DNA from: Fibrobacter sp. UWR3
GTDB lineage: Bacteria; Fibrobacterota; Fibrobacteria; Fibrobacterales; Fibrobacteraceae
Length of the DNA stretch: 64,000 nucleotides
Direction of reading: 5' to 3'
Assembly: GCF_900143055.1 (NCBI RefSeq)
Contig: NZ_FRCW01000001.1
Coordinates: forward strand, 372,001 to 436,000
The stretch's first letter is position 1. The number at the start of each line of letters is the position of its first letter. The notes beneath the pieces were generated by a model. The model had not been told where the DNA came from, searched no databases, and was given only the letters and a program-made list of their open reading frames with translations. The translations under genes and the position numbers were made by a program. Of this stretch, positions 1 to 64,000 are shown one piece after another.

Positions 1-2
1 GG

Positions 3-266
3 CTGTTCGTGCTCTCGCTCCTTTCTAGCAAGGGATTCATGGCGCGGTTCTTCTGCATCGGCATCGTGCGCAAGGTGGGCCGCGCGAGTTTCTACCCTTA
101 CCTAATCCACCTGCCGCTCATCACGATTGCTTGGGGTATATGCAACCTGAACACTCCCAAGAACACGCTCCTCTTTATGCTGTTCGTCTACACGGTGAGC
201 ACGCTCTACATGGAGTTCAAGGTCTGGAACAAGAAGCGCAAGAAGCGCCTTGAGCAGGCAAAATAG
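3..266 (+). CDS. Membrane acyltransferase (acyltransferase-3 type), C-terminal part only
   Basis: The frame is already open at the window edge, so this is the last 87 codons of a longer gene. Two hydrophobic segments are visible, the first containing SFYPYLIHLPL and the second LLFMLFVYTVSTLYM, followed by a basic cytoplasmic tail (KKRKKRLEQAK). A Y-L-I-H-x-P motif shortly before the last membrane helices is typical of acyltransferase-3 (OafA-like) enzymes, which acylate surface sugars from the inner membrane. The family call rests on this short stretch only, and another polytopic membrane protein is possible. Confidence 0.5.
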   Translation: MFVLSLLSSKGFMARFFCIGIVRKVGRASFYPYLIHLPLITIAWGICNLNTPKNTLLFMLFVYTVSTLYMEFKVWNKKRKKRLEQAK

Positions 267-463
267 TCCTGCCCCGGTGTGCTCCCGCTCACATCTCTCT
301 GCGAAGGTTTAAAAATCTTTACCGTACTTGCCTGTTTTTGCGAAAAAACGGAACTTTTTGTCGCCGAGTGCAAGTTATTTATTACATGATTGGGGTGGCG
401 GTTTTTGTTCAATCAAATTATATTTTAGATGGGTGGGAATAACAACAAAAAAAGAGGATGTTG

Positions 464-2644
464 ATGAAAAACTTCTTTAAAGCAACAGTGTGCGTGGCCG
501 CCCTGGCCGCAACTTCTGCCATGGCGGGCTCGTTCCCGTTCCCGCAGAACATGAAGAGCCCTCACGGCTACACGATCCCGTTCGCGGATACCCAGGTCAT
601 CAAGGACCACTTCAATCTGTGGAAGCAGGCCTGGTACCAGGATAAGGGCGATGGAAGTGCCTGGGTGCTTGCTCCCGAAGGTACCTGCTCTACGGTTTCT
701 GAAGCTATTGCCTACGGCATGTTGATTACCGTGTATATGGATGAACAGGGCATGTTTGACAAGCTCTACAAAACCTGGACAAACAATGCCGTGAATGGAA
801 ACGGCGGTATGAACTGGCGTATCGGTTGTAGTGGCGGAACAGGTTCTGCATCTGACGCTGACTTCGATGCGGCCCTCGCCCTTATCATGGCTTCCAAGCA
901 GTGGGGCGGTAATTACCTCAACAATGCCAAGTCGCTTATCAGCTGGATTGCCTCGAACGATATCAATGGCAGCCAGATCAAGCCGGGTAACGCCTGGAAC
1001 GATGCATTCAACCCCAGCTATGCCACTACAGCCAACTTCAAACTTTTCCAGGACGTGGCAGGCGGTTCCTGGAATAACGTGATTTCTCAAGCCTATACCG
1101 ACCTGAACGCTTGCCAGAACAGTAAGTCCGGCCTCGTGCCTGACTGGTGCTCTTGGGGAGACCATAAGCCGACCAAAACAAGTGCATCTGTTGCGCAGGA
1201 CGAAGATCCGGGCTTCTTCGACGATGCTGCCCGTACTCCGTGGCGCATGGCTTGGGCTTACTACTGGTACGGTGATACCAAGGCACAGGCCTTCAACAAG
1301 AAGATTAACGACTGGATGATTCCGACTGCCCGTACGGCTAGCGGCATCAACTCCGGCTATTTTGTAAGCGGTCAGGCAGTGACCTCCGAAAAGCGCAACT
1401 TCGTCTCTTCTACCTTCTCGGGTGGTATGGGCATGGCTGCGTCTTCCTTTGACGACGCTGCTTCCAAGGACTTCATGGAATCGGTGTACAAGACACTTTC
1501 CAACCTGAAGAGCTGCAAAACTGCTAGCGGCTGTGGAGAAGGCAGCAATTCCGGTGAAAAGTACTACCCCTCCACTCTCAACATCCTCTACCTCCTCCTC
1601 ATCACGGGTAACATGCCCAACTTCTACGACATGACGGGCTTTACCCAGTTCACTCCGGACCCGAGCCTCGCCAGCGGTGTTTCTACTGCCGAAGGCGTGC
1701 AGCAGGCTTCCAGGGATTCTACGGTCGGTGTTTCCGGATTCTGGAACTGGGGTGCATACCACGACAAGCTCGGTATCGGTACCGTGATGTCTCCGGATTC
1801 GGGTACGTCTCCGCTCTACAAGACCGGCTGCGAAATTACTGCAGAGGCCACCATGGAAATCGGTCCGGAACCGGAATGGACGCAGGCCAAGGCTGATGTG
1901 TGCAAGAATACTCCGGCTCAGTGCGAACTCAAGTACCCGAGCGCCGGTATCGCCATGTCGTTCCTCTCTAATGACAAGAAGGGCGTTAACCTCGATGCTT
2001 TGAAAGTCAAGTATGTCCGTGTGACCGCCAAGACCAAGGGCCCCATCCGTATGGCAATCCTCAACGAGGCAACTGCCGAAGCGGGGGCTGAACCTGGCAT
2101 TTATGTGGATCCTACGGACGATTACACGGCCGTGACTTATGACCTTACTCCGGACCAGTTCGGTTTCAAGGGTACCAACAGCCAGTCTATCGATATTCTT
2201 GACTGGGTCAATGTTTCCACCGCTCCCTCGGGTGAAGATATCATCAAGGTGGTCAAGGGCCTCAAGTGGGAAGTCAAGGACGCCAAGGGTGGTTTCGGTT
2301 CTGTCTCCATCAAGGCGATTGAATTCCTCGATGCCAATAAGCAGGTGATTGACCCGGTCTTGATTACCGGTATTACGGTTCCTGCCACCCAGTGCGGCAC
2401 CAACCCGGGTACGGATGCATTCGTGTTCCGTTCTCTCACCCCGAGCGCGAAGGTCATCGCTTCTGGTTCCCAGATCCAGGTGCTTGGCGCCAAGGTCGGT
2501 TCCGACTACGCCGTGTTCAACATGCAGGGCAAGGTCGTGAAGGCCGGCAAGATCTCCGGTGCAACGCAGGGCATCTCTGTCGCCAACAGGGGCACGTTCC
2601 TCGTGCGCGTCGACGGCAAGATCCACTCCGTGACCGTGAAGTAA
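464..2644 (+). CDS. Secreted glycoside hydrolase family 8 endoglucanase
   Basis: A 726-residue exported enzyme expected to hydrolyse beta-1,4-glucan (cellulose, possibly xylan or mixed-linkage glucan). Residues 1-22 form a signal peptide ending AMA. The GH8 domain covers about residues 25-390: STVSEAIAYGM carries the putative catalytic acid E80, and ASDADFDAALAL (about 129-140) fits the GH8 signature with one substitution. Residues about 400-640 form a beta-rich domain of a type seen on Fibrobacter cellulases. The last about 75 residues resemble a secretion/sorting C-terminal domain ending LVRVDGKIHSVTVK. I chose ATG 464 over ATG 458 because AGAGG at 453-457 then lies 6 bases upstream. It is a single gene with a strong terminator at 2669. 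Cellulase versus xylanase specificity cannot be settled by reading. Confidence 0.9.
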   Translation: MKNFFKATVCVAALAATSAMAGSFPFPQNMKSPHGYTIPFADTQVIKDHFNLWKQAWYQDKGDGSAWVLAPEGTCSTVSEAIAYGMLITVYMDEQGMFDKLYKTWTNNAVNGNGGMNWRIGCSGGTGSASDADFDAALALIMASKQWGGNYLNNAKSLISWIASNDINGSQIKPGNAWNDAFNPSYATTANFKLFQDVAGGSWNNVISQAYTDLNACQNSKSGLVPDWCSWGDHKPTKTSASVAQDEDPGFFDDAARTPWRMAWAYYWYGDTKAQAFNKKINDWMIPTARTASGINSGYFVSGQAVTSEKRNFVSSTFSGGMGMAASSFDDAASKDFMESVYKTLSNLKSCKTASGCGEGSNSGEKYYPSTLNILYLLLITGNMPNFYDMTGFTQFTPDPSLASGVSTAEGVQQASRDSTVGVSGFWNWGAYHDKLGIGTVMSPDSGTSPLYKTGCEITAEATMEIGPEPEWTQAKADVCKNTPAQCELKYPSAGIAMSFLSNDKKGVNLDALKVKYVRVTAKTKGPIRMAILNEATAEAGAEPGIYVDPTDDYTAVTYDLTPDQFGFKGTNSQSIDILDWVNVSTAPSGEDIIKVVKGLKWEVKDAKGGFGSVSIKAIEFLDANKQVIDPVLITGITVPATQCGTNPGTDAFVFRSLTPSAKVIASGSQIQVLGAKVGSDYAVFNMQGKVVKAGKISGATQGISVANRGTFLVRVDGKIHSVTVK

Positions 2645-2668
2645 TTCACTAGCAGACTCTTTTAAGAG

Positions 2669-2698
2669 AACCGTGGCCCGCAAGGCTGCGGTTTTTTT
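2669..2698 (+). terminator. Rho-independent terminator after the GH8 gene
   Basis: A ten-base stem AACCGTGGCC / GGCTGCGGTT (two G-T wobbles) with the five-base loop CGCAA is followed by an uninterrupted T run. It lies 25 bases after the GH8 stop and upstream of the batA promoter, so it separates the two transcription units. Confidence 0.85.
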
Positions 2699-2718
2699 GT
2701 AGGCATAATTGTATGAAC

Positions 2719-2747
2719 TTGCCCGCGACTCTCGGCTTTTGTATATT
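2719..2747 (+). promoter_or_regulatory. Putative promoter of batA-like gene
   Basis: TTGCCC (2719-2724), a 17-base spacer and TATATT (2742-2747). The same spacing and -10 hexamer recur upstream of rplM, rpsB and the 50380 lipoprotein gene. An 8-base inverted repeat CCCGCGAC / GTCGCGGG (2722-2729 and 2752-2759) brackets the -10 box and could be an operator or a leader stem. Confidence 0.6.
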
Positions 2748-2789
2748 CTTTGTCGCGGGACTTGAATCCCGGCTTTTTTGGAGTTTAGA

Positions 2790-3893
2790 ATGGATATTGG
2801 TGCACTTCATTTTCAGAATCCCGAAGCCTTCTGGCTGCTCGTTTTTGTTCCTGTACTTATAGCCCTGTACGTGTATCGCCAGCGCAAACGTAAGAGAACC
2901 ATCAAGTTTCCTGCCCTTTCCATAGCGAAGCGGGCTGTTCCGAGCCGTCGTGTGCGTCTGCGCCACATTGTGCCCGCGTTGCGCCTTGCGGCCCTCTGCT
3001 GCTTCGTGGTGGCGCTTGCCCGCCCGCAGAATGCGATGGAAGTGGAATACACAAATACAGATGGTGTGGATATCATGCTCGCACTCGACGTTTCGGGTTC
3101 CATGGGCACGCTCGACATGCTGACCCGCGCGGAGCAGGCGAAGCTCGGAGTGATGAACGCCGAACGCATCCTCAATTCCGGTGAATACTGGAAATATAGC
3201 CGTATGGGTTACGCGCAGGGGGTGATTGCGGACTTTATCCAGAAGCGCCACAGCGACCGTATTGGGCTTTCTGCCTTCGGTAGCCGTGCCGTGACGCAGT
3301 GCCCGCTTACGCTCGATTACGGGAGCCTGCTCGAGATATTGAAGGCAACGGACGAGCTTGCGAAGGATTCCATTATCGCGGGTCGCACGGCGATTGGCGA
3401 TGGCCTGATGAACGCGCTTGCACGCCTGCAGAAGTCCGAGGCAAAATCGAAGGTGGTGGTGCTCCTGACTGACGGGCGCGACAATGCGAGCGTGATTTCG
3501 CCGGTCCGTGCCGCGGATGTGGCGCAGTCGCTGGGCGTGAAGGTCTATACCGTGGGCGTAGGCAAGAGGAGGGGCAAGATTCTCGCCTTCCAGCAGAACC
3601 CTTGGACGGGCGAAATCTCGTGGGGCGAACGCGACATCACTCCCGAAGAGGAGGTTGACGAATCTACCCTCAAGGAAGTCGCCGCAAAGACGGGAGGCAA
3701 GTTCTACCGCGCCGAGAACAAGGAACAGCTCGAGGAAATCTACTCGGAAATTGACCAGCTCGAGAAGACCGAAATCGAGACGGTCGCCTACGCGCGGTAT
3801 GCCGAGAAGTTCTACCCGTGGCTCCTGGCGGGAGCCTTCCTGATTCTGCTGGAGCTGCTGCTCGCGAATACGCGCTTCGTGCGCATTCCGTAA
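2790..3893 (+). CDS. batA: BatA-type VWA-domain membrane protein
   Basis: A 367-residue inner-membrane protein with an N-terminal helix (about 12-27), a second helix (about 60-80, ending VALARPQNA), a VWA domain carrying the MIDAS motif D100-V-S-G-S, and a C-terminal helix (about 340-360). This order is typical of BatA from aerotolerance (Bat) operons, proteins thought to work with a MoxR AAA ATPase in envelope complex assembly or stress tolerance. ATG 2790 has GGAG six bases upstream; an in-frame TTG at 2778 would overlap that site. A batB-type gene lies 1.3 kb downstream but is separated by an opposite-strand gene. No MoxR or BatD is in the window. BatA versus BatB naming is by motif resemblance. 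Confidence 0.8.
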   Translation: MDIGALHFQNPEAFWLLVFVPVLIALYVYRQRKRKRTIKFPALSIAKRAVPSRRVRLRHIVPALRLAALCCFVVALARPQNAMEVEYTNTDGVDIMLALDVSGSMGTLDMLTRAEQAKLGVMNAERILNSGEYWKYSRMGYAQGVIADFIQKRHSDRIGLSAFGSRAVTQCPLTLDYGSLLEILKATDELAKDSIIAGRTAIGDGLMNALARLQKSEAKSKVVVLLTDGRDNASVISPVRAADVAQSLGVKVYTVGVGKRRGKILAFQQNPWTGEISWGERDITPEEEVDESTLKEVAAKTGGKFYRAENKEQLEEIYSEIDQLEKTEIETVAYARYAEKFYPWLLAGAFLILLELLLANTRFVRIP

Positions 3894-5009
3894 TTATAGC
3901 GGTGTCGCGGGCTTGATGCAGTTGCTTTCGGCTTTCTCGAGGAACGTGTCTATTGTGCGAGTCTCGGACGTGCCGTATTCTGACCAGTGTATGCTGAACG
4001 TGATGGGCCACGGACCCTGCAGGAGTTCCGTACTCGATGCGCTTGCTGCAATCAGCTTGTTTGCAAATGCCTCGATTTCTGCGAAGTCGCTGCATTCGGT
4101 AACAATCGCGAAGGTCGCCTTGCCGTAGCGGGCGATAAACGTGCCGCGCTGGACGCTCTGCTCGCGCAGGAATGTCGCAAGTTTCTGGAGGGCGACCACG
4201 CAGGCCTTTTTGCCGTGCTTCTTTTTCCTTGCCTTGAAATTGTCTATCTCTATCTTGAGAAGGAATAGCCTCTTGGCCGGGTCCTGGCTCTGCGTGATGG
4301 ATTCCAGGTACGACGACAGCTTGTTCGTGTTGTTGAGCCTTGTTGTTAGGTCTACGGTAATATGCTGTCGGGTGCGGTACATGTGGATAAACAGGGTAAC
4401 GAGGACGAATACTGTCGAGGTTATGGGGAGCTCGTAGAATTTCGCCTGCAGGATCAGGGTGAGTAGCGGGATGAGCATGACGATTGCGATTATGTAGAAA
4501 CACCGCCTATGGAGCTTGTTGGTGCATTTGCTTGCCTTTTTTAGGCAGAGTCCGGATGCCGCTGCAATGTAGAGGATGGAAAGCATGTTCAGCAAGGCCC
4601 ATAGGTAGGGATTCATGTCGGTTGGTCCATCCGTCAGGTGCATCAGCGCGTCGACGAGGGCGATTGCGCTGACGATGACGCTCGGGCCTATGATGGGGAT
4701 GAGCCACTTGCGCAACGTGTAGGTATTTGCCGATGTCGAGTAGAAAACGGAAAGGAACCAGCAGCAGCCCATGCAGATACAGGCGATGATCTTGAAACTA
4801 TTGATAAGCCTGATAATGGGAATGTTTGATTCGGGAACGAGTAGCCCGAGCGAGTTCATCACGCTGAATAGGATGGATGTTTCTACAAGGCACTGGAATG
4901 CGCGTGCCGATTTCTCCAGGACAGCACGTTCCCTGTTGCCGTACCATATCATCAGGTACACGATAACGCTGATAATGTCGATTTCGATTCTAAAAGCGTC
5001 TATTCCCAT
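3894..5009 (-). CDS. Membrane protein with degenerate GGDEF-like domain
   Basis: A 371-residue protein. Residues about 10-215 contain roughly seven hydrophobic helices, like 7TM sensor modules. Residues about 225-365 follow the GGDEF fold pattern (DLTTRLNN near the start, then FLLKIEIDNFK), but the catalytic loop reads ARYGKATFAIV in place of RYGGDEF. The active-site Gly-Gly-Asp-Glu is therefore gone and diguanylate cyclase activity is unlikely. It could act as a receptor or scaffold, but no function is assigned. ATG 5009 is preferred; GTG 5015 is also possible and neither has a clear ribosome-binding site. The stop codon directly abuts the convergent batA-like stop (3891-3893). Confidence 0.65.
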   Translation of the reverse strand: MGIDAFRIEIDIISVIVYLMIWYGNRERAVLEKSARAFQCLVETSILFSVMNSLGLLVPESNIPIIRLINSFKIIACICMGCCWFLSVFYSTSANTYTLRKWLIPIIGPSVIVSAIALVDALMHLTDGPTDMNPYLWALLNMLSILYIAAASGLCLKKASKCTNKLHRRCFYIIAIVMLIPLLTLILQAKFYELPITSTVFVLVTLFIHMYRTRQHITVDLTTRLNNTNKLSSYLESITQSQDPAKRLFLLKIEIDNFKARKKKHGKKACVVALQKLATFLREQSVQRGTFIARYGKATFAIVTECSDFAEIEAFANKLIAASASSTELLQGPWPITFSIHWSEYGTSETRTIDTFLEKAESNCIKPATPL

Positions 5010-5029
5010 AATCACTGTCCGATAAGTAA

Positions 5030-5059
5030 AATATATCTTTTGCTTAACAATAATAACAA
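5030..5059 (-). promoter_or_regulatory. Putative promoter of the degenerate-GGDEF gene
   Basis: Read on the minus strand, TTGTTA (5059-5054), an 18-base spacer and TATATT (5035-5030), about 20 bases before the start codon. The region is very AT-rich, so the match is only moderately specific. Confidence 0.4.
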
Positions 5060-5192
5060 TTTATTCGAAAAAAGCATTTTTTTGTGATTATTGGGCAAAA
5101 TAATGCAAAAAACGGGGCAAAAAAGGCTGTTTTTTGTATATTCAGGGTGTCGCGGGACGCGTGCCCGCAGTTTTCCGATTCCGGAGGATTTG

Positions 5193-6221
5193 ATGCGTTT
5201 TGCTGAACCGAACTTCTTGTGGTGCCTGTTTACGCTCCCGCTATTTGCGCTGCTGTTCTACTATGCCTACCGCCGTCGCAAGAAACTTGCCGCAAGGTTT
5301 GTCTCGCTCTCGATGCTCCCGAAACTCTCGACGAGCGTATCGCCGTGGCGCAGGCTCGTGAAGGTTTTCTTGCTCCTGCTGGCGCTTGCCTTCCTGTTCG
5401 TGGCTCTTGCCCGCCCGCAGTGGGGCCGCAAGATGGAGCATATCGAGCGCAGGGGTCTCGACCTTGTGCTTCTGCAGGATATTTCGCTCTCGATGCTGGC
5501 CGAGGACGTGAAGCCGAACCGCTTGGTGCGCAGTCGCCACGAGATTTCGTCGTTCCTGGAAAGTCTTTCGGGTGACCGCGTGGGCCTGGTCGCGTTCAGC
5601 GGCGAGGCGCAGGTGATGGTGCCATTGACGCTTGACTATGGAACTGTGCAGATGATGCTCCGGGAGCTGAATCCGGGCTGGCTCATGCCGGGTACGAACC
5701 TGGAAAATGCCATCCGCAAGGGGATGAGCCTGTTCAGGAATTCTGGCGGGGCGGGCAAGTACTCCGTGATGATATTGATGAGTGACGGCGAGGAACTCGA
5801 GGATGCCGCCGTGAATGCCGCGAAGGAAGCGGCAGAGATGGGTATCAAGATTTATACCATCGGTATCGGCAGTCGCGAGGGCGTGCCCATACCGGTGAAG
5901 TCGCGCAATGGCGATGTCGCCTACAAGAAGGACATGCAGGGGAATATCGTGACGACGCGCCTTGAGGAAGGGACGCTCCAGGAGATTGCGAGTGTGACCG
6001 GTGCGCTGTATTTCTACGCGAGCCCGGGCGAGTTCCAGTTGCAGAAGGTGTTGACCGAGATTGCGGGCATGGAGAAGAAGGAACAGGCGTCCGACCGCAT
6101 GGAAAACTATCAGGACCGCTACCAGATTTTCCTCGGGCTAGCCGCCCTCCTGTTCCTGATAGAGGCTGTCGTGTCGGAGCGCGGCCGCCACCGCAAGCAA
6201 CTCGCCGGCCGTTTCAGCTAA
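5193..6221 (+). CDS. batB: BatB-type VWA-domain membrane protein
   Basis: A 342-residue membrane protein with the order of the 2790 gene: an N-terminal helix (about 8-25), a second helix (about 52-72, ending FVALARPQWG), a VWA domain with MIDAS D96-I-S-L-S followed by MLAEDVKPNRL, a hallmark of BatB-like proteins, and a C-terminal helix (about 310-330). ATG 5193 is chosen because GGAGG (5183-5187) sits five bases upstream; an open frame runs back to 5091 but gives non-conserved sequence. Its leader shares TTTTGTATATTC and TGTCGCGGGAC with the batA-like leader, suggesting that the two separated genes are co-regulated copies of a common unit. Confidence 0.8.
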   Translation: MRFAEPNFLWCLFTLPLFALLFYYAYRRRKKLAARFVSLSMLPKLSTSVSPWRRLVKVFLLLLALAFLFVALARPQWGRKMEHIERRGLDLVLLQDISLSMLAEDVKPNRLVRSRHEISSFLESLSGDRVGLVAFSGEAQVMVPLTLDYGTVQMMLRELNPGWLMPGTNLENAIRKGMSLFRNSGGAGKYSVMILMSDGEELEDAAVNAAKEAAEMGIKIYTIGIGSREGVPIPVKSRNGDVAYKKDMQGNIVTTRLEEGTLQEIASVTGALYFYASPGEFQLQKVLTEIAGMEKKEQASDRMENYQDRYQIFLGLAALLFLIEAVVSERGRHRKQLAGRFS

Positions 6222-6289
6222 GGGCCTGTGGCGACGCTCTCTCTTATTTATGTTGGCTTCGGACGAGACTCGCACGCTCTTTTGTAAGT

Positions 6290-6332
6290 CTTAAAACCAA
6301 AGGGGCGGCACACCACGAGCCGTCCCTTGGTT
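6290..6332. repeat. Hairpin repeat, copy 1
   Basis: The unit begins CTTAAAACCAAAGGGG and forms a stem of ACCAAAGGGGCGGC (6296-6309) against GCCGTCCCTTGGT (6319-6331) with one bulge or mismatch and a nine-base loop. It differs at one position from the unit at 6516. It looks like an extragenic palindromic repeat; no T run follows, so it is not a classic terminator. Confidence 0.75.
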
Positions 6333-6515
6333 CGTGAGCCGTAGGCGACTCGTATTGCGATGTTATCGCATAAACCGGCGCCTCAACAATAGAAACAAGT
6401 AAACTTGTTTCTGCTGCACTCGGCTTAGGTTTATTTAACGAGTCGTCGCAGGCGAAAGTGAGTGAGGAACCGTAGGTTTCAAAACCTGAAACGACGAACG
6501 AACGGTCTCGTAAAA

Positions 6516-6558
6516 CTTAAAACCAAAGGGGCGGCACACCACGTGCCGTCCCTTGGTT
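6516..6558. repeat. Hairpin repeat, copy 2
   Basis: Second copy of the 43-base unit, 226 bases downstream in the same orientation. It differs only in the loop (ACGTGCC versus ACGAGCC). Direct repetition of an imperfect palindrome in a non-coding stretch suggests a dispersed repeat family. Confidence 0.75.
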
Positions 6559-6576
6559 TTAAGGAGAATAGAGAAA

Positions 6577-6656
6577 AGCCCTTCGGGTGGATTTGTCTCT
6601 CTTGGAGACGGGCGGCTCGCGTTTGCGACACCGAGTTGATATCCACCGGAGGGGCT
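6577..6656. repeat. Nested inverted-repeat element
   Basis: The outer arms AGCCCTTCGGGTGGAT (6577-6592) and ATCCACCGGAGGGGCT (6641-6656) pair at 14 of 16 positions. Between them lie hairpins GTCTC/GAGAC (6595-6599 with 6605-6609) and TCGC/GCGA (6617-6620 with 6625-6628). The whole would fold as a three-way junction. It is either a structured RNA or a palindromic mobile repeat; there is no tRNA-like sequence. Confidence 0.5.
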
Positions 6657-6766
6657 CAATAAGTAATATAACGCCTTTTTCTAAAAAAGGGCGGGTCGAC
6701 GCGAAAATCAATACTCCAACTTGGAAGAAGCCACTCCCGCAGGCATTAAAATCTATATTATAGACA

Positions 6767-8317
6767 ATGCGAAAAGTTTATAGTTCATTGTTTGGCCTGG
6801 TGAGTGGGGTCGCCTGCATTGTGGCGTGCTCCTCGGCACCGGAACCGTCCGCCGAACCCGTGGCGCAGCCCGCGCCCGCCCCGGCCGTGGAATCAGCACC
6901 CGTGCAAGCGGCCGCCGCACCTGCGGATACCGAGAAGGGGCCCACGCTGCCGGCATCCTACAAGGATATTGTCTACCCGGAATACAAGTACGTGGCGCCC
7001 TACCCGAAGGACTACCGCGTAGAAATTGCCGAAGGCATTTCCGGTTACATCGTTGCCGATTCTAGCCTCCCGCTGGTGAACCTCTCCGTGTATTTCGATA
7101 ATCCGGAAGTCGCTTCGACCATCAAGGATGCTGCCGCCTCCGGGATGGTAGGCGCCATGTTCCGCCGTGGTGGCAGTACGCACATATCGGCGCACGCCCT
7201 CGACGATACGCTCGAGTTTATCAGTGCGGGCCTTTCTACAAGCTCCGGTACCTGGATTTCCAGTTTCTCGATAGATTGCCTTTCGAAGGACTTCGCTTCC
7301 ATGCTGGATATGGCGGGGAAGGTAATTTCTTCTCCCGCATTCGACGCGAAGCAGCTTGAAATCGTGAAGACGAACTACGTGACCTCCCACGAACAGCGTT
7401 ACGACACTCCCGCGAAGGTGCTTTCGGCCTTGAGGACCAAGGTCAACTATGCCCCGAACCCGAGGCTGTGGGACCCAACTCTCGAAGAATACAAGAAGGT
7501 TTCCGTTAACGACATGAAGCGCCTTTCGGTATCTACCTTCGCGTCCAAGCACATCGTGTTCGCGCTGTCGGGTGACGTGAAACGCGACTCCGCGGTTGCC
7601 ATGCTCAAGGAATTCTTCGCGACGCTTCGCAAGTCGGCCGATGCGAAGGCGAAGCCTTCTCCCTACAGTGCCCCGCAGCCGCTCGTGTTCCTGAACAAGC
7701 CGGGCACCTACGTGGTGGACAAGGATATCACGCAGGCGAATATCTCGATGAACCAGCCCTTCGTGAAGCGACCGCATCCGGATTACTACCCGACGGCTGT
7801 CGCGAACTTCATTCTCGGTGGCGGCAGTTTTGCCTCGCGCCTCATGACGCGCGTACGTAGCGACGAGGGCCTTGCCTACCACATCAGCAGCCGTGCGGGC
7901 AACGACTACCGCGATACGGCGATGATTTCGATCAGCCTGCAGACGAAGGTGGAATCCGCCGCGTTCGCGCTGAAGCTCGTGTTCGAGGAAATCGAGAAAC
8001 TTGCGAAGGATGGCCCCACGGAAGAGGAACTCGCGATGGCGAAGAAGACTCTCGTGGAAAGCCTTCCCGGCCTGTTCGATTCCCCGTCATCGACGGCGGC
8101 AATTTTTGCGGGCGATGAACTGCTGGGCAAGAGTCCGGACCATTACCTCGACTACGTGAAGGAAATCAATGCCGTGACCGCCGACCAGGTGAAGGCGATG
8201 ATTGCGAAGTACTACGCCAAGGACAAGATGACGATATCTGTAGTGGGTCCGGTCGCAAAGCTTGAGGCCCTGAAGCCCTTTACGGTTGTCCCGCTCGATA
8301 GTCTCGATATCAGGTAG
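6767..8317 (+). CDS. M16-family peptidase-like lipoprotein lacking the zinc motif
   Basis: A 516-residue lipoprotein. The N-terminus ends in CIVAC with lipobox Cys about 21, followed by a Pro/Ala/Glu-rich linker to about residue 60. Two M16 domains follow. The first should carry HxxEH but instead reads GSTHISAHALDD, with no such motif anywhere. The second has the substrate-binding R/Y region (RVRSDEGLAYH, about 364-374). M16B enzymes often work as pairs of one catalytic and one R/Y subunit, so this is probably the non-catalytic partner; no HxxEH partner is adjacent. The start codon lies seven bases after a TATATT box, so the mRNA may be leaderless. It is three bases upstream of the next gene. 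Confidence 0.8.
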   Translation: MRKVYSSLFGLVSGVACIVACSSAPEPSAEPVAQPAPAPAVESAPVQAAAAPADTEKGPTLPASYKDIVYPEYKYVAPYPKDYRVEIAEGISGYIVADSSLPLVNLSVYFDNPEVASTIKDAAASGMVGAMFRRGGSTHISAHALDDTLEFISAGLSTSSGTWISSFSIDCLSKDFASMLDMAGKVISSPAFDAKQLEIVKTNYVTSHEQRYDTPAKVLSALRTKVNYAPNPRLWDPTLEEYKKVSVNDMKRLSVSTFASKHIVFALSGDVKRDSAVAMLKEFFATLRKSADAKAKPSPYSAPQPLVFLNKPGTYVVDKDITQANISMNQPFVKRPHPDYYPTAVANFILGGGSFASRLMTRVRSDEGLAYHISSRAGNDYRDTAMISISLQTKVESAAFALKLVFEEIEKLAKDGPTEEELAMAKKTLVESLPGLFDSPSSTAAIFAGDELLGKSPDHYLDYVKEINAVTADQVKAMIAKYYAKDKMTISVVGPVAKLEALKPFTVVPLDSLDIR

Positions 8318-8320
8318 TCT

Positions 8321-9364
8321 ATGTTCAGGGTCGTTTCGGAATATCTTTCCCGTCTGACTGTCGCGACACTGCTCGTGATGCTTGCGGGCGTATGCTCCCA
8401 TGCTGCGGGTTCCGACAACATGCTCGGGGCGGATTCGGTTGTCCGCAACAGACTCCTGAAACAGCTCGGTAACGAGGACGACCTGCGCTCGCTCTGCTCC
8501 GGTCTCAAGACTTGCCTCAACATCGACTATCCCGGTTGTTCCGCCGGCGATAAGCACCCCTGGCCGCATCTCAAGTACAACGAAGAATTCTGCGCACCGT
8601 ACCACGAGGTAACGAAGCGAGGGTTTGCCCCCACTCCGGGTGCACCGATGGTCCCCGAAGTCTATGCGAGGCTTGGCCGCAGGTACCGCGCCATCTACGA
8701 GAACAAGGGCACGCTCCCGCTGGGCCAGAACGTCATCAGTTACCTGTTCGACAACATGCCCTTTACGGCAGACCTCATCAATGCATACCTGGGCACGAAC
8801 TACACTCTCGAATATACGAGCAAGAACCGCAGGTATTTTAACGGCAGTAACGGCCGCAGCCTTTCGGGCGAGTTCTACTGGGCCCTGCAAGATAGCGCGG
8901 GGCAGAAGCTCGGCATGCGCAACCTCTTTTTCGGGTACGGGCACGCGAAGGTGCTTCGGTGGTCGCTGCACGGAACCGCAATTGCGTATCTCGACATGGA
9001 CGAGATTTCGAAAAACGAAATCAGGTACAAGCTGACGGCCATCGTTTTCCCGGGCAATTCCGTGCTGAATTCCATCATGCAGATGCAGGTGTTCAAGAGC
9101 GTGGTGAACGACAAGATAGACCATATCGTGAAGGATATCAAGAAGGCTTCGGGCCGCTACTTCGGGGGTGACAAGGAACCCATGCTGAACAGCGCGAAAC
9201 TCAAGTCGTTCGATAACGTGCAGTACGTGATAGATTTCGAGAACGTGGTGAACGGAGCCCCGTGGAAACTGGGCGACTTCGAAAGGCTGAAGCGTGAACG
9301 CGAGAAGCAGAAACGCGAGAGCGTTCCCATAATATTTGAAGATACAAGGACTCAGGCAAAATGA
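8321..9364 (+). CDS. Exported protein of unknown function
   Basis: A 347-residue protein that I do not recognise. A signal peptide is visible (hydrophobic VATLLVMLAGV, cleavage probably after SHA near residue 28). Four cysteines cluster at about residues 58-88 (LCSGLKTCLN, PGCSAG, EFCAPY), consistent with periplasmic disulfides. The C-terminus is strongly charged (FERLKREREKQKRES). The gene follows the M16 gene by three bases, and its stop overlaps the start of the methyltransferase gene as ATGA at 9361-9364, so the three form an operon. No domain call is made. Confidence 0.7.
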   Translation: MFRVVSEYLSRLTVATLLVMLAGVCSHAAGSDNMLGADSVVRNRLLKQLGNEDDLRSLCSGLKTCLNIDYPGCSAGDKHPWPHLKYNEEFCAPYHEVTKRGFAPTPGAPMVPEVYARLGRRYRAIYENKGTLPLGQNVISYLFDNMPFTADLINAYLGTNYTLEYTSKNRRYFNGSNGRSLSGEFYWALQDSAGQKLGMRNLFFGYGHAKVLRWSLHGTAIAYLDMDEISKNEIRYKLTAIVFPGNSVLNSIMQMQVFKSVVNDKIDHIVKDIKKASGRYFGGDKEPMLNSAKLKSFDNVQYVIDFENVVNGAPWKLGDFERLKREREKQKRESVPIIFEDTRTQAK

Positions 9365-10023
9365 GCGAAAAAGAGAAAGAAAGTCTGGAATCCCTCCTGG
9401 CGCGCGTGACTGACCGCCGCAAGGAACTGCTGACCTCCGTGGTGGACCGCCGCACGAGGCATTTTTGCATGGTGCTGGAAGACCTGTTCGACCCGCACAA
9501 CATTTCTGCCGTTATCCGTACCGCGGAAGTGTTCGGCCTGCAGGACGTGCACATTATCGAGGAGGACAACGCCTACAGCGTGAACAAGTCTATCCTCAAG
9601 GGCAGCTACAAGTGGATGAGCCTGTACCTGTACAAGAAGCGCATGCTCTGCATGGAGAAGCTGCGCGCGAAGGGCTACAAGATTGCGGTCGCGAGCACCA
9701 ACACCACGAATTCCGTGCTTGACCTGGATTTGAGCCAGCCTACGGCATTCTACCTCGGGAGCGAGTTCCACGGGAACCACCCCGATACGCTCGCGCATGC
9801 CGACTACGAGTTCAAGCTGCCGCAGTACGGCATTACCGAATCGATGAACGTCTCGGTCGCGGGTGGCGTGCTCATGACCTACCTCGACGTGTACATGCAG
9901 AAGGAAGGCCGCGAGAAGTTCCTGCTCCCGAAGGAGGAACGTGACGCGCTCCTTTACGACTGGCTCGACCGTCACGTGAACGGCATCGAGAACAATAGCC
10001 CGATTACGCACGTGGACGGGTAG
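9361..10023 (+). CDS. trmH: SpoU/TrmH-family RNA 2'-O-methyltransferase
   Basis: A 220-residue cytoplasmic enzyme of the SPOUT class, which methylates ribose 2'-OH with S-adenosylmethionine at a deep trefoil knot. Motif 1 is NISAVIRTAEVFG (about 42-54, with the catalytic Arg), motif 2 is LGSEFHGNHP (about 132-141), and motif 3 is ESMNVSVAGGVLMTY (about 160-174). The length and the short N-terminal extension fit TrmH, the tRNA Gm18 enzyme, better than rRNA enzymes such as RlmB with its extra N-terminal domain. The start overlaps the upstream stop (ATGA), indicating translational coupling. The exact RNA target is inferred. Confidence 0.82.
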   Translation: MSEKEKESLESLLARVTDRRKELLTSVVDRRTRHFCMVLEDLFDPHNISAVIRTAEVFGLQDVHIIEEDNAYSVNKSILKGSYKWMSLYLYKKRMLCMEKLRAKGYKIAVASTNTTNSVLDLDLSQPTAFYLGSEFHGNHPDTLAHADYEFKLPQYGITESMNVSVAGGVLMTYLDVYMQKEGREKFLLPKEERDALLYDWLDRHVNGIENNSPITHVDG

Positions 10024-10088
10024 TTTTTGCCCTGTTTGTGGCGATTCCGGCACATGTGCGTACAAAAATATGCTAGATTGAACGTTAA

Positions 10089-10997
10089 ATGAAAAAGAAT
10101 TCCGCTCTATACTTCTCCGTTGGCCTCGTTGTCCTCTTGGCTATCGTGATTCTTGTGTTCGGAATGTTCTTCTTGAACGAAAAGGATCCTCGCGAAACTT
10201 TCAATACATTCTATCTCCGCTTTACGCAGGTGAGTACGCTTGTGCTCGATGACCCCGTGAAGGTGAATGGCGTCAAGATGGGCAAGGTAGAGGACATTAG
10301 CCTTGCCGGCCACCGCGTGGTGGTGCGTATACGCCTCCGTACCGACGTGAAGATTCCGAAGGATTCCGAAATCCGCGTGCAGAACATCGGTATCATGGGT
10401 GAACGCCAGATTGGCATGATTCTCGGCGACGAGGAAGCCTATTTTGCCCCGGGCGATACCATCAACGGCCAGTTCGACGCCGGTATTGCCGAAGCGCTCG
10501 GCCTTGCGGGCGAGGTCTGCGACAGCACGAAGGTGCTTCTTGAATCCGTGAAGTCGGCACTCAACGGCACGATTGCGAATCCCGATTTCCAGGAACGTTT
10601 CAGGACGCTTCTCACGAAGGCCGAAAACCTGGAAGACCGCCTGATGACCATGGTCAACACGACCGACCCGCAGTTGAAGAAGAGTCTCGCCAGCCTGAAC
10701 GAGGTCATGGGCAAGGTAGACGCGCTTGTTGACGGCGTGAAGCCGCCTATTGACAATCTCTTTGCCAACGCCGATAAGACTATAGGCCATGCCGATGCGC
10801 TGGTTGGCCAGCTGGAAGGCGTAACCAAGCATCTCGACGACCTGATCGCGAAGGTGCAGTCCAAGGACAATACTGTGGGCATACTCCTTTCTGATAGGAA
10901 ACTGCACGACGACCTGGTCAAGACGGTCCATTCGGCAGACAGCCTGTTCCGCGTGATCCTGCATGACGGTCTGGACGTGAACGTGGATATTTTCTGA
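10089..10997 (+). CDS. MCE/MlaD-family lipid-transport protein
   Basis: A 302-residue protein with one N-terminal membrane helix (about 8-30), then an MCE domain at about 38-118 (VKVNGVKMGKVEDI, RVQNIGIMGERQIGM). A long helical C-terminal part (about 130-300) carries heptad-like Leu/Val patterns. MlaD-type proteins form hexameric rings in the inner membrane that pass phospholipids between membranes with an MlaE permease and MlaF ATPase; neither is in the window, so this gene is detached from its usual partners. HPr starts seven bases downstream, with a GAGGA ribosome-binding site overlapping the MCE stop. Confidence 0.85.
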   Translation: MKKNSALYFSVGLVVLLAIVILVFGMFFLNEKDPRETFNTFYLRFTQVSTLVLDDPVKVNGVKMGKVEDISLAGHRVVVRIRLRTDVKIPKDSEIRVQNIGIMGERQIGMILGDEEAYFAPGDTINGQFDAGIAEALGLAGEVCDSTKVLLESVKSALNGTIANPDFQERFRTLLTKAENLEDRLMTMVNTTDPQLKKSLASLNEVMGKVDALVDGVKPPIDNLFANADKTIGHADALVGQLEGVTKHLDDLIAKVQSKDNTVGILLSDRKLHDDLVKTVHSADSLFRVILHDGLDVNVDIF

Positions 10998-11004
10998 GGA
11001 AACG

Positions 11005-11277
11005 ATGATAGAGAAGGTTCTTACAGTCACGAATAAGCTCGGGATACACGCGAGGCCCGCCGGCATGATTGTCGACATTACCGGCCCCGCGAAGAGCGAC
11101 GTGTTCATTATGTTCGAGGGCTCTAGGGCGAACGCCAAGAGCATCTTGAACGTGATGATGCTCGCTATCCCGATGGGTTCCGAAGTCCGCTTCGAGGTGG
11201 ACGGCGAGGACGAGCAGGAAGTCGTGCAAAGGTTGGAAACGCTTTTCCATGACAATTTCAACGAAGAACCCGGCTGA
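11005..11277 (+). CDS. ptsH: Phosphocarrier protein HPr
   Basis: A 90-residue PTS phosphocarrier. LGIHARPAG holds the phosphorylated His15, and AKSILNVMM holds Ser46, the site used by HPr kinase/phosphorylase in organisms that have that regulator. The length is standard. It overlaps the Enzyme I gene by 29 bases, so HPr and Enzyme I should be made together. No sugar-specific EII component lies nearby, which suggests a regulatory role or EII genes elsewhere. Confidence 0.93.
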   Translation: MIEKVLTVTNKLGIHARPAGMIVDITGPAKSDVFIMFEGSRANAKSILNVMMLAIPMGSEVRFEVDGEDEQEVVQRLETLFHDNFNEEPG

Positions 11278-13099
11278 TACCGGCACGGAGAAGTCTTTCG
11301 GGACAAGGCCTGCACGTCAGGTCCTTGTGGGTATTCCCGCATCTCCCGGCCTCGTCATGGGCCGTGCGTTCCAGGTGGCGAGCCGCGAGATTACCGTCGT
11401 CGAGGAGGACATTCCCGAGTCGCGCGTGCAGGCGGAAGAACAGTTGTTCCGCAGGGCGGTGACCCGCACCTCCAAGGAAATTTCGCAGATCAAGGAAATT
11501 TCCGAGACGCGCACGGGCGTGCACGATAGCCTCATATTCTCGACGCACCTGATGATATTGCAGGACCCGGGCCTCATGAACGGTGTCCTGAAGATGATTC
11601 GCGAAGGCCACAAAAATGCCCGCTGGGCGGTGCACGTGGTGCTCGGGGACTACATCGACAAGTTCGAGAAAATCGATTCGCCCGCGATGCGCGACAAGGC
11701 GGCCGACCTGCGCGACCTGTACAACAGGCTCATGTCGACGATGGACGAGGCCGAACCGGCCTTGGAGGAAGTGTCTGGCGAGGACGGCGCGGTGATTGTC
11801 GCGCACGAGATTCTGCCGAGCTTCCTGATGGCGCTCAAGCCGGGCCAGGCCCGCGCGCTTTTGATGGATACCGGTGGCCGTACGAGCCACGTGGCGATTC
11901 TTGCGCGCTCCCTGCAGATACCGGCTGTGTCGGGCCTGCGCAACGTTGTCACGGCGGTGAAGCCCGACGACACGATTATCGTGGACGGCTCGGGCGGCCT
12001 TGTCATCGTAAACCCGAACGAGGACGACATCCGCAGGTTCCGTGAACGTGTGGAGGTGTTCGAACGCCAGCGCAGGGAACTGTTTACCATGCGCAGGCTT
12101 GAGCCGATGACCCGCGATGGCAAGTACATTACTTTACATGCAAACATAGAACTGCCTACCGAGGCGGAGAAGGTGATGGATTACGGCGCGACGGGCGTCG
12201 GGCTATACCGTTCCGAGTTCCTGTTCTTGCAGTACAGCGCCCCGACCGAGGAAGAACAGACCGAAGCTTACAGGCAGATTCTCGACACGATGGCTCCTTG
12301 CCCGGTGACCATCCGTACGCTCGACGCGGGTGGCGATAAACTAGTCTCGGGCATTACTGCGACCAACGAGGCGAACCCCTTCATGGGCTGGCGCTCCATC
12401 CGCGTGTGCCTCGACCGCGAGGATATTTTCTGCACGCAGCTGAAGGCGCTCCTCAAGGCGAATACCAAGGGTAACTTGCGCATATTGCTCCCGATGATTT
12501 CGGGACTCGAGGAACTGCGCCGTGCGAAGGCGTGCATCCGCCGCTGTTCCGAGGAACTGGAGGCGGAAGGAATCAAGTGCGCTACGGTGAAGGTGGGCAT
12601 CATGATTGAAGTGCCTGCCGCGGTGGTACTTGTAGACCTGCTGGCGAAGGAGGCCGACTTTTTCAGCATCGGTACAAACGACCTTATCCAGTTTACGCTC
12701 GCCGTGGACCGCACGAACGAACTCATTACCGACATGTTCCAGCCGCACCACCCCGCGGTGCTGAACATGATTTACCATACGGTGAATGCTGCCCACAGGG
12801 AAGGCATCCCGGTTGCGGTCTGCGGAGAAATGGGCTCCGACCCGATGAGCGTCCTGTTGCTCGTGGGGCTTGGAGTCGATGAACTTTCCATGACGCCCTG
12901 GAGCGTGATGGCGACAAAGAAGATTATACGCTCGATAAACTTCGAGGATGTCCGCGAGAGTGCGCTTGCCGTGCTGCAGATGGACGACACGAACAGCGTG
13001 AACGGCTACATGTACAGGAAGTACGCGCAGACCATTACCGACCTCGGGATATCGAGCTTTATTGGCCAAGTTGGAAACGAGGTGCATGGTGATACTTAG
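11249..13099 (+). CDS. ptsI: PTS Enzyme I (phosphoenolpyruvate-protein phosphotransferase)
   Basis: A 616-residue enzyme that takes phosphate from PEP and passes it to HPr His15. The phosphohistidine domain shows GGRTSHVAILARS with active His214. The PEP-binding barrel contains DGSGG (about 248-252), GLYRSEFLF and VCGEMGSDP with active Cys525. The N-terminal extension before ASPGLVMGRAF is about 30 residues longer than in typical Enzyme I, so a start downstream of ATG 11249 is possible. The overlap with ptsH and with the next gene (start 13086) indicates a compact operon. Confidence 0.93.
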   Translation: MTISTKNPADTGTEKSFGTRPARQVLVGIPASPGLVMGRAFQVASREITVVEEDIPESRVQAEEQLFRRAVTRTSKEISQIKEISETRTGVHDSLIFSTHLMILQDPGLMNGVLKMIREGHKNARWAVHVVLGDYIDKFEKIDSPAMRDKAADLRDLYNRLMSTMDEAEPALEEVSGEDGAVIVAHEILPSFLMALKPGQARALLMDTGGRTSHVAILARSLQIPAVSGLRNVVTAVKPDDTIIVDGSGGLVIVNPNEDDIRRFRERVEVFERQRRELFTMRRLEPMTRDGKYITLHANIELPTEAEKVMDYGATGVGLYRSEFLFLQYSAPTEEEQTEAYRQILDTMAPCPVTIRTLDAGGDKLVSGITATNEANPFMGWRSIRVCLDREDIFCTQLKALLKANTKGNLRILLPMISGLEELRRAKACIRRCSEELEAEGIKCATVKVGIMIEVPAAVVLVDLLAKEADFFSIGTNDLIQFTLAVDRTNELITDMFQPHHPAVLNMIYHTVNAAHREGIPVAVCGEMGSDPMSVLLLVGLGVDELSMTPWSVMATKKIIRSINFEDVRESALAVLQMDDTNSVNGYMYRKYAQTITDLGISSFIGQVGNEVHGDT

Positions 13100-15437
13100 T
13101 GGTTCGGTGTTCTTTCGCCGGTTCTTTCCTGTTCTATTGCTGATTGTCGCGTGCGAAGCTTCGGGTGAAAAAGGCGACGGCAAGGCGGACAGCGCGAATG
13201 TGGGCGAAGCCGCCGCAGCCGAGAACGATATCCCGCTGGACCCGTATGCCGCACTCGAGCAGATTCCTTCGGACGATTTCCATAACCGCGTAATCCGTGC
13301 CGACCGCGCGAAGCGTAGCATGGAAGATACTTCGCTTGCCCGCAATGTGCGCGACTATGCCCGCGCCGCGTATTATTACTACACCGAAAAGTGGGATAGC
13401 GCGTACACGACCTACGATTCCCTGAGGGGGCGCGACCCGAAACTGGAAGCGGAAGTAGTCTTGCGCATGGCAAAGGCGAAATCCCGGCAGGGCGATTTTG
13501 CTGGGATGCGTGCCGCCCTGAACCTGGGGGCGAAACTCTCGAAGAACGAGTCTTTCGCGCGCACGGCGGCAAGGCTCCGCGTGGAGGCGGCGCTTGCCGA
13601 CTCGACGCTTTCGGAAAAAATGCAGGCGGATTCCCTGAAGGCTTTCCTCGAGAAGTTCCCGAAGGGCGACGATGCCGCCGCCCTCAAGTACCGCTACGCG
13701 TCTTACCTGGAACAGGACAAGCAGGAAAAGCAGGCGAAGCGCTACTACATGCAACTGCTCGCGACATCGACCCCGTACAGGGATTCCGCATTTGCGGCAA
13801 TCAGGCGGCTCCGCAAGGTGCAGGCCTTCCCGGAATCGCTCGCAGAGAAGGTGGCATACGCGAAGATGGCCTGCGCAAAGGAAGAAGCGGGGGCATGCCT
13901 CGGGCTTCTCGATTCCATACGGATTCTTGATGAGGGCTTGGTGGCGGAACACCCGGAATCGGCGGTGGCGCCGTCCGAAGATTCGCTGCAACAGAAACTT
14001 TTCAGGAGCACGCTCGACCTGAACACGCGCATTGTGCTGTGGAGCAAGCGCGGCGAGGCGCTCAAGGCGGTGGGCCGCAGTGACGAGGCGATTGCGCAGT
14101 ACAAGTTCCTGGTGGATTCCGTGGAGGCTCGCCCCGTGTGGATCCAGGCGGCGCTCCGCCTTCTCAGGAGTTTTGCCCCAAAGAACACGAAGGAAATCCG
14201 CAGGCTCGATTCCATGCTGCAGAGCGCTAACAAGTACAGCAAGGAAAATGCGAACAGCCTGTGGGTGAAGGGATTCGAGTACGAGCAGAAAGAGAACTAC
14301 GACAGCGCTGTGGTGACCTTCGAGAAACTTGCCGACAGGCGGTTCGGGAACAACCAGAAACGCCAGTGGGCAAAGTTCCGCATCGGGTTCATCTACTTCA
14401 AGCAGGAACGTTTTGCCGATGCCGAGAAGGCGTTTATCGATGCCGCGAAGGAACCATTCCTGTGGAGCGGTAGCGGGGCGAGGTACTTCCTTGCCGAATC
14501 GTACATGAAGCAGAACAAGGATTCCCTTGCGCGTGAGGCTTTCCTCGACTGCATCCGCGATTTCCCGCTGGGTTACTACGCGCACCGTAGCCGCATGAAA
14601 CTTGTGGAATACGAACTGCTCGAAAAGTTCGAGGTGCCGTACGCACGCGGCGTGCCTATGACTCCCGAGGCGACGCTTGCCTGGGTGAAGAACCTGCAGA
14701 AGGGAGCGAAGGACCCGACCTACACTCCGGAACGCTACAACCGCATCAAGACGCTGTTCCAGTACGGGTTTAGCGACGAGGCCTTTGCCCTGTATGACGA
14801 GGCCCGCAGGAAGAATGCGAAGAGGCTCGACTTCCTGTACGAATATGGCAAGCTGTTCTACGACATGGGGGAGGTTGCCGCGGGTTACAGGCTCGCGCGC
14901 CAGTTCCAGGCGAATATCGACCGTCGCGTGCTTGCCGACGCCCCGATAGAAGTACTGCATTATCTGTTCCCGCTGCCCTACAAGGACCAGGTGAAGTTCC
15001 ATTCCGGAACGCGCATAGACCCGTTTTTCGTTTATAGCGTGATGCGCCAGGAATCCATATTCGACTACCAGATTACATCGCCTGCGGGCGCGTGCGGGCT
15101 GTTGCAGATTATGCCCGCGACGGGCAAGATGCTCGCGAAGCAGGAATACATGGATTCCTTCGACCCGTCGCAGTTGTATAACCCGTACATGAACATCCGC
15201 CTCGGCATCCGTTACCTCGTGGACTTGAAGGCTCAGTACAAGGATGACTACATGTACGTGCTCGGGAACTACAATGCGGGCCCGAAGCCCACGAAACGCT
15301 GGCAGGCTGCCGGGGAAGGCAAGAACTGGGACATCCGCGCCGAGGAAATCAGCTATTGGGAAACCCGCGACTACGTGAAACGCGTGATGGGCAACTACTG
15401 GATTTATCAGGAAATCTATGATAGTTCAGATTTTTGA
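13086..15437 (+). CDS. Lytic murein transglycosylase lipoprotein (Slt70-like)
   Basis: A 783-residue outer-membrane-type lipoprotein; lipobox LIVAC puts the lipidated Cys at about residue 19. Residues about 70-620 are a long chain of alpha-helical TPR/SLT-superhelix-like repeats. The C-terminal SLT domain (about 640-775) has VMRQESIFD with catalytic Glu656, GACGLLQIMPATG and YNAGP, the classic motifs of enzymes that cleave peptidoglycan MurNAc-GlcNAc bonds to 1,6-anhydro products. ATG 13086 lies inside the ptsI 3' end, with GAGG at 13079-13082. An open frame reaches back to 13062 but adds a non-signal N-terminus. Confidence 0.9.
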   Translation: MVILSGSVFFRRFFPVLLLIVACEASGEKGDGKADSANVGEAAAAENDIPLDPYAALEQIPSDDFHNRVIRADRAKRSMEDTSLARNVRDYARAAYYYYTEKWDSAYTTYDSLRGRDPKLEAEVVLRMAKAKSRQGDFAGMRAALNLGAKLSKNESFARTAARLRVEAALADSTLSEKMQADSLKAFLEKFPKGDDAAALKYRYASYLEQDKQEKQAKRYYMQLLATSTPYRDSAFAAIRRLRKVQAFPESLAEKVAYAKMACAKEEAGACLGLLDSIRILDEGLVAEHPESAVAPSEDSLQQKLFRSTLDLNTRIVLWSKRGEALKAVGRSDEAIAQYKFLVDSVEARPVWIQAALRLLRSFAPKNTKEIRRLDSMLQSANKYSKENANSLWVKGFEYEQKENYDSAVVTFEKLADRRFGNNQKRQWAKFRIGFIYFKQERFADAEKAFIDAAKEPFLWSGSGARYFLAESYMKQNKDSLAREAFLDCIRDFPLGYYAHRSRMKLVEYELLEKFEVPYARGVPMTPEATLAWVKNLQKGAKDPTYTPERYNRIKTLFQYGFSDEAFALYDEARRKNAKRLDFLYEYGKLFYDMGEVAAGYRLARQFQANIDRRVLADAPIEVLHYLFPLPYKDQVKFHSGTRIDPFFVYSVMRQESIFDYQITSPAGACGLLQIMPATGKMLAKQEYMDSFDPSQLYNPYMNIRLGIRYLVDLKAQYKDDYMYVLGNYNAGPKPTKRWQAAGEGKNWDIRAEEISYWETRDYVKRVMGNYWIYQEIYDSSDF

Positions 15438-15454
15438 ATTATGAATTAGGAATT
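15436..15454. repeat. Left inverted repeat of the four-helix-bundle element
   Basis: The 11 bases AATTAGGAATT (15444-15454) are the exact reverse complement of the AATTCCTAATT unit repeated downstream at 15856-15887. They begin immediately after the stop codon of the transglycosylase gene (15435-15437). Confidence 0.75.
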
Positions 15455-15459
15455 GGATA

Positions 15460-15864
15460 ATGGGGCTTGAAACGGCTTTAAAGAACACGGAAAAGAACAT
15501 TTTGCAAGAAAAATGTATGGATTTTTCTGTGAAAATAGTGAATTTGTATCAATCGCTTTGCAGCGATAGACATGAGTTTGTTATGTCAAAACAAATGCTT
15601 AAATGTGGCACTAGTATAGGTGCAAATGTACGAGAAGCGAAAAGAGCTCAGTCAAAACCTGATTTTTTATCAAAACTATCAATTGCATTAAAAGAAGCTG
15701 ATGAAACACAGTATTGGCTTGAATTGATGAGTAAAACAGGATATATAAACGAAAATGATTTTAAGGGTTTGTTTTCAGATAGTGAGGAACTTGTAAAAAT
15801 TTTAGTTTCTATTACAAAAACTATAAAATCACAGATTAAAACATCTAGAAATTCAAATTCCTAA
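15460..15864 (+). CDS. Four-helix-bundle protein (S23/bAvd-like)
   Basis: A 134-residue, almost entirely helical basic protein. The motif CGTSIGANVREAKRAQS (about 49-65) followed by FLSKLSIALKEADETQYWLELM (about 69-90) is the signature of the four-helix-bundle family related to proteins encoded in 23S rRNA intervening sequences and to the Avd accessory protein of diversity-generating retroelements. No reverse transcriptase or variable repeat is nearby. Base composition is far more AT-rich than the genes on either side, and AATTCCT-type inverted repeats frame the gene; its last codons and stop lie inside the downstream repeat. There is no obvious ribosome-binding site at ATG 15460. The family call is firm, the function unknown. 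Confidence 0.8.
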   Translation: MGLETALKNTEKNILQEKCMDFSVKIVNLYQSLCSDRHEFVMSKQMLKCGTSIGANVREAKRAQSKPDFLSKLSIALKEADETQYWLELMSKTGYINENDFKGLFSDSEELVKILVSITKTIKSQIKTSRNSNS

Positions 15865-15887
15865 TTCCTAATTCCTAATTCCTAATT
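15856..15887. repeat. AATTCCT heptamer array, right inverted repeat
   Basis: Four perfect tandem copies of AATTCCT (15856-15883) followed by AATT. The stop codon of the four-helix-bundle gene lies in the first junction (TAA at 15862-15864). The array pairs with AATTAGGAATT upstream of the gene, so an RNA covering the element could close into a stem. Confidence 0.85.
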
Positions 15888-15891
15888 AACT

Positions 15892-16746
15892 ATGCTCTTC
15901 CTGTTGCTCACAATTACTCCGGCATTCCTGTTCGCCTGCGGAAACATCCTCGAGAAGTCGGGCGTGTCTACGGTCGGCAAGCGCACCGGCGGAACGTCGC
16001 GCCCCTGGGAGTTTTTCAAGGGAGTCGTTACGAACAAGTTCTGGTGGCTGGGCATCTGCTGTTCGGGCCTTGCGACTCTCGGGTACTACATCGCGATGGC
16101 CCGCTACGACCTCTCGCAGGTGCAGCCGATGATGGTCTTAAATCCGGTCCTTACGGCGCTCATGGGCTTTTGCATATTGAAGGAAGCGCTCACGAAGCGC
16201 ATAGTGGTCGCCATCTGCTTTGTGGTGGCGGGCCTCCTGTATTCGGTCGAAAGTCTGGGAGAATCGACCGCCGTGCAGAATATCGGGATGCTCTGGGCCT
16301 ATGCGGGCGGCCTGTGCGCGGTGACACTCTTTGCTCACTTGTTTGTAAAGGACCGCGAGATGGTGGATTCGTTCATCATGGGCGTGGGCTTCGGGCTCTC
16401 TGCGGCATTCTACAAGAGCCTCGCGATGGACTTCGACCTTGACCATATCGAGATTTCCTCGGTAGCGAGCCTGTTGCTCGATTTCCGCACGCTGGGTTAC
16501 ATCGCGACATACGGCATAGCGTTCCTCTATTCGCAGATTTCCTTTTCGCGCGGTCGTGCGCTGTTCATTGTCCCGTTCAGTGCTGCCGTGGGGGCTGCCG
16601 TCCCTACGCTTGCGGGTGCCCTGGTGTTTTCCGAGGCCTTCCCCGTCGGGAAGATTGTCTCGGTGTCGCTCGTGCTTACCGGTGCCGCCCTCTTCGTGGT
16701 CCGTAGGCCCCGTCGCAAGTCCGGTCAATCTTCTGCCAATCCGTAA
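15892..16746 (+). CDS. DMT/EamA-superfamily membrane transporter
   Basis: A 284-residue protein with about ten predicted membrane helices in two similar halves, ending in a basic tail (RRPRRKSGQ), as in drug/metabolite transporters. The first half contains YYIAMARYDLSQVQPM followed by NPVLTALMGFCILKE, a pattern typical of EamA domains in which a conserved Pro/Glu pair ends the fourth helix. Substrate is not predictable; members export amino acids, sugars or drugs. ATG 15892 begins just after the heptamer array, so the inserted element separates this gene from the upstream operon. Confidence 0.8.
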   Translation: MLFLLLTITPAFLFACGNILEKSGVSTVGKRTGGTSRPWEFFKGVVTNKFWWLGICCSGLATLGYYIAMARYDLSQVQPMMVLNPVLTALMGFCILKEALTKRIVVAICFVVAGLLYSVESLGESTAVQNIGMLWAYAGGLCAVTLFAHLFVKDREMVDSFIMGVGFGLSAAFYKSLAMDFDLDHIEISSVASLLLDFRTLGYIATYGIAFLYSQISFSRGRALFIVPFSAAVGAAVPTLAGALVFSEAFPVGKIVSVSLVLTGAALFVVRRPRRKSGQSSANP

Positions 16747-16789
16747 TGCAAATCACACTTTCCGGTGTGAAGATGGTTTCCGGTAACTA

Positions 16790-16817
16790 TTGGCTGGGTA
16801 ATCCGCATCTTTATATT
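16790..16817 (+). promoter_or_regulatory. Putative promoter of the lamin-tail/CotH lipoprotein gene
   Basis: TTGGCT (16790-16795), a 16-base spacer and TATATT (16812-16817), ending 23 bases before the start codon at 16841. Confidence 0.5.
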
Positions 16818-16840
16818 TTCGTTTTATATATATTCGGGAT

Positions 16841-19606
16841 ATGGTGTGTAGGCGTAAATCCCTTTTCCCCCTGGCAGTCCTTTCCGCGCTGGTGCTGTCG
16901 TGTTCCGATGACAGCGGTTCGGGTGCGTCGGTTGAAGTGCCCGCCAGCTCCGCGTCGGGCGAAGTTACAGTTCCGTATGTAGGCGGTTCCCCGGTGGTCG
17001 TGACGGAAATCGACCCGGTAAACATCTCGTTCAAGGACCACGAGGGTGGCGATGCGGGATGGGTCGAGTTTTTTAACCCGGCGGAAACACCTGTGAACTT
17101 GTCTGGACTCTACTTGACCGATGACCTCTCGCAACCCAGGAAGTGGGCGTTCGGGAATGTGCCCGTGCCGGCGCAGGGATTCATGGTGCTGTACCTTTCG
17201 GGCAAGGACCTTCCCGACTACGAGGCTCCTCACGACTCAACGGACCTGATTGGGCCCGGCTGCTGGAAATGGACCGACGCACAGAGCGAACCCGTGGCGG
17301 GCGAGAGCCGTGCGGACAATCTTCCGGGAAAATCGAAGGTGTGCTTTACCGAGAACGGCAGTCGTGCTTTCGGTAGCCGTATGCAGTTTGGCGAGAACGA
17401 GGAACTTGGCTGGACATCGATTGCCGTGTTCGTGGGGACGGGTTCCTCTTCGAAGGACGACGTGGTCGATATTTCCGCAGCGAACGAGATTCTCCTGACA
17501 GGGTACGTGACTGCGGGCCGTAAGCTTGCTTTCCGCCTGGCGCAACCCGATGTGGACGACTGGCTCGGGTGGGAAGCCGTTATCGAGGGTACGGGCGATT
17601 CAAATACCACGTATGCCATTGGGCTTCCGCAGGGGACAAGACTTCCGGATTTGCAGAATATATACGGTACGAGGTTCAGCCCAGAGTCGAACGAGATGAA
17701 GGAGGTGGATATGAAGGTGACCTCGTTTATCGCGCGCAACCGCGGGCACGAACCTCACGCGAATTTCAAGCTGCACCACAAGGGGGGAAGCCTCTACCTG
17801 ATGAATGAGGATGGCGCGATTGTGGATTCCATCGCGTACCCCGCAATGCCTGTGGGCAAGACGTGGTCCTTCGGTGTATCGCCCGAGGGTGCGGCGACAT
17901 ACGGGTTTGCGGACCCGAGCCCTTACGGCGGCGCCTTCATGTCGGTCGTATATTCCGAACGCTCACCCGCAATTACGGACAAACTGCCTCCCTCGGGATT
18001 CTACAAGGAACCCTTCACCGTCGCTTTCGATGCGGACGCGCATGTGCGTTGCGTGCAGGGCGGTGCGCTGCCCGACGGGAATGCGCCCGAGGCTCAGTCA
18101 CTGACGGTTTCTTCGACTACGGTCTTGCGCTGCGCCTCCTTCGTGCCGGGAATGTACCCGGGCGACGTGGAAACCCGCACCTACGTGTTCGAGGAACAGC
18201 CGACTATTGCCAGCGTGTTCATTACCGCAAACCCGCTCTCGCTCTTTGACCCGGATACGGGCCTCTACATGGACGGCCCCGATGCCCAGGAAAAGATTCC
18301 GCATTACGGTGCGAACTACTGGTCCGACCGCGAACTCCCCGTGACTGTCGAGCTGTTTGAGCCGGGAGTAAACTCGCCCGCATTCGCGAAGGACGCAGGC
18401 TTCCAGATTTTCGGGAACTACAGCAGGGCGAACGACAAGAAGTCTGTCGCTATCGTGTTCCGTGAAAAGTACGGCGATAACCGCCTGAAATACCCGCTGT
18501 TCCCCGCGTTCCCGCAGCTGACGACGTTCAAGGGATTTATCCTTCGCGTAGGGAATTTCGGACAGGACTACATTCACGACGACCTCGCGAGCTCGCTCTC
18601 CGAAGGCCTCGGCGTGGATTACCAGCGCAGCAGGCCCGCAATCGTCTTTTATAACGGCGAGTACTATGGAATCCAGAACATCCGCGAGCGTTCGAACCGC
18701 TACTACTTCGAGACGCACTACGGCTATGACCCGGACGAAATTGACTTGCTGAAGGCGGACAATTCGGTGAGCAGCGGGGAATCTTCGGATTACGTGGAAC
18801 TTCTGGACTGGCTGGAATCGCACCCGCTCGATAGCGATGAAAACTACCGGTACGTGGCGACGAAAATCGACGTGGACAACTTCATAAACTACCAGCAGAC
18901 GGAAATTTACGCGAACAACCGCGACTGGCCCTCGAACAACCTGAAAAAGTGGCGAGTGCGCAACCCGGCGACGCCCTGGAGATGGTTCCTGTACGACATG
19001 GATTTCGGCTTCGGTAACGACATGAGCGAATATACGAACAACATATTCGAGTTTGCCGCTGCCGAGGATGGCCCGGACTGGCCGAACGGACCCAAGTCTA
19101 CGTTCCTGTTCCGCAAGTTGCTGGAAAACAAGTCGTTCACGAACAAGTTTGTGAACCGCATGTCGACGCTCCTGGCCACGAACTTCGAAAAGACGCGTGT
19201 GCTTGCGCGCATCGATGCCATGATGGGCGAGATTTCTGCCGAAGTGGCGCGTGACCAGAAACGCTGGGGGCATAGCGCGAAGTGGATGGATCAGGTTCTT
19301 GACGATATGAAGTATTTCGCAGAGAGCCGCGAGTCCGAAATCCTCTTTGACATGCAGGAATTTTTTGCCTTGGGTGAGTTCGTTCCCGTGACGTTTGCGG
19401 CAAGCGGGAGCGGTCGCGTGCTTGTCGAGGGGCTCCCGCTCGACAGGCCCGCGGTAAAGGCGACATTCTTCAAGGGAACCCCAGTGATTGTTTCTGCGGA
19501 AGGGGTGAACGGCGGTGTATTTACCGGCTGGAGCGACGGCGTGACGGATGTGACGCGCACGATTATGCCTGGTGAAATCGACGCCCTGACGGCGAATTTC
19601 AAGTAG
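16841..19606 (+). CDS. Large lipoprotein with lamin-tail and CotH kinase-like domains
   Basis: A 921-residue lipoprotein; the lipobox is ALVLSC with the Cys at about 21. Residues about 45-130 resemble a lamin-tail domain (WVEFFNPAETPVNLSGLYLT), with a second such segment at about 300-350. Residues about 375-445 look like a chitobiase/FN3-type Ig domain (PSGFYKEPFTVAF). The CotH domain runs about 480-800 and shows WFLYDMDFGFGND with the Asp-x-Asp typical of this atypical kinase family. The last about 80 residues form a repeat-like domain (GGVFTGWSDGVTD). CotH-like proteins phosphorylate proteins in spore coats; in Gram-negative envelopes their role is unclear. A smaller CotH lipoprotein lies at 30197. 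Confidence 0.8.
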   Translation: MVCRRKSLFPLAVLSALVLSCSDDSGSGASVEVPASSASGEVTVPYVGGSPVVVTEIDPVNISFKDHEGGDAGWVEFFNPAETPVNLSGLYLTDDLSQPRKWAFGNVPVPAQGFMVLYLSGKDLPDYEAPHDSTDLIGPGCWKWTDAQSEPVAGESRADNLPGKSKVCFTENGSRAFGSRMQFGENEELGWTSIAVFVGTGSSSKDDVVDISAANEILLTGYVTAGRKLAFRLAQPDVDDWLGWEAVIEGTGDSNTTYAIGLPQGTRLPDLQNIYGTRFSPESNEMKEVDMKVTSFIARNRGHEPHANFKLHHKGGSLYLMNEDGAIVDSIAYPAMPVGKTWSFGVSPEGAATYGFADPSPYGGAFMSVVYSERSPAITDKLPPSGFYKEPFTVAFDADAHVRCVQGGALPDGNAPEAQSLTVSSTTVLRCASFVPGMYPGDVETRTYVFEEQPTIASVFITANPLSLFDPDTGLYMDGPDAQEKIPHYGANYWSDRELPVTVELFEPGVNSPAFAKDAGFQIFGNYSRANDKKSVAIVFREKYGDNRLKYPLFPAFPQLTTFKGFILRVGNFGQDYIHDDLASSLSEGLGVDYQRSRPAIVFYNGEYYGIQNIRERSNRYYFETHYGYDPDEIDLLKADNSVSSGESSDYVELLDWLESHPLDSDENYRYVATKIDVDNFINYQQTEIYANNRDWPSNNLKKWRVRNPATPWRWFLYDMDFGFGNDMSEYTNNIFEFAAAEDGPDWPNGPKSTFLFRKLLENKSFTNKFVNRMSTLLATNFEKTRVLARIDAMMGEISAEVARDQKRWGHSAKWMDQVLDDMKYFAESRESEILFDMQEFFALGEFVPVTFAASGSGRVLVEGLPLDRPAVKATFFKGTPVIVSAEGVNGGVFTGWSDGVTDVTRTIMPGEIDALTANFK

Positions 19607-19661
19607 GCAGATTGGGCCTGAAAACACCTTGTTCAAAATGGTGTGATTTGGATAACATTTG

Positions 19662-19677
19662 CTGCACTTAAGTGCAG
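19662..19677. promoter_or_regulatory. Perfect 16-base palindrome upstream of ugd
   Basis: CTGCACTTAAGTGCAG is a perfect dyad 90 bases before the ugd start codon, in the only substantial leader at the head of the glycan locus. Its size and symmetry fit an operator for a dimeric regulator. No T run follows, which argues against a terminator. Confidence 0.45.
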
Positions 19678-19766
19678 TATTTTTCCTTTGCTATTTCGGG
19701 CCTTTGTGTACATGTTTTGAAATGGTGCGTTCCCCGCAGTTCGTGAATTGCTAAATTTGTAAAATC

Positions 19767-21137
19767 ATGAACTACAATACCAAGATTCTTTGCATTGGCG
19801 CGGGCTATGTTGGCGGCCCCACTATGACTGTTATTGCCGACAAGTGTCCCGACGTGAAGGTTACCGTAGTCGATATCAACCAGGCCCGAATCGATGCCTG
19901 GAACAGCGACAATCTCCCGATTTTTGAACCCGGCCTCGACGACGTGGTGAAGCGCGCCCGTGGCCGTAATCTCTTCTTTAGCACCGATATTCCGGCTGCC
20001 ATCAAGGAAGCGGACATCATCTTCGTTTCGGTGAATACCCCGACCAAGACCTTCGGTCACGGTGCCGGTAAGGCATCCGACCTGCAGTACTGGGAAAAGA
20101 CCGCGCGTAACATTCTGGAAATTGCCGACGAAGGCAAGATTATCGTCGAGAAGTCGACCCTCCCGGTGCGTACGGCCGCCGCGATGGAACGCATCCTGAA
20201 TTCTAACGACAAGGGCCTGCACTTCGAGGTGCTCAGCAACCCCGAATTCCTCGCCGAAGGTACCGCCATCAACGACCTGTTCGAACCGGACCGCGTGCTC
20301 ATCGGTAGTCACCAGACGGAATCGGGTCTCGCCGCCTGCCAGAAGCTCGTGGACGTGTATGCCCACTGGGTGCCGCGTGACCGCATCCTCACGACGAACC
20401 TCTGGAGTTCCGAACTCACGAAGCTTACCGCGAACGCGTTCCTCGCGCAGCGCATCAGCTCCATCAACTCCATCAGCGCTCTCTGCGAAAAGACCGGCGC
20501 CGACGTGGACGAAGTCGCCTACGTGATGGGCAAGGACCGCCGCATCGGGCCCAAGTTCCTGAAGGCATCCATCGGTTTTGGCGGCTCCTGCTTCAAGAAG
20601 GATATTTTGAACCTCGTGTACCTGTGCGGTTACTATGGCCTCCCCGAAGTCGCCGCCTACTGGGAAAGCGTCGTGAAGATCAACGAGTGGCAGACCCACC
20701 GCGTGGTGGACCGCATGCTCGAGACCATGTTCAACACGATTGCAGGGAAGAAGATTGCCGTGTTCGGGTTTGCCTTCAAGGCGAACACCGGCGATACCCG
20801 CGAAAGCCCCGCGAACCTCGTGGTGCGCGACTTGCTCGCCGAACATGCACAGCCGGTCGTGACTGACCCGAAGGCAATTCCCGATGCCAAGCGCGATTTG
20901 AAGGACGTGCTTGACCAGGTACAGTTCGAAGAGGACCCGTACAAGGCCGCCGAAGGCGCCCATGCCGTGGTCGTGTGCACCGAATGGAAGTGCTTTGCCG
21001 AACTCGACTGGAACCGCATCTACAAGGGCATGGCGAAGCCCGCATTTGTCTTTGATGGACGAAACATCCTGGATGCCGACGCCCTGAGGAAGATCGGCTT
21101 CGAGGTTTCGAGCATCGGTAAGGGCAAGGCGGAGTAA
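19767..21137 (+). CDS. ugd: UDP-glucose 6-dehydrogenase
   Basis: A 456-residue cytoplasmic enzyme oxidising UDP-glucose to UDP-glucuronate with two NAD+. The Rossmann motif is GAGYVGG (11-17), the catalytic loop [10 protein letters not shown] has Cys275, and the C-terminal UDP-binding domain includes [16 protein letters not shown]. The length and the tightly spaced N-terminal features resemble the longer, animal-type branch of the family. It opens the polysaccharide locus, so UDP-glucuronate is a likely building block. ATG 19767 has no clear ribosome-binding site but fits the conserved N-terminus. Confidence 0.95.
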
Positions 21138-21142
21138 GGGTT

Positions 21143-22246
21143 TTGAAAATAGCAGTAGTTGGTACACGCGGTATTCCTGATATCATGGGTGGAATTGAAA
21201 CCCATTGTCAGCAGTTGTATCCGCGGATTGTGGAACGAGGGGCGAGGGTTGTCGTTTTTGCGAGAAAGGCCTATACGCCTCAGAAGGACCCTTACGAATA
21301 TAAGGGTGTGCAAGTGGTCCCGGTCTATGCTCCCAAGATTTCGGGTATTGAGACCATTGTCCATACGTTCCGGTGCTTCCTCAAGGTGGTCGCCTGGAAG
21401 CCGGACATTGTACATTTGCATGCCATTGGCCCTTCGTTTGTTGCACCCCTGTTCAGACTTTTCGGCTTGAAGGCGGTCTATACCCACCATGGTCAGGATT
21501 ACAACCGGGCCAAGTGGGGCTTGCTGGCCAAGTCTATTCTTCGCTTGAGCGAATACGTAGGGACAAAGTTTTCTAATCGCGTTATTGTGATTTCGGACCT
21601 CCTGGAACGTTGGCTCCAGAAGAAATACCATTGCAACAAGACCGCCAGGATTAACAATGGTGTGACCTTGTTGCCGACGCTCTCCGAAGACAAACGTCAG
21701 CAGTGGCTCGGCAAGTACGGCCTTGTGGGCAAGCGCTATATCTTTGCGCTCGGGCGCTTTGTCAAGGAAAAGGGCTTCCATGACTTGATTGCCGCGTACA
21801 AGAAGATGGAACTCAAGGACGTGTCGCTTGTCATTGCTGGTGCGGAGGATTTTGAATCTGAGTACGTGAACAAGATGAAGGCGGATGCTGCTGAGGTTGG
21901 CGCGATTCTTCCGGGATTTATTCATGGCGAGGAACTGCAGGTGCTTTTTGAAAACGCTTCTCTGTTCGTGATTCCGAGTTACCATGAAGGCCTACCGATA
22001 GTGTTGCTTGAGGCTCTCGGCTACAACAGGAATGTGGTGGCGAGCGATATTCCCGCTAATATGGAAGTTCCCTTGCCCGAGGAATGCTTTTATGAACTGG
22101 GTGATGTCGATGAACTGGCGAAGAAAATGCGCCACTTCATGGAAAACCCGGTAAAGTGTGATTTCAGGCAGATTGTCAAGGAACATTATGACTGGGATAA
22201 AATTGCTGACCAGACAATGGACTTGTACAAGAGTCTGCTGAAATAG
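21143..22246 (+). CDS. Family 4 glycosyltransferase
   Basis: A 367-residue GT-B enzyme. The N-terminal domain begins with the glycine-rich VGTRGIPDIMGGIETH (about 6-21), typical of bacterial polysaccharide GT4 enzymes acting on lipid-linked sugars. The donor-binding half has FALGRFVKEKGFHDLI and the E-x7-E motif in SYHEGLPIVLLEALG (about 276-290). The start codon is TTG 21143, with GGAG eight bases upstream, five bases after the ugd stop. It probably adds a sugar to the repeat unit on the cytoplasmic face; donor and linkage are unknown. Confidence 0.88.
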   Translation: MKIAVVGTRGIPDIMGGIETHCQQLYPRIVERGARVVVFARKAYTPQKDPYEYKGVQVVPVYAPKISGIETIVHTFRCFLKVVAWKPDIVHLHAIGPSFVAPLFRLFGLKAVYTHHGQDYNRAKWGLLAKSILRLSEYVGTKFSNRVIVISDLLERWLQKKYHCNKTARINNGVTLLPTLSEDKRQQWLGKYGLVGKRYIFALGRFVKEKGFHDLIAAYKKMELKDVSLVIAGAEDFESEYVNKMKADAAEVGAILPGFIHGEELQVLFENASLFVIPSYHEGLPIVLLEALGYNRNVVASDIPANMEVPLPEECFYELGDVDELAKKMRHFMENPVKCDFRQIVKEHYDWDKIADQTMDLYKSLLK

Positions 22247-22264
22247 GATATAGAGGAAGTTGTT

Positions 22265-23359
22265 ATGGGTTGCGCGAATTGTAATTGCGGCTCTAGTAAA
22301 ATTCAGATGCCTACCGACGTGTCGGTGATTACGACGTATCGTTGCCAGATGCGCTGCAAGATGTGCAACATCTGGAAGAACCCGACCAAGAAGAGCGAAG
22401 AAATCCAGGCGAAGGACTTGGAAATCCTTCCGCAACTCAAGTTTGCGAACGTAACCGGCGGCGAACCGTTTATCCGTCAGGATTTGGAAGACATTGTTGA
22501 AGTCCTTTTCACTAAGGCCCCGCGCATTGTGATTAGCACGAGCGGCTGGTGGGTGGACCGCGTGATCAAACTTGCCGAGCGGTTCCCGAACATCGGCATC
22601 CGCGTGAGTATCGAAGGCCTCGAAGGGACGAACAACTTCTTGCGCGGCCGCGACGACGGCTTTGAACGCGGCATGAAGACGCTCAAGACGCTCCATGAAA
22701 TGGGCGTGAAGGATATCGGCTTTGGTCAGACGCTCAGCAACTGGAATAGTAACGACTTAATTCCGCTTTACGAGCTTGCGCTCTCGATGAATTTCGAGTT
22801 TGCGACGGCGGCCTTCCACAACAGTTACTACTTCCACAAGGAAGACAACCAGATTAGCAACAAGGAAGAACTCTGCGAAAATATTGGCAAGTTGGTGAAC
22901 CGTCTGCTCAAGGAGAACCACCCGAAGTCGTGGTTCCGTGCTTTCTTCAACCTGGGACTCATCAAGTATATTCAGGGCGGCAAGCGCATGCTCCCGTGCG
23001 AAGCGGGCTCCGTGAACTTCTTTACGGATCCGTGGGGCGAAGTTTACCCTTGCAACGGCCTGGAGCCGCGTTACTGGCAGGAGAGTATGGGCAACATCCA
23101 CAATGCAAAGAACTTCGAGGAGATCTGGTTCAGCGAACAGGCGCAGAAGGTCCGCGAAAAGGTGCGCACCTGCCCCAAGAACTGCTGGATGGTGGGAACC
23201 GCCGCTCCGGTGATGAAAAAGTACATTGCGCACGTGGCCCCGTGGGTACTTACGGCGAAACTTAAGAGCCTGTTCGGCAAGGAAATCGACTGTTCCAAGT
23301 TCCCGACGTTCGATGTTGGCCAGGATCCGCGTCAGGGCGACCTGAGAATTGAAGGGTAA
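22265..23359 (+). CDS. Radical SAM enzyme with SPASM-like C-terminus
   Basis: A 364-residue protein with the [4Fe-4S]-binding motif C27-x3-C31-x2-C34 (CQMRCKMC) and GGEPF at about 66-70. An unusual N-terminus, MGCANCNCGSS, holds three more cysteines. The C-terminal part has LPCEAGSVNFFTDPWGE followed by VYPCNGL and CPKNCW, consistent with auxiliary cluster ligands as in SPASM/twitch proteins. Such enzymes epimerise, dehydrogenate or methylate sugars, lipids or peptides. Its place between two glycosyltransferase genes suggests modification of a sugar or carrier in this glycan, but this is inference. Confidence 0.85.
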   Translation: MGCANCNCGSSKIQMPTDVSVITTYRCQMRCKMCNIWKNPTKKSEEIQAKDLEILPQLKFANVTGGEPFIRQDLEDIVEVLFTKAPRIVISTSGWWVDRVIKLAERFPNIGIRVSIEGLEGTNNFLRGRDDGFERGMKTLKTLHEMGVKDIGFGQTLSNWNSNDLIPLYELALSMNFEFATAAFHNSYYFHKEDNQISNKEELCENIGKLVNRLLKENHPKSWFRAFFNLGLIKYIQGGKRMLPCEAGSVNFFTDPWGEVYPCNGLEPRYWQESMGNIHNAKNFEEIWFSEQAQKVREKVRTCPKNCWMVGTAAPVMKKYIAHVAPWVLTAKLKSLFGKEIDCSKFPTFDVGQDPRQGDLRIEG

Positions 23360-23367
23360 CTGGTGCG

Positions 23368-24546
23368 ATGCGGGTCTTGCTGGCAAACAAGTTCTACTAC
23401 CGCCGTGGCGGAGATTGTGTATATTCGATAGAACTCGAAAACCTGTTGAGGGCCGCTGGGTACGAGGTTGCTTTTTTTTCAATGGATTTTCCCGAAAACC
23501 TGGAAAACCCGTGGAATTTCTATTGGCCGAGTGAGGTTGCTTTTTCTCCTAAGAAGATTGCCGCTTTTTTTAAGGCGTTTCGCCGCCCGTTCGGCGATGC
23601 AGAAACGGTAAAGAAGTTTACGTCGCTGCTCGACGAATTTAAGCCCGATGTGCTGCACCTGAACAACGTCCATACGCAGCTTTCGCCCGTGATAGCAGAA
23701 ATTGCACATGCGCGCGGAATTAGGGTGGTGTGGACGTTGCACGACTACAAGCTGGTGTGCCCTGCCTATACGTGTTTCTGCAATGGTAAAATTTGCGAAG
23801 ACTGCATTGGCGGTGACAAGCGAAACTGCACTGCAAAAAAATGCCTCAAGAACAACTGGCTGGCTAGCAAGATTGCTGAGAAAGAGGCTGTGGCCTGGAA
23901 CCGCGAGCGCTTGGAAAACAGCGTCGATATGTTTATTTGCCCGAGCAATTTTATGAAGGCCAAGATGGAACAGGGCGGTTTTGATGCGTTGAAGCTGGTG
24001 GCCTTCCATAATTTTGTCGACGATTCCAAGTTTTCGCACGACAATATGGAACGAGAGAATTGTTACTGCTATGTCGGTCGACTTTCGGCGGAGAAAGGCG
24101 TGGAGACACTGTTGCAGGTGGCGTCAAAAATCGCGATTCCGTTGTATGTCTTGGGTACGGGGCCGCTTGAAACGGAACTCAAGGCGAAATATGTGCAATC
24201 GGCACAGATTCGCTTTATGGGCCACTGCGACTGGGAAACTTGCAAGTCTATTCTGCTCAAATCTAAGTTCAGTGTTGTGCCGAGCGAATGGTACGAGAAC
24301 AACCCATTCTCGGTGATAGAACCACTTTGCCTGGGAACGCCTGTGTTGGGGGCTAATGTTGGCGGCATTCCGGAATTGATTGAGCCCGGGAAGACCGGTG
24401 AACTTTTTAGAATGGGCGATGCGGGAGATCTTGAAAAAAAGATTCGCATGATGCTTGATAAGGATTATTCCTTTGATGTAGAACCGATTCGCGGGCATTT
24501 TTCCAAGGATCGCTATTTGGAACAGATGATGTCTGTTTATAGGTAA
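23368..24546 (+). CDS. Family 4 glycosyltransferase
   Basis: A 392-residue GT-B enzyme. The N-terminal acceptor half has NKFYYRRGGDCVYS (about 6-19) and WTLHDYKLVCPAY (about 123-135). A Cys-rich stretch, CFCNGKICEDC then CTAKKC (about 137-162), is often seen in this GT4 branch. The donor-binding half has YVGRLSAEKGVETLL and an E-x7-E region (ENNPFSVIEPLCLG). It starts eight bases after the radical SAM gene and belongs to the same operon. Donor sugar unknown. Confidence 0.88.
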   Translation: MRVLLANKFYYRRGGDCVYSIELENLLRAAGYEVAFFSMDFPENLENPWNFYWPSEVAFSPKKIAAFFKAFRRPFGDAETVKKFTSLLDEFKPDVLHLNNVHTQLSPVIAEIAHARGIRVVWTLHDYKLVCPAYTCFCNGKICEDCIGGDKRNCTAKKCLKNNWLASKIAEKEAVAWNRERLENSVDMFICPSNFMKAKMEQGGFDALKLVAFHNFVDDSKFSHDNMERENCYCYVGRLSAEKGVETLLQVASKIAIPLYVLGTGPLETELKAKYVQSAQIRFMGHCDWETCKSILLKSKFSVVPSEWYENNPFSVIEPLCLGTPVLGANVGGIPELIEPGKTGELFRMGDAGDLEKKIRMMLDKDYSFDVEPIRGHFSKDRYLEQMMSVYR

Positions 24547-24551
24547 CGAGG

Positions 24552-25565
24552 ATGCTGCAAGCACAGCCTTTGATTTCGGTTATCGTTCCTGTTTATAAGG
24601 TCGAGGAGTACCTGAACCAATGCGTAGAAAGCATTGTCGGACAGACGTACAGGAATCTGGAAATCATCCTGGTTGATGACGGCTCGCCGGACCGTTGCCC
24701 CGAAATGTGTGATGCATGGGCCGAGAAGGATGCGCGAATCAAGGTCGTGCATAAGGCGAACGGGGGCCTTGGTGATGCGCGTAATGCGGGTATTGCCGTA
24801 GCGAAGGGCGATTACTTCGGATTTATCGATAGCGATGACTGGTGTGAGCCGGATATGTTCCAGGAAATGCTAGGTGCATGCCTGGAATACGATGCGCAGA
24901 TTTCGGTATGCAATGCGCTGATTGATTGGGAAAACGGGTGGGCGCAGGAACGAACCTCCTTTTCTGACAAGAGAACCTTCTGGGAATCGCCAGAGATTTT
25001 AAAGAACTTCTTTAACGGCCATTTGACCGCATGGGCGTGCAATAAGTTGTACCGTAAGGACTTGATAGAATACCTGCATTATCCCAAGCAGCCTTTTGAG
25101 GATATCCCTGTTGCAAGGAACATCCTCACCCGTGTTGAAAAGCTTGCCTTTTCGGGTATGGATTCCTACCATTATCGGCAGCGGTTGGGGAGTATTGTTA
25201 ACGCCAATCTCAATGTGTCCCAGTTTGTACTGATAGAAGAACTTGAAAAAAATGTAGAGGCGGCCAAAGCGTTTGCTCTTGAAAATGTCGCTATCGCAAG
25301 GCTTGCTGTTAGCAGCTACAATTTCTTGGTAAAGGTCAAGAGTGCCGGTAATTGTGCGCTTGAGGATAAAATCCCGCATCTGTTGAGGCATATTCGGGCG
25401 TATAGGTTCAACCCGTTAAAGGACTGCACCGTGCGCGGGAAAGACAGAATTTTCCAGTATTGCATTGCTTGCGGTGCTCCTTACAAAGTGGTTCTGTTGG
25501 CTCGGCGCATATTTCAGAAAATCTATTGGCTCCTGGACATGAAAGGGGTGAATAAGAAAAGATGA
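24552..25565 (+). CDS. Family 2 glycosyltransferase
   Basis: A 337-residue GT-A enzyme. The nucleotide-sugar domain shows ISVIVPVYKVEEYL (about 8-21), VDDGSPDRCPEM (about 42-53) and the metal-binding DSDDWCEPDM (about 95-104). Enzymes of this type add hexoses or N-acetylhexosamines to lipid-linked repeat units. The GAGG at 24548-24551 touches the ATG directly, which is closer than normal, so translation may be coupled to the upstream stop (24544-24546) or begin slightly later. The stop overlaps the next gene as ATGA. Confidence 0.88.
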   Translation: MLQAQPLISVIVPVYKVEEYLNQCVESIVGQTYRNLEIILVDDGSPDRCPEMCDAWAEKDARIKVVHKANGGLGDARNAGIAVAKGDYFGFIDSDDWCEPDMFQEMLGACLEYDAQISVCNALIDWENGWAQERTSFSDKRTFWESPEILKNFFNGHLTAWACNKLYRKDLIEYLHYPKQPFEDIPVARNILTRVEKLAFSGMDSYHYRQRLGSIVNANLNVSQFVLIEELEKNVEAAKAFALENVAIARLAVSSYNFLVKVKSAGNCALEDKIPHLLRHIRAYRFNPLKDCTVRGKDRIFQYCIACGAPYKVVLLARRIFQKIYWLLDMKGVNKKR

Positions 25566-26806
25566 TTTCGTATGTGGTCGGTGCATATGTGGCTTTTGCC
25601 CTGGTGAATTACCGCCTTGCGGTTTTGCTGCTTGCACCACTTTCTCTTTTTTTGCATATGTTCCCGGTGGTAGACCGCCAGGTATTTTCGATTTTAGACT
25701 GCTGCTGTCTTGGCCTGACGGCCCTGTTGCCTCTAAAGTGCAATTTCTTATCAAAGATAAAGACGTATCCGTTCTTTGTTCCCAGTGTGTTTGTCGCCTT
25801 GTCGTATGCGATAACCAATGTGCTTGCTGAACCGCATTGGCCTAGTACGGTGTTTGTCCTGAATACTATCTATGTTTTCCCCTTTGTGGTTTGGTGCGTA
25901 CTAGAAGAAGAAAAACACATGAAGTTGCTGTTGTATTCGTACTGCGCATATTTTGGTTTTTGCACTATTTACGCACTGGTGGAACTTGCACTTGGCGAGA
26001 ATGTGATAATAGATCGGCTTTTGCAAATGTATGTCGTCAACGAAAATGTTATTGATTATACTGAAGTCCGGTTTGGAATAAAGCGATTGCAGAGTATTTT
26101 TGATACGCCGATGTCAATGGGGCTTGCGATGGGTGTTTTTGGGTATTTCCTGTTCGAGGCGAGAAAATTTATAGGGAAGAATTATTTCTTTATAAATGTT
26201 CTTATGGTGGCCTGCCTGCTGATGCCCTGGTTGACCGGATCTAGGTCGGTATTTATCGCGGCGTTTATTCTGATGATTCCGATTATGAATGAGTCCTTAA
26301 AGGGTAATCGTTTTGCCTTGTTGAAAATAGGGCTGATTGGTGGAGGAGTTTTCCTATTAGGCGGTTGGGTGATGGTGCTTGTTGATTCCGTTATTCATTC
26401 GGATACTGCCGTGACGGGGAGCAGCCTGGAGATGCGTTTGATGCAATTCGCCATCATTGTGCCGTTTTTCTTGAATTCGCCTATTTGGGGCAATGGATAT
26501 GCCTACACATGGAGCTTTGTCAAGGCGGTGGATGCTGACCTGTTTGGTGCGGAAAGTATCTGGTTGCAGGTGTTGGTTGATTTTGGCGTTATTGGCGCCA
26601 TGGCATATATTACATGCATCGTGTACATGGCCAAGCATATGAGAAAGTTGTTTGGCCGTAGTGGAATTACTATGCCGATAGCGGTTATTTGCGGCTATAG
26701 CCTCTCGACTTTCCTCGGGCTAGAACTCAATTATTTCTTCATCATTTGCTTGATGTTGATAAAGTTGCAAGAATTCTACAGGGAAAAGGAAGATCAGTCG
26801 GAATAG
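25562..26806 (+). CDS. O-antigen/capsule polymerase-like membrane protein (Wzy type)
   Basis: A 414-residue protein of about ten to eleven membrane helices with a longer periplasmic loop between late helices, the arrangement of Wzy polymerases and O-antigen ligases (Wzy_C/WaaL-like). MPWLTGSRSVFIAAFI (about 221-236) resembles the conserved T-x-S-R segment of this superfamily. It would polymerise repeat units in the periplasm. Its 3' end overlaps the convergent metallophosphoesterase gene by 13 bases. The sequence is clearly more AT-rich than ugd. Confidence 0.75.
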   Translation: MISYVVGAYVAFALVNYRLAVLLLAPLSLFLHMFPVVDRQVFSILDCCCLGLTALLPLKCNFLSKIKTYPFFVPSVFVALSYAITNVLAEPHWPSTVFVLNTIYVFPFVVWCVLEEEKHMKLLLYSYCAYFGFCTIYALVELALGENVIIDRLLQMYVVNENVIDYTEVRFGIKRLQSIFDTPMSMGLAMGVFGYFLFEARKFIGKNYFFINVLMVACLLMPWLTGSRSVFIAAFILMIPIMNESLKGNRFALLKIGLIGGGVFLLGGWVMVLVDSVIHSDTAVTGSSLEMRLMQFAIIVPFFLNSPIWGNGYAYTWSFVKAVDADLFGAESIWLQVLVDFGVIGAMAYITCIVYMAKHMRKLFGRSGITMPIAVICGYSLSTFLGLELNYFFIICLMLIKLQEFYREKEDQSE

Positions 26807-28125
26807 ATCATTTTTGCTGTTGAGTAGTTGATGCTCATGGATTTCTTTGATCGCTCATAGCGGTCGGTGTCGGCGCCGATACGGACGAACCGGATGACCT
26901 TTTCAAAGCGGTCAATCCCGATCAGTGTAAAGCAGTCCTGGGACCTTGTCCCCATTTTTCGCCAGGAATCGCTCCATCCAATGTGGTTCATACTTGCGAC
27001 ATCACCATTGAATGCGATTTGGTGTGGGTAATCTTGAAGTGTGCCGATATCGTCCTGGTGGTGGTGCCCGCCGAGCCATGCCACGAATTCTCCGCCCTTG
27101 CCCATGAAATCGTTGACGGCGATTTGTGCCTCGGTCATCGGGCGTGTGCATTTGAACGTTTCCATAGAAACGAACGGGCAGTTTTCATATTTGTTTATGG
27201 GGAAACTTTCGTGGCGGCTAATAACCACGGCAAAGTCATTTGTCAGCGCATCATCAAGAACCCCCTGAAGCCATTCTATCTGGGCGTCATCCCAATGGTA
27301 TTCGTCAAGGACAACCAGTCTTAATTTGGCCCGTTCCTTGTCTGTACCCTTGTTTATGTCCTTGTAGTAGTACATAAGGCCGTTTTCGGCGGCATTCTGG
27401 GGTGTGATGACATTCCAGCTTGATAAGTAGGGGGCGAAAAAGCGGTCGTAGACTTCCTTCTGGGTCACTTCTATCGGGTTGCCGTCCTTGTCGACAAAGT
27501 TTACGTCGTGATTCCCTAGCACGTTAAGAAATTTCTCTGCACCCGCATTGTCCCAAAAATCAAATGAATTGTACCATTTGTCATAAAGGGCGTCCCCGGA
27601 ATGGATGACGATGTCGATATACTTTGAATAGTGGTCGTAGAATTCCTTTATTCTTCGCAGGTTTTCTTCATGGCCATGGATGTCGGTAAAATGGAGAAGG
27701 ACAATCTGCTTTTCTCGGAGGGTAAAGTTTGCGTCTCTTTTCTGATGGGTGAGGTTTCCCAGGATGGGAATCATGACTGCGTCGGGATAGAAGTCCAATA
27801 TGCCGGTGCCTGTGTCGGCGGCGGGAGTGAGGACGGTGTCCATTACGACTATGGTGTCGGTTTTGGATAGGACTACGGTATCTTGTTTCGATACGACCAT
27901 AGTATCAATTTTGGATACGACTACGGAATCTGTTTTTGAAACAACTAGGGTATCTTTTTTAGATATGACGACGGTATCTGTTCGGGAAAGGTGCACTGTG
28001 TCCATGACGACAAGCGTGTCAACTCTTGGCTGGGGCGCCTCGGATTCTTGCGAAGAGGTTGAGTTGGATTCGCACCCGAGGAACAGCCCCAGGAGGGGTA
28101 GAATGCAAAAAAGTGTTTTTTTCAT
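26794..28125 (-). CDS. Calcineurin-like metallophosphoesterase lipoprotein with repeat linker
   Basis: A 443-residue lipoprotein; LFLGC places the lipidated Cys at residue 18. Residues about 36-105 are a repetitive linker built on DTVVxSKx octads. The phosphoesterase domain (about 140-430) has the metal ligands DIHGHEEN, SGDALYD, LGNHDVNF and GGHHHQDD in the expected order. Substrate is unknown; it acts outside the inner membrane. ATG 28125 starts the signal peptide; an open frame extends to 28143 but adds non-signal residues. It lies on the opposite strand inside the glycan locus. Confidence 0.85.
   Translation of the reverse strand: MKKTLFCILPLLGLFLGCESNSTSSQESEAPQPRVDTLVVMDTVHLSRTDTVVISKKDTLVVSKTDSVVVSKIDTMVVSKQDTVVLSKTDTIVVMDTVLTPAADTGTGILDFYPDAVMIPILGNLTHQKRDANFTLREKQIVLLHFTDIHGHEENLRRIKEFYDHYSKYIDIVIHSGDALYDKWYNSFDFWDNAGAEKFLNVLGNHDVNFVDKDGNPIEVTQKEVYDRFFAPYLSSWNVITPQNAAENGLMYYYKDINKGTDKERAKLRLVVLDEYHWDDAQIEWLQGVLDDALTNDFAVVISRHESFPINKYENCPFVSMETFKCTRPMTEAQIAVNDFMGKGGEFVAWLGGHHHQDDIGTLQDYPHQIAFNGDVASMNHIGWSDSWRKMGTRSQDCFTLIGIDRFEKVIRFVRIGADTDRYERSKKSMSINYSTAKMIYSD
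27834..27978 (-). repeat. 24-base tandem repeats encoding DTVVxSKx octads
   Basis: At least five consecutive octads of the pattern D-[TS]-x-V-V/I-x-S-K-x follow the lipoprotein signal region, flanked by two DTxVVMDTV variants. At DNA level this is a diverged 24-base tandem repeat. Boundaries are approximate, taken from the protein. Confidence 0.75.
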
Positions 28126-28249
28126 AGGGCTGTTTGTAAACAAGATTCCGACAGTGATGTTGAATAGAATTCAAGATAGTAATTTTGGGGGAAAACAAAT
28201 GATTTGACCCGTAGAAAGAGGGAAATTGAGGGGCCGTGTTTGGAAAATA

Positions 28250-28279
28250 TTGCATTTTTTTACCATTTATTGCTACATT
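28250..28279 (+). promoter_or_regulatory. Putative promoter of first licD-like gene
   Basis: TTGCAT (28250-28255), an 18-base spacer and TACATT (28274-28279), 44 bases before the start codon at 28323, in the divergent gap after the metallophosphoesterase gene. The area is T-rich, so specificity is modest. Confidence 0.45.
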
Positions 28280-28322
28280 TTTGCGTAGATTCAAGTATTG
28301 AAGGTAAACGGGAAGGTTGCTC

Positions 28323-29132
28323 ATGAAACCGATTTCTTTAGAAGAAATGAAGCAGATTCAAGTAGACATCTTGAAGGATGTGCATCTTTTTTGCGAAAAG
28401 AACAATATTCGTTATACCTTGATTTATGGTAGCTTGCTAGGGGCGGTCAGACACAAGGGCTATATTCCTTGGGATGACGACATTGACATTGCTATGCTTC
28501 GCGATGATTATGAGAAGTTCGTGGCATCCTATAAGAGCGAAAACGGTTTTTATCGTGTCTATGATTGCCGAAAAGACAATGGGTATTACTATCCGTTCTT
28601 GAAGGTTGCCGACACGAGAACGGTTCTGGAAGAGAACGTGTCGATGCAGAATATTGGTGTCAACATAGACATATTCCCGTGCGATTATTTGTTTGACACG
28701 AAGCAGGAATGTATCAATTTTATCAAGAAGCTTGATTTTCTCAAAAAATTGTTCCGGATAAAGCTGGTTAAGCCCGGAAAAAAGAACTCCTTTATAAAGC
28801 GGATCCTGATTAGGGTCTTGAAGCTGCTCTGTCTGCCGATATCCATGAAAAATATCGTGGATAGGGAGTACGCTCTTGTAAACCGCTTGACGAACCGCAA
28901 TGCAAAATTTGTGGGCTTTGCCTTCAGTTCGGACCTTTCGTGCTCTTATAGGTCGATCTGCCCAAGGGAAGTCTTTGAAAAGTACGAGAAGGTTCCGTTT
29001 GAAAAGGAAACTTTTGAAATTATATCTTCTTACGATGAGTGGCTGACGCAGATGTTTGGCGACTATATGACACCGCCGCCCGCCAAGGAGAGGACTTCTC
29101 CCCATACATTGAATAATGTATACTGGAAATAG
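28323..29132 (+). CDS. LicD-family phosphotransferase
   Basis: A 269-residue cytoplasmic protein with the LicD/fukutin nucleotidyltransferase-fold signature [18 protein letters not shown] (about 38-55) followed by DIDIAM. LicD proteins move a phospho-alcohol (phosphocholine, polyol phosphate) from a CDP-linked donor to a sugar. In this locus a CMP-activated phosphonate or polyol phosphate is the likely donor. ATG 28323 is chosen for GGAAGG six bases upstream; a TTG lies at 28317. A second LicD gene is at 35355, and the two differ enough to suggest different acceptors or donors. Confidence 0.85.
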   Translation: MKPISLEEMKQIQVDILKDVHLFCEKNNIRYTLIYGSLLGAVRHKGYIPWDDDIDIAMLRDDYEKFVASYKSENGFYRVYDCRKDNGYYYPFLKVADTRTVLEENVSMQNIGVNIDIFPCDYLFDTKQECINFIKKLDFLKKLFRIKLVKPGKKNSFIKRILIRVLKLLCLPISMKNIVDREYALVNRLTNRNAKFVGFAFSSDLSCSYRSICPREVFEKYEKVPFEKETFEIISSYDEWLTQMFGDYMTPPPAKERTSPHTLNNVYWK

Positions 29133-29141
29133 AGAGAAATC

Positions 29142-30206
29142 ATGAGAATCGCTCACCTTTTGTGGGGCCTCGGTACGGGTGGCATAGAGAACATGCTGGT
29201 GGATATTGTCAACCAGCAGGTTGACGGGAATGATATTTCTCTGATTGTCATAAATGACATGCTTGACAGTTCTATCGTGAACCGCCTTGACAAGCGTATC
29301 CGCATCTATTGTTGCCATCGGAACCTTAAGAGCAAGAACCCGTTGCCGCTTTTGAAATTGAATTACTATCTGAGGAAGGTCCGCCCTGAAATAGTCCATG
29401 TCCATTACGACAAGATTGCCCGACTTGTCTTGGGAAAATGGACTATGGTCCGCACGATTCACAATACGACGAACAATTTTGTCGAATCGAGGTTTTTTAA
29501 GGCCTGCTATGCAATTTCAAAGGTCGTTGAAGATGAATGGCGGCAGGCGGGGATGCAAACCATCCTTGTAGAAAACGGAATTCCTTGCGAAAGAATCAAT
29601 CGCGAAAGGAATGGGCTCTTTAACGATGGTTTGTTGCATTTTGTCCAAGTCTCGCGGCTATATGTCAAGCAGAAGGGGCAGGATATCTTGCTGAATGCCC
29701 TGGCGGTAATCAGAAAACAGAACCTGTGTGCGACAAATTTCAAGATGCATTTTGTCGGAGACGGGTCTAGCAGGGAAATGCTGCAGGAATTGGCGACGAC
29801 CTTGGGCGTGGACGACCTAGTGGTTTTTGAAGGGAATCGCCCAAGAGAGTGGGTCTATGACAACCTTTGCAATTTTGACCTGTTCATTCAGCCCTCCAGG
29901 TATGAAGGGTTTGGCTTGACTGTAGCCGAGGCCATGGTCGCCAGGGTGCCTGTCCTGTCGAGTAATATCGAGGGCCCTGTAGAGATTATGACCGTGGGTG
30001 AAGGCGATGCTGCTCGCCTTTTAGGCTATACCTTTGAATCGGAAAATGCGGATGATCTTGCCCGGCAGATTGCGGATTTTGTCCGGTCGGGCCGAGATGA
30101 CGAAAGGATTGAATTCGGCCGTAGGCATGTGATGCAGAATTATAGCATCAAGAAGACCGCGATGCTGTACTTGGATGAGTACCGCAAGGTTCTCGCCTAT
30201 AAGTGA
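29142..30206 (+). CDS. Family 4 glycosyltransferase
   Basis: A 354-residue GT-B enzyme starting LLWGLGTGGIENMLVD (about 6-21), the glycine-rich acceptor loop of GT4 enzymes. The donor half has VQVSRLYVKQKGQDIL and RYEGFGLTVAEAMVAR with E-x7-E (about 273-288). It follows the LicD gene by nine bases and is probably in the same transcript. Its 3' end overlaps the convergent CotH gene by ten bases. Confidence 0.88.
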   Translation: MRIAHLLWGLGTGGIENMLVDIVNQQVDGNDISLIVINDMLDSSIVNRLDKRIRIYCCHRNLKSKNPLPLLKLNYYLRKVRPEIVHVHYDKIARLVLGKWTMVRTIHNTTNNFVESRFFKACYAISKVVEDEWRQAGMQTILVENGIPCERINRERNGLFNDGLLHFVQVSRLYVKQKGQDILLNALAVIRKQNLCATNFKMHFVGDGSSREMLQELATTLGVDDLVVFEGNRPREWVYDNLCNFDLFIQPSRYEGFGLTVAEAMVARVPVLSSNIEGPVEIMTVGEGDAARLLGYTFESENADDLARQIADFVRSGRDDERIEFGRRHVMQNYSIKKTAMLYLDEYRKVLAYK

Positions 30207-31423
30207 GCGTCAATCCACTCCATTCTCTGGATAATCCAGCTGTTGAGTGAGTCTACGGCTTCGTCATAGCTGCTGTAGGCTTCCTTGTATGTCCAGTTCT
30301 CTGTATTTTCTAGAACCGGCCATCGCTTGAATTCGTTCTGTGTGGCCGGGGCAATTATTTTGGAATACTTGCGGATGGAATCCGGGAAAGTCTCTATCAA
30401 GTCATGGTGAGTTTTCCAGTATTTGGTTGCGGATTGCCAGTATTCGCTGCGTTTGAAGATTAGGCCGTTCCAGCCGCTATTGCGGACGTACCAGTCGTAC
30501 GGAGTCCGTAGAGAGTCGTCTTCCCAGTTCCCGTAGGCGACGTCAAAATCCCATACGGGGCCGAGGCGTATCGGTTCTCCACTTTGCCATGTCAAGAAGA
30601 TGCTGCGCCTAAAGGCTCCATCCTTGTTCTTGGAAAGTTCCTGAATCCAGTAGTAGCGAAGGTAGTCCTCGAAATCAAGCAGATTGGAAATTTTTTCGGG
30701 TGAGTCGTTGTCGTTCAGAGCGTTTTCGAATAGGTTAAGGGCGTTTTTTAGGAGCTGCGTTCCTGAATCGCTTGGGTTCTTGGGATACTTGATTTCAAAT
30801 ACGGTTTTCCTTTCGGTTGCGACAAGGTTTTCGTCGCCATATTCCGTAGGGCCCTTTTCCAGTAAAAATGAACTGTTGTTCTTGGGAATGTTTACCCGGT
30901 GTTCACCGACTTTTACGGTTTCTGTCAAGAGGTAAATGCCCTGGTATTGCCTATTGAGGTAAAGCTCCACGAAAGTACACCGGGGGGTATATTCGTCGCC
31001 AAGCCAGCCTGCAAGCTTATATGTAATAAAATTCTTGAGAAGGGTCTTGTCGGCGGAATTGGCGATAAGCGCCCATTCCTTGTCTTTGGGCATGCCGAAC
31101 ATTCCTTGCTTGTTTTCAAATTTGATTTTGTAGCCGGGTTTTGGCATCCCGGTAAAACTGGAGTTGCCTCTTCCCCGGATAGTGAGTTCCATGACGTCGC
31201 TTTCGGGTGAGTCTTTCCCGTATACCTGCAATTTGGCGGGGAGCGTCGTTATGCGGTCTCGGATTTGTGCGAAATCTTCGGTTTCCATGACAAGTCGTGG
31301 CAGTTCTGCATAGGGATACTCCGAGTCGTCTAGCGGTAGAAAGTCGGGGTTGTCCTCAGGTGCGTTCCAGACGCAGGAACATAAAAATAGGCATATATAT
31401 ATGATTGGAGCGCGGAACGGCAT
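30197..31423 (-). CDS. CotH kinase-like lipoprotein
   Basis: A 408-residue protein with an N-terminal hydrophobic segment IIYICLFLCSC that ends in a lipobox-like LCSC (Cys about 17). The CotH domain (about 45-390) contains IRGRGNSSF, KPGYKIKFENK, ELYLNRQYQGIYLLTE and GPVWDFDVAYGN, which carries the conserved Asp-Phe-Asp. These motifs match the CotH protein-kinase-like family better than those of the larger CotH protein at 16841. It is the second opposite-strand lipoprotein placed inside the glycan locus. A role in modifying an envelope protein or glycan is possible but unproven. Confidence 0.82.
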   Translation of the reverse strand: MPFRAPIIYICLFLCSCVWNAPEDNPDFLPLDDSEYPYAELPRLVMETEDFAQIRDRITTLPAKLQVYGKDSPESDVMELTIRGRGNSSFTGMPKPGYKIKFENKQGMFGMPKDKEWALIANSADKTLLKNFITYKLAGWLGDEYTPRCTFVELYLNRQYQGIYLLTETVKVGEHRVNIPKNNSSFLLEKGPTEYGDENLVATERKTVFEIKYPKNPSDSGTQLLKNALNLFENALNDNDSPEKISNLLDFEDYLRYYWIQELSKNKDGAFRRSIFLTWQSGEPIRLGPVWDFDVAYGNWEDDSLRTPYDWYVRNSGWNGLIFKRSEYWQSATKYWKTHHDLIETFPDSIRKYSKIIAPATQNEFKRWPVLENTENWTYKEAYSSYDEAVDSLNSWIIQRMEWIDAHL

Positions 31424-31473
31424 GTACCAAATTTAAAAAAAGATATATTATGGATAATATAAAAAAGGTCTCT

Positions 31474-32544
31474 ATGTCAAACGAAAACGTTGTCGCATCT
31501 AAGCCTCGCAATTCTAATCTGGAATTATTCCGAATAATAGTCATGTTCTTGATTGTGTTGCATCATTCCATTGTTAATTCTGGATTGGTTCCCTTGATCG
31601 AGGCGGATTTCCCTTCCACTAAATCAACCATTCTTGCTTTTTTCGGTTGTGCAGGCAAAATAGGGATAAATTGCTTTGTGCTGATTACGGGCTATTTCAT
31701 GTGTACGTCGAAAATAACTTTGCGCAAGGGGTTGAAACTTCTGCTAGAAGTTGAATTCTACAAGATTGCCATATTTGCCATATTCGTTGCGACGGGGTAT
31801 ACCCATCTATCGTTTAAGTCTATTTTTAATGGTGTAATGCCTGTCACGAGTATATCGGACGGATTTGTTTCTTGTTACCTGGTATTTTTCTGCTTCATTC
31901 CCTTTCTCAATATCCTTATTCAAGGGATGAATAAGAGACTGCATCTTATATTGATCTGCCTTTGCCTGCTCGCCTATAGCCTTCCTTCTCAAATTTTCAT
32001 GACGGTTTCTTTTAACTATGTCGGGTGGTTCATGGTTGTTTATTTTGTAGCGGCATACTTTAGGCTATATCCGCCCAAATGGTCAATGAGTGCCAAGTCT
32101 ACGGGATTGCTTGCGTTGCTGTTCTGGACGATATCCCTTTGCTGTGTTTGGGGGTGGGCGCAATATTGCGTTTACCGCGGAAAACCACCTTCATTTTTCT
32201 TCTTCGTGGCGGATTCCAACAAGCCTTTGGCAATTGCAACGGCGGTGTGCTTTTTCCTGTTCTTTAAAAATTTGAAGCTGGGCTATAGTAGGGTTATCAA
32301 TACCATCGCCGCTTCCGCTTTTGGTGTGTTTCTGATTCATGCAAATTGTGACGCTATGCGCCAATGGTTGTGGCAGAAAACACTTGATAACGTGGGGCAT
32401 TATTCCATTGACATTTTCAAGCACGTCATTGTTGGCGTACTTCTGATATACGCAATATGCACGTTAATAGACCTTGTCAGAATACATCTTTTGGAAAAGC
32501 CTGTGTTTAAGGTTATAGACTCCTATTGGGAAAAGAAACATTAG
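31474..32544 (+). CDS. Acyltransferase-3 family membrane O-acyltransferase
   Basis: A 356-residue polytopic protein with about ten membrane helices. The opening NSNLELFRIIVMFLIVLHH (about 14-32) contains the conserved R and H-H of acyltransferase-3 enzymes, which transfer acetyl or other acyl groups to surface sugars; a late helix reads SAFGVFLIHANCD, matching the family's final conserved His. ATG 31474 has an AAGG sequence about five bases upstream and avoids overlap with the divergent CotH start; ATG 31450 is an alternative. It would acetylate the repeat unit or its lipid-linked precursor. Confidence 0.85.
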   Translation: MSNENVVASKPRNSNLELFRIIVMFLIVLHHSIVNSGLVPLIEADFPSTKSTILAFFGCAGKIGINCFVLITGYFMCTSKITLRKGLKLLLEVEFYKIAIFAIFVATGYTHLSFKSIFNGVMPVTSISDGFVSCYLVFFCFIPFLNILIQGMNKRLHLILICLCLLAYSLPSQIFMTVSFNYVGWFMVVYFVAAYFRLYPPKWSMSAKSTGLLALLFWTISLCCVWGWAQYCVYRGKPPSFFFFVADSNKPLAIATAVCFFLFFKNLKLGYSRVINTIAASAFGVFLIHANCDAMRQWLWQKTLDNVGHYSIDIFKHVIVGVLLIYAICTLIDLVRIHLLEKPVFKVIDSYWEKKH

Positions 32545-32572
32545 CTATATTAATTGCATAACGAGGATTTTT

Positions 32573-33691
32573 ATGACCGACAAGCTTATAACAGTCACTT
32601 CGCCCCTGCTGCCTAGTCTTGAAGAACTTACTCCACTTCTCAAGGACATTTGGGATCGCAAGTGGCTAACCAATAATGGTCATTATCACCAGGAACTTGA
32701 AAAGGCCCTCGCCGAATACCTGGGGGTTGAGTATATCAGCCTGTTTACGAATGGGACACTTCCGCTGATTACGGCTTTACAGACGATGCGCATTACGGGT
32801 GAAGTTATTACAACCCCATATAGTTTTGTTGCTACGACGCACTCCATCTGGTGGAACGGCCTCACTCCGGTATTTGTCGATGTGGACCCCGCGACGGGCA
32901 ACCTCGACCCGCAGAAGATTGAGGAGGCGATTACGCCGAAGACGACGGCGATTATGCCGGTGCATGTGTATGGCAATCCGTGTGATATTGAGGCTATTCA
33001 GGAAATAGCCGACCGCTACGGTTTGGCCGTTATTTACGATGCCGCCCATGCCTTCAACGTGAAGGTGAATGGCCGGACCATCCTGGATGCGGGCGACATG
33101 AATACACTCAGTTTCCATGCGACCAAGACATATAATACCGTTGAAGGTGGTGCACTTATCTGCCACGATGCCCGTACCAAGAAGCGCATAGACTATCTGA
33201 AGAATTTCGGCTTTGCGGGCGAGACTACCGTGGTGGCCCCGGGCATCAACAGCAAGATGGATGAAATTCGTTCGGCGTATGGTCTTTGCAACCTTAAGCA
33301 CATTGACGATGCGATTGCCGCCCGCAGGACTGTTGCACAGAAGTATCGCGCCGCACTGGCGAATGTTTCTGGCATTACCATGTTCAAGGAACGCGATGAC
33401 GTGACTTACAACTACTCGTACTTCCCGATATTCATTAACGAGAAGGAGTACGGCATAAGCCGTGACGCCCTTTACACGAAGATGAAGGAACACAACGTAC
33501 TCGGCCGTCGCTATTTCTATCCGCTGATATCGAATTTCGCCATTTATCGAGGTTTGTCGTCTGCCTCGAGGGAGAACCTTCCTGTCGCAAACCGCATGGC
33601 CGATGAGGTCATCTGCCTGCCAATGTATGCAGGGCTTTCGGATGAAGATGTAAGTCGGGTTCTGGAACTTGTTGCTGGTAGGGGTGCGTAA
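32573..33691 (+). CDS. DegT/DnrJ/EryC1-family PLP aminotransferase
   Basis: A 372-residue enzyme. SFHATKTYNTVEGG holds the PLP-binding Lys185, and YDAAHAFNV holds Asp156, which pairs with the pyridine nitrogen. Members aminate keto-sugar nucleotides such as 4-keto-6-deoxyhexoses, giving amino sugars. It is not a class V aminotransferase of the kind that makes 2-aminoethylphosphonate. GAGG lies upstream of the start, and the stop overlaps the next start as TAATG. With the ATP-grasp and GNAT genes that follow, it may provide an amine that is then acylated. Confidence 0.9.
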   Translation: MTDKLITVTSPLLPSLEELTPLLKDIWDRKWLTNNGHYHQELEKALAEYLGVEYISLFTNGTLPLITALQTMRITGEVITTPYSFVATTHSIWWNGLTPVFVDVDPATGNLDPQKIEEAITPKTTAIMPVHVYGNPCDIEAIQEIADRYGLAVIYDAAHAFNVKVNGRTILDAGDMNTLSFHATKTYNTVEGGALICHDARTKKRIDYLKNFGFAGETTVVAPGINSKMDEIRSAYGLCNLKHIDDAIAARRTVAQKYRAALANVSGITMFKERDDVTYNYSYFPIFINEKEYGISRDALYTKMKEHNVLGRRYFYPLISNFAIYRGLSSASRENLPVANRMADEVICLPMYAGLSDEDVSRVLELVAGRGA

Positions 33692-34899
33692 TGAAAAAAC
33701 TGATGATTCTCGGTGGGTCCCGCTATGCAATACCGGTTATTGATGCTGCCCACAAACTTGGTCTTTATGCAATAACTGCGGACTATTTGCCGTACAACGT
33801 TGCTCACAAGTTCTCAGATCAGTATGTAAATGTGAGTATCATCGAAAAGGAAAAAGTTCTTAAGGTTGCACAAGAACTCCAAATTGGTGGGGTTGTAAGC
33901 TTTGCCTGTGATCCGGGTGTTGTTACGGCAGCTTATGTTGCGGAAAAAATGGGTTTGCCTTTCCAAGGATCCTATAAATCAACCTCGATTTTGCAGGATA
34001 AGGGCCTTTTTCGCAGATTCTTGAAGGAAAATGGTTTCAACGTTCCTCATGCAAAAAGCTATTCCGACAAGAATGCGCCACTTGCTGACATAGATTTCTT
34101 TACCTGGCCGGTTATTGTGAAGCCCGTTGATTCTGCGGGTAGTAAGGGTGTTACTAAGGTAAATAAGCCCGAGGAGCTTCCTGCCGCAATAGACACTGCG
34201 CTTGGCGGCTCTCACAATGGTCACTTCATTATTGAAGATTTTTTGACTTTTGACGGGTTCCATTCCAGCGCGGATCCGTTTACTGTCGATGGAAAACTCG
34301 TCTTTTCTACGTATTCCGATCAACTATTTGACAAAGAGGCTGATAATCCTTACACACCGGCGTTGATTATTTGGCCTTCGTCCATGAAAAAGGCTAACCA
34401 GGAATATCTAGATAAAGAAATTCAGCGCTTGATGATGTTGCTCGGCATGAAGACGGGTATTTACAACATTGAATCGTGTGTCGGGATAGACGGAAAGCCC
34501 TATATTATGGAGGTTTCGCCACGAGGTGGCGGTTGCAAGATTGCCGAGTTGCAGAGGCTCGCTTTTGGTGTAGATTTGATTGAAAATGAAGTCCGTGCGG
34601 CAGTCGGAATGCCGCTGGTTGATGTCCGCCAAACAGAATGTGATGGGCATTGGTGCGAATTTGTTATTCATGCAAGGCCTGGACAGAGCGGGGTTTTCAA
34701 GAGAATGGAAATAGACGAGGATATCCGCTCCAAGTATGTCAAGGCTGTAGACATGACTACGAAGGAAGGCGATATGGTCCATCCCTTCACTGGTGCGAAT
34801 ATGAGCCTTGGTGATATGTTCCTCCGCTTTGATTCTCGTGAAGAAATGGATGCTGTGATGGCTCGCTCAAATGAATGGCTAAGGATTATACTCGAGTAG
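33691..34899 (+). CDS. ATP-grasp ligase
   Basis: A 402-residue cytoplasmic enzyme with an N-terminal Rossmann-like pre-ATP-grasp domain (LMILGGSRYAIPVIDAAHKL), a central lid (WPVIVKPVDSAGSKGVTKV, about 130-148) and a metal-binding core (NIESCVGIDGKPYIMEVSPRGGG, about 258-280; the E and R side chains bind Mg-ATP). The family joins a carboxylate to an amine or similar acceptor through an acyl phosphate. Placed between the aminotransferase and a GNAT gene, it may attach an amino acid or other acid to an amino sugar. Substrate is not deducible. The start overlaps the upstream stop. Confidence 0.85.
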   Translation: MKKLMILGGSRYAIPVIDAAHKLGLYAITADYLPYNVAHKFSDQYVNVSIIEKEKVLKVAQELQIGGVVSFACDPGVVTAAYVAEKMGLPFQGSYKSTSILQDKGLFRRFLKENGFNVPHAKSYSDKNAPLADIDFFTWPVIVKPVDSAGSKGVTKVNKPEELPAAIDTALGGSHNGHFIIEDFLTFDGFHSSADPFTVDGKLVFSTYSDQLFDKEADNPYTPALIIWPSSMKKANQEYLDKEIQRLMMLLGMKTGIYNIESCVGIDGKPYIMEVSPRGGGCKIAELQRLAFGVDLIENEVRAAVGMPLVDVRQTECDGHWCEFVIHARPGQSGVFKRMEIDEDIRSKYVKAVDMTTKEGDMVHPFTGANMSLGDMFLRFDSREEMDAVMARSNEWLRIILE

Positions 34900-34902
34900 A
34901 AA

Positions 34903-35358
34903 ATGCCGGAAACCTCGTATAGTGTTGAATGCTTGTGCGAGCAAGATATTTCTTGCTTTTTCGTTAAGGCACAGGAGCAATTCCCGTACTTGTTTAACAA
35001 CCTGGATATTTCTGCTTTTTCTAAAAAATTGGCTGATTATGCGAATTTTATAGTATGCAGGTGCTCTGGACAGGTGGCGGGAATCCTTGCGTTTTACATG
35101 AATAATGGGCATTTTGTCTATGTAACTTTCGTCTGCACTCTTAAGGAGTTCCAGCGACTTTCTATCTTTTCCAATATGTTGCATAAATTGGAAAATTTGG
35201 CGCAAGAAAAGGGGTACGAAAAAATTCGCCTTGAGGTGGCCAAAGAAAACCATTCTGCACAACAGGTGTATCTACACAAGGATTTTTCGGTTGTAGAACA
35301 AGGAGATAATTCTCTTTTTATGGAAAAATGGATCGGCAAGCACGGAGAATCCGCATGA
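34903..35358 (+). CDS. GNAT-family N-acetyltransferase
   Basis: A 151-residue protein with the GNAT pattern: beta strands carrying VAGILAFYMNNGHFVYVTFV (about 46-65), then the acetyl-CoA-binding turn region LKEFQRLSIFSNML, and the terminal KIRLEVAKENHSAQQVY then HKDFSVVEQ typical of the family. It could acetylate the amino sugar made by the DegT enzyme. The acetyl-CoA loop (R/Q-x-x-G-x-G/A) is degenerate here, so it may accept another substrate. The stop overlaps the LicD start (ATGA, 35355-35358). AT-rich relative to the phosphonate genes. Confidence 0.75.
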   Translation: MPETSYSVECLCEQDISCFFVKAQEQFPYLFNNLDISAFSKKLADYANFIVCRCSGQVAGILAFYMNNGHFVYVTFVCTLKEFQRLSIFSNMLHKLENLAQEKGYEKIRLEVAKENHSAQQVYLHKDFSVVEQGDNSLFMEKWIGKHGESA

Positions 35359-36254
35359 CAGAGTGTGAAAGAATTGTGAAGGAAAAAATTCTTCCGGAAT
35401 CCTTTTTTGAACCGGAAGAAAGGAACGGCTTTTTTGTTGATGCCAATAGAAAGAAAACCTGGGCGATTCTGATAGACTTGCTTGTTCGTTTTGACAGGTT
35501 TTGCAACGACAACCATCTGAATTATTTTTTGATTTTTGGCTCTCTTTTGGGCGCGGTTCGCCACAAGGGGTTTATTCCTTGGGATGACGATGTTGATATC
35601 GTTATGCCCAGAGATGACTATAACAAGTTTACGTCACTAGCGGGTAAAATTGACCGGCCTTATTGTATACAGTCCTATTTAAACGAGTCTGACTTTTTCC
35701 TGTCTTTTGCGAAATTCCGTAATGTGAATACGACTTGCATCAGTAAGCCTTTCTCACATCGGAAGTTTAATCAGGGCATAGCGCTGGATATTTTCCCCTT
35801 AGACAATTTTGAGAATCAAGGTGCGCAGGAACGGTTCGATAGGATTAAGTGGTTGAATATGCAAAATTCAACTTATATGCGCATGGGAAATCCGTATCTA
35901 GATGCCTCTTCGCAAGAAAGAATAAAGCAGCATTCTGGACGTGCACCTTTGGATGTCTTGCAAGAGATCGAAAGCCTGGTTACGCAATTCAATAACAAGG
36001 AGACGGATAAGGTCGGTGTCAATGCACTGACAATCTATTCCTTTGAAAAGAACACCTGGCTTAAGCGGGATTTCGATTCGTTTGACTTGATGGAATTTGA
36101 ATGTTGTCGTTTCCGCGTTCCATGTGGATTTGAGGATGTCCTTACGACAACGTATGGCGATTACATGCAGTTCCCGCCCGTTGAAAAAAGGGGTGGTTGG
36201 CACAACAATCTTATTATTGATCCTGACACACCTTTTTCCGAATACAAAATTTAA
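35355..36254 (+). CDS. LicD-family phosphotransferase
   Basis: A 299-residue protein with [18 protein letters not shown] (about 57-74) followed by DVDIVMP, the LicD active-site region. It should transfer a phospho- or phosphono-alcohol from a CMP-linked donor to a sugar. It stands directly before the phosphonate trio (eight-base gap to pepM), so it is the best candidate for the transferase that attaches the phosphonate. ATG 35355 has GGAG seven bases upstream; the frame is open back to 35328. Composition is AT-richer than the pepM gene that follows. Confidence 0.87.
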
Positions 36255-36261
36255 GGTTTCC

Positions 36262-37560
36262 ATGAAAAAAGTTTATTGCGGCATGAGTGCCGACCTGATT
36301 CACCACGGACATCTGAACATCATTCACGAGGCCATGAAGCTTGGCGTGGTAACGGTCGGTGTCCTGACCGACGAGGCGATTGCTAGTTACAAGCGCCTGC
36401 CTTACTTGACGTATGAACAGCGTGCGGAAATCGTCTCCAACATCAAGGGTGTTGCGCAGGTCGTGCCGCAGACAACGCTGGACTATGTCCCCAACCTCGA
36501 AAAACTCAAGCCGGACTACGTGGTGCACGGCGACGACTGGAAGACCGGCGTTCAGCAGGAAACCCGCCAGCGCGTTATTGACTGCATCGCCAAGTGGGGA
36601 GGCAAGGTTGTCGACATTCCCTACACCCCGGGCGTTTCCTCAACCGTCCTGAACGCCGAGATGCGCGAGATCGGCACGACACCTGCGGTGCGCCAGAGGA
36701 TGCTCCGCCGCCTGATCGCGGCCAAGCCTATCGTCCGAATCATGGAGAGCCATTCCGGCCTGACGGGTCTCATCATCGAGAAGACCAAGGTCAAGGTGAA
36801 CAACAAGACCGAGGAATTCGACGGCATGTGGGCAAGCTCGCTTACCGATTCCACCAGCAAGGGCAAGCCCGATATCGAGGCCGTGGACCTCACCACGCGC
36901 CTGCATGGCCTGAACGATGCGCTCGAATGTACGACCAAGCCGGTCATCTATGACGGCGATACCGGCGGAAAGATAGAGCACTTCGTGTTCACCGTACGTA
37001 CGCTTGAACGCCTCGGCGTTTCCGCGGTAATCATCGAGGACAAGATCGGCCTCAAGAAGAACTCCCTGTTCGGTACGGACGCTATCCAGACGCAGGATAC
37101 CATCGAGGGCTTCTGCGAGAAGATCCGTACGGGTAAGCGTGCGCAGATTGCGCAGGACTTCATGATTATCGCCCGCTGCGAGAGCCTCATCGCTGGCAAG
37201 CCAATCGAGGACGCCCTGGAACGCTGCTTCGCCTATGTCGAGGCCGGTGCAGACGGCATTATGATTCATAGCAAGGACAAGTCGGGCGAGGATATCAAGG
37301 AATTCTGCAAGCGCTTCCGCGAGAAGCACTCCTCGGTACCGCTGGTCGTGGTTCCTACCACCTACAACCACGTGACCGAAGAGGAACTTGCCAGCTGGGG
37401 CGTGAACGTGGTCATCTACGCGAACCACATGCTGCGCAGCGCATACCCCGCCATGGTGAATACGGCGAAGTCCATCCTCACGCATCACCGCTCGTTCGAG
37501 GCGAACGACATGTGCATGAGCATCAAGGAAATCCTCGAGCTCATCCCGGGAACCAAGTAG
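36262..37560 (+). CDS. pepM: Cytidylyltransferase-phosphoenolpyruvate mutase fusion
   Basis: A 432-residue two-domain enzyme. Residues 1-135 are a cytidylyltransferase fold: H-x-G-H at 14-17 (HHGH) and YTPGVSST at 121-128, the counterpart of the RTEGISTT motif. Residues about 150-430 are PEP mutase: [25 protein letters not shown] (about 192-206), DGDTGG (231-236) and the family-defining EDKxxxxxNS as E259-D-K-IGLKK-N-S268. PEP mutase converts PEP to phosphonopyruvate, the entry step to C-P bond natural products. The attached domain probably activates the finished phosphonate with CTP. ATG 36262 has AAGG five bases upstream; the frame is open to 36097 but that part overlaps licD. Confidence 0.93.
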
Positions 37561-37565
37561 GAGCG

Positions 37566-38681
37566 ATGCAGACGGTCATCTCGACAGAACGGGGGTACGA
37601 AGGCCTCGTTGAATACCTGCGGGAGTCCGGGATGAAGAAGGTCCTGGTCGTCTGCGGGAATTCATGCGGTCGCCTGAACATAGGCAGGTTTCTTGATGAA
37701 CAGATTCGTCAGGGAGTGATGAGTGCCGTGTACTTCAGGGATTTTGCGCCGAACCCGGATTACGCCTCTGTCGTGAAGGGCGTCGAAACTTTCCGGTCAA
37801 ACGGTTGCGATTCCATCCTCGCCATTGGTGGCGGCAGTGCCATGGATACGGCCAAGTGCATCAAGTTGTATGCGACGATGCCTGCGGGTTGTGACTACAT
37901 ACACGAAAAGGTTGTCCCGAACGCGATTCCGTTCGTCGCAGTTCCCACTACGGCCGGAACGGGAAGCGAGGCGACCCGCTTCGCCGTAATCTACTATAAC
38001 GGGGAGAAGCAGTCCGTCACGGACGCGAACTGCATTCCGCAGGCGGTGCTGTTCGACCCGTCCGTCCTGGACTCGCTTCCGGAATATCACCGGAAGTCCA
38101 CCATGATGGATGCGTTCTGCCATGCGGTGGAGTCGTCCTGGTCGGTCAATTCTACGGACGAGAGCCGGGAATATTCGAGAAAGGCAATCCGCCTGATCCT
38201 GGAAAATCGCGATTCGTACCTGAACAATGAACCTGCCGGGAATAGAAAGATGCTCGAGGCGGCGAACGTTGCCGGCAAGGCCATCAACATTTCGCAGACG
38301 ACCGCCGGGCACGCCATGTGCTACAAGCTGACAAGCCTGTACAAGATTGCCCACGGGCATGCCGCGGCGCTGTGCGTGTCTGCGCTGTGGCCCTATATGC
38401 TCGCCCATAGGGATGACTGTGCCGATGTGCGTGGCGTGGAACACCTTTCCGGCGTATTCGCAACCCTGGCCGAATGCATGGGCGCACAAACCCCTGAGGC
38501 TGCCGCAGAAAAATTCAAGGACTTTGTAGACGGACTAGGTCTCGGAATCCCGTCCGTCCGGGACGACTCGGATTACGATATTCTGAAAAAGTCGGTCAAC
38601 CCGGTACGTCTCAAGAACAACCCCGTAAGATTGGACGAAAAGGCCATAGACACCCTTTACCACCAGATTCTGGGAGAATAA
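37566..38681 (+). CDS. Iron-containing alcohol dehydrogenase, probable phosphonoacetaldehyde reductase
   Basis: A 371-residue group III alcohol dehydrogenase. NAD(P)-binding is at GGGSAMDTAK (88-97), with metal ligands Asp182, His186, His249 and His263. With PEP mutase and phosphonopyruvate decarboxylase on either side, the expected reaction is reduction of phosphonoacetaldehyde to 2-hydroxyethylphosphonate, as PhpC does in phosphinothricin biosynthesis. ATG 37566 is five bases after the pepM stop and overlaps an AGGAG site; upstream in-frame sequence belongs to pepM. No aminoethylphosphonate transaminase is in the cluster, which supports the alcohol branch. Substrate is inferred from context. 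Confidence 0.87.
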   Translation: MQTVISTERGYEGLVEYLRESGMKKVLVVCGNSCGRLNIGRFLDEQIRQGVMSAVYFRDFAPNPDYASVVKGVETFRSNGCDSILAIGGGSAMDTAKCIKLYATMPAGCDYIHEKVVPNAIPFVAVPTTAGTGSEATRFAVIYYNGEKQSVTDANCIPQAVLFDPSVLDSLPEYHRKSTMMDAFCHAVESSWSVNSTDESREYSRKAIRLILENRDSYLNNEPAGNRKMLEAANVAGKAINISQTTAGHAMCYKLTSLYKIAHGHAAALCVSALWPYMLAHRDDCADVRGVEHLSGVFATLAECMGAQTPEAAAEKFKDFVDGLGLGIPSVRDDSDYDILKKSVNPVRLKNNPVRLDEKAIDTLYHQILGE

Positions 38682-38682
38682 G

Positions 38683-39798
38683 ATGAAAGTTGAAAGATTG
38701 ATGGAAATTATCGGAGCCGATTTCTACACCGGCGTGCCGGACTCCCAGCTCAAGGCCCTCTGCAACTGCCTGATGAATACATACGGCATCGACCCGAAAC
38801 ACCATGTTATCGCTGCAAACGAAGGCAACTGCACCGCCTTGGCCGCCGGATACCACCTGGCGACGGGCAAGGTCCCCGTGGTCTACATGCAGAATTCCGG
38901 CGAGGGCAACATCATCAACCCTGTGGCCTCCCTTCTTAACGACAAGGTCTATGCCATCCCGATGGTGTTTATCGTGGGCTGGCGTGGCGAGCCCGGCGTC
39001 CATGACGAGCCGCAGCACATCTATCAGGGCGAAGTCACCGTGAAGCTCCTCGAGGATATGGATATCGCCACGTTTATTATCGGCAAGGACACGACCGATG
39101 CGGAAGTTGAATCCGTCATGGCCGAATTCAGGAAAGTCCTGGCCCAGGGCAAGGATGTCGCCTTCGTTGTTCGCAAGGGCGCCCTTTCCTATGACGGCAA
39201 GGTCGTATACAAGAATGACAACGTGATGGTCCGCGAGGAGATTATCCGCCATATCGTGGCCGTGTCGGGCGAGGACTCGATCGTATCCACTACGGGCAAG
39301 GCCAGCCGAGAACTTTTCGAGATTAGGGAAGCTAACGGACAGAGCCACAAGTACGACTTTTTGACGGTGGGCTCCATGGGGCACAGTTCCTCGATCGCTC
39401 TCGGTGTCGCGCTCAATAAGCCCGAAAGGAAGATCTGGTGTGTCGATGGCGACGGCGCCGTGCTCATGCACATGGGGGCCATGGCGGTTGTCGGTGCGAA
39501 CGCGCCGAAGAACCTGGTGCATGTCGTAATCAACAATGGAGCGCATGAAACCGTGGGCGGTATGCCGACCGTAGCCGCCAGGATGGATCTTGTCGCGATT
39601 GCCAGGGCCTGCGGCTACCCGAAGGCGGTGTCCGTAGATACGTTCGAGGCCCTGGACCGCGAATTGAAATCGGCAAAGTCCGCCAAGGAACTGACCTTTA
39701 TCGAGGTCAAGTGTTCCATCGGTGCCCGTGACGACCTTGGCAGGCCTACGACTACTGCCCTGGAAAATAAGCAGAACTTCATGGATTTTTTGAAGTGA
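38683..39798 (+). CDS. ppd: Phosphonopyruvate decarboxylase
   Basis: A 371-residue TPP-dependent decarboxylase, shorter than general 2-keto-acid decarboxylases, as expected for phosphonopyruvate decarboxylases. IAANEGNCTALAAGYH holds the TPP-activating Glu47. The TPP/Mg motif is GDGAVLMHMGAMA (256-268), closing with VINNGAHETVGG (282-293). The reaction turns phosphonopyruvate into phosphonoacetaldehyde and CO2, pulling the unfavourable PEP mutase equilibrium forward. It begins one base after the dehydrogenase stop, so the three genes are very likely one translationally coupled unit. Confidence 0.92.
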   Translation: MKVERLMEIIGADFYTGVPDSQLKALCNCLMNTYGIDPKHHVIAANEGNCTALAAGYHLATGKVPVVYMQNSGEGNIINPVASLLNDKVYAIPMVFIVGWRGEPGVHDEPQHIYQGEVTVKLLEDMDIATFIIGKDTTDAEVESVMAEFRKVLAQGKDVAFVVRKGALSYDGKVVYKNDNVMVREEIIRHIVAVSGEDSIVSTTGKASRELFEIREANGQSHKYDFLTVGSMGHSSSIALGVALNKPERKIWCVDGDGAVLMHMGAMAVVGANAPKNLVHVVINNGAHETVGGMPTVAARMDLVAIARACGYPKAVSVDTFEALDRELKSAKSAKELTFIEVKCSIGARDDLGRPTTTALENKQNFMDFLK

Positions 39799-39820
39799 AT
39801 TTTATTATAGTTGACGAAGC

Positions 39821-41305
39821 ATGTCCCTAAAAACGTCTGTCATAACATCCCTCATTTGGAAGTTCCTTGAGCGCATCGGTACGCAGGGGGTTTCTTTCAT
39901 CGTTGCGATTGTTTTGGCTCGTCTGCTGTCGCCAGCGGATTTCGGGCTGATTGCCATAGTGACGGTCTTTGTTACCATGGCGAATGTATTTGTGCAGAGT
40001 GGCCTGAATACCGCGCTTATCCAGAAGAAGAATGCGGACAATCTGGACTTTTCGACCGTATTCTTTTCGTGCCTTGCGCTTGCCGCTGTCCTGTATATGG
40101 GGCTGTTCTTTAGCGCTCCCTTTATTGCGGAGTTCTACAACAATCAGTCGGAACTTGTTCCTGTAATTCGAGTGCTTGGACTGATGCTCCCGCTTGGCGC
40201 CTTGAACTCGATTCAGGAAGCCTACGTAGCTCGGAACATGATGTTCAAGAAGCTATTCTACCGTAGTGTCGGGGCCGTCATCCCGGCGGGCATTATCGGA
40301 GTCGTGTGTGCCTATCTGGGGATTGGAATATGGTCGCTTGTCGCCCAACAGCTTTCGAACGCATTCCTCATTTGTGTCATTATGTGGTTTACGGTAAAGT
40401 GGCGCCCGTCTCTAGCTTTTTCTTTTGAACGATGGAAGGGACTGTTCTCGTTCGGGTGGAAACTGCTTTGTTCTTCGTTGCTAGATACATTCTATTATAA
40501 TATTAGAGATTTGGTGATTGGAAAGCTGTTTACCCCTGCTGATCTCGGTTTCTATAATCGCGGTGACCAGTTCCCGAAACTCATTATTACCAACATTAAC
40601 GCATCTATACAGTCGGTGTTGTTGCCGTCGCTTTCAACCGTTCAGGATGATCGAGTGAGGTTGAAGGCGTTGGCTCGTCGTTCCATAAAAACAAGCTCCT
40701 TCTTGATTTTGCCCATGATGGCGGGGCTTGCTGCATTGGCTCAGCCTCTTACCTTAGTACTTCTGGGTGAAAAGTGGTTGCCGGCGGTTCCGTTTATCCA
40801 GATTTGCTGCTTTAGTTATGCATTCTGGCCTATCCATACAACGAACCTTTCTGCAATCAATGCCGTCGGCCGTAGCGATGTATTCCTGAAGCTCGAGATT
40901 ATTAAGAAAAGCTATGGGCTGACCATCCTTGCTATCGCGGTTTATGCATTCCGTTCGCCACTCGGTATTGCCATGAGTGCTGCTATCACGGCTCCGTTGG
41001 GCTCCTTTGTGAATGCGTATCCCAACAAGAAACTATTGGATTACGGCTTTGCCGAGCAAATGAAAGACTTCCTACCATCCTTCTTTTTGTCCGTGGCGAT
41101 GGGTGCCACCATTTATCTGGGCGGGAATTTCCTTACCGAAAGACTGAATTTGGCACCTATTTTGCTGATGGTTGTTTCTGCAGTCGTAGGTATTTTGCTC
41201 TATTTTGGATTGGCTAAGGTGCTTCATTTTGAATGCCTGGATTATCTGATTAAGACGATTAAAGAGTGGAAGTTTAAATCAAATAAGGCTGATTTGGAAA
41301 AATGA
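39821..41305 (+). CDS. Polysaccharide repeat-unit flippase (Wzx type)
   Basis: A 494-residue membrane protein of about 12-14 helices in the MOP/PST superfamily. LLSPADFGLIAIVTVFV (about 35-51) is the typical N-terminal motif of lipopolysaccharide biosynthesis flippases of the RfbX/WzxC type, and GKLFTPADLGFYNRGDQFP (about 236-254) repeats it in the second half. It would move lipid-linked repeat units across the inner membrane for Wzy (25562). It begins 22 bases after ppd and its stop overlaps the next start as ATGA. Confidence 0.9.
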   Translation: MSLKTSVITSLIWKFLERIGTQGVSFIVAIVLARLLSPADFGLIAIVTVFVTMANVFVQSGLNTALIQKKNADNLDFSTVFFSCLALAAVLYMGLFFSAPFIAEFYNNQSELVPVIRVLGLMLPLGALNSIQEAYVARNMMFKKLFYRSVGAVIPAGIIGVVCAYLGIGIWSLVAQQLSNAFLICVIMWFTVKWRPSLAFSFERWKGLFSFGWKLLCSSLLDTFYYNIRDLVIGKLFTPADLGFYNRGDQFPKLIITNINASIQSVLLPSLSTVQDDRVRLKALARRSIKTSSFLILPMMAGLAALAQPLTLVLLGEKWLPAVPFIQICCFSYAFWPIHTTNLSAINAVGRSDVFLKLEIIKKSYGLTILAIAVYAFRSPLGIAMSAAITAPLGSFVNAYPNKKLLDYGFAEQMKDFLPSFFLSVAMGATIYLGGNFLTERLNLAPILLMVVSAVVGILLYFGLAKVLHFECLDYLIKTIKEWKFKSNKADLEK

Positions 41306-42339
41306 TAGATCGCACTCAAGAAGACGTGATGCAATGCTGGCCGAAGGAATGGGATACTCCTTTGGTTAGTATTCGGTGCTTAGCGTACAATCAGGAACAA
41401 TATATTGTGCAGACTTTGGAAGGTTTCCTGATGCAGGAAACCGAATATCCATTTGAGATCGTTATTCATGATGATGCGTCGACAGATAAAACAACAGATA
41501 TTATTCGGGAATATGAACAAAGATTCCCGAAGATAATAAAGCCTATTTATGAGACTGAGAACCGATATTCTAAGCATGATGGGTCGCTTTCGCGTATGAT
41601 GAGAGATGCCTGTCACGGAAAGTATATCGCTTTTTGTGAAGGGGATGACTACTGGATTGATCCTTCGAAACTGCAGACGCAGGTGAAATGGATGGAGGAA
41701 CATCCTGAATACACGATGTGCTGCAGCAATGCGAATGTTGTTTCTTCACGGGAAATTGATTGGACTAGATATCCGGAAGATTGCGATATTCCTCTTGCTG
41801 ATATGGTTCTTTGTGGGGGAGCCTGGGTTGTAACGTGTACGACTTTGTATAGAAGAAATATTGTTGAGGAATACAGTAGGCTTGATTTTTGCCTTCAATG
41901 TCATGTTGGTGATTATTGTTGCCAAATTTTAAGTGCCTTATTGGGAAAAGTTCGGTATTTCAACACGCGTATGGCCGCATACCGTTATTTGGCTGTCGGG
42001 TCGTGGTCTTCAAAAAACACAGGTTTTGATTATAACAAGAAACTCAAGGGCTGGCGTTCGGAAATCGACATGCTGAAAGGCTTTGATGCTTATAGCGAGT
42101 ATAAGTATCATGACCTGTTCGAAAAGAAGATGTCCTTTGACGTGTACGTGAATTCTGTAATTGCTGGCGACGGATTCCGGCCGGCAAAAGATGTTAAGGC
42201 AATCTTGTCTAATTTTGAAGATGTGAAGGGTTTCTCGCTGTTGCAGAAAATCAAGATATTCCTAATCACCCATCACTTGTCCTTCCTGTTCCAAATTAAA
42301 CGTGGACTGGCGGGCAAGAATAAGGAGCAACCGAAATGA
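41302..42339 (+). CDS. Family 2 glycosyltransferase
   Basis: A 345-residue GT-A enzyme. VSIRCLAYNQEQYIVQTLEG (about 17-36) opens the nucleotide-sugar domain, HDDASTDKTTDI (about 56-67) and EGDDYWIDPSKL (about 113-124) supply the metal and sugar ligands. The QEQYI form of the first motif and EGDDYWI are typical of GT2 enzymes in capsule and teichoic acid loci. It lies between the flippase and the stand-alone cytidylyltransferase, overlapping both by four bases. Confidence 0.88.
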   Translation: MIDRTQEDVMQCWPKEWDTPLVSIRCLAYNQEQYIVQTLEGFLMQETEYPFEIVIHDDASTDKTTDIIREYEQRFPKIIKPIYETENRYSKHDGSLSRMMRDACHGKYIAFCEGDDYWIDPSKLQTQVKWMEEHPEYTMCCSNANVVSSREIDWTRYPEDCDIPLADMVLCGGAWVVTCTTLYRRNIVEEYSRLDFCLQCHVGDYCCQILSALLGKVRYFNTRMAAYRYLAVGSWSSKNTGFDYNKKLKGWRSEIDMLKGFDAYSEYKYHDLFEKKMSFDVYVNSVIAGDGFRPAKDVKAILSNFEDVKGFSLLQKIKIFLITHHLSFLFQIKRGLAGKNKEQPK

Positions 42340-42755
42340 AAAAATACAAAGTCGGATATACCGCCGGGGGTTTTGACTTGTTCCATGTGGGGCATTTGAA
42401 CTTGCTGGAACGATGCAAGCAGATGTGTGATTATTTGATTGTCGGCGTGTGCGATGATGACTATGTCAAGAACATCAAGCATAAGGAGCCTGTGTTTAAG
42501 GAAGACGAGCGTGTCCGAATCCTGAATGCCCTCAAGTGCGTTGACCGGGCTGAACTCGTTAACTTCGAAATTACCGACGACAAGATGTTCGCCCTGAAAA
42601 AATTTCATTTTGACGTTCTCTTTTCAGGGGACGATTGGAAAGGGTCCGAACGTTATAATAAAACCGAAGCGGATTTTTCAAAAGTCGGCGTTTCTATAGA
42701 ATACCTCCCTTATACTAAGGGCATTTCTTCAACAGATATAAAGAAGAAAATCTAG
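42336..42755 (+). CDS. Glycerol-3-phosphate cytidylyltransferase-like enzyme (TagD type)
   Basis: A 139-residue single-domain nucleotidyltransferase. GGFDLFHVGHLNLLERC (about 11-27) contains the H-x-G-H motif, and YTKGISST (about 127-134) is the second CTP-binding motif. Its length and motifs match TagD-type enzymes, which make CDP-glycerol from CTP and glycerol 3-phosphate, and related CDP-alcohol enzymes. It duplicates the activity expected from the pepM N-terminal domain, so either the two activate different phospho-alcohols or one serves the phosphonate. The start overlaps the upstream stop (ATGA). Confidence 0.88.
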   Translation: MKKYKVGYTAGGFDLFHVGHLNLLERCKQMCDYLIVGVCDDDYVKNIKHKEPVFKEDERVRILNALKCVDRAELVNFEITDDKMFALKKFHFDVLFSGDDWKGSERYNKTEADFSKVGVSIEYLPYTKGISSTDIKKKI

Positions 42756-42776
42756 CACGGCTAAAAAGTATCTTAG

Positions 42777-43610
42777 TTGCAAGTGAATATTAAACCGTCC
42801 CGATTGCTACTTGCCTGTGCCTTGCTGGCGTCGTCTGTGCATGCCCGCGAGACTGTTTTGCCGGTGCGTGCTCCCGAAACTAGCGTACTGCTTGGGGGCG
42901 TTGCGGAACTCCGTGACGACGTCTACAGTGCCGATATCAATGTGGCGGGGGAATATGCCTTTTGCAAGTGTTTTAGCGTCTATGGTGATGTTGCCTACCG
43001 TCTTGTAAGTTACGAGTGGAATACGATGCTGCACGACCAGATTCACGAGATGGTGAATCTGCGGGTAAATGGATTGAATGAATCGTACGTGGGCGTGAAA
43101 TTTATGCCGTTCTCTTTCGCGGGTGTTGATGCTAGCTGGCGGTTTCCGCCGCGCGAGGGTTCCCAAGTCAATCGTTTTCACCGTTTGGGCGTTTCGCCTT
43201 TTGGCCTCTATGAATTCTCACAGAACATGACGCTTGGCACTGCGGTGGAATACCTTACCTTTCTTGAAAAGGGTGGGTTCCTCCCGGGAGATGAAATTGG
43301 CCTGAAGGGGAGCGCATCCTGGAAACTGCTATGGAACCATGAGACTTGTTCCGGCTGGAAATTTGACTATGTCTTTTTGTATCGTTGGCGAATTCAGGAA
43401 TCCGAAAATGGCAATCTTGACAAGCCGTACCGCAAGATGAATGACCTTTATCGAGGTTTTAAGATGCGCGTTGACGCCGCTCGCTATTTTTCGCTTGTGG
43501 GCAATTCTCTATGGTTCACGCTCTTTTATGAAATAAACCGTGGCAACCTGTTCGGGATGGAAACAGGCCACACACTTGGTATCTATGCGAAATTGAATTT
43601 CGGAAACTAG
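42777..43610 (+). CDS. Exported, probable outer-membrane beta-barrel protein
   Basis: A 277-residue protein with a signal peptide (LLLACALLASSVHA, cleavage near residue 23) and alternating aromatic/hydrophobic strands ending in aromatic-rich YAKLNFGN, consistent with a small outer-membrane barrel. I recognise no family. It ends the forward strand of the glycan locus and might help surface retention or export, but no capsule-assembly motif is visible. The start is uncertain: TTG 42777 or GTG 42783. Its TAG shares the palindrome CTAG (43607-43610) with the convergent wzc stop. Confidence 0.65.
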   Translation: MQVNIKPSRLLLACALLASSVHARETVLPVRAPETSVLLGGVAELRDDVYSADINVAGEYAFCKCFSVYGDVAYRLVSYEWNTMLHDQIHEMVNLRVNGLNESYVGVKFMPFSFAGVDASWRFPPREGSQVNRFHRLGVSPFGLYEFSQNMTLGTAVEYLTFLEKGGFLPGDEIGLKGSASWKLLWNHETCSGWKFDYVFLYRWRIQESENGNLDKPYRKMNDLYRGFKMRVDAARYFSLVGNSLWFTLFYEINRGNLFGMETGHTLGIYAKLNFGN

Positions 43611-45712
43611 TACTTTCCGTACTTGTATCCGTAACCGTCGGAGTGGCTGTGTTCGTATTTGTTGATGACAATGCTTGCGTGTGCGTCGCCATTACCCTTG
43701 AGTAACTGAGCCATGCCGTCCTTGATGGCATCAATGCTGTGCTTGTTATATTCAATGACCATTACAAGTTGCGAAGCGTAACGACAGGCGAGTGTTGCAT
43801 CTGTGACAAGCATAATTGGTGGAGTGTCAATTATAATCATGTCGTATTCCTTCTCCAAGTTGCTGATAAGTTCAGTGTAGTGCTTGGAACCGAGCAATTC
43901 GGACGGGTTGCTCGGAACGTTGCCGCACGGCATGACGAAGAGATTTTCAACTTCGGTGGAATGGATGACGTCTGCTAGTTCTGCATTGCGCATGAGCAAT
44001 TGGGATAGACCGTTGCCGCGCTTGATTCCGAATTCCTTGTGCAGGCGGCCCTTGCGGAGGTCTGCGTCAATAAGGAGCACCTTTTTGCCGAGTCCGGCGA
44101 ACAAGGCGGCCAAGTTGACGGAGATAAAGCTCTTGCCTACGCCGGGGATAAGGCCGCTTACGCCAATGATTGGACGGCAACCTTCGTCCATGCTAAATTC
44201 AAGTGAGCTGCGGAGTGCGCGTAGCGATTCAACGGCCACGTCGTCCGGTTCGACGACGGCGAGAGGCCGTGTACCCTTGGTTCCGTTGGGATTGCCCTTG
44301 GGAATCTTGGCGTAGACGCTGAATCCGGTTTCTTTTTCGATAAAGTTCGGGTCGCGTACGCCATTACTGAACTTGCTTTTGATGCTTACCAAGGCTGCGC
44401 CAAATAGGAAGCCAAGGAATAGGGCTACGCAGAGGATAATCTTTTTCTTGGGCTTTGTCGGTTTTCTGACTTGCTCGGCATAATCAATGATGCGGACTGT
44501 ACCCACTTCGCCGGCAGAAACAAGCTTAAGTTGTTGAATGTTGTTTAGCATAGTTGTGTACATGATTTTGGTCAGGTCCACTTCATTGTTCAGTTTTAAA
44601 ACTTCTTGCTGGGTAGCGGGGAGTTTCTTTGATTCGCTGGTATTGTGTGCTAATTCGCGCTTGATCGTGGCTTCTTGTTCTTCGTATGTCTTGATGGTGG
44701 GGTGTTCCGGTTGGAATAGACGGATGGCGTCCTGTTTTTTCTGTTGCAGATTCAGAAGGTCCTGTTGCAATTTGTTTCTGCGTTCAAGCACAAGCCTTGT
44801 TTCGGCATTGATGTCGACAGAACCAACGCGGTTGCGGTAACTGTTGAAGCGGAGCATGGCGCTGTCCATTTGAGCCTTGACTTCAGGAAGTTGTTTTTCC
44901 AAGAATTCCAAAGTCTTCTGAGCTTCGGCGTTACTGCGTTCCACGTTCTGCCGGAGGTAGGCGTTGGCAATTTCGTTCAGGATTTCGGTGGCGCGGTCGG
45001 GATAGATATCTTGGTAGCTGAATTCGAGAATGCCTGTTTTCTTGCCTTTTTCCTTGATATCGAAAGCGCTTTTAAATGCATCGATGGCGTCAAGCCTGTT
45101 CATCTTGTATAAAGAGAAGCGTTGTCCTTTCTTTATGTCCATCTTCAACACGCTGAAGGTGGCGGTATCGCCTGCGTAGGGGATTCTGTATGTTTCCCCT
45201 GCATGGCAGTTGCTCATGACTTTCTTGTTGTTGTGGTCATACAGCTCGAAGGATAGACTGTCGTTGGCGACTGCAGTCCATGCACCTCCGCGTTCTTCTT
45301 CGGGGAGGTTGTCCCACGGGATTTCCAGCTGGTTCAGTTCCATCCTGCCTTCCTTGTGTAGCAGGCGCTGGAGTTTGCGGGTTGGGGTTGCTACGTAAAG
45401 CAGACGCATCTTGTCTACGGCGTCGCCGATAATCTGCCTACTCTTGATGAGCTCGATTTCGGTTTCGGCAGGGCTAGAACTGGCAAACAGGCTTCCGAGG
45501 CTGCCCATCATGGCGCTGGCCATTCCCTTGTTGTTTTTCGATTCAATCTGCAGCAGTGCGTCTACCTGGTAAATGGGGCGAATCCACATCGCCACAAAAA
45601 CGCCCACGACGCCCGAAAGAATCAAACATGGCAGCATGATCTGCCAGTTCTTGGCCAAGTCCTTCAAAAGGTCAAAAAGATCGGTTTCTTCTTTTTTAGC
45701 AGACGATGCCAT
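43607..45712 (-). CDS. wzc: Polysaccharide co-polymerase/tyrosine autokinase (Wzc type)
   Basis: A 701-residue inner-membrane protein. The Wzz chain-length domain spans two helices (about 28-48 and 420-442) with a large periplasmic coiled region between. The C-terminal BY-kinase has Walker A IPGVGKSF (about residue 520), Walker A' LLIDADLRKG and Walker B IIIDTPP (about 625-632), and ends in a tyrosine cluster YGYKYGKY, the autophosphorylation tail. Wzc controls chain length and export of capsule or exopolysaccharide together with Wza and a phosphatase; neither is in the window. It is transcribed toward the locus, opposite to the other biosynthetic genes. Confidence 0.95.
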   Translation of the reverse strand: MASSAKKEETDLFDLLKDLAKNWQIMLPCLILSGVVGVFVAMWIRPIYQVDALLQIESKNNKGMASAMMGSLGSLFASSSPAETEIELIKSRQIIGDAVDKMRLLYVATPTRKLQRLLHKEGRMELNQLEIPWDNLPEEERGGAWTAVANDSLSFELYDHNNKKVMSNCHAGETYRIPYAGDTATFSVLKMDIKKGQRFSLYKMNRLDAIDAFKSAFDIKEKGKKTGILEFSYQDIYPDRATEILNEIANAYLRQNVERSNAEAQKTLEFLEKQLPEVKAQMDSAMLRFNSYRNRVGSVDINAETRLVLERRNKLQQDLLNLQQKKQDAIRLFQPEHPTIKTYEEQEATIKRELAHNTSESKKLPATQQEVLKLNNEVDLTKIMYTTMLNNIQQLKLVSAGEVGTVRIIDYAEQVRKPTKPKKKIILCVALFLGFLFGAALVSIKSKFSNGVRDPNFIEKETGFSVYAKIPKGNPNGTKGTRPLAVVEPDDVAVESLRALRSSLEFSMDEGCRPIIGVSGLIPGVGKSFISVNLAALFAGLGKKVLLIDADLRKGRLHKEFGIKRGNGLSQLLMRNAELADVIHSTEVENLFVMPCGNVPSNPSELLGSKHYTELISNLEKEYDMIIIDTPPIMLVTDATLACRYASQLVMVIEYNKHSIDAIKDGMAQLLKGNGDAHASIVINKYEHSHSDGYGYKYGKY

Positions 45713-45776
45713 TAGATAATCCTCAATAATCTAAACACTCTGACATAAAATAGAAAAAATTGCTAAAATATTTGCA

Positions 45777-48065
45777 ATGAGAAAGTTTTTTGCATTAGTG
45801 TTTATGGCCGTTTGCGCCTCTTTCGCCTACATTCCGGGCGAATCGGGCTTCGTGTCGCAGGATGGCGGCCACGGGATTTTCGGCAACCCGGCGTCCCTTT
45901 CGGCGTTTGATTCGAAGGGCGTGCTGCTCGGCTACCAGTTCGATGACAACGTGTCCGCCTTGCGTGCGGGTGCGAACCTGGAGAGGCTCGGCGTCGGTTT
46001 CGATTACCGCACCGACGGCGAGGGTTTCGATGAGGCCCGCTGGAGTGCCACGTATTCGTTCCCGATGTTCGACCGTCTGCTTTTCTGGGGTACGCGCGTG
46101 CAGGCCCTCCGCAGTGCGGATTTCGAGGGTACGGAATGGACGCTGGACCAGGGCTTTCTGGTTCGCCCCTTCAACTGGCTTTCTTTGGGCTACACCTGCG
46201 AAAACTTGCTTTACCTTGGGCCGGAGTCGCAGGACCGCATCCATAGTTTCGGTGCTACCCTCCGCATTGGCCGCAACCTTGCGGTGAGCTACGACTGGGA
46301 AGATTTCGAGAACCACAGGCTCTTCCTGGAACTTGGGCTCTACGGGTTCCGCTTCGCTTTCCAGATGCCCCTTTACGGCGACGACGAATGGCGCCTCACG
46401 GTATCGACGTCAATTGGCGGCAACTACGACTTTGCCCTGACGGTGTTCGACGATTACCTGCCGAAGGGTGGCGCTATCGGCTACCATTCGTCGCGTAACC
46501 CGCAGGCGTCGCGCTTTGCGCAGATTGTGCGCGTGCCTCTCAATACCGACGTGGTGGAAAAGAGCGAGGGCCTGCCGTTTATCGGTGAACGCGATATCAC
46601 GCTTTCGAAGGTGCGCAACTTGTTCGAGCACCTGATGCGCGACCCGTCTGCGGGTCTCGTGATTCTCGACTTTTCGGGTTATCGCGGGAACCTTGGCGTC
46701 TCGGGAGAAATCAATCGCATGGTGATGGCGCTCCGGGCGCGCGGCTCGAAGGTGGTCGCCTACGTGGATGATATTCGTTTGTCTGTACTTCTGGCGGCTG
46801 CTTCCGTTGACCGCGTTGTGGCGGAACCTTCTGCTCACCTGACTTGGCGCGGGCTCGGTGGGAATTCCCTCTTTTACAAGGGCCTGCTGGACAAGATTGG
46901 CGTGAAGGTGGAATTCTTGAAGCACGGTGCCTACAAGTCTGCGGTGGAACCCTACGTTGCGGACTCGATGTCTACCGAGGCGCGCGAGAACCGGAAGGAA
47001 CTCTACACCGACCTCTGGCAGTCCGTCACCTCTATGGTTGCGGTGCGGAACACGCGCCAGTCCCTCGGGGTCAAACGCACCCTCGATTCGCTGGCGTCTA
47101 CCCCGGTGGTTTCTGCGTCCGCGGCTGTGCGGGCGGGGCTCGTGGATACGCTCTTGTACCTGGACCAGGTGCCGGCATACGCGCTCAAGTCGTTCTTCGA
47201 TGTGGACGCCCCGCAGGCGCGCTACAGCGACTGGTACCCGACTTCGCGCAAGATTTTTGACGAGACATGGCGCCAGCGTTCGCGCATTGCGCTCCTGAAC
47301 ATCGACGGTACTATTGATGCGGGTATGGAACAGAGCGTCGCCGAGGCTCTGCGTCGCATGCCGGGCAGTGCCGAGGCGCTCGTGCTCCGCATCTCCTCTC
47401 CGGGTGGCAGCGCGATTGCGTCGGACAAGATTTGGGGCGCCATCATGGAACTCAAGAAGCGTGGAATCCCTGTAGTTGCAAGCATTGGCGATATGGGAGC
47501 CTCGGGCGCGTATTACATTGCCTGTGCCGCCGACGCGATATTCGCCGAGCCGTATTCCATAGTCGGGAGCATCGGCATTTACGGTGGCAAGATAGATGCC
47601 TCCGGACTCATGAGCAAGGTGGGCCTGAAGGCGGAGACGGTAAAGACGCACGAGCATGCCGATGCGGAAACCTTCACGCGCCCGTGGACCGACGCGGAGA
47701 AGGCCGCCCTCCAGCAGTACATGGACGAGTTCTACGAACGCTTTGTGAAGGTGGTCTCGGGTGCTACAGGCATCGCCCGCGCGAAGGTGGATTCCTCGTA
47801 TGGCGGCGGCCGCGTGTTTATTGGCGAGAAGGCCTACAAGTACGGGCTGGTGCAGGGCCTGGGCGGCCTGGATGCTGCCCTGAAGGAGGCACGCAAGCGC
47901 GCGAATATTGGCGAGGGCAACGATATCGAACTTGTCCCGATTCTTACCGGCGGCTCTAACATCATTCGTGATCCCTCGGCAAGTGCGCTTATCGACTTTG
48001 TGCTCGGTGCCGAGCGCGTGCAGTTCTGGGCCCTCGACCCGCTGCTCTGGGAAGGTGCCGAATGA
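45777..48065 (+). CDS. sppA: Signal peptide peptidase SppA (S49) with N-terminal barrel-like domain
   Basis: A 762-residue protein. A signal peptide (cleavage about residue 18, SFA) is followed by about 250 residues of beta-rich sequence starting GIFGNPASLSAF, resembling PorV/FadL-like outer-membrane domains. Two S49 domains follow: the first has HGAYKSAVEPY with catalytic Lys387, the second SSPGGSAIASDK and GDMGASGAYY with nucleophile Ser576. The Lys/Ser pairing is that of long SppA enzymes (E. coli K209/S409). E. coli SppA is 618 residues, so the extra length is mostly the N-terminal domain. A CTGACA, 18-base, TAAAAT promoter ends eight bases before ATG, so the mRNA may be leaderless. Confidence 0.87.
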   Translation: MRKFFALVFMAVCASFAYIPGESGFVSQDGGHGIFGNPASLSAFDSKGVLLGYQFDDNVSALRAGANLERLGVGFDYRTDGEGFDEARWSATYSFPMFDRLLFWGTRVQALRSADFEGTEWTLDQGFLVRPFNWLSLGYTCENLLYLGPESQDRIHSFGATLRIGRNLAVSYDWEDFENHRLFLELGLYGFRFAFQMPLYGDDEWRLTVSTSIGGNYDFALTVFDDYLPKGGAIGYHSSRNPQASRFAQIVRVPLNTDVVEKSEGLPFIGERDITLSKVRNLFEHLMRDPSAGLVILDFSGYRGNLGVSGEINRMVMALRARGSKVVAYVDDIRLSVLLAAASVDRVVAEPSAHLTWRGLGGNSLFYKGLLDKIGVKVEFLKHGAYKSAVEPYVADSMSTEARENRKELYTDLWQSVTSMVAVRNTRQSLGVKRTLDSLASTPVVSASAAVRAGLVDTLLYLDQVPAYALKSFFDVDAPQARYSDWYPTSRKIFDETWRQRSRIALLNIDGTIDAGMEQSVAEALRRMPGSAEALVLRISSPGGSAIASDKIWGAIMELKKRGIPVVASIGDMGASGAYYIACAADAIFAEPYSIVGSIGIYGGKIDASGLMSKVGLKAETVKTHEHADAETFTRPWTDAEKAALQQYMDEFYERFVKVVSGATGIARAKVDSSYGGGRVFIGEKAYKYGLVQGLGGLDAALKEARKRANIGEGNDIELVPILTGGSNIIRDPSASALIDFVLGAERVQFWALDPLLWEGAE

Positions 48066-49120
48066 TAGCCATTGTCGTTACAGTCCTCTGTTGCCTTGCC
48101 GCCTCGGCGTTCTGTTCCGTGACGGAAGCTTCTTTCTATAGTGTGCCGCCCGCGACGGTCGAGTTCCTGCAGAAGAACAAGAAGTTTACGGCCAGGTACC
48201 TCACGCACGTTAAGGAAAATATTGACCGCTACATAGCATCCGTGCTAATCGTGAACACGGTCGCGAACACGGTGGGTGCCTCGCTTGCGACGGCGCTCGC
48301 GGTGAAGCGCCTTTCCTCTACCGGCGCGATGGCGCTCCCGATTGTCCTCACGATTCTCATTCTCCTCTTCGGCGAAATCACTCCCAAGACGCTCGGCGTA
48401 AAGCAGGCGAAGACGTTCGCCCCGCTCGTGTCGGTGCCGTTCTATTATATCACCAAGATTCTCGGCTGGACCGGGCTCATATGGCTGTGCCTCACGCTTA
48501 CCAAGCACTGGACGCACGAGGACGAAGAAAAGAAGGACGTGAGCATCGAGGACATCAACAGCCTTGTGAGTCTTGGCCTTCGCGAGGAGGTTATCGACCG
48601 CCAGCAGGCTTCCGTCATCAAGAACATTCTTGCGCTCAAGTCGGTGCCTGCACGCAAGGTGATGACTCCCCGCCAGGTGGTGTTCAGCCTCCCTGCCGAC
48701 AAGACCTTCGGCGAGACCATCGACGAACTCGGGAATTGGCCTTTCTCGCGCATCCCGCTGTACGCCGAGAACAAGGATGCCTGGATTGGGATTGTGCTTA
48801 GGCGCGACGCCTACAACAGGCTTGCGGAAGGCGAGCGCGACGTTACGCTCCGGCAAATGATGCGCCCCCTCCAGCTGATACCCGACAGCGTGATGCTCGA
48901 CAAGCTGTTGCTCCGGTTCTTGAAGCAGCGCGGGCACATGGTGGGCGTGGTGGACGAGTTCGGTGCCATCGCGGGCATCGTGAGCCTCGAGGACGTGCTG
49001 GAAGAAATCCTCGGGCGCGAGATTGTGGACGAGTACGACGAGTCCGTGAACCTGCAGGAAACGGCCCGCCGCCGCAGCAAGGCCCTCGCGTTCATCCGCA
49101 AGAAGCGCCCCAAGAAGTAA
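48062..49120 (+). CDS. CNNM/CorC-family membrane protein with CBS domains
   Basis: A 352-residue protein. The DUF21/CNNM domain (about 1-160) has three to four membrane helices with FCSVTEASFYSV and FGEITPKTLGVK, both typical. A CBS pair (about 180-310) contains VMTPRQVVFSL and MVGVVDEFGAIAGIVSLEDVLEEI, a hallmark of the family. The usual C-terminal CorC_HlyC domain is absent or very short. Members are linked to Mg2+ or Co2+ transport; older names (hemolysin) are not informative. The start overlaps the sppA stop by four bases. Confidence 0.88.
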   Translation: MIAIVVTVLCCLAASAFCSVTEASFYSVPPATVEFLQKNKKFTARYLTHVKENIDRYIASVLIVNTVANTVGASLATALAVKRLSSTGAMALPIVLTILILLFGEITPKTLGVKQAKTFAPLVSVPFYYITKILGWTGLIWLCLTLTKHWTHEDEEKKDVSIEDINSLVSLGLREEVIDRQQASVIKNILALKSVPARKVMTPRQVVFSLPADKTFGETIDELGNWPFSRIPLYAENKDAWIGIVLRRDAYNRLAEGERDVTLRQMMRPLQLIPDSVMLDKLLLRFLKQRGHMVGVVDEFGAIAGIVSLEDVLEEILGREIVDEYDESVNLQETARRRSKALAFIRKKRPKK

Positions 49121-49130
49121 CTTGTGTTGC

Positions 49131-49215
49131 ATTGTCATCCCCGCGCAGGCGGGCGGACAGCACTTAGCACTTTAGTGCTTAGTGCGCATGGCCACCAAGG
49201 TGGGGATCTTTCCTT
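49131..49215. repeat. Intergenic palindromic repeat
   Basis: Outer ATCCCC/GGGGAT (49137-49142 with 49202-49207) encloses a near-perfect hairpin of 12-base arms GCACTTAGCACT (49160-49171) and AGTGCTTAGTGC (49174-49185), one mismatch, two-base loop. The opening TGTCATCCCCGCGCAGGCGGG is of the kind found in dispersed intergenic repeats of many bacteria. It lies between the CorC-like gene and the rplM promoter. Confidence 0.65.
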
Positions 49216-49234
49216 CAAAATGACTATATAATTA

Positions 49235-49255
49235 TATCAATTCATATAATTGATA
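49235..49255. repeat. AT-rich hairpin upstream of rplM promoter
   Basis: Perfect 8-base arms TATCAATT (49235-49242) and AATTGATA (49248-49255) with a five-base loop. It ends about 55 bases before the rplM -35 element and could be an operator or the end of the upstream transcript. Confidence 0.4.
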
Positions 49256-49309
49256 GAGTCTAAAACCCGTATTTTTAGGACTTTTCTAGAAAAATATGAT
49301 TTTTTACCC

Positions 49310-49338
49310 TTGTCGGCCTTGCCGAAACCATCTATATT
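49310..49338 (+). promoter_or_regulatory. Putative rplM-rpsI promoter
   Basis: TTGTCG (49310-49315), a 17-base spacer and TATATT (49333-49338), 57 bases before the rplM ATG. It matches the spacing and -10 of the rpsB promoter at the right edge of the window, as expected for strong ribosomal-protein promoters in this genome. Confidence 0.7.
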
Positions 49339-49395
49339 TGTATCGCTTTTTCCGGGGCACCCCTGCCCAGGAATTCCATTAACTAGAGGATTTAC

Positions 49396-49824
49396 ATGAA
49401 GACCATTACGGTAAACCCGAAGTCCGTTACCCGCAAGTGGAAGCTTGTGGACGCTGCGGAAAAACCCCTGGGACGCGTTGCAAGCGAAGTTGCTCGTCTC
49501 CTCATGGGCAAGCACAAGGCCATCTACTCCCCGAACGTCGACACTGGCGATTTCGTCGTTGTCATCAACGCCGCCAAGGTTGCCGTTACCGGTAACAAGA
49601 ACCTGCAGAAGGAATACTTCCGTCACACCGGTCACATCGCCGGCGAACGCTGGATCAACTTTGCCGACCTCATGGCGAAGGACCCGACCGCCCCGCTGAC
49701 CGCTGCTATCTGGGGTATGCTCCCTCACAGCGCTCTTGGCCACAAGATGGTTAAGAAACTCAAAATCTATGCCGGCGCCGAACATCCGCACGCTGCGCAG
49801 AACCCCGAAGTCGTTGACTTCTAA
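49396..49824 (+). CDS. rplM: 50S ribosomal protein L13
   Basis: A 142-residue protein of standard length. Diagnostic segments are RKWKLVDAAEKPLGRVASEV (about 15-34), then LLMGKHKAIYSPNVDTGDFV, WGMLPHSALGHKMVKKLKIY and YAGAEHPHAAQNPE at the end. It binds 23S rRNA early in large-subunit assembly. An AGAGGA site precedes ATG 49396. It forms the conserved L13-S9 operon with rpsI, 23 bases downstream. Confidence 0.97.
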   Translation: MKTITVNPKSVTRKWKLVDAAEKPLGRVASEVARLLMGKHKAIYSPNVDTGDFVVVINAAKVAVTGNKNLQKEYFRHTGHIAGERWINFADLMAKDPTAPLTAAIWGMLPHSALGHKMVKKLKIYAGAEHPHAAQNPEVVDF

Positions 49825-49847
49825 TCTTTAGAACGGAGGATACCTCT

Positions 49848-50252
49848 ATCGCTACCGCAAAGAACAAGAAGATCTACCGTGGCACGGGCCGCCGCAAGAA
49901 CGCCATCGCCGCTGTGATCCTGAAGCCGGGTACCGGCAAGCGCACTATCAATGGTCGTGATTTCAAGGATTACTTCCATTCCGAAGTGCAGAACATGATC
50001 GCCAACCTTCCGTTCGCCATCCTCGGCAACGCGGAAGAATGGGACGTCGAAGTCACCGCTCGTGGCGGTGGAATCGCCGGCCAGATGGGTGCTGTCCGCC
50101 TGGGCATTGCCCGCGCTCTCGTGGCCAACGACGCCGAAGTCAAGCCCGCCCTCAAGAAGGAAGGCCTCATGACTCGTGACGCCCGTGCCGTTGAACGTAA
50201 GAAGTTCGGCCGCAAGAAGGCCCGTAAGCACTTCCAGTTCAGCAAGCGCTAA
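49848..50252 (+). CDS. rpsI: 30S ribosomal protein S9, apparent ATC start
   Basis: A 134-residue protein ending in the invariant FSKR. KIYRGTGRRKNAIAAV near the N-terminus and GGGIAGQMGAVRLGIARAL (about 68-86) identify S9, whose C-terminal tail contacts P-site tRNA. No ATG, GTG or TTG lies in frame between the upstream stop and the conserved N-terminus. The codon where the expected M-A-T-A-K-N-K-K would begin is ATC (49848), eight bases after GGAGG (49835-49839). A GTG at 49914 would delete the first 22 residues, including the conserved RGTGRRK. I take ATC as start, or else a sequence error of ATG. Confidence 0.88.
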   Translation: MATAKNKKIYRGTGRRKNAIAAVILKPGTGKRTINGRDFKDYFHSEVQNMIANLPFAILGNAEEWDVEVTARGGGIAGQMGAVRLGIARALVANDAEVKPALKKEGLMTRDARAVERKKFGRKKARKHFQFSKR

Positions 50253-50272
50253 TCTGCGAATCGCTTTACAAG

Positions 50273-50307
50273 AAAAGCTCCGACATCGTCGGGGCTTTTC
50301 TTTTTTA
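50273..50307 (+). terminator. Rho-independent terminator of rplM-rpsI
   Basis: A twelve-base stem AAAAGCTCCGAC / GTCGGGGCTTTT (one G-T pair) with the three-base loop ATC, followed by CTTTTTTT, 20 bases after the rpsI stop. Confidence 0.92.
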
Positions 50308-50341
50308 TGCACACCGCAGGTGTGCCCTCCCTAGTCTCGTA

Positions 50342-50370
50342 TTGCGCATTTAAATTATCTTTTATATATT
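50342..50370 (+). promoter_or_regulatory. Putative promoter of 50380 lipoprotein gene
   Basis: TTGCGC (50342-50347), a 17-base spacer and TATATT (50365-50370), ending nine bases before the ATG at 50380. Either the leader is very short or the message is leaderless. Confidence 0.55.
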
Positions 50371-50379
50371 ATTGTTAGG

Positions 50380-51258
50380 ATGAGAAAAAAGGCTTTATTA
50401 TTACTTGCTGCGGTTGTCCTGGCCTCGTGCAGTTGGCCGGACAGTTCCGTTTATTACACATTTGACGAAAAGTCGGGCGAGGTCATGCTTACTGACCTGT
50501 ACGGCCTCGTGTTTAAGCCCGTGTGCAGCGTGGACGGCAAGGAAAAGAAGTGCGGTGCCGTATTCCGCGAATTCATGGAAGAATCTATGGTATTTACGTC
50601 CCACATGGAATACAGTACCACCGAAATAGTCATTCCGGGCTTTAAGGACGCTTCGATACTTTCTCTCCAGGTGAAAGACGACAATTCCGGCGACGTGCGG
50701 CCCTTGCTTTCGTACAAGCAGAGCGACATCCCGTACATGAAGGGGAGTACATACGTGCCCTCGGTCATGGAACTGCATGCGACATCGGCGCCTACGGAAT
50801 ATACGCTGTCGGGCTACTACGATGGCGACGAATGGGTCAATCGCGACACGACGGTTTCCGTCGGGGACACGCTGTTTGCAAATGAGGATGGCCTGCTCAG
50901 GTTTACGGTGCAGGACAAGGCGGGGAACAGGGCCTCGCTAGAGGTAGATCTTGGTAATGTTCTTAAGAAGAATGATGCGAGTACAATCAAGTCTCAGCGA
51001 GTGAGTGGGTATGATTGGGAAACCCGCAAGGATACTTCCTATACCTATTATTATTGGGTGGCCGATGCTGGCACCGTTTCGTTCACGCCTATTGAAACCA
51101 ATTTCGAACCGCTGAAGTCCTCGCCGACATCTACGGTGCCGTTCCTTCATTTGCTGTTTGCGGAAAACATGTCCTACACATCCGGTGATTCGAATCTGGT
51201 GGATGGCGGGTTCAATAAAAGTGCCCTTTGGATTACGGTGGTGAATTATGCAAAATAG
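50380..51258 (+). CDS. Lipoprotein of unknown function
   Basis: A 292-residue lipoprotein; VVLASC gives the lipidated Cys at residue 16. Residues 20-200 look beta-rich, and GLLRFTVQDKAGNRASLEV (about 165-185) resembles an Ig/bacterial-adhesion strand pattern (D-x-A-G-N). I do not recognise a family. The stop overlaps the next start by 11 bases, so the two genes form a pair, presumably a lipoprotein with an outer-membrane barrel partner. Confidence 0.7.
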   Translation: MRKKALLLLAAVVLASCSWPDSSVYYTFDEKSGEVMLTDLYGLVFKPVCSVDGKEKKCGAVFREFMEESMVFTSHMEYSTTEIVIPGFKDASILSLQVKDDNSGDVRPLLSYKQSDIPYMKGSTYVPSVMELHATSAPTEYTLSGYYDGDEWVNRDTTVSVGDTLFANEDGLLRFTVQDKAGNRASLEVDLGNVLKKNDASTIKSQRVSGYDWETRKDTSYTYYYWVADAGTVSFTPIETNFEPLKSSPTSTVPFLHLLFAENMSYTSGDSNLVDGGFNKSALWITVVNYAK

Positions 51259-51874
51259 GTTTACCGCTGTAATATTTGCCTTGCTGCTTGCTATCTGTTC
51301 TTTTGCGGATGACGGAGCCTTTAGCAAGTTTAGCATGGGTGTCTCGCTAGGCTATGGCCCGTCGTACCTGAAGGGTGCCGAAAAGTATTATGATGAAGAA
51401 AAGACGATGGGGTTCAGCATGCTGTTTGAGATGGCGTACCCAATTGCCGACAACATGTCGCTGCGCGCGTCCATAGGCTTTGATGGAATCTTTGGGCTGG
51501 TTTCCGAGTATGAGTACGTCCATCGAAGTGTCAGGGATTCGATAGAATCGAATGTTTTTGAGATTGCCTTGCTCTGGAATGTATTCTTGAATGAATCGTT
51601 CTTTGTGAATGTTGGCCCGTCGTTTAGGTTCCCATGGATCGAGGAAGTTGTCGAAATTGAGGGCGAAGAGATTTTTTCTGGCAAGGCCGACTACTGCAAC
51701 GACTTCTGGCTAGATGCCATGCTTGGTGTCGGCTTTAAATTTAGCAGTATCGAGATAGGTCTCCGGAGCGGCTACGAATTCTTGGGGTTCTATAAGGAAA
51801 CAAAAAAGTATAAAGAGGTCGATATTCACGAACTCCGGTTCCGCCTCTATCTGGTGTACTGGTTCGGGCAGTAA
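51248..51874 (+). CDS. Small outer-membrane beta-barrel protein
   Basis: A 208-residue protein with a signal peptide (VIFALLLAICSFA, cleavage about residue 20) and repeated amphipathic strands (SMGVSLGYGPSYLKG, SLRASIGFDGIFGLV, DAMLGVGFKFSSIEIGLRSG) ending in YLVYWFGQ, so a barrel of about eight strands in the OmpA/OmpX size class. No conserved motif tells its function. Coupled to the upstream lipoprotein gene by overlap. Confidence 0.7.
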   Translation: MQNRFTAVIFALLLAICSFADDGAFSKFSMGVSLGYGPSYLKGAEKYYDEEKTMGFSMLFEMAYPIADNMSLRASIGFDGIFGLVSEYEYVHRSVRDSIESNVFEIALLWNVFLNESFFVNVGPSFRFPWIEEVVEIEGEEIFSGKADYCNDFWLDAMLGVGFKFSSIEIGLRSGYEFLGFYKETKKYKEVDIHELRFRLYLVYWFGQ

Positions 51875-51879
51875 AACAA

Positions 51880-52635
51880 CTAGAAATTGTCGTCGCGGTC
51901 GAACATGTGCGTGACGAACTCGGTCACGAGAGTCACGTAAGCGTCGTCGCTGAAGATGGGCTTCTGCATTAAATCGATTGCTTCTTGAGAAAGCGAACCC
52001 GTCTTGGCGAGTTCCTCGCCGCCCTTCCTGTACTTTTCGCGGAGCATGTTGAGGCGGCGCGGGCCACCGCGGTGGTCGAGTGCGCGCATCTGCGGGCAGG
52101 CGATGAGCGTGTATCCCTCGTGCCCGAGGATGATGTCGAATTGCTTGCGGATGGGTTCGTACACCACGTCGATGTCCATCCAGGCGCAGCTCGAAAGCAG
52201 GATGATTTTCTGGCCTTCTTTCTGGAACTGGAGCCCGTGCAGGTGCGAGTTGAGTGCGTTCGCGCCATCCTTGAGCTTCTGGCCCATGTAGGGGTGGACC
52301 ATGCCCACGATGCGGTCCATCAGGACCTTCATCTGCCCGGGGATGCCGAACAGGAACAGCGGGAAGCTCCAGATGACGATATCCGAGTTGATGAGCTTCT
52401 CGCGCACCATCGGGATGTCGTCGTCCTTGATGAAACAGCTTCCGTCGGGGCGGCCCCAGCAGCTGAGGCACCCGCGGCAGGGCTTGATATTCAGGCGGTC
52501 GATGAAGAGGTACTCGGTTTCGTAGTCGCCGTTTTCTTCGAGCCCCTGCACGAACGCCTTCGTGGGGATAAGCGTCCCACTGCGTTCGTTCTTCGGGCTT
52601 GCGACCATCACGAGTATCTTCTTCTTTTCTGCCAT
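51880..52635 (-). CDS. Flavodoxin-fold NADPH-dependent FMN reductase family protein
   Basis: A 251-residue cytoplasmic protein. KKILVMVASPKNERSGT (about 4-20) supplies the FMN phosphate loop, and CRGCLSCWGRPDGSCFIKDD (about 53-72) is the Cys-rich segment common in this branch of flavodoxin-like oxidoreductases. PLFLFGIPGQMKVLMDRI matches the conserved flavin-binding loop. About 60 extra C-terminal residues compared with short members have no recognised motif. Likely an iron-sulfur flavoprotein-like or quinone/nitro reductase; substrate unknown. Convergent with the 51248 gene, five bases apart. Confidence 0.82.
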   Translation of the reverse strand: MAEKKKILVMVASPKNERSGTLIPTKAFVQGLEENGDYETEYLFIDRLNIKPCRGCLSCWGRPDGSCFIKDDDIPMVREKLINSDIVIWSFPLFLFGIPGQMKVLMDRIVGMVHPYMGQKLKDGANALNSHLHGLQFQKEGQKIILLSSCAWMDIDVVYEPIRKQFDIILGHEGYTLIACPQMRALDHRGGPRRLNMLREKYRKGGEELAKTGSLSQEAIDLMQKPIFSDDAYVTLVTEFVTHMFDRDDNF

Positions 52636-52653
52636 GCGCCCAAATTTAAAAAA

Positions 52654-52797
52654 TTACGCGGCGAGAATTCCGCGGTACTTGGCGATTAGGCCCGCACGCT
52701 CGAGGAACTCGAGCACTTGACCTTCCGGTGCGATAAGATGGTGTAACTTCTTCCTGGAGGCTCCGATGCTCACTCTCCCCACGATGTCGCAGGTCAT
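52654..52797 (-). CDS. Possible small protein or gene remnant, 47 codons
   Basis: A short minus-strand frame from ATG 52797 to TAA 52654 ends in PEGQVLEFLERAGLIAKYRG then ILAA, an amphipathic helical sequence that reads like true protein. It is too short to place and overlaps the start of the opposite-strand 72-residue frame. It could be a small gene upstream of the flavodoxin-like gene (18-base gap) or the tail of a decayed gene. Either it or the overlapping frame may be false. Confidence 0.3.
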   Translation of the reverse strand: MTCDIVGRVSIGASRKKLHHLIAPEGQVLEFLERAGLIAKYRGILAA

Positions 52798-52984
52798 AGC
52801 ATGGTTCGGCTGGGGGCATATCAGCTACTGCGCGCGTGGTCCCTGGTTCATGCGTGCGGTACAGCATGCGCTCATAGGGGTGGCGCCTACGGTGGTGGGC
52901 TTTACGCTTGGCTACTTCCAGGGGGTGTGGGTTTTTATTCTCCCCTTGTTCCTGCTGTTTTTCGGTTTGGGGTATTTGGGCTAG
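52766..52984 (+). CDS. Small membrane protein
   Basis: A 72-residue protein with two hydrophobic helices (ALIGVAPTVVGFTLGYF, about 36-52, and VWVFILPLFLLFFGLGYL, about 54-71). GGAGG lies about six bases before ATG 52766; ATG 52784 is an internal alternative. The C-terminal half is clearly a membrane hairpin, but no family is recognised. Confidence 0.5.
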   Translation: MLTLPTMSQVIAWFGWGHISYCARGPWFMRAVQHALIGVAPTVVGFTLGYFQGVWVFILPLFLLFFGLGYLG

Positions 52985-53121
52985 CAAATTGCCGTTTTTA
53001 CGCAAATTTCGCCATTTTTGTTGTTGTGATTTACCCAACATCTTTTTGCCGCGACCCCAAAAAAGGGGGCCGGGACACCCTCTATTAATATATATTCAAG
53101 GGAAACAAAAAAAGGATGTGT

Positions 53122-55050
53122 ATGAAAATCACAAAATTTGCATGGATGTTTGGTCTCGCCGCCGCGGTATCCGCTAGCGCGGCTGTCAGCGCGACTCCCG
53201 TTACCGAAGGTGCTACCGAGGGTGCGCAGAAGCTCTACAACTTCCTCGCCATGAACTACGGCGTCAAGACCGTCTCGGGCGTGATGACGGGCGACGTGAG
53301 TTCCGCTACCGTCAAGGAACTCCCGGACGTGATTTCGTTCCAGGAACATACGGGCAAGCTCCCGGCCCTCGTGGGGTTCGATTTCCTGTTCGCGACCGGC
53401 GTGAAGGCCAGCGATTCCTGGTACCAGAGCTATACGCAGATGGCCCTCGATGCGGCCAAGGACCTGTGGAGCCAGGGCGGCATTCCGGCATTCACCTGGC
53501 ACTGGAAGGATCCGAGCGACCAGATTGACGCGTTCTACACCAAGTCTGGCAACGACAAGGAATACACCGAATTCGACTTTACCAAGGGCTTCGCAGACCC
53601 CGCCTGCACGGCGAACTGCACCTGGAACAAGGAAAGTGAAACCTACAAGCAGCTCGTGAGCGACATCGACGAAATCGCCGACATGTTCCTTGGCCTGCAG
53701 GAGGCCGGCGTGGCCGCAATCTTCCGCCCGCTGCACGAAGCGAGCGGCAAGTGGTTCTGGTGGGGCACCAAGGGCGGTGCCGCGTTCCAGGCGCTCTACA
53801 ACCTCGTCTACGACGAGATGGTCGGCGTGAAGGGCGTTAAAAACCTCGTGTGGGTTTGGAACCCCGAATACACGAGCGACAAGGACTGGAACCCGGGTAC
53901 TGCGAAGTACGACGTGATTAGCCTCGACATCTACGAAGCGTGGGATTACACCACCAAGTACACCAAGGCCTATGCAGAACTCACCACGAACTACGGCACC
54001 GACAAGATTCTCGCCGTGTCCGAGAACGGCTCCATCCCCGACATGTCTGCCATGAAGGCTGGCAACACCGTGTGGTCATGGTGGATGCCCTGGTACCAGA
54101 CCTGGGACGGCAAGTTCCTCGACCAGACCGTAGAGGCGGTATGGAAGGCGAACATGGAAAGCCCCTGCACTATCGATCTTGAAAGCATGCCGGGCTGGGA
54201 CAAGTACACCGTTTCTACGACGCCAGTCGCCGCATGCGAGGCGGGCTACAAGCTCGGCGATCTCGACACGGCACGCGTTATCGAGGAAGTTCTCCCGGGC
54301 GACATGGCCACCAACGGCTGGCTGCAGGTCAAGCTTGCCGCCGGCAGTGACACCGCCAAGGGCAACATCGTAATTCTCGACAAGAACATTCCGGACCTCT
54401 CCACCGCGAAGACGCTCACGATGAAGGTCTACAACACCAATTCCATGTCGGGCATCTGGTTCACGGTCGCATTCCTCACGGGCGCTCCGGACTGGGCTTG
54501 GGCACAGCCCGATGGCTGCTGGGTGAACGCGGGGGATTCCACCCTTTGCGAGATTGACCTTACTACAACCGCGAAGGACCAGGTTGTGCTGGAAGGTGCC
54601 GACTACACGGCATTCATGGGCAACATCTCGAAGGTCTACCTCGAAGTGTTCGCGGCCGGCTTCAACGGCACCGTGTACTACGACGACGTGACGGTTGATG
54701 GATCCATCCTCATCAACAATTTCGACAAGAAGCAGACCATCAAGGTGGAACAGGGCAGCAACCTCACGGCGACGGTTATCCCGCCGGGAACCGACGCTGT
54801 CAAGACCGTGGCCGCCTCTGCCGCCAAGTTCGGCATCCAGGGCAACACGATTTCGCTTTCTACCGCGAAGGCGGGTATGGTATCGGTCGACGTGTTCGGC
54901 CTGAACGGCAAGCGCGTCGCTACGCTCTACAAGGGCAACCTCGCCGCGGGCAGCTACGCGTTCAGCCTCGAGAACATGCCGAAGGGCAGCTACATCGTGC
55001 GCGTGAAGGGCGCGGGTATCGCCGCCACCAAGCCGGTTCTCGTCAAGTAA
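53122..55050 (+). CDS. Secreted GH26 beta-mannanase with carbohydrate-binding and C-terminal sorting-type domains
   Basis: A 642-residue exported enzyme. The signal peptide ends near residue 24 (SAAVSA). The GH26 domain (about 30-360) has FRPLHEASGKWFWWG with acid/base Glu206 and AVSENGSIPD with nucleophile Glu301, both standard for beta-1,4-mannanases. Residues about 375-540 form a beta-sandwich resembling a carbohydrate-binding module. The C-terminal about 80 residues end GSYIVRVKGAG then VLVK, a sorting-type domain also found on the next GH5 and related to that of the GH8. ATG 53122 is chosen for AAAGG six bases upstream; ATG 53116 is in frame. A terminator follows at 55068. Confidence 0.92.
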   Translation: MKITKFAWMFGLAAAVSASAAVSATPVTEGATEGAQKLYNFLAMNYGVKTVSGVMTGDVSSATVKELPDVISFQEHTGKLPALVGFDFLFATGVKASDSWYQSYTQMALDAAKDLWSQGGIPAFTWHWKDPSDQIDAFYTKSGNDKEYTEFDFTKGFADPACTANCTWNKESETYKQLVSDIDEIADMFLGLQEAGVAAIFRPLHEASGKWFWWGTKGGAAFQALYNLVYDEMVGVKGVKNLVWVWNPEYTSDKDWNPGTAKYDVISLDIYEAWDYTTKYTKAYAELTTNYGTDKILAVSENGSIPDMSAMKAGNTVWSWWMPWYQTWDGKFLDQTVEAVWKANMESPCTIDLESMPGWDKYTVSTTPVAACEAGYKLGDLDTARVIEEVLPGDMATNGWLQVKLAAGSDTAKGNIVILDKNIPDLSTAKTLTMKVYNTNSMSGIWFTVAFLTGAPDWAWAQPDGCWVNAGDSTLCEIDLTTTAKDQVVLEGADYTAFMGNISKVYLEVFAAGFNGTVYYDDVTVDGSILINNFDKKQTIKVEQGSNLTATVIPPGTDAVKTVAASAAKFGIQGNTISLSTAKAGMVSVDVFGLNGKRVATLYKGNLAAGSYAFSLENMPKGSYIVRVKGAGIAATKPVLVK

Positions 55051-55067
55051 TTTTTAAAAGTTTTTCC

Positions 55068-55106
55068 AAAGCCCTGCAGGTATCACGCCTGCGGGGCTTT
55101 TTTTTG
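55068..55106 (+). terminator. Terminator after the first GH26 gene
   Basis: Stem AAAGCCCTGCAGG / CCTGCGGGGCTTT (one wobble) with a seven-base loop, then a T run. The core CCCTGCAGG...CGCCTGCGGGG is repeated in the terminator of the GH5 gene at 57162. Confidence 0.9.
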
Positions 55107-55225
55107 TCTATGGACCGCGGGCTTGGCGTTTCTCGCTCGCCCGGTGTGGACAAATCCGGCGGTTTTTGTCAACACCCCGGGGCGAAAAATGTCCTTTTTG
55201 CGCCTGCGATTTATAGTTTTCGGGT

Positions 55226-55247
55226 AAACGCCTCCGAAGGGGCGTTT
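55226..55247 (+). promoter_or_regulatory. Leader hairpin next to the GH5 ribosome-binding site
   Basis: Perfect seven-base arms AAACGCC (55226-55232) and GGCGTTT (55241-55247) with loop TCCGAAGG, one base before the GAGGAG ribosome-binding site (55249-55254). A 5' hairpin so close to the site could stabilise the message or modulate translation; no sensor is implied. Confidence 0.5.
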
Positions 55248-55258
55248 CGAGGAGTTAT

Positions 55259-57145
55259 ATGAAAAAATTGAGTTTTGCAGCTCTTTGCGGGGCCTTTTTG
55301 CTCGGTGGAACCGCTTTTGCGGCTCCGGGCCTCACGGTGAGCGGCACCGACCTGCTCTATAACGGCAAGAAAATCTTCTTTTCGGGCACGAACCTCGCCT
55401 GGAGCGATTACAATTCCGACGTGGGAGCTTCCCCGCTGAACGAGAACGCCTGGCGAAAGGCAGTGGAAGGCACGCGCGCCGCGGGCGGTAACGCTATCCG
55501 CTGGTGGCTTTTCAACAACATGAGCCAGAGCCCCGAAATCGACCAGACGACGCACCTGGTTTCGGGCCTCAAGGAAAACACCATCAACAACATGAAGAAG
55601 GCCCTGGACATCGCCGAGGAATACGGCGTGATGGTCTCAATGTGCCTCTTCAGTCACAACCTGATGGAACCCAACCAGTGGGGACTTTACGACGAAAAGC
55701 TCGACATCACCGCGAACACGAACCTGTTCGAAGACGAGGGCACGCAGGCGTTTATCGACAACGCGCTCATTCCGGTGGTGAAGGCGATTGGCAACCACAA
55801 GGCGCTCATGACCTGGGAAGTCTTCAACGAACCCGAGGGCATGACAAGCGAATGCAGCGGCTGGACCACCAAGAAGATGGCGCTTTCCAAGATTCAGGCA
55901 TTTACGAACAAGGTAGCGGCAGCCATCCATACCGAAAACCCGGAACTGCTCGTTTCTACGGGTAGCGTGAACATCCAGTATCAGAAGTACTGGAACGACG
56001 CGGCCCTCGTGGCGGCAGGCGGCAAGGCAAACGGCACGCTCGACTTTTTCCAGACGCACTACTATCCGTATTGGCAGAACGATGCGGTGAGCCCGTTCGT
56101 GAATACGGCAGCCCAGATGGCGAGCAAGTACGGTTACGATAGCAAGCCGATGATTATCGGCGAATTCCCCGCAAGCGGCTGGAAAGGCGATACCTACACG
56201 ACGAGCATGGCGGCAAAGACCCAGATTTCGACCGAGGAATGCTACCGCAAGGCGTTTGACGGCGGTTACGCGGGTGCTCTCGCCTGGCAGTACATCGGCG
56301 ACAAGACCGAATCGAACTTCGGCGGTTACACTTACACGATTGACCCCGCGCTTGACGCCATGAAGGCACTCGCCGCAACGGAAGAGGCGAGCATCAAGAT
56401 CAAGGATGTAGCAATTAGCCAGGAAGGCGGCGACGGCAAGATGTCGGTGACCTACGGTGGCGATAACGCGCAGATTGAATACCAGAAGACATGGGACCTG
56501 AGCAAGGCCAGCACGTTCACGTTCGAGGTAACGAACAAGGGCGCAAGCGATGCCCAACTGCACCTGATTTTCAAACTGACTAGCGCATGGACCTGGACTC
56601 CGGTGAACGACGATGCCGGCGCATGCGTTGTGCCCGCGGGCGAATCGACCGTCTGTTCCTTCGATATTTCCAGTTTTGCAGATCGCAACCAGACTCTGAG
56701 CGTCGTCATCGCGAACTACGCCGCAGGCTACACCGGCACGCTCCTTTACGATAACTTCAAGGCGGGCGACCAGGTTCTCTGGGACTTCAACGAAGACAAG
56801 TACGATGCCTTCAGCCGCGGTTTCGAGAACACCGAAGAGATGATTCCCGAAATCAAGATTGTGTTCGGCGAAAGCTCCGTCGGGATTGAGCCCCGCGCAG
56901 CGGCAGTCAAGGCAGGCGCAACCCTCGGTATTGCCGGCAATACGATTTCGCTTGTTACCGCGAAGGCAGGCGACGTGAGTGTGGACGTTTACGGCATGAA
57001 CGGCAGGCGCATCGCCACCCTATTCCACGGCGCGCTTGCACAGGGCAGCTACGCGTTCAGCCTCGAGAACATGCCCAAGGGAATGTATATCGTGCGCGTG
57101 AAGGGCGCGGGCATCACCGCGACGCAACCCGTGCTTGTAAAATAA
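55259..57145 (+). CDS. Secreted GH5 glycoside hydrolase (mannanase or endoglucanase) with sorting-type C-terminus
   Basis: A 628-residue exported enzyme. The signal peptide ends at about residue 21 (TAFA). The GH5 domain (about 25-385) has WEVFNEPEG with acid/base Glu191 and IIGEFPASG with nucleophile Glu302. IRWWLFNNMSQSPE and QTHYYPYW fit mannanase-type GH5 subfamilies. Residues about 390-530 form a beta-sandwich CBM-like domain with Trp-rich strands. The C-terminal about 75 residues are almost identical to those of the GH26 at 53122. GAGGAG precedes ATG 55259. It sits between two GH26 genes, which favours mannan as substrate. Confidence 0.9.
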   Translation: MKKLSFAALCGAFLLGGTAFAAPGLTVSGTDLLYNGKKIFFSGTNLAWSDYNSDVGASPLNENAWRKAVEGTRAAGGNAIRWWLFNNMSQSPEIDQTTHLVSGLKENTINNMKKALDIAEEYGVMVSMCLFSHNLMEPNQWGLYDEKLDITANTNLFEDEGTQAFIDNALIPVVKAIGNHKALMTWEVFNEPEGMTSECSGWTTKKMALSKIQAFTNKVAAAIHTENPELLVSTGSVNIQYQKYWNDAALVAAGGKANGTLDFFQTHYYPYWQNDAVSPFVNTAAQMASKYGYDSKPMIIGEFPASGWKGDTYTTSMAAKTQISTEECYRKAFDGGYAGALAWQYIGDKTESNFGGYTYTIDPALDAMKALAATEEASIKIKDVAISQEGGDGKMSVTYGGDNAQIEYQKTWDLSKASTFTFEVTNKGASDAQLHLIFKLTSAWTWTPVNDDAGACVVPAGESTVCSFDISSFADRNQTLSVVIANYAAGYTGTLLYDNFKAGDQVLWDFNEDKYDAFSRGFENTEEMIPEIKIVFGESSVGIEPRAAAVKAGATLGIAGNTISLVTAKAGDVSVDVYGMNGRRIATLFHGALAQGSYAFSLENMPKGMYIVRVKGAGITATQPVLVK

Positions 57146-57161
57146 CGATTTCTGACTCCTC

Positions 57162-57193
57162 GCCCCTGCAGGTTAACGCCTGCGGGGGTTTTT
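57162..57193 (+). terminator. Terminator after the GH5 gene
   Basis: Stem CCCCTGCAGG / CCTGCGGGGG with a short loop TTAACG, then TTTTT. It shares most of its sequence with the terminator of the preceding GH26 gene, consistent with common descent of the two gene ends. Confidence 0.85.
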
Positions 57194-57295
57194 GAGATTG
57201 TACGCCACACAACAGGTTTTCTTTCTTTTTTCTTGTAATCGTTCAATCGGGCGTTTTTTAGGGTATATTTAAAGCATAAAATGTATGGAGTGTTT

Positions 57296-59194
57296 ATGGA
57301 ATTCAGGTCTTTCGCGGCCATAGCCGCATTCTCCGTGGCGGTATCCGCTTTTGCCGCCCCCACAGTCTACGAAGCCGAAGCACAGCCGGGTGTAAATGCT
57401 GGCGATGTCTCGGCAGATTCCACCGGAGCGAAGTTCGTGACGAAGTCCTCCGGTACCGAGTTCACCTTCACGGTCAAGGTCGAGGAAACCGCGATGTACG
57501 ACATCACGACCAAGGTGCTCATCAAGCAGTACGACTGGACGACCTCCAAGATTCTCGTGAACGGTGTCGAGGCGGGCTCGATGCTCACCACCCCGCGCAA
57601 CTGCGATTCCAGTTACGTGGTGGCGGCATCCGCCAAGATGCGTGCCGGCGAGAACACGATTACCGTAGGGAACGGCGCCATCGGCGTGGACTACATTACC
57701 GTGGAACGCCATCCCGACCCCGTTTTCAACATCAGCGCACTGCCCGTAACGCCTAACGCGAGCGAGAGCGCCAAGAAGGTCAAGACATTCCTCCGCGACA
57801 ACTTCATGAAGAAGACCGTGAGCGGCATGATGATTAGCGACCAGAACTTCAACTACGATTACGGCAACATGAAGCTTTTGAAGGCGGGCGAATGCACTCC
57901 GGCGGATTCCTGCAAGTTCAGCGACGAGGAAGTCTCGTGGAAGGGCCAGACCGACATTGCCGAGTTCTACAAGCGCAGCGGGCACTACCCGGCCGTGGGC
58001 GGGTTCGACATGCTCTTTGCCGCGGGCGGGCATCACGAGGAAGGCTGGTTCCGGGGCTATACCGAGAACAACCTGGTCATGACCGAGCAGCTGTGGGAAC
58101 TGGGCGGCATCCCGACCTACACTTGGCACTGGAAAGTCGGGGAAGACACGATTTTCTACACGCAGCAGGAAGGCTACAGGAATGCGGGTTGCACCGAAGG
58201 CGTCACGAAGACGGCCGACAACAACACCTGTTTTAACTACACGAAGGCCTTCAAGGATTCCACCTGCAAGGAGATTGACGCGACTTCGCAGGTCTACAAG
58301 GACATCGTCGCCGACGTGGACATTGTCTCGGGCTATTTCAAGGAACTTGAGGAAAAGGGAATCGCCGTCGTGTGGCGCCCCCTGCACGAGGCCAGCGGTG
58401 GCTGGTTCTGGTGGGGCACGGCTAGCCCCGAGTGCTACGTGCATCTTTACCGCCTCGTGTTCGACCGCATGGTGAATACAAATAAACTCACGAACCTCAT
58501 CTGGGTATGGAACATCAATACCGACCCGAAGTATGGTTACGACTACAGCGCTCTCAATGCGGAATGGTACCCGGGTGACGAATACGTGGACATTGTCGCG
58601 GTCGATATCTACGACCCGCTTCTCAACCACAATTCCGCCGCAAACTACTTCAACAAGATTGTGAGCGACGTCGGCACCAAGAAGCTCATCGCCCTGAGCG
58701 AAAACGGCGCCATCCCGGATATTGACAGCATCGCCGAGGACAAGGCCTATTGGAGTTACTGGATGACCTGGAGCCAGACGTGGAGCGGAAACTTCCTTGA
58801 AAAGACTCCTGCAGACATGTGGAAAAGGAACCTCGACGATGAACGCATTATCGCGCTCGATGACATGCCCGGCTGGGGCAACGTTGTCGCCGATACCAGC
58901 AGCGAGGGTGCCATTGTCGCCCCGACTGCAATACCTGTCGCGAAATATGCGGGCGTTTCGGATAAACTAAATATCCGCTTGAGCGGCAACACGCTCGAGA
59001 TAGACGTGAGCGGCAATACGACTGCGAGCATTGCGCTGTTCGATATGCTCGGGCACAAGGTCGCAACGCTTGTCCAGGGCAACGTGCCCGCGGGCTCCAC
59101 GCAGTTCGACCTGCAGGGAATCGCAAGCGGGAACTACGTCGTTCGCGCTAGGATAGGCGGAGCAAATTACGCCCAGAAAATCCGCGTGAAGTAA
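57296..59194 (+). CDS. Secreted GH26 beta-mannanase with N-terminal CBM35/CBM6-like domain
   Basis: A 632-residue exported enzyme. The signal peptide ends near residue 21 (SAFA). An N-terminal beta-sandwich (about 22-140, TVYEAEAQPGVNAGDV through GVDYITVERH) has the CBM6/CBM35 pattern. The GH26 domain (about 160-535) carries WRPLHEASGGWFWWG with acid/base Glu365 and ALSENGAIPD with nucleophile Glu469. A shorter C-terminal domain ends GNYVVRARIGGANYAQKIRVK and is diverged from that of its neighbours. ATG 57296 has GGAG five bases upstream; ATG 57281 overlaps that site. Domain order is the reverse of the first GH26, so the two are not a simple tandem copy. Confidence 0.92.
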   Translation: MEFRSFAAIAAFSVAVSAFAAPTVYEAEAQPGVNAGDVSADSTGAKFVTKSSGTEFTFTVKVEETAMYDITTKVLIKQYDWTTSKILVNGVEAGSMLTTPRNCDSSYVVAASAKMRAGENTITVGNGAIGVDYITVERHPDPVFNISALPVTPNASESAKKVKTFLRDNFMKKTVSGMMISDQNFNYDYGNMKLLKAGECTPADSCKFSDEEVSWKGQTDIAEFYKRSGHYPAVGGFDMLFAAGGHHEEGWFRGYTENNLVMTEQLWELGGIPTYTWHWKVGEDTIFYTQQEGYRNAGCTEGVTKTADNNTCFNYTKAFKDSTCKEIDATSQVYKDIVADVDIVSGYFKELEEKGIAVVWRPLHEASGGWFWWGTASPECYVHLYRLVFDRMVNTNKLTNLIWVWNINTDPKYGYDYSALNAEWYPGDEYVDIVAVDIYDPLLNHNSAANYFNKIVSDVGTKKLIALSENGAIPDIDSIAEDKAYWSYWMTWSQTWSGNFLEKTPADMWKRNLDDERIIALDDMPGWGNVVADTSSEGAIVAPTAIPVAKYAGVSDKLNIRLSGNTLEIDVSGNTTASIALFDMLGHKVATLVQGNVPAGSTQFDLQGIASGNYVVRARIGGANYAQKIRVK

Positions 59195-59214
59195 AGTTTT
59201 CTATCTTTGGGGGT

Positions 59215-61638
59215 ATGGACAAGAAGCACCCCCTCTACTTTACTATTCACGGTCATTTTTACCAGCCCCCTCGCGAAAATCCCTGGACGGGCGTCATCGA
59301 AAACCAGCCGAGCGCACGCCCAAACCACGACTGGAACGACCGAATCGCGAGCCAGTGCTACAGTCCCAATTCCGCAAGCCGCATTTTGAGCCCGCACGGG
59401 CATATCGTAGATATCGTCAACAACTACGAGTACATGAGTTTCAACATGGGCCCAACCCTCATGGGCTGGATCCGCACGAACACGCCGGATACCTACCGCC
59501 GCATCCAGGAAGCCGACAAGAAGAGCATCGAGCGTCTCGGGCACGGCAACGCGATTGCGCAGGTCTATAACCACATCATCATGCCGCTTGCAAGCGAGCA
59601 GGACAAGCGCACGCAAATCCGCTGGGGTATCGAGGATTTCAAGTTCCATTTCGGCCGCATGCCCGAGGCCATGTGGCTCGCCGAGACCGCCATCAACTTC
59701 GAGACGGTGGTGGAACTCATCAAGGCGGGCATCAAGTTCACCATCCTTTCGCCCACGCAGGCCGATAGCTTCCGCAAGTTCGGCGACGAGGAATGGACCG
59801 GGTGCAGCAACACCGACATCGATACGACGCGCCCCTACCGCGTGTACCCGCGGGACAAAGACGGCAATCTCGTATGCGACGGATACCTGGACGTATTCTT
59901 CTACAACCCGTGGCTTTCTTCTGCCGTAGGGTTTGAACACCTCCTGCGCGATGCCGGCACGTTCGGCAGGCGCATTGCCGACGCCTGGGACGAGAACCGC
60001 GAAGACGCGCAACTCGTGAGCATCGGTACCGACGGTGAAAGCTACGGTCACCACGAGCCCTTCGGCGACATGTGCGCCGCCTGGCTCTACAACCGCTACG
60101 CACCCGAACACAAGATGGTGCCGGTGAACTACGGCTGGTTCCTCGAGAAGTTCCCGCCGCAGCACGAGGTTATGCTCAAGAACTTCTACGGCGAAGGATG
60201 TGCATGGAGCTGCGCCCACGGCGTGGGCCGCTGGTACCGCGATTGCGGCTGTTCGACCGGCGGCGGGCCCGGCTGGAACCAGAAATGGCGCGGTCCCCTG
60301 CGTGACGCGTTCAACCACCTGAAAAAGCTTGCCGACGACGTTTTTGTCCGCGAGTTCGAGAGGATTTCCAAGGTCGGCCCGTGGGATGCACGCAACAACT
60401 ACGTGCAGGCGCTCGTCGCACCCGAAGACAAGTCCCGCGTGGAGCAGTTCCTCAAGGATACTATCAAGGAACCCGAAAACGAGGCCATGTGCGCGAAGGC
60501 GATTCGCCTCTTGGAAATCCAGAAGTTCTGCCTGTTCAGCTTCACGAGCTGCGGCTGGTTCTTCAACGATATCGAGGGCCTTGAACCCGTACAGAACATG
60601 CGCTACGCCCTGCGTGCCATGGAACTGCTGGAACCGTTTCTGCCGTTCGGGCACAACATCAAGAGCGAGGTGCTGAGTATCCTTGCCCGCGCCACGAGTA
60701 ACGAACACAAGTGGAACGGAGCCGAGGTCTTTACGCGCTACGCCGAAGACGCGGTCCCCGTAATCCTCAAGGAGATGGCCGAACGCGCCGCGATATTCCA
60801 CCTGGAACTCGAACAGGATTCCGACAACACGAACTCCCGCATGAAGGCCGAGAAGATTTCTAGCCGCAGGCGCCAGACACTCGTGCGCGTAACCTACGAA
60901 GACAAGTTTATCGGCGAAAAGCGCGAGACGACAAACCTCGTGATTACCGACGCCCTCGGGCGCGTGAACATCGTGGTGGCGATGGGGAGCATCGAGGAGA
61001 ACGGCCTCAAGTTCGTGGAAAACCCGAATATGGGGACCATCGAACTCAGGAACCTGTTCCCGACCGCCTACGTGGTGCGTATGCGCGACCTCATGAGCGA
61101 CTCGCTGCAGACCATCAACAAGCGCAGCACGCAGAAACACCTTGCGAGCCTCACAGAATCGTTCTCGAGTTTCGCGCTGAATCACGGCATCTCCATCGAC
61201 AGCCTTGCCGACCCCGACCACACGCTGCCCGACACCATGCGAAAGATTCTCTCGCTCGAACTCAACGCCCGCATTCACCACGAGGCGCTCAAGCTGCTCG
61301 AAGGTCCGGACTCTAACCTCGTGAAGGAAATCCAGGGGCTCATGGACGAGGCGAACAGGCTCGACACGAACCCGAGTTTCGGCGGTACGGGCCGTATGTT
61401 CTTCCGCAAGCTGAGTGCCCTCATCGACGACGTTTACGCCAAGATCGACGAATCTACGGTCAAGTATATAACCGACCTCATCACGGTTGCCGACTGGCTC
61501 AAGCTCGGCATCGACAAGACGAGCCTCGAAAACAAGGTATTCAAGATTTACAAGCAGTTCAAGGAAGACCCGAAGGGCAAACTTGCTGCACTCAAGCCCA
61601 TGTTCGGCTGGCTCAACTTCGAGGTGGACAATGTATAG
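59215..61638 (+). CDS. GH57-family glycoside hydrolase, cytoplasmic
   Basis: An 807-residue enzyme without a signal peptide. Residues about 1-300 form the GH57 (beta/alpha)7 domain: IHGHFYQPPRENPW (about 10-23) is the His-rich motif I, MPEAMWLAETAIN lies at about 149-161, and SIGTDGESYGHHEPFG (about 262-277) contains the conserved Asp/Glu/His motif. The rest (to about 800) matches the DUF3536-type extension of large GH57 proteins. GH57 enzymes act on alpha-glucans such as glycogen. It follows the GH26 gene by 20 bases but serves a different pathway and compartment, so co-transcription may be incidental. Confidence 0.88.
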   Translation: MDKKHPLYFTIHGHFYQPPRENPWTGVIENQPSARPNHDWNDRIASQCYSPNSASRILSPHGHIVDIVNNYEYMSFNMGPTLMGWIRTNTPDTYRRIQEADKKSIERLGHGNAIAQVYNHIIMPLASEQDKRTQIRWGIEDFKFHFGRMPEAMWLAETAINFETVVELIKAGIKFTILSPTQADSFRKFGDEEWTGCSNTDIDTTRPYRVYPRDKDGNLVCDGYLDVFFYNPWLSSAVGFEHLLRDAGTFGRRIADAWDENREDAQLVSIGTDGESYGHHEPFGDMCAAWLYNRYAPEHKMVPVNYGWFLEKFPPQHEVMLKNFYGEGCAWSCAHGVGRWYRDCGCSTGGGPGWNQKWRGPLRDAFNHLKKLADDVFVREFERISKVGPWDARNNYVQALVAPEDKSRVEQFLKDTIKEPENEAMCAKAIRLLEIQKFCLFSFTSCGWFFNDIEGLEPVQNMRYALRAMELLEPFLPFGHNIKSEVLSILARATSNEHKWNGAEVFTRYAEDAVPVILKEMAERAAIFHLELEQDSDNTNSRMKAEKISSRRRQTLVRVTYEDKFIGEKRETTNLVITDALGRVNIVVAMGSIEENGLKFVENPNMGTIELRNLFPTAYVVRMRDLMSDSLQTINKRSTQKHLASLTESFSSFALNHGISIDSLADPDHTLPDTMRKILSLELNARIHHEALKLLEGPDSNLVKEIQGLMDEANRLDTNPSFGGTGRMFFRKLSALIDDVYAKIDESTVKYITDLITVADWLKLGIDKTSLENKVFKIYKQFKEDPKGKLAALKPMFGWLNFEVDNV

Positions 61639-62161
61639 GAAGTCCAGCAAACCGCTCATTTCCGCACAGGAGATAAACGAGCGACTGGACACGCTCGGCA
61701 AGGACGTTGCCGCGTTCGGGTGCGATATCGTAATCACCGTGCTTTCGGGCGGATTCATTTTCAGCGCCGATATCTGCAAGCGAATCGCGTCGCCGAAACT
61801 GCAACTCGCCTTCATACGGGCATCTAGTTATGGCAGCGGCACCGAATCGAGCGGGAACCTCAAAATCACGGGGCTCGAGAACATGGATATCCGCGGCAAG
61901 AAGGTGCTCGTGATAGACGACATTCTCGATACCGGCAACACGATGTTCGGAATCAAGCAGGCCCTTGCCGGCATGGGCGCGAAGGAAATCAAGACCTGCG
62001 TGCTGCTCGACAAGCCCGCCCGCCGTACCGCGGACATAACCGCCGACTTCGCGGGTTTCGAGGTAGAAAACAAGTTTGTCGTGGGCTACGGGCTCGACTA
62101 CGCGGGCGACTACCGCACATTCCCCGAAATCTGGACGATGGAGGAAGACGATGGCAAGTAA
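61631..62161 (+). CDS. hpt: Phosphoribosyltransferase, hypoxanthine type
   Basis: A 176-residue enzyme. VLVIDDILDTGNTM (about 97-110) is the PRPP-binding motif with two Asp residues, and ITVLSGGFIFSADICKRI (about 35-52) is the flexible-loop/SGG region of purine salvage phosphoribosyltransferases. It converts hypoxanthine or guanine and PRPP to nucleotides. ATG 61631 overlaps the GH57 stop (61636-61638), with GAGG six bases upstream; the longer open frame from 61487 is the shadow of GH57. Confidence 0.88.
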   Translation: MYRKSSKPLISAQEINERLDTLGKDVAAFGCDIVITVLSGGFIFSADICKRIASPKLQLAFIRASSYGSGTESSGNLKITGLENMDIRGKKVLVIDDILDTGNTMFGIKQALAGMGAKEIKTCVLLDKPARRTADITADFAGFEVENKFVVGYGLDYAGDYRTFPEIWTMEEDDGK

Positions 62162-62639
62162 CGATTTTGAAGACGTCAGGCTGCATGCCACACAGACATT
62201 CGAAGCCGTTGAACGCAGCTACAACAAGATAAGCCGCGGCAAGCGATTCCTTATCAACGCTGCCGTGTGCCTCCTGTTCTTCATTGCGGGCTTTATCGTG
62301 AGCAAGGTCATAAACGACGTGCCCTCGCAGGGAATAATCGAGAAGGTGGCCGCGCAGCCCGACCTCAAGAACAAGTGCAAGGGCCGTTACGACCGCCCGA
62401 TGGAATACGCCATCATGCACGAATGCGTGTTCGCGAAGGGTACGCCTTCCGATGACCTGAAACTCGTGCAGCGCATCAACTACTGCACCTGCGCTCTCCA
62501 GAACGTGCAGGCCCGCAAGCCCTACCAGAAGATGTTCGAGAATAACCTGGTCGACTTTACCTTCAAGATTCGCGAAGAGAACCTGTGCCAGGAAGAAAAG
62601 AACATCCCGGTGCTAGACAGCAACGACGCGGAGAAGTAG
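62151..62639 (+). CDS. Single-span membrane protein of unknown function
   Basis: A 162-residue protein with one membrane helix (FLINAAVCLLFFIAGFIVS, about 34-52), a short N-terminal cytoplasmic part and a C-terminal domain with five cysteines (KNKCKG, HECVF, INYCTCALQN, NLCQEE) that may form disulfides in the periplasm. No family recognised. ATG 62151 is five bases after GGAGGA and overlaps hpt by 11 bases; the frame upstream to 62076 is spurious. Confidence 0.7.
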   Translation: MASNDFEDVRLHATQTFEAVERSYNKISRGKRFLINAAVCLLFFIAGFIVSKVINDVPSQGIIEKVAAQPDLKNKCKGRYDRPMEYAIMHECVFAKGTPSDDLKLVQRINYCTCALQNVQARKPYQKMFENNLVDFTFKIREENLCQEEKNIPVLDSNDAEK

Positions 62640-62666
62640 CAGACAGGCGGGGCGGGCGGTTGCACG

Positions 62667-63713
62667 ATGAATACAAACTTGCAAAAAGCGGTTGACGGAA
62701 CCCGCATCACTCCGGCGGAAGCGCTCGATATCTTGAAAAACACCCCGTGGACTGAAGTGGTGGAAGCGGGAGACGCGATTCGCAGGCGCATGAACCCCGG
62801 AAACCGCGTGGGCTATACCGCGTTCCGCATCGTGAACTACACGAACGTGTGCGAGGTGACCTGCAGTTTTTGCAGTTTTTGCAGGCCGGCGCATAGCAAA
62901 GAAGCGTACGTGCTTAGTTTGGACGAAATCCGCCGGAAGACTCTTGAAGCGAAGGCGAAGGGTGCCGACCAGATTTTTTTGCAGGGGGGCGTGAACAAGG
63001 AAATTCCCCTGAGTTATTACACCGACGTGCTGAAGATGCTCTCGCAGGAAATGGGCGTGAAGGTGCGCGGTTTTTCGCCGGTGGAACTCGTGCGCATCGC
63101 GGAATTCAACAACATGCCACTCGACGAACTGCTCGACGTGCTGAAGGAAGCGGGCCTGAGTTCCGTTCCGGGAGCAGGCGCCGAAATCTTAAGCGACCGT
63201 ATGCGCCAGATGCTGAGCCCGCGGAAACTTACCGCAAGGCAGTGGTGCGATACACTCGCCGCCTGCCACAGGAAGGGACTCCCCGGGAGCGCGAACATCG
63301 TCTTCGGGAGCATCGAGACCGCAGAAGAAATCATCGAGCACCTGAACTACGTGCGGAGCACGCAGGACAGGGCGCCGGACGCCGCCCACGGATTCAAGAG
63401 TTTCGTGGTATGGACGTTCCAGCCGCAGACCGACAAGTTCCCCATCCGGCACGTGCGCGGCGACGAATACCTCAAGCTGCTCGCGCTCAGCCGCATATTC
63501 CTCGACAACATCCCGCATATCGAGGTTTCGCTCCTCGGGATGGGCCTCTCTCTCGGGGAACTCGGGCTCCATGCCGGCGCCGATGACATCAACAGCATCG
63601 TGATAGAAGAAAACGTCCTGCAAAATCACGGCCTCACCACCATCGAGGCGGCAGAAAAGTTCATTACCGACGCCGGTTTTACCCCTTACCGGCGCAGTCT
63701 GAACTTCGACTGA
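62667..63713 (+). CDS. mqnC: Radical SAM enzyme of the MqnC/CofH family
   Basis: A 348-residue protein. NYTNVCEVTCSFCSFCR (about 57-73) holds the C-x3-C-x2-C cluster motif in the form used by menaquinone (futalosine) and F420 radical SAM enzymes. SSVPGAGAEILSDRMRQML (about 166-184) matches MqnC, which cyclises dehypoxanthine futalosine; MqnE and CofH have different flanking residues. The likely role is menaquinone synthesis by the futalosine route. It lies 27 bases after the unknown membrane protein gene. MqnC versus a related family member is not fully certain. Confidence 0.72.
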   Translation: MNTNLQKAVDGTRITPAEALDILKNTPWTEVVEAGDAIRRRMNPGNRVGYTAFRIVNYTNVCEVTCSFCSFCRPAHSKEAYVLSLDEIRRKTLEAKAKGADQIFLQGGVNKEIPLSYYTDVLKMLSQEMGVKVRGFSPVELVRIAEFNNMPLDELLDVLKEAGLSSVPGAGAEILSDRMRQMLSPRKLTARQWCDTLAACHRKGLPGSANIVFGSIETAEEIIEHLNYVRSTQDRAPDAAHGFKSFVVWTFQPQTDKFPIRHVRGDEYLKLLALSRIFLDNIPHIEVSLLGMGLSLGELGLHAGADDINSIVIEENVLQNHGLTTIEAAEKFITDAGFTPYRRSLNFD

Positions 63714-63715
63714 CG

Positions 63716-63744
63716 TTGCCGCGACCCTCGCATTTAGCTATATT
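63716..63744 (+). promoter_or_regulatory. Putative rpsB promoter
   Basis: TTGCCG (63716-63721), a 17-base spacer and TATATT (63739-63744), directly after the MqnC-like stop. The leader to rpsB (63903) is about 150 bases and holds a stem CTCGGGCAA...TTTCGCCCGGG-like near 63752-63775, so there is room for a regulatory leader, for instance autoregulation by S2. Confidence 0.65.
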
Positions 63745-63902
63745 TGACCGCGCTCGGGCAATTTCGCCCGGGTAAAACCAATCACCGGTTTGCGAGAGTC
63801 GCTTCGGTGGCGCGGTCCTGGGCCTGAGGTTCACCCCAAGTCAGGGCATCGCTTCGCGGCTTATTTGCATGCCGGGTAGTAACAACCGAAAAGGAATACA
63901 TT

Positions 63903-64000
63903 ATGGCAAATCTGCCTTCCGTTGAAGATCTGCTTGCAGCAGGCTCCCACTTTGGTCACCAGACTCAGCGCTGGAACCCGAAAATGAAACCCTACATCTT
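63903..64000 (+). CDS. rpsB: 30S ribosomal protein S2, N-terminal part
   Basis: The first 32 codons are present and the gene runs off the window. [19 protein letters not shown] followed by [10 protein letters not shown] is the invariant start of S2, which binds at the head-body junction of the small subunit. An AAAAGGA sequence about eight bases upstream supports ATG 63903. rpsB is usually followed by tsf. Confidence 0.95.

What the first reader, a model, noticed from the sequence alone, without database searches (positions are those of the whole stretch)
15436..15887. Four-helix-bundle gene inside inverted AATTAGGAATT/AATTCCTAATT repeats: a candidate mobile element
The AT-rich gene at 15460 sits between two GC-rich genes and is bounded by an 11-base inverted repeat, amplified to four AATTCCT copies on the right. 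The gene's own stop lies in the repeat, and the left repeat touches the previous stop codon. Related proteins are encoded in rRNA intervening sequences, which also fold into stems, and the Avd accessory protein. The same arrangement here suggests an IVS-like element that inserted without damaging either neighbour.
Basis: partly seen in the sequence, partly recalled or inferred. Interest (0 to 1): 0.66.

Follow-up and report, generated by a model that had tools for sequence, protein, structure and literature searches.

The report
Heptamer-bounded four-helix-bundle mobile element
A small gene known until now mainly from parasitic inserts in ribosomal RNA sits here, and in many bacterial phyla, between inverted runs of seven-base repeats, and the whole unit comes and goes between neighbouring genes, which links two old puzzles of bacterial genomes.

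Summary
The AT-rich gene (15460-15864, GC 0.31) is a 23S rRNA intervening-sequence protein (IVP, PF05635/TIGR02436). Its "inverted repeat" is a pair of tandem 7-bp arrays. Nearly every sampled IVP gene, in Fibrobacter and across many phyla, lies between such arrays. The heptamer differs from element to element, but the arms are complementary, with G-rich repeats 5' and C-rich repeats 3' of the gene.

The window's site is a hot spot. Of 39 resolved junctions 25 are clean empty sites (3 bp between stop and start). Others carry one of three IVP element types at the same junction, or deleted, solo or footprint forms. A second site, in Mesorhizobium, behaves alike. Closely similar IVPs at unrelated sites share heptamers, so gene and arms move as a unit. 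The same arms bound an IVP-bearing insert in a spirochaete 23S rRNA gene and, per the literature, the Coxiella IVS.

Best reading: an IVS-like mobile element outside rRNA, with rRNA IVSs as a special case. How it moves, and whether IVP binds heptamers, remain unproven. Solo arrays also occur without resident IVP, no clear target duplication was seen, and a wobble test gave no RNA-level signal.

The parts
15423..15457 (+). Left (5') arm: about five degenerate G-rich heptamers; encodes the last residues and stop (SSDF*) of the upstream gene; contains an AGGA that could serve as ribosome-binding site for the IVP gene
   Evidence: the ribosome-binding role is inference
15460..15864 (+). IVP gene, 134 aa, PF05635 (98.5 bits, cut-off 33.8), TIGR02436 (109 bits, cut-off 24); predicted four-helix bundle
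   Evidence: dN/dS about 0.12 among close relatives
15853..15888 (+). Right (3') arm: C-rich heptamers (CCTAATT), four perfect AATTCCT copies; contains the IVP stop codon and ends 3 bp before the next start codon
15423..15888 (+). Whole element, about 466 bp
   Evidence: boundaries inferred from comparison with empty sites; single-strand fold with closing stem, z = -4.1
13062..15437 (+). Upstream host gene: lytic transglycosylase (SLT domain) with TPR repeats; its 3' end is overlapped by the left arm
   Evidence: PF01464
15892..16746 (+). Downstream host gene: EamA-like transporter
   Evidence: PF00892; present in 76 of 80 genus genomes

Best explanation
The locus is a small IVS-like mobile element: one IVP gene enclosed by inverted arrays of 7-bp repeats, G-rich on the 5' arm and C-rich on the 3' arm. 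It inserted at the stop/start junction of the SLT-EamA gene pair and supplied a new stop codon for the upstream gene. SHOWN here: the architecture; its conservation across phyla with ever-changing heptamers; matched arms and fixed polarity; insertion presence/absence at two sites; several element types at the same site; joint movement of gene and heptamer; a near-fixed sense orientation in operons; purifying selection on the protein; the same architecture in a 23S rRNA IVS. INFERRED: the IVP protein, pentameric in a solved relative and fold-related to the Avd subunit of a DGR ribonucleoprotein, recognises the heptamer arms as nucleic acid. Insertions are tolerated because they sit between reading frames, or in rRNA helix loops, where the transcript can carry the stem or be cut at it. 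Gene-less heptamer hairpins are solo or deleted derivatives. How new copies are made is unknown; the element encodes no transposase or reverse transcriptase.
For: Period 7: in 76 cross-phyla IVP loci (selected by protein only) 43% of left and 47% of right flanks reach 17/21 matches at lag 7, against 0-4% at lags other than 7 and its harmonic 14, and 0-3% in outer flanks. Arms: own left vs reverse-complemented right median score 18.8, against 8.0 for mismatched loci or direct orientation; heptamers of the two arms agree within 1 mismatch in 51 of 67 loci, against 5% permuted. Polarity: 5' arm G>C in 53 and G<C in 1; 3' arm C>G in 52 and reverse in 6; 79 distinct heptamers with a shared A-G-T-K-R-K-K tendency (4.34 bits, null maximum 3.78). 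Mobility: 25 empty, 9 full-element and 5 deleted/solo/footprint junctions at the window's site, with flanks up to 94% identical between empty and occupied; three IVP/heptamer types at that one site; Mesorhizobium site 12 occupied, 1 solo hairpin of another heptamer, 1 truncated, 16 empty of 30. Unit: IVPs at least 75% identical at unrelated sites share the heptamer in 59% of pairs (n=17), against 1.5-4% between 15 and 60% identity. Orientation: 61 sense vs 3 antisense where the neighbours are co-directional, including groES/groEL, cas1/cas2, nuoC/nuoD and pyrH/frr. Selection: dN/dS 0.07 (Mesorhizobium) and 0.12 (window type). rRNA link; PMC4990558.
Against: Heptamer arrays occur at similar order of density in genomes with and without a detected IVP (27 vs 16 per 400 kb), so arrays do not need a resident IVP. 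G.U vs A.C mismatches in the arms are 55 vs 73 (p=0.13), no sign of RNA-level selection. No clear target duplication. 31 of 76 loci fall below the strict arm threshold, though many of them show heptamers by eye. IVP binding to heptamers was not tested.
Confidence: 0.82

Rival explanations
1. The heptamer hairpins are the element that spreads, by a host process such as slippage, hairpin copying or recombination between arrays, and the IVP gene is a passenger or a specialised guest of such hairpins.
For: Solo arrays are more numerous than IVP copies and occur in IVP-negative genomes. Different heptamers stack at one site: leftover AATTCGG repeats precede a CTTAGAA element in G075 and a GTTACTA element in G062. 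The wobble test gives no RNA-level signal.
Against: Nearly every sampled IVP gene is inside heptamer arms, the arms' heptamer tracks the IVP lineage across unrelated sites, and the IVP protein is under strong purifying selection; a passive passenger would not predict the tracking. An internally deleted IVP element exists (G069), as expected if solos derive from full elements.
Confidence: 0.3
2. A MITE-like element mobilised in trans by an ordinary transposase (IS200/IS605- or RAYT-like), with IVP as cargo.
For: Short, bounded by inverted arms, with deleted and solo forms.
Against: Arms change completely between elements while period, polarity and complementarity persist, unlike a transposase recognising a fixed terminal sequence; no clear target duplication; no transposase encoded in the element.
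Confidence: 0.08
3. The copies at one site descend from one old insertion, with loss in most lineages and turnover of gene and arms by recombination, rather than repeated insertion.
For: Footprints and deleted forms at the site (G063, G023, G069); leftover older heptamers next to newer elements.
Against: Most empty sites are perfectly tidy (stop, 3 bp, start) and found even in genomes 90-94% identical in the flanks to occupied ones; IVP types sharing about 25% identity need at least repeated replacement; the second site in Mesorhizobium shows the same.
Confidence: 0.12
4. An ordinary resident AT-rich gene with an incidental terminator-like repeat.
For: The right array could act as part of a terminator (inference only).
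Against: Empty sites in most relatives, period-7 arms in unrelated phyla, matched arms.
Confidence: 0.02

Closest known systems
23S rRNA intervening sequences (IVS) with S23p/IVP ORF, as in Coxiella and Leptospira
   Same: IVP-family ORF, complementary termini forming a stem, patchy distribution, size about 430-500 bp; Coxiella IVS has tandem heptameric repeats (GACAGAT) before the S23p start, a 28-bp terminal stem and RNase III cleavage mapped at the first repeat (PMC4990558); a spirochaete 23S insert read here has the same kind of arms
   Different: The window element lies between protein genes, not in rRNA; its protein is under purifying selection whereas the Coxiella ORF is described as decaying; RNA excision is not shown here
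Heptamer repeat arrays of bacteria: TAACTGA repeats of Beggiatoaceae, cyanobacteria and Bacteroidetes (PMC4679880), and cyanobacterial STRR repeats (from memory)
   Same: Tandem 7-bp units, mostly intergenic, often abutting start codons, horizontal-looking distribution
   Different: Described as direct repeats with no mechanism; S23, four-helix and intervening sequence do not occur in that paper's main text, so the IVP link is not made there
Avd accessory protein of diversity-generating retroelements
   Same: Same fold (4dwl_D TM 0.71/0.87, rmsd 1.8; also chains of DGR ribonucleoprotein entries 8ube and 8ub7)
   Different: 17-18% identity; neither neighbouring gene is a reverse transcriptase
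MITEs and REP/RAYT elements
   Same: Short, inverted arms, many gene-less copies
   Different: No fixed terminal sequence, arms are tandem heptamers that differ between elements, no transposase

Membership tests
IVP / S23 protein family (PF05635, TIGR02436) | Score above curated cut-off | tested here: met
   98.5 vs 33.8 bits; 109.2 vs 24 bits
IVP / S23 protein family (PF05635, TIGR02436) | Four-helix bundle fold of solved members | tested here: met
   AlphaFold2 pLDDT 90; 2rld E 7e-9, 2gsc E 4e-4
IVP / S23 protein family (PF05635, TIGR02436) | Homopentamer | not testable with these tools
   Pentamer reported for Xcc0516 (cited in PMC4990558)
rRNA intervening sequence (IVS) | Located inside an rRNA gene | tested here: not met
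   Between SLT and EamA genes; no Rfam match at 15000-16400
rRNA intervening sequence (IVS) | Complementary termini able to form a closing stem | tested here: met
rRNA intervening sequence (IVS) | Excision from the transcript by RNase III | not testable with these tools
   Shown for Coxiella in PMC4990558; not for this locus
rRNA intervening sequence (IVS) | Sporadic presence with empty sites in relatives | tested here: met
Bacterial heptamer repeat arrays | Tandem units of 7 bp | tested here: met
DGR Avd | Part of a cassette with reverse transcriptase and template repeat | tested here: not met
   Immediate neighbours are SLT and EamA genes; the wider region was not scanned for a reverse transcriptase or template repeats
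MITE / insertion sequence derivative | Target-site duplication | tested here: inconclusive
   No clear duplication when occupied and empty junctions were compared by eye; nearest pairs only up to about 94-96% identical
MITE / insertion sequence derivative | Fixed terminal inverted repeat shared by copies | tested here: not met
   79 distinct heptamers among elements

The most novel reading that the evidence does not exclude
IVP genes bounded by polar, inverted heptamer arrays form one unrecognised class of bacterial mobile element. It includes the classical rRNA IVSs and is the source of the widespread heptamer repeats (TAACTGA, STRR and others). Its only protein is an Avd-fold, nucleic-acid-recognising pentamer matched to the heptamer, and it spreads by a mechanism not known from transposases or reverse transcriptases.
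Probability: 0.45. Interest if true: 0.92.

Novelty: new variant of a known kind. Interest (0 to 1): 0.8.

Why it matters
Three loose ends join: the function of the S23/IVP family (structures since 2006-2007, no known role), the origin and mobility of rRNA intervening sequences, and the unexplained heptamer repeats scattered through bacterial genomes, for which "no mechanism is evident" (PMC4679880). It gives a concrete candidate protein for those repeats, model sites with empty and occupied relatives, and a direct binding experiment. It also warns annotators: the arms create false C-terminal tails on proteins and change the last residues of upstream genes.

Tried and rejected
Resident gene with chance repeat: rejected. 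Arms as a fixed terminal repeat of an insertion sequence: rejected, the heptamer differs per element. RNA-level selection on pairing through wobble pairs: tested, no signal. Heptamers as all-frame stop-codon blocks: left arms contain stops in 42 of 60 against 53% in shuffles, right arms in 27 of 68 against 26%, a modest excess not relied on. Strict dependence of solo arrays on a resident IVP: not supported. Phage vehicle: a Mesorhizobium-type IVP found no match in phage records, only in cyanobacterial and other plasmids. Defence system: no PADLOC match. Known RNA family at the locus: none. Paired arms around other cargo in 800 kb: five pairs by strict criteria, nothing systematic.

Full report
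CHECK. The repeats and gene are as described. All six near-matches to AATTCCTAATT in the 64-kb window are at this locus, against about one expected. The gene has the lowest GC of 50 ORFs in the window, 0.309 against 0.404 for the next. A scan for tandem periods finds only two period-7 arrays in the window, the two arms.

IDENTITY OF THE GENE. The product is an IVP/S23 protein by Pfam and NCBIfam well above cut-offs. Its model (pLDDT 90) matches the solved S23-family protein 2rld and Xcc0516 (2gsc), and at the level of fold Avd (4dwl) and chains of DGR ribonucleoproteins (8ube, 8ub7). Predicted pI is 8.7.

THE REPEAT IS A HEPTAMER ARRAY, AND IT IS THE RULE. The window's genome has three IVP genes. 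All three are bounded by inverted 7-bp arrays, each with another heptamer: AATTCCT here, a TTCACAC-like one on contig 3, TAGTCAN on contig 8. The same holds in the genus, in other families and classes of the phylum, in loci from many phyla taken by protein similarity alone, and on cyanobacterial plasmids. Numbers for 76 of these loci: lag-7 periodicity in 43% and 47% of flanks against 0-4% at other lags (14 is the harmonic) and 0-3% in outer flanks; arm complementarity 18.8 against 8.0 for mismatched loci. The heptamers of the two arms match within one base in 51 of 67 loci, 5% when permuted. The arms have a fixed polarity: G-rich 5', C-rich 3' of the gene (53:1 and 52:6), with 79 different heptamers. 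By DNA flanks the 80 loci fall into 64 clusters, so relatedness does not explain this.

MOBILITY. The SLT-EamA pair is conserved in the genus (76 of 80 genomes have the EamA gene). Of 39 resolved junctions, 25 are empty with stop codon, about 3 bp and start codon; nine carry full elements (G000, G055, G006, G049, G062, G075, G061, G040, G054); five carry an internally deleted element (G069), solo arrays (G038, G041) or short footprints (G063, G023). Four further full copies at this site were seen in other fetches (G002, G039, G064, G070). The elements are of three kinds: the window type, and two types with IVPs of about 25% identity to it and GTTACTA or CTTAGAA heptamers. In G075 and G062 leftover AATTCGG-like repeats precede the newer element. 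In Mesorhizobium, at the stop codon of what reads as an acyl-CoA dehydrogenase gene (my reading), 12 of 30 genomes hold an IVP element with 2-11 left and 3-15 right copies of AGGCAGT, one holds a solo hairpin of AGTAGTG, one a truncated copy and 16 are empty. IVPs at unrelated sites that are at least 75% identical share the heptamer in 59% of pairs, against 1.5-4% between 15 and 60% identity: gene and arms travel together.

TOLERANCE. Where the two neighbours are co-directional the element lies in their direction in 61 of 64 cases, for instance between groES and groEL, cas1 and cas2, nuoC and nuoD, and pyrH and frr (pyrH is named from its amino acid kinase domain and position). In the window the left arm rewrites the end of the upstream protein (DGI/DGL to DSSDF) and supplies its stop. 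The protein is under purifying selection, dN/dS 0.07 and 0.12.

LINK TO rRNA IVS. One spirochaete locus is a 23S rRNA gene, recognised by conserved 23S motifs. It has an IVP pseudogene insert bounded by GACAGAT/GACTGAT-type heptamers and, earlier in the same gene, a gene-less heptamer stem. Placing them at helices 45 and 25 rests on neighbouring motifs and is my reading. Warrier et al. 2016 (PMC4990558) report for Coxiella three tandem GACAGAT heptamers before the S23p start, strain variation in their number, a 28-bp terminal stem and RNase III cleavage at the first repeat. In my literature searches this was the only paper holding both heptameric repeats and the IVS protein; most subscription journals and preprints are not held.

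LINK TO HEPTAMER REPEATS. MacGregor 2015 (PMC4679880) describes TAACTGA heptamer arrays in Beggiatoaceae, cyanobacteria and Bacteroidetes, suspects horizontal transfer and sees no mechanism; S23, four-helix and intervening sequence do not occur in its main text. TAACTGA reversed (AGTTATC) fits the motif found here; that is a resemblance, not a test.

MECHANISM AND LIMITS. That IVP recognises the arms is inferred from heptamer tracking, polarity, fold and selection. Against a simple model in which IVP drives everything: arrays occur in IVP-negative genomes at comparable density, and the excess of cognate solos is only suggestive. The arms show no excess of G.U over A.C mismatches, so complementarity may be kept by copying at DNA level rather than by RNA selection. 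No target duplication was evident.

Noticed in passing
L321 (reverse strand about 525-655 and 1320-1870): A spirochaete 23S rRNA gene holds both an IVP-pseudogene IVS with heptamer arms and a separate gene-less heptamer stem, suggesting ORF-less rRNA IVSs are solo forms of the same element.
   Followed up: partly
L157 and L195: IVP elements sit between cas1 and cas2 (Pfam-tested for L157, by sequence likeness for L195) in MAGs labelled Nitrospirae and Planctomycetota with similar flanks.
   Followed up: partly
L235 (G069:C25:53521-54721): A 207-bp internally deleted IVP element at the window's homologous site: arms kept, most of the gene lost.
   Followed up: partly
L030 3018-3125 (G000:C6): A gene-less AATTCGG hairpin lies inside a 1354-aa ORF without breaking it, so arms can become coding sequence.
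   Followed up: no
L036-L039, L057, L060: IVP reading frames run into the right arm and gain repeat-encoded tails such as SELRIPN; such tails in protein databases may be element arms.
   Followed up: no
L034 about 3700-4200, L050-L053: TGTGAA-heptamer IVP elements interrupt genes that by sequence motif look like Rpn/PD-(D/E)XK transposase-like nucleases (not tested by profile).
   Followed up: no
L267 18246-18387 (G000:C1:268245-268386): A run of about 20 C-rich heptamers (CCAATGA/CCAATAA) without a matching G-rich arm nearby.
   Followed up: no
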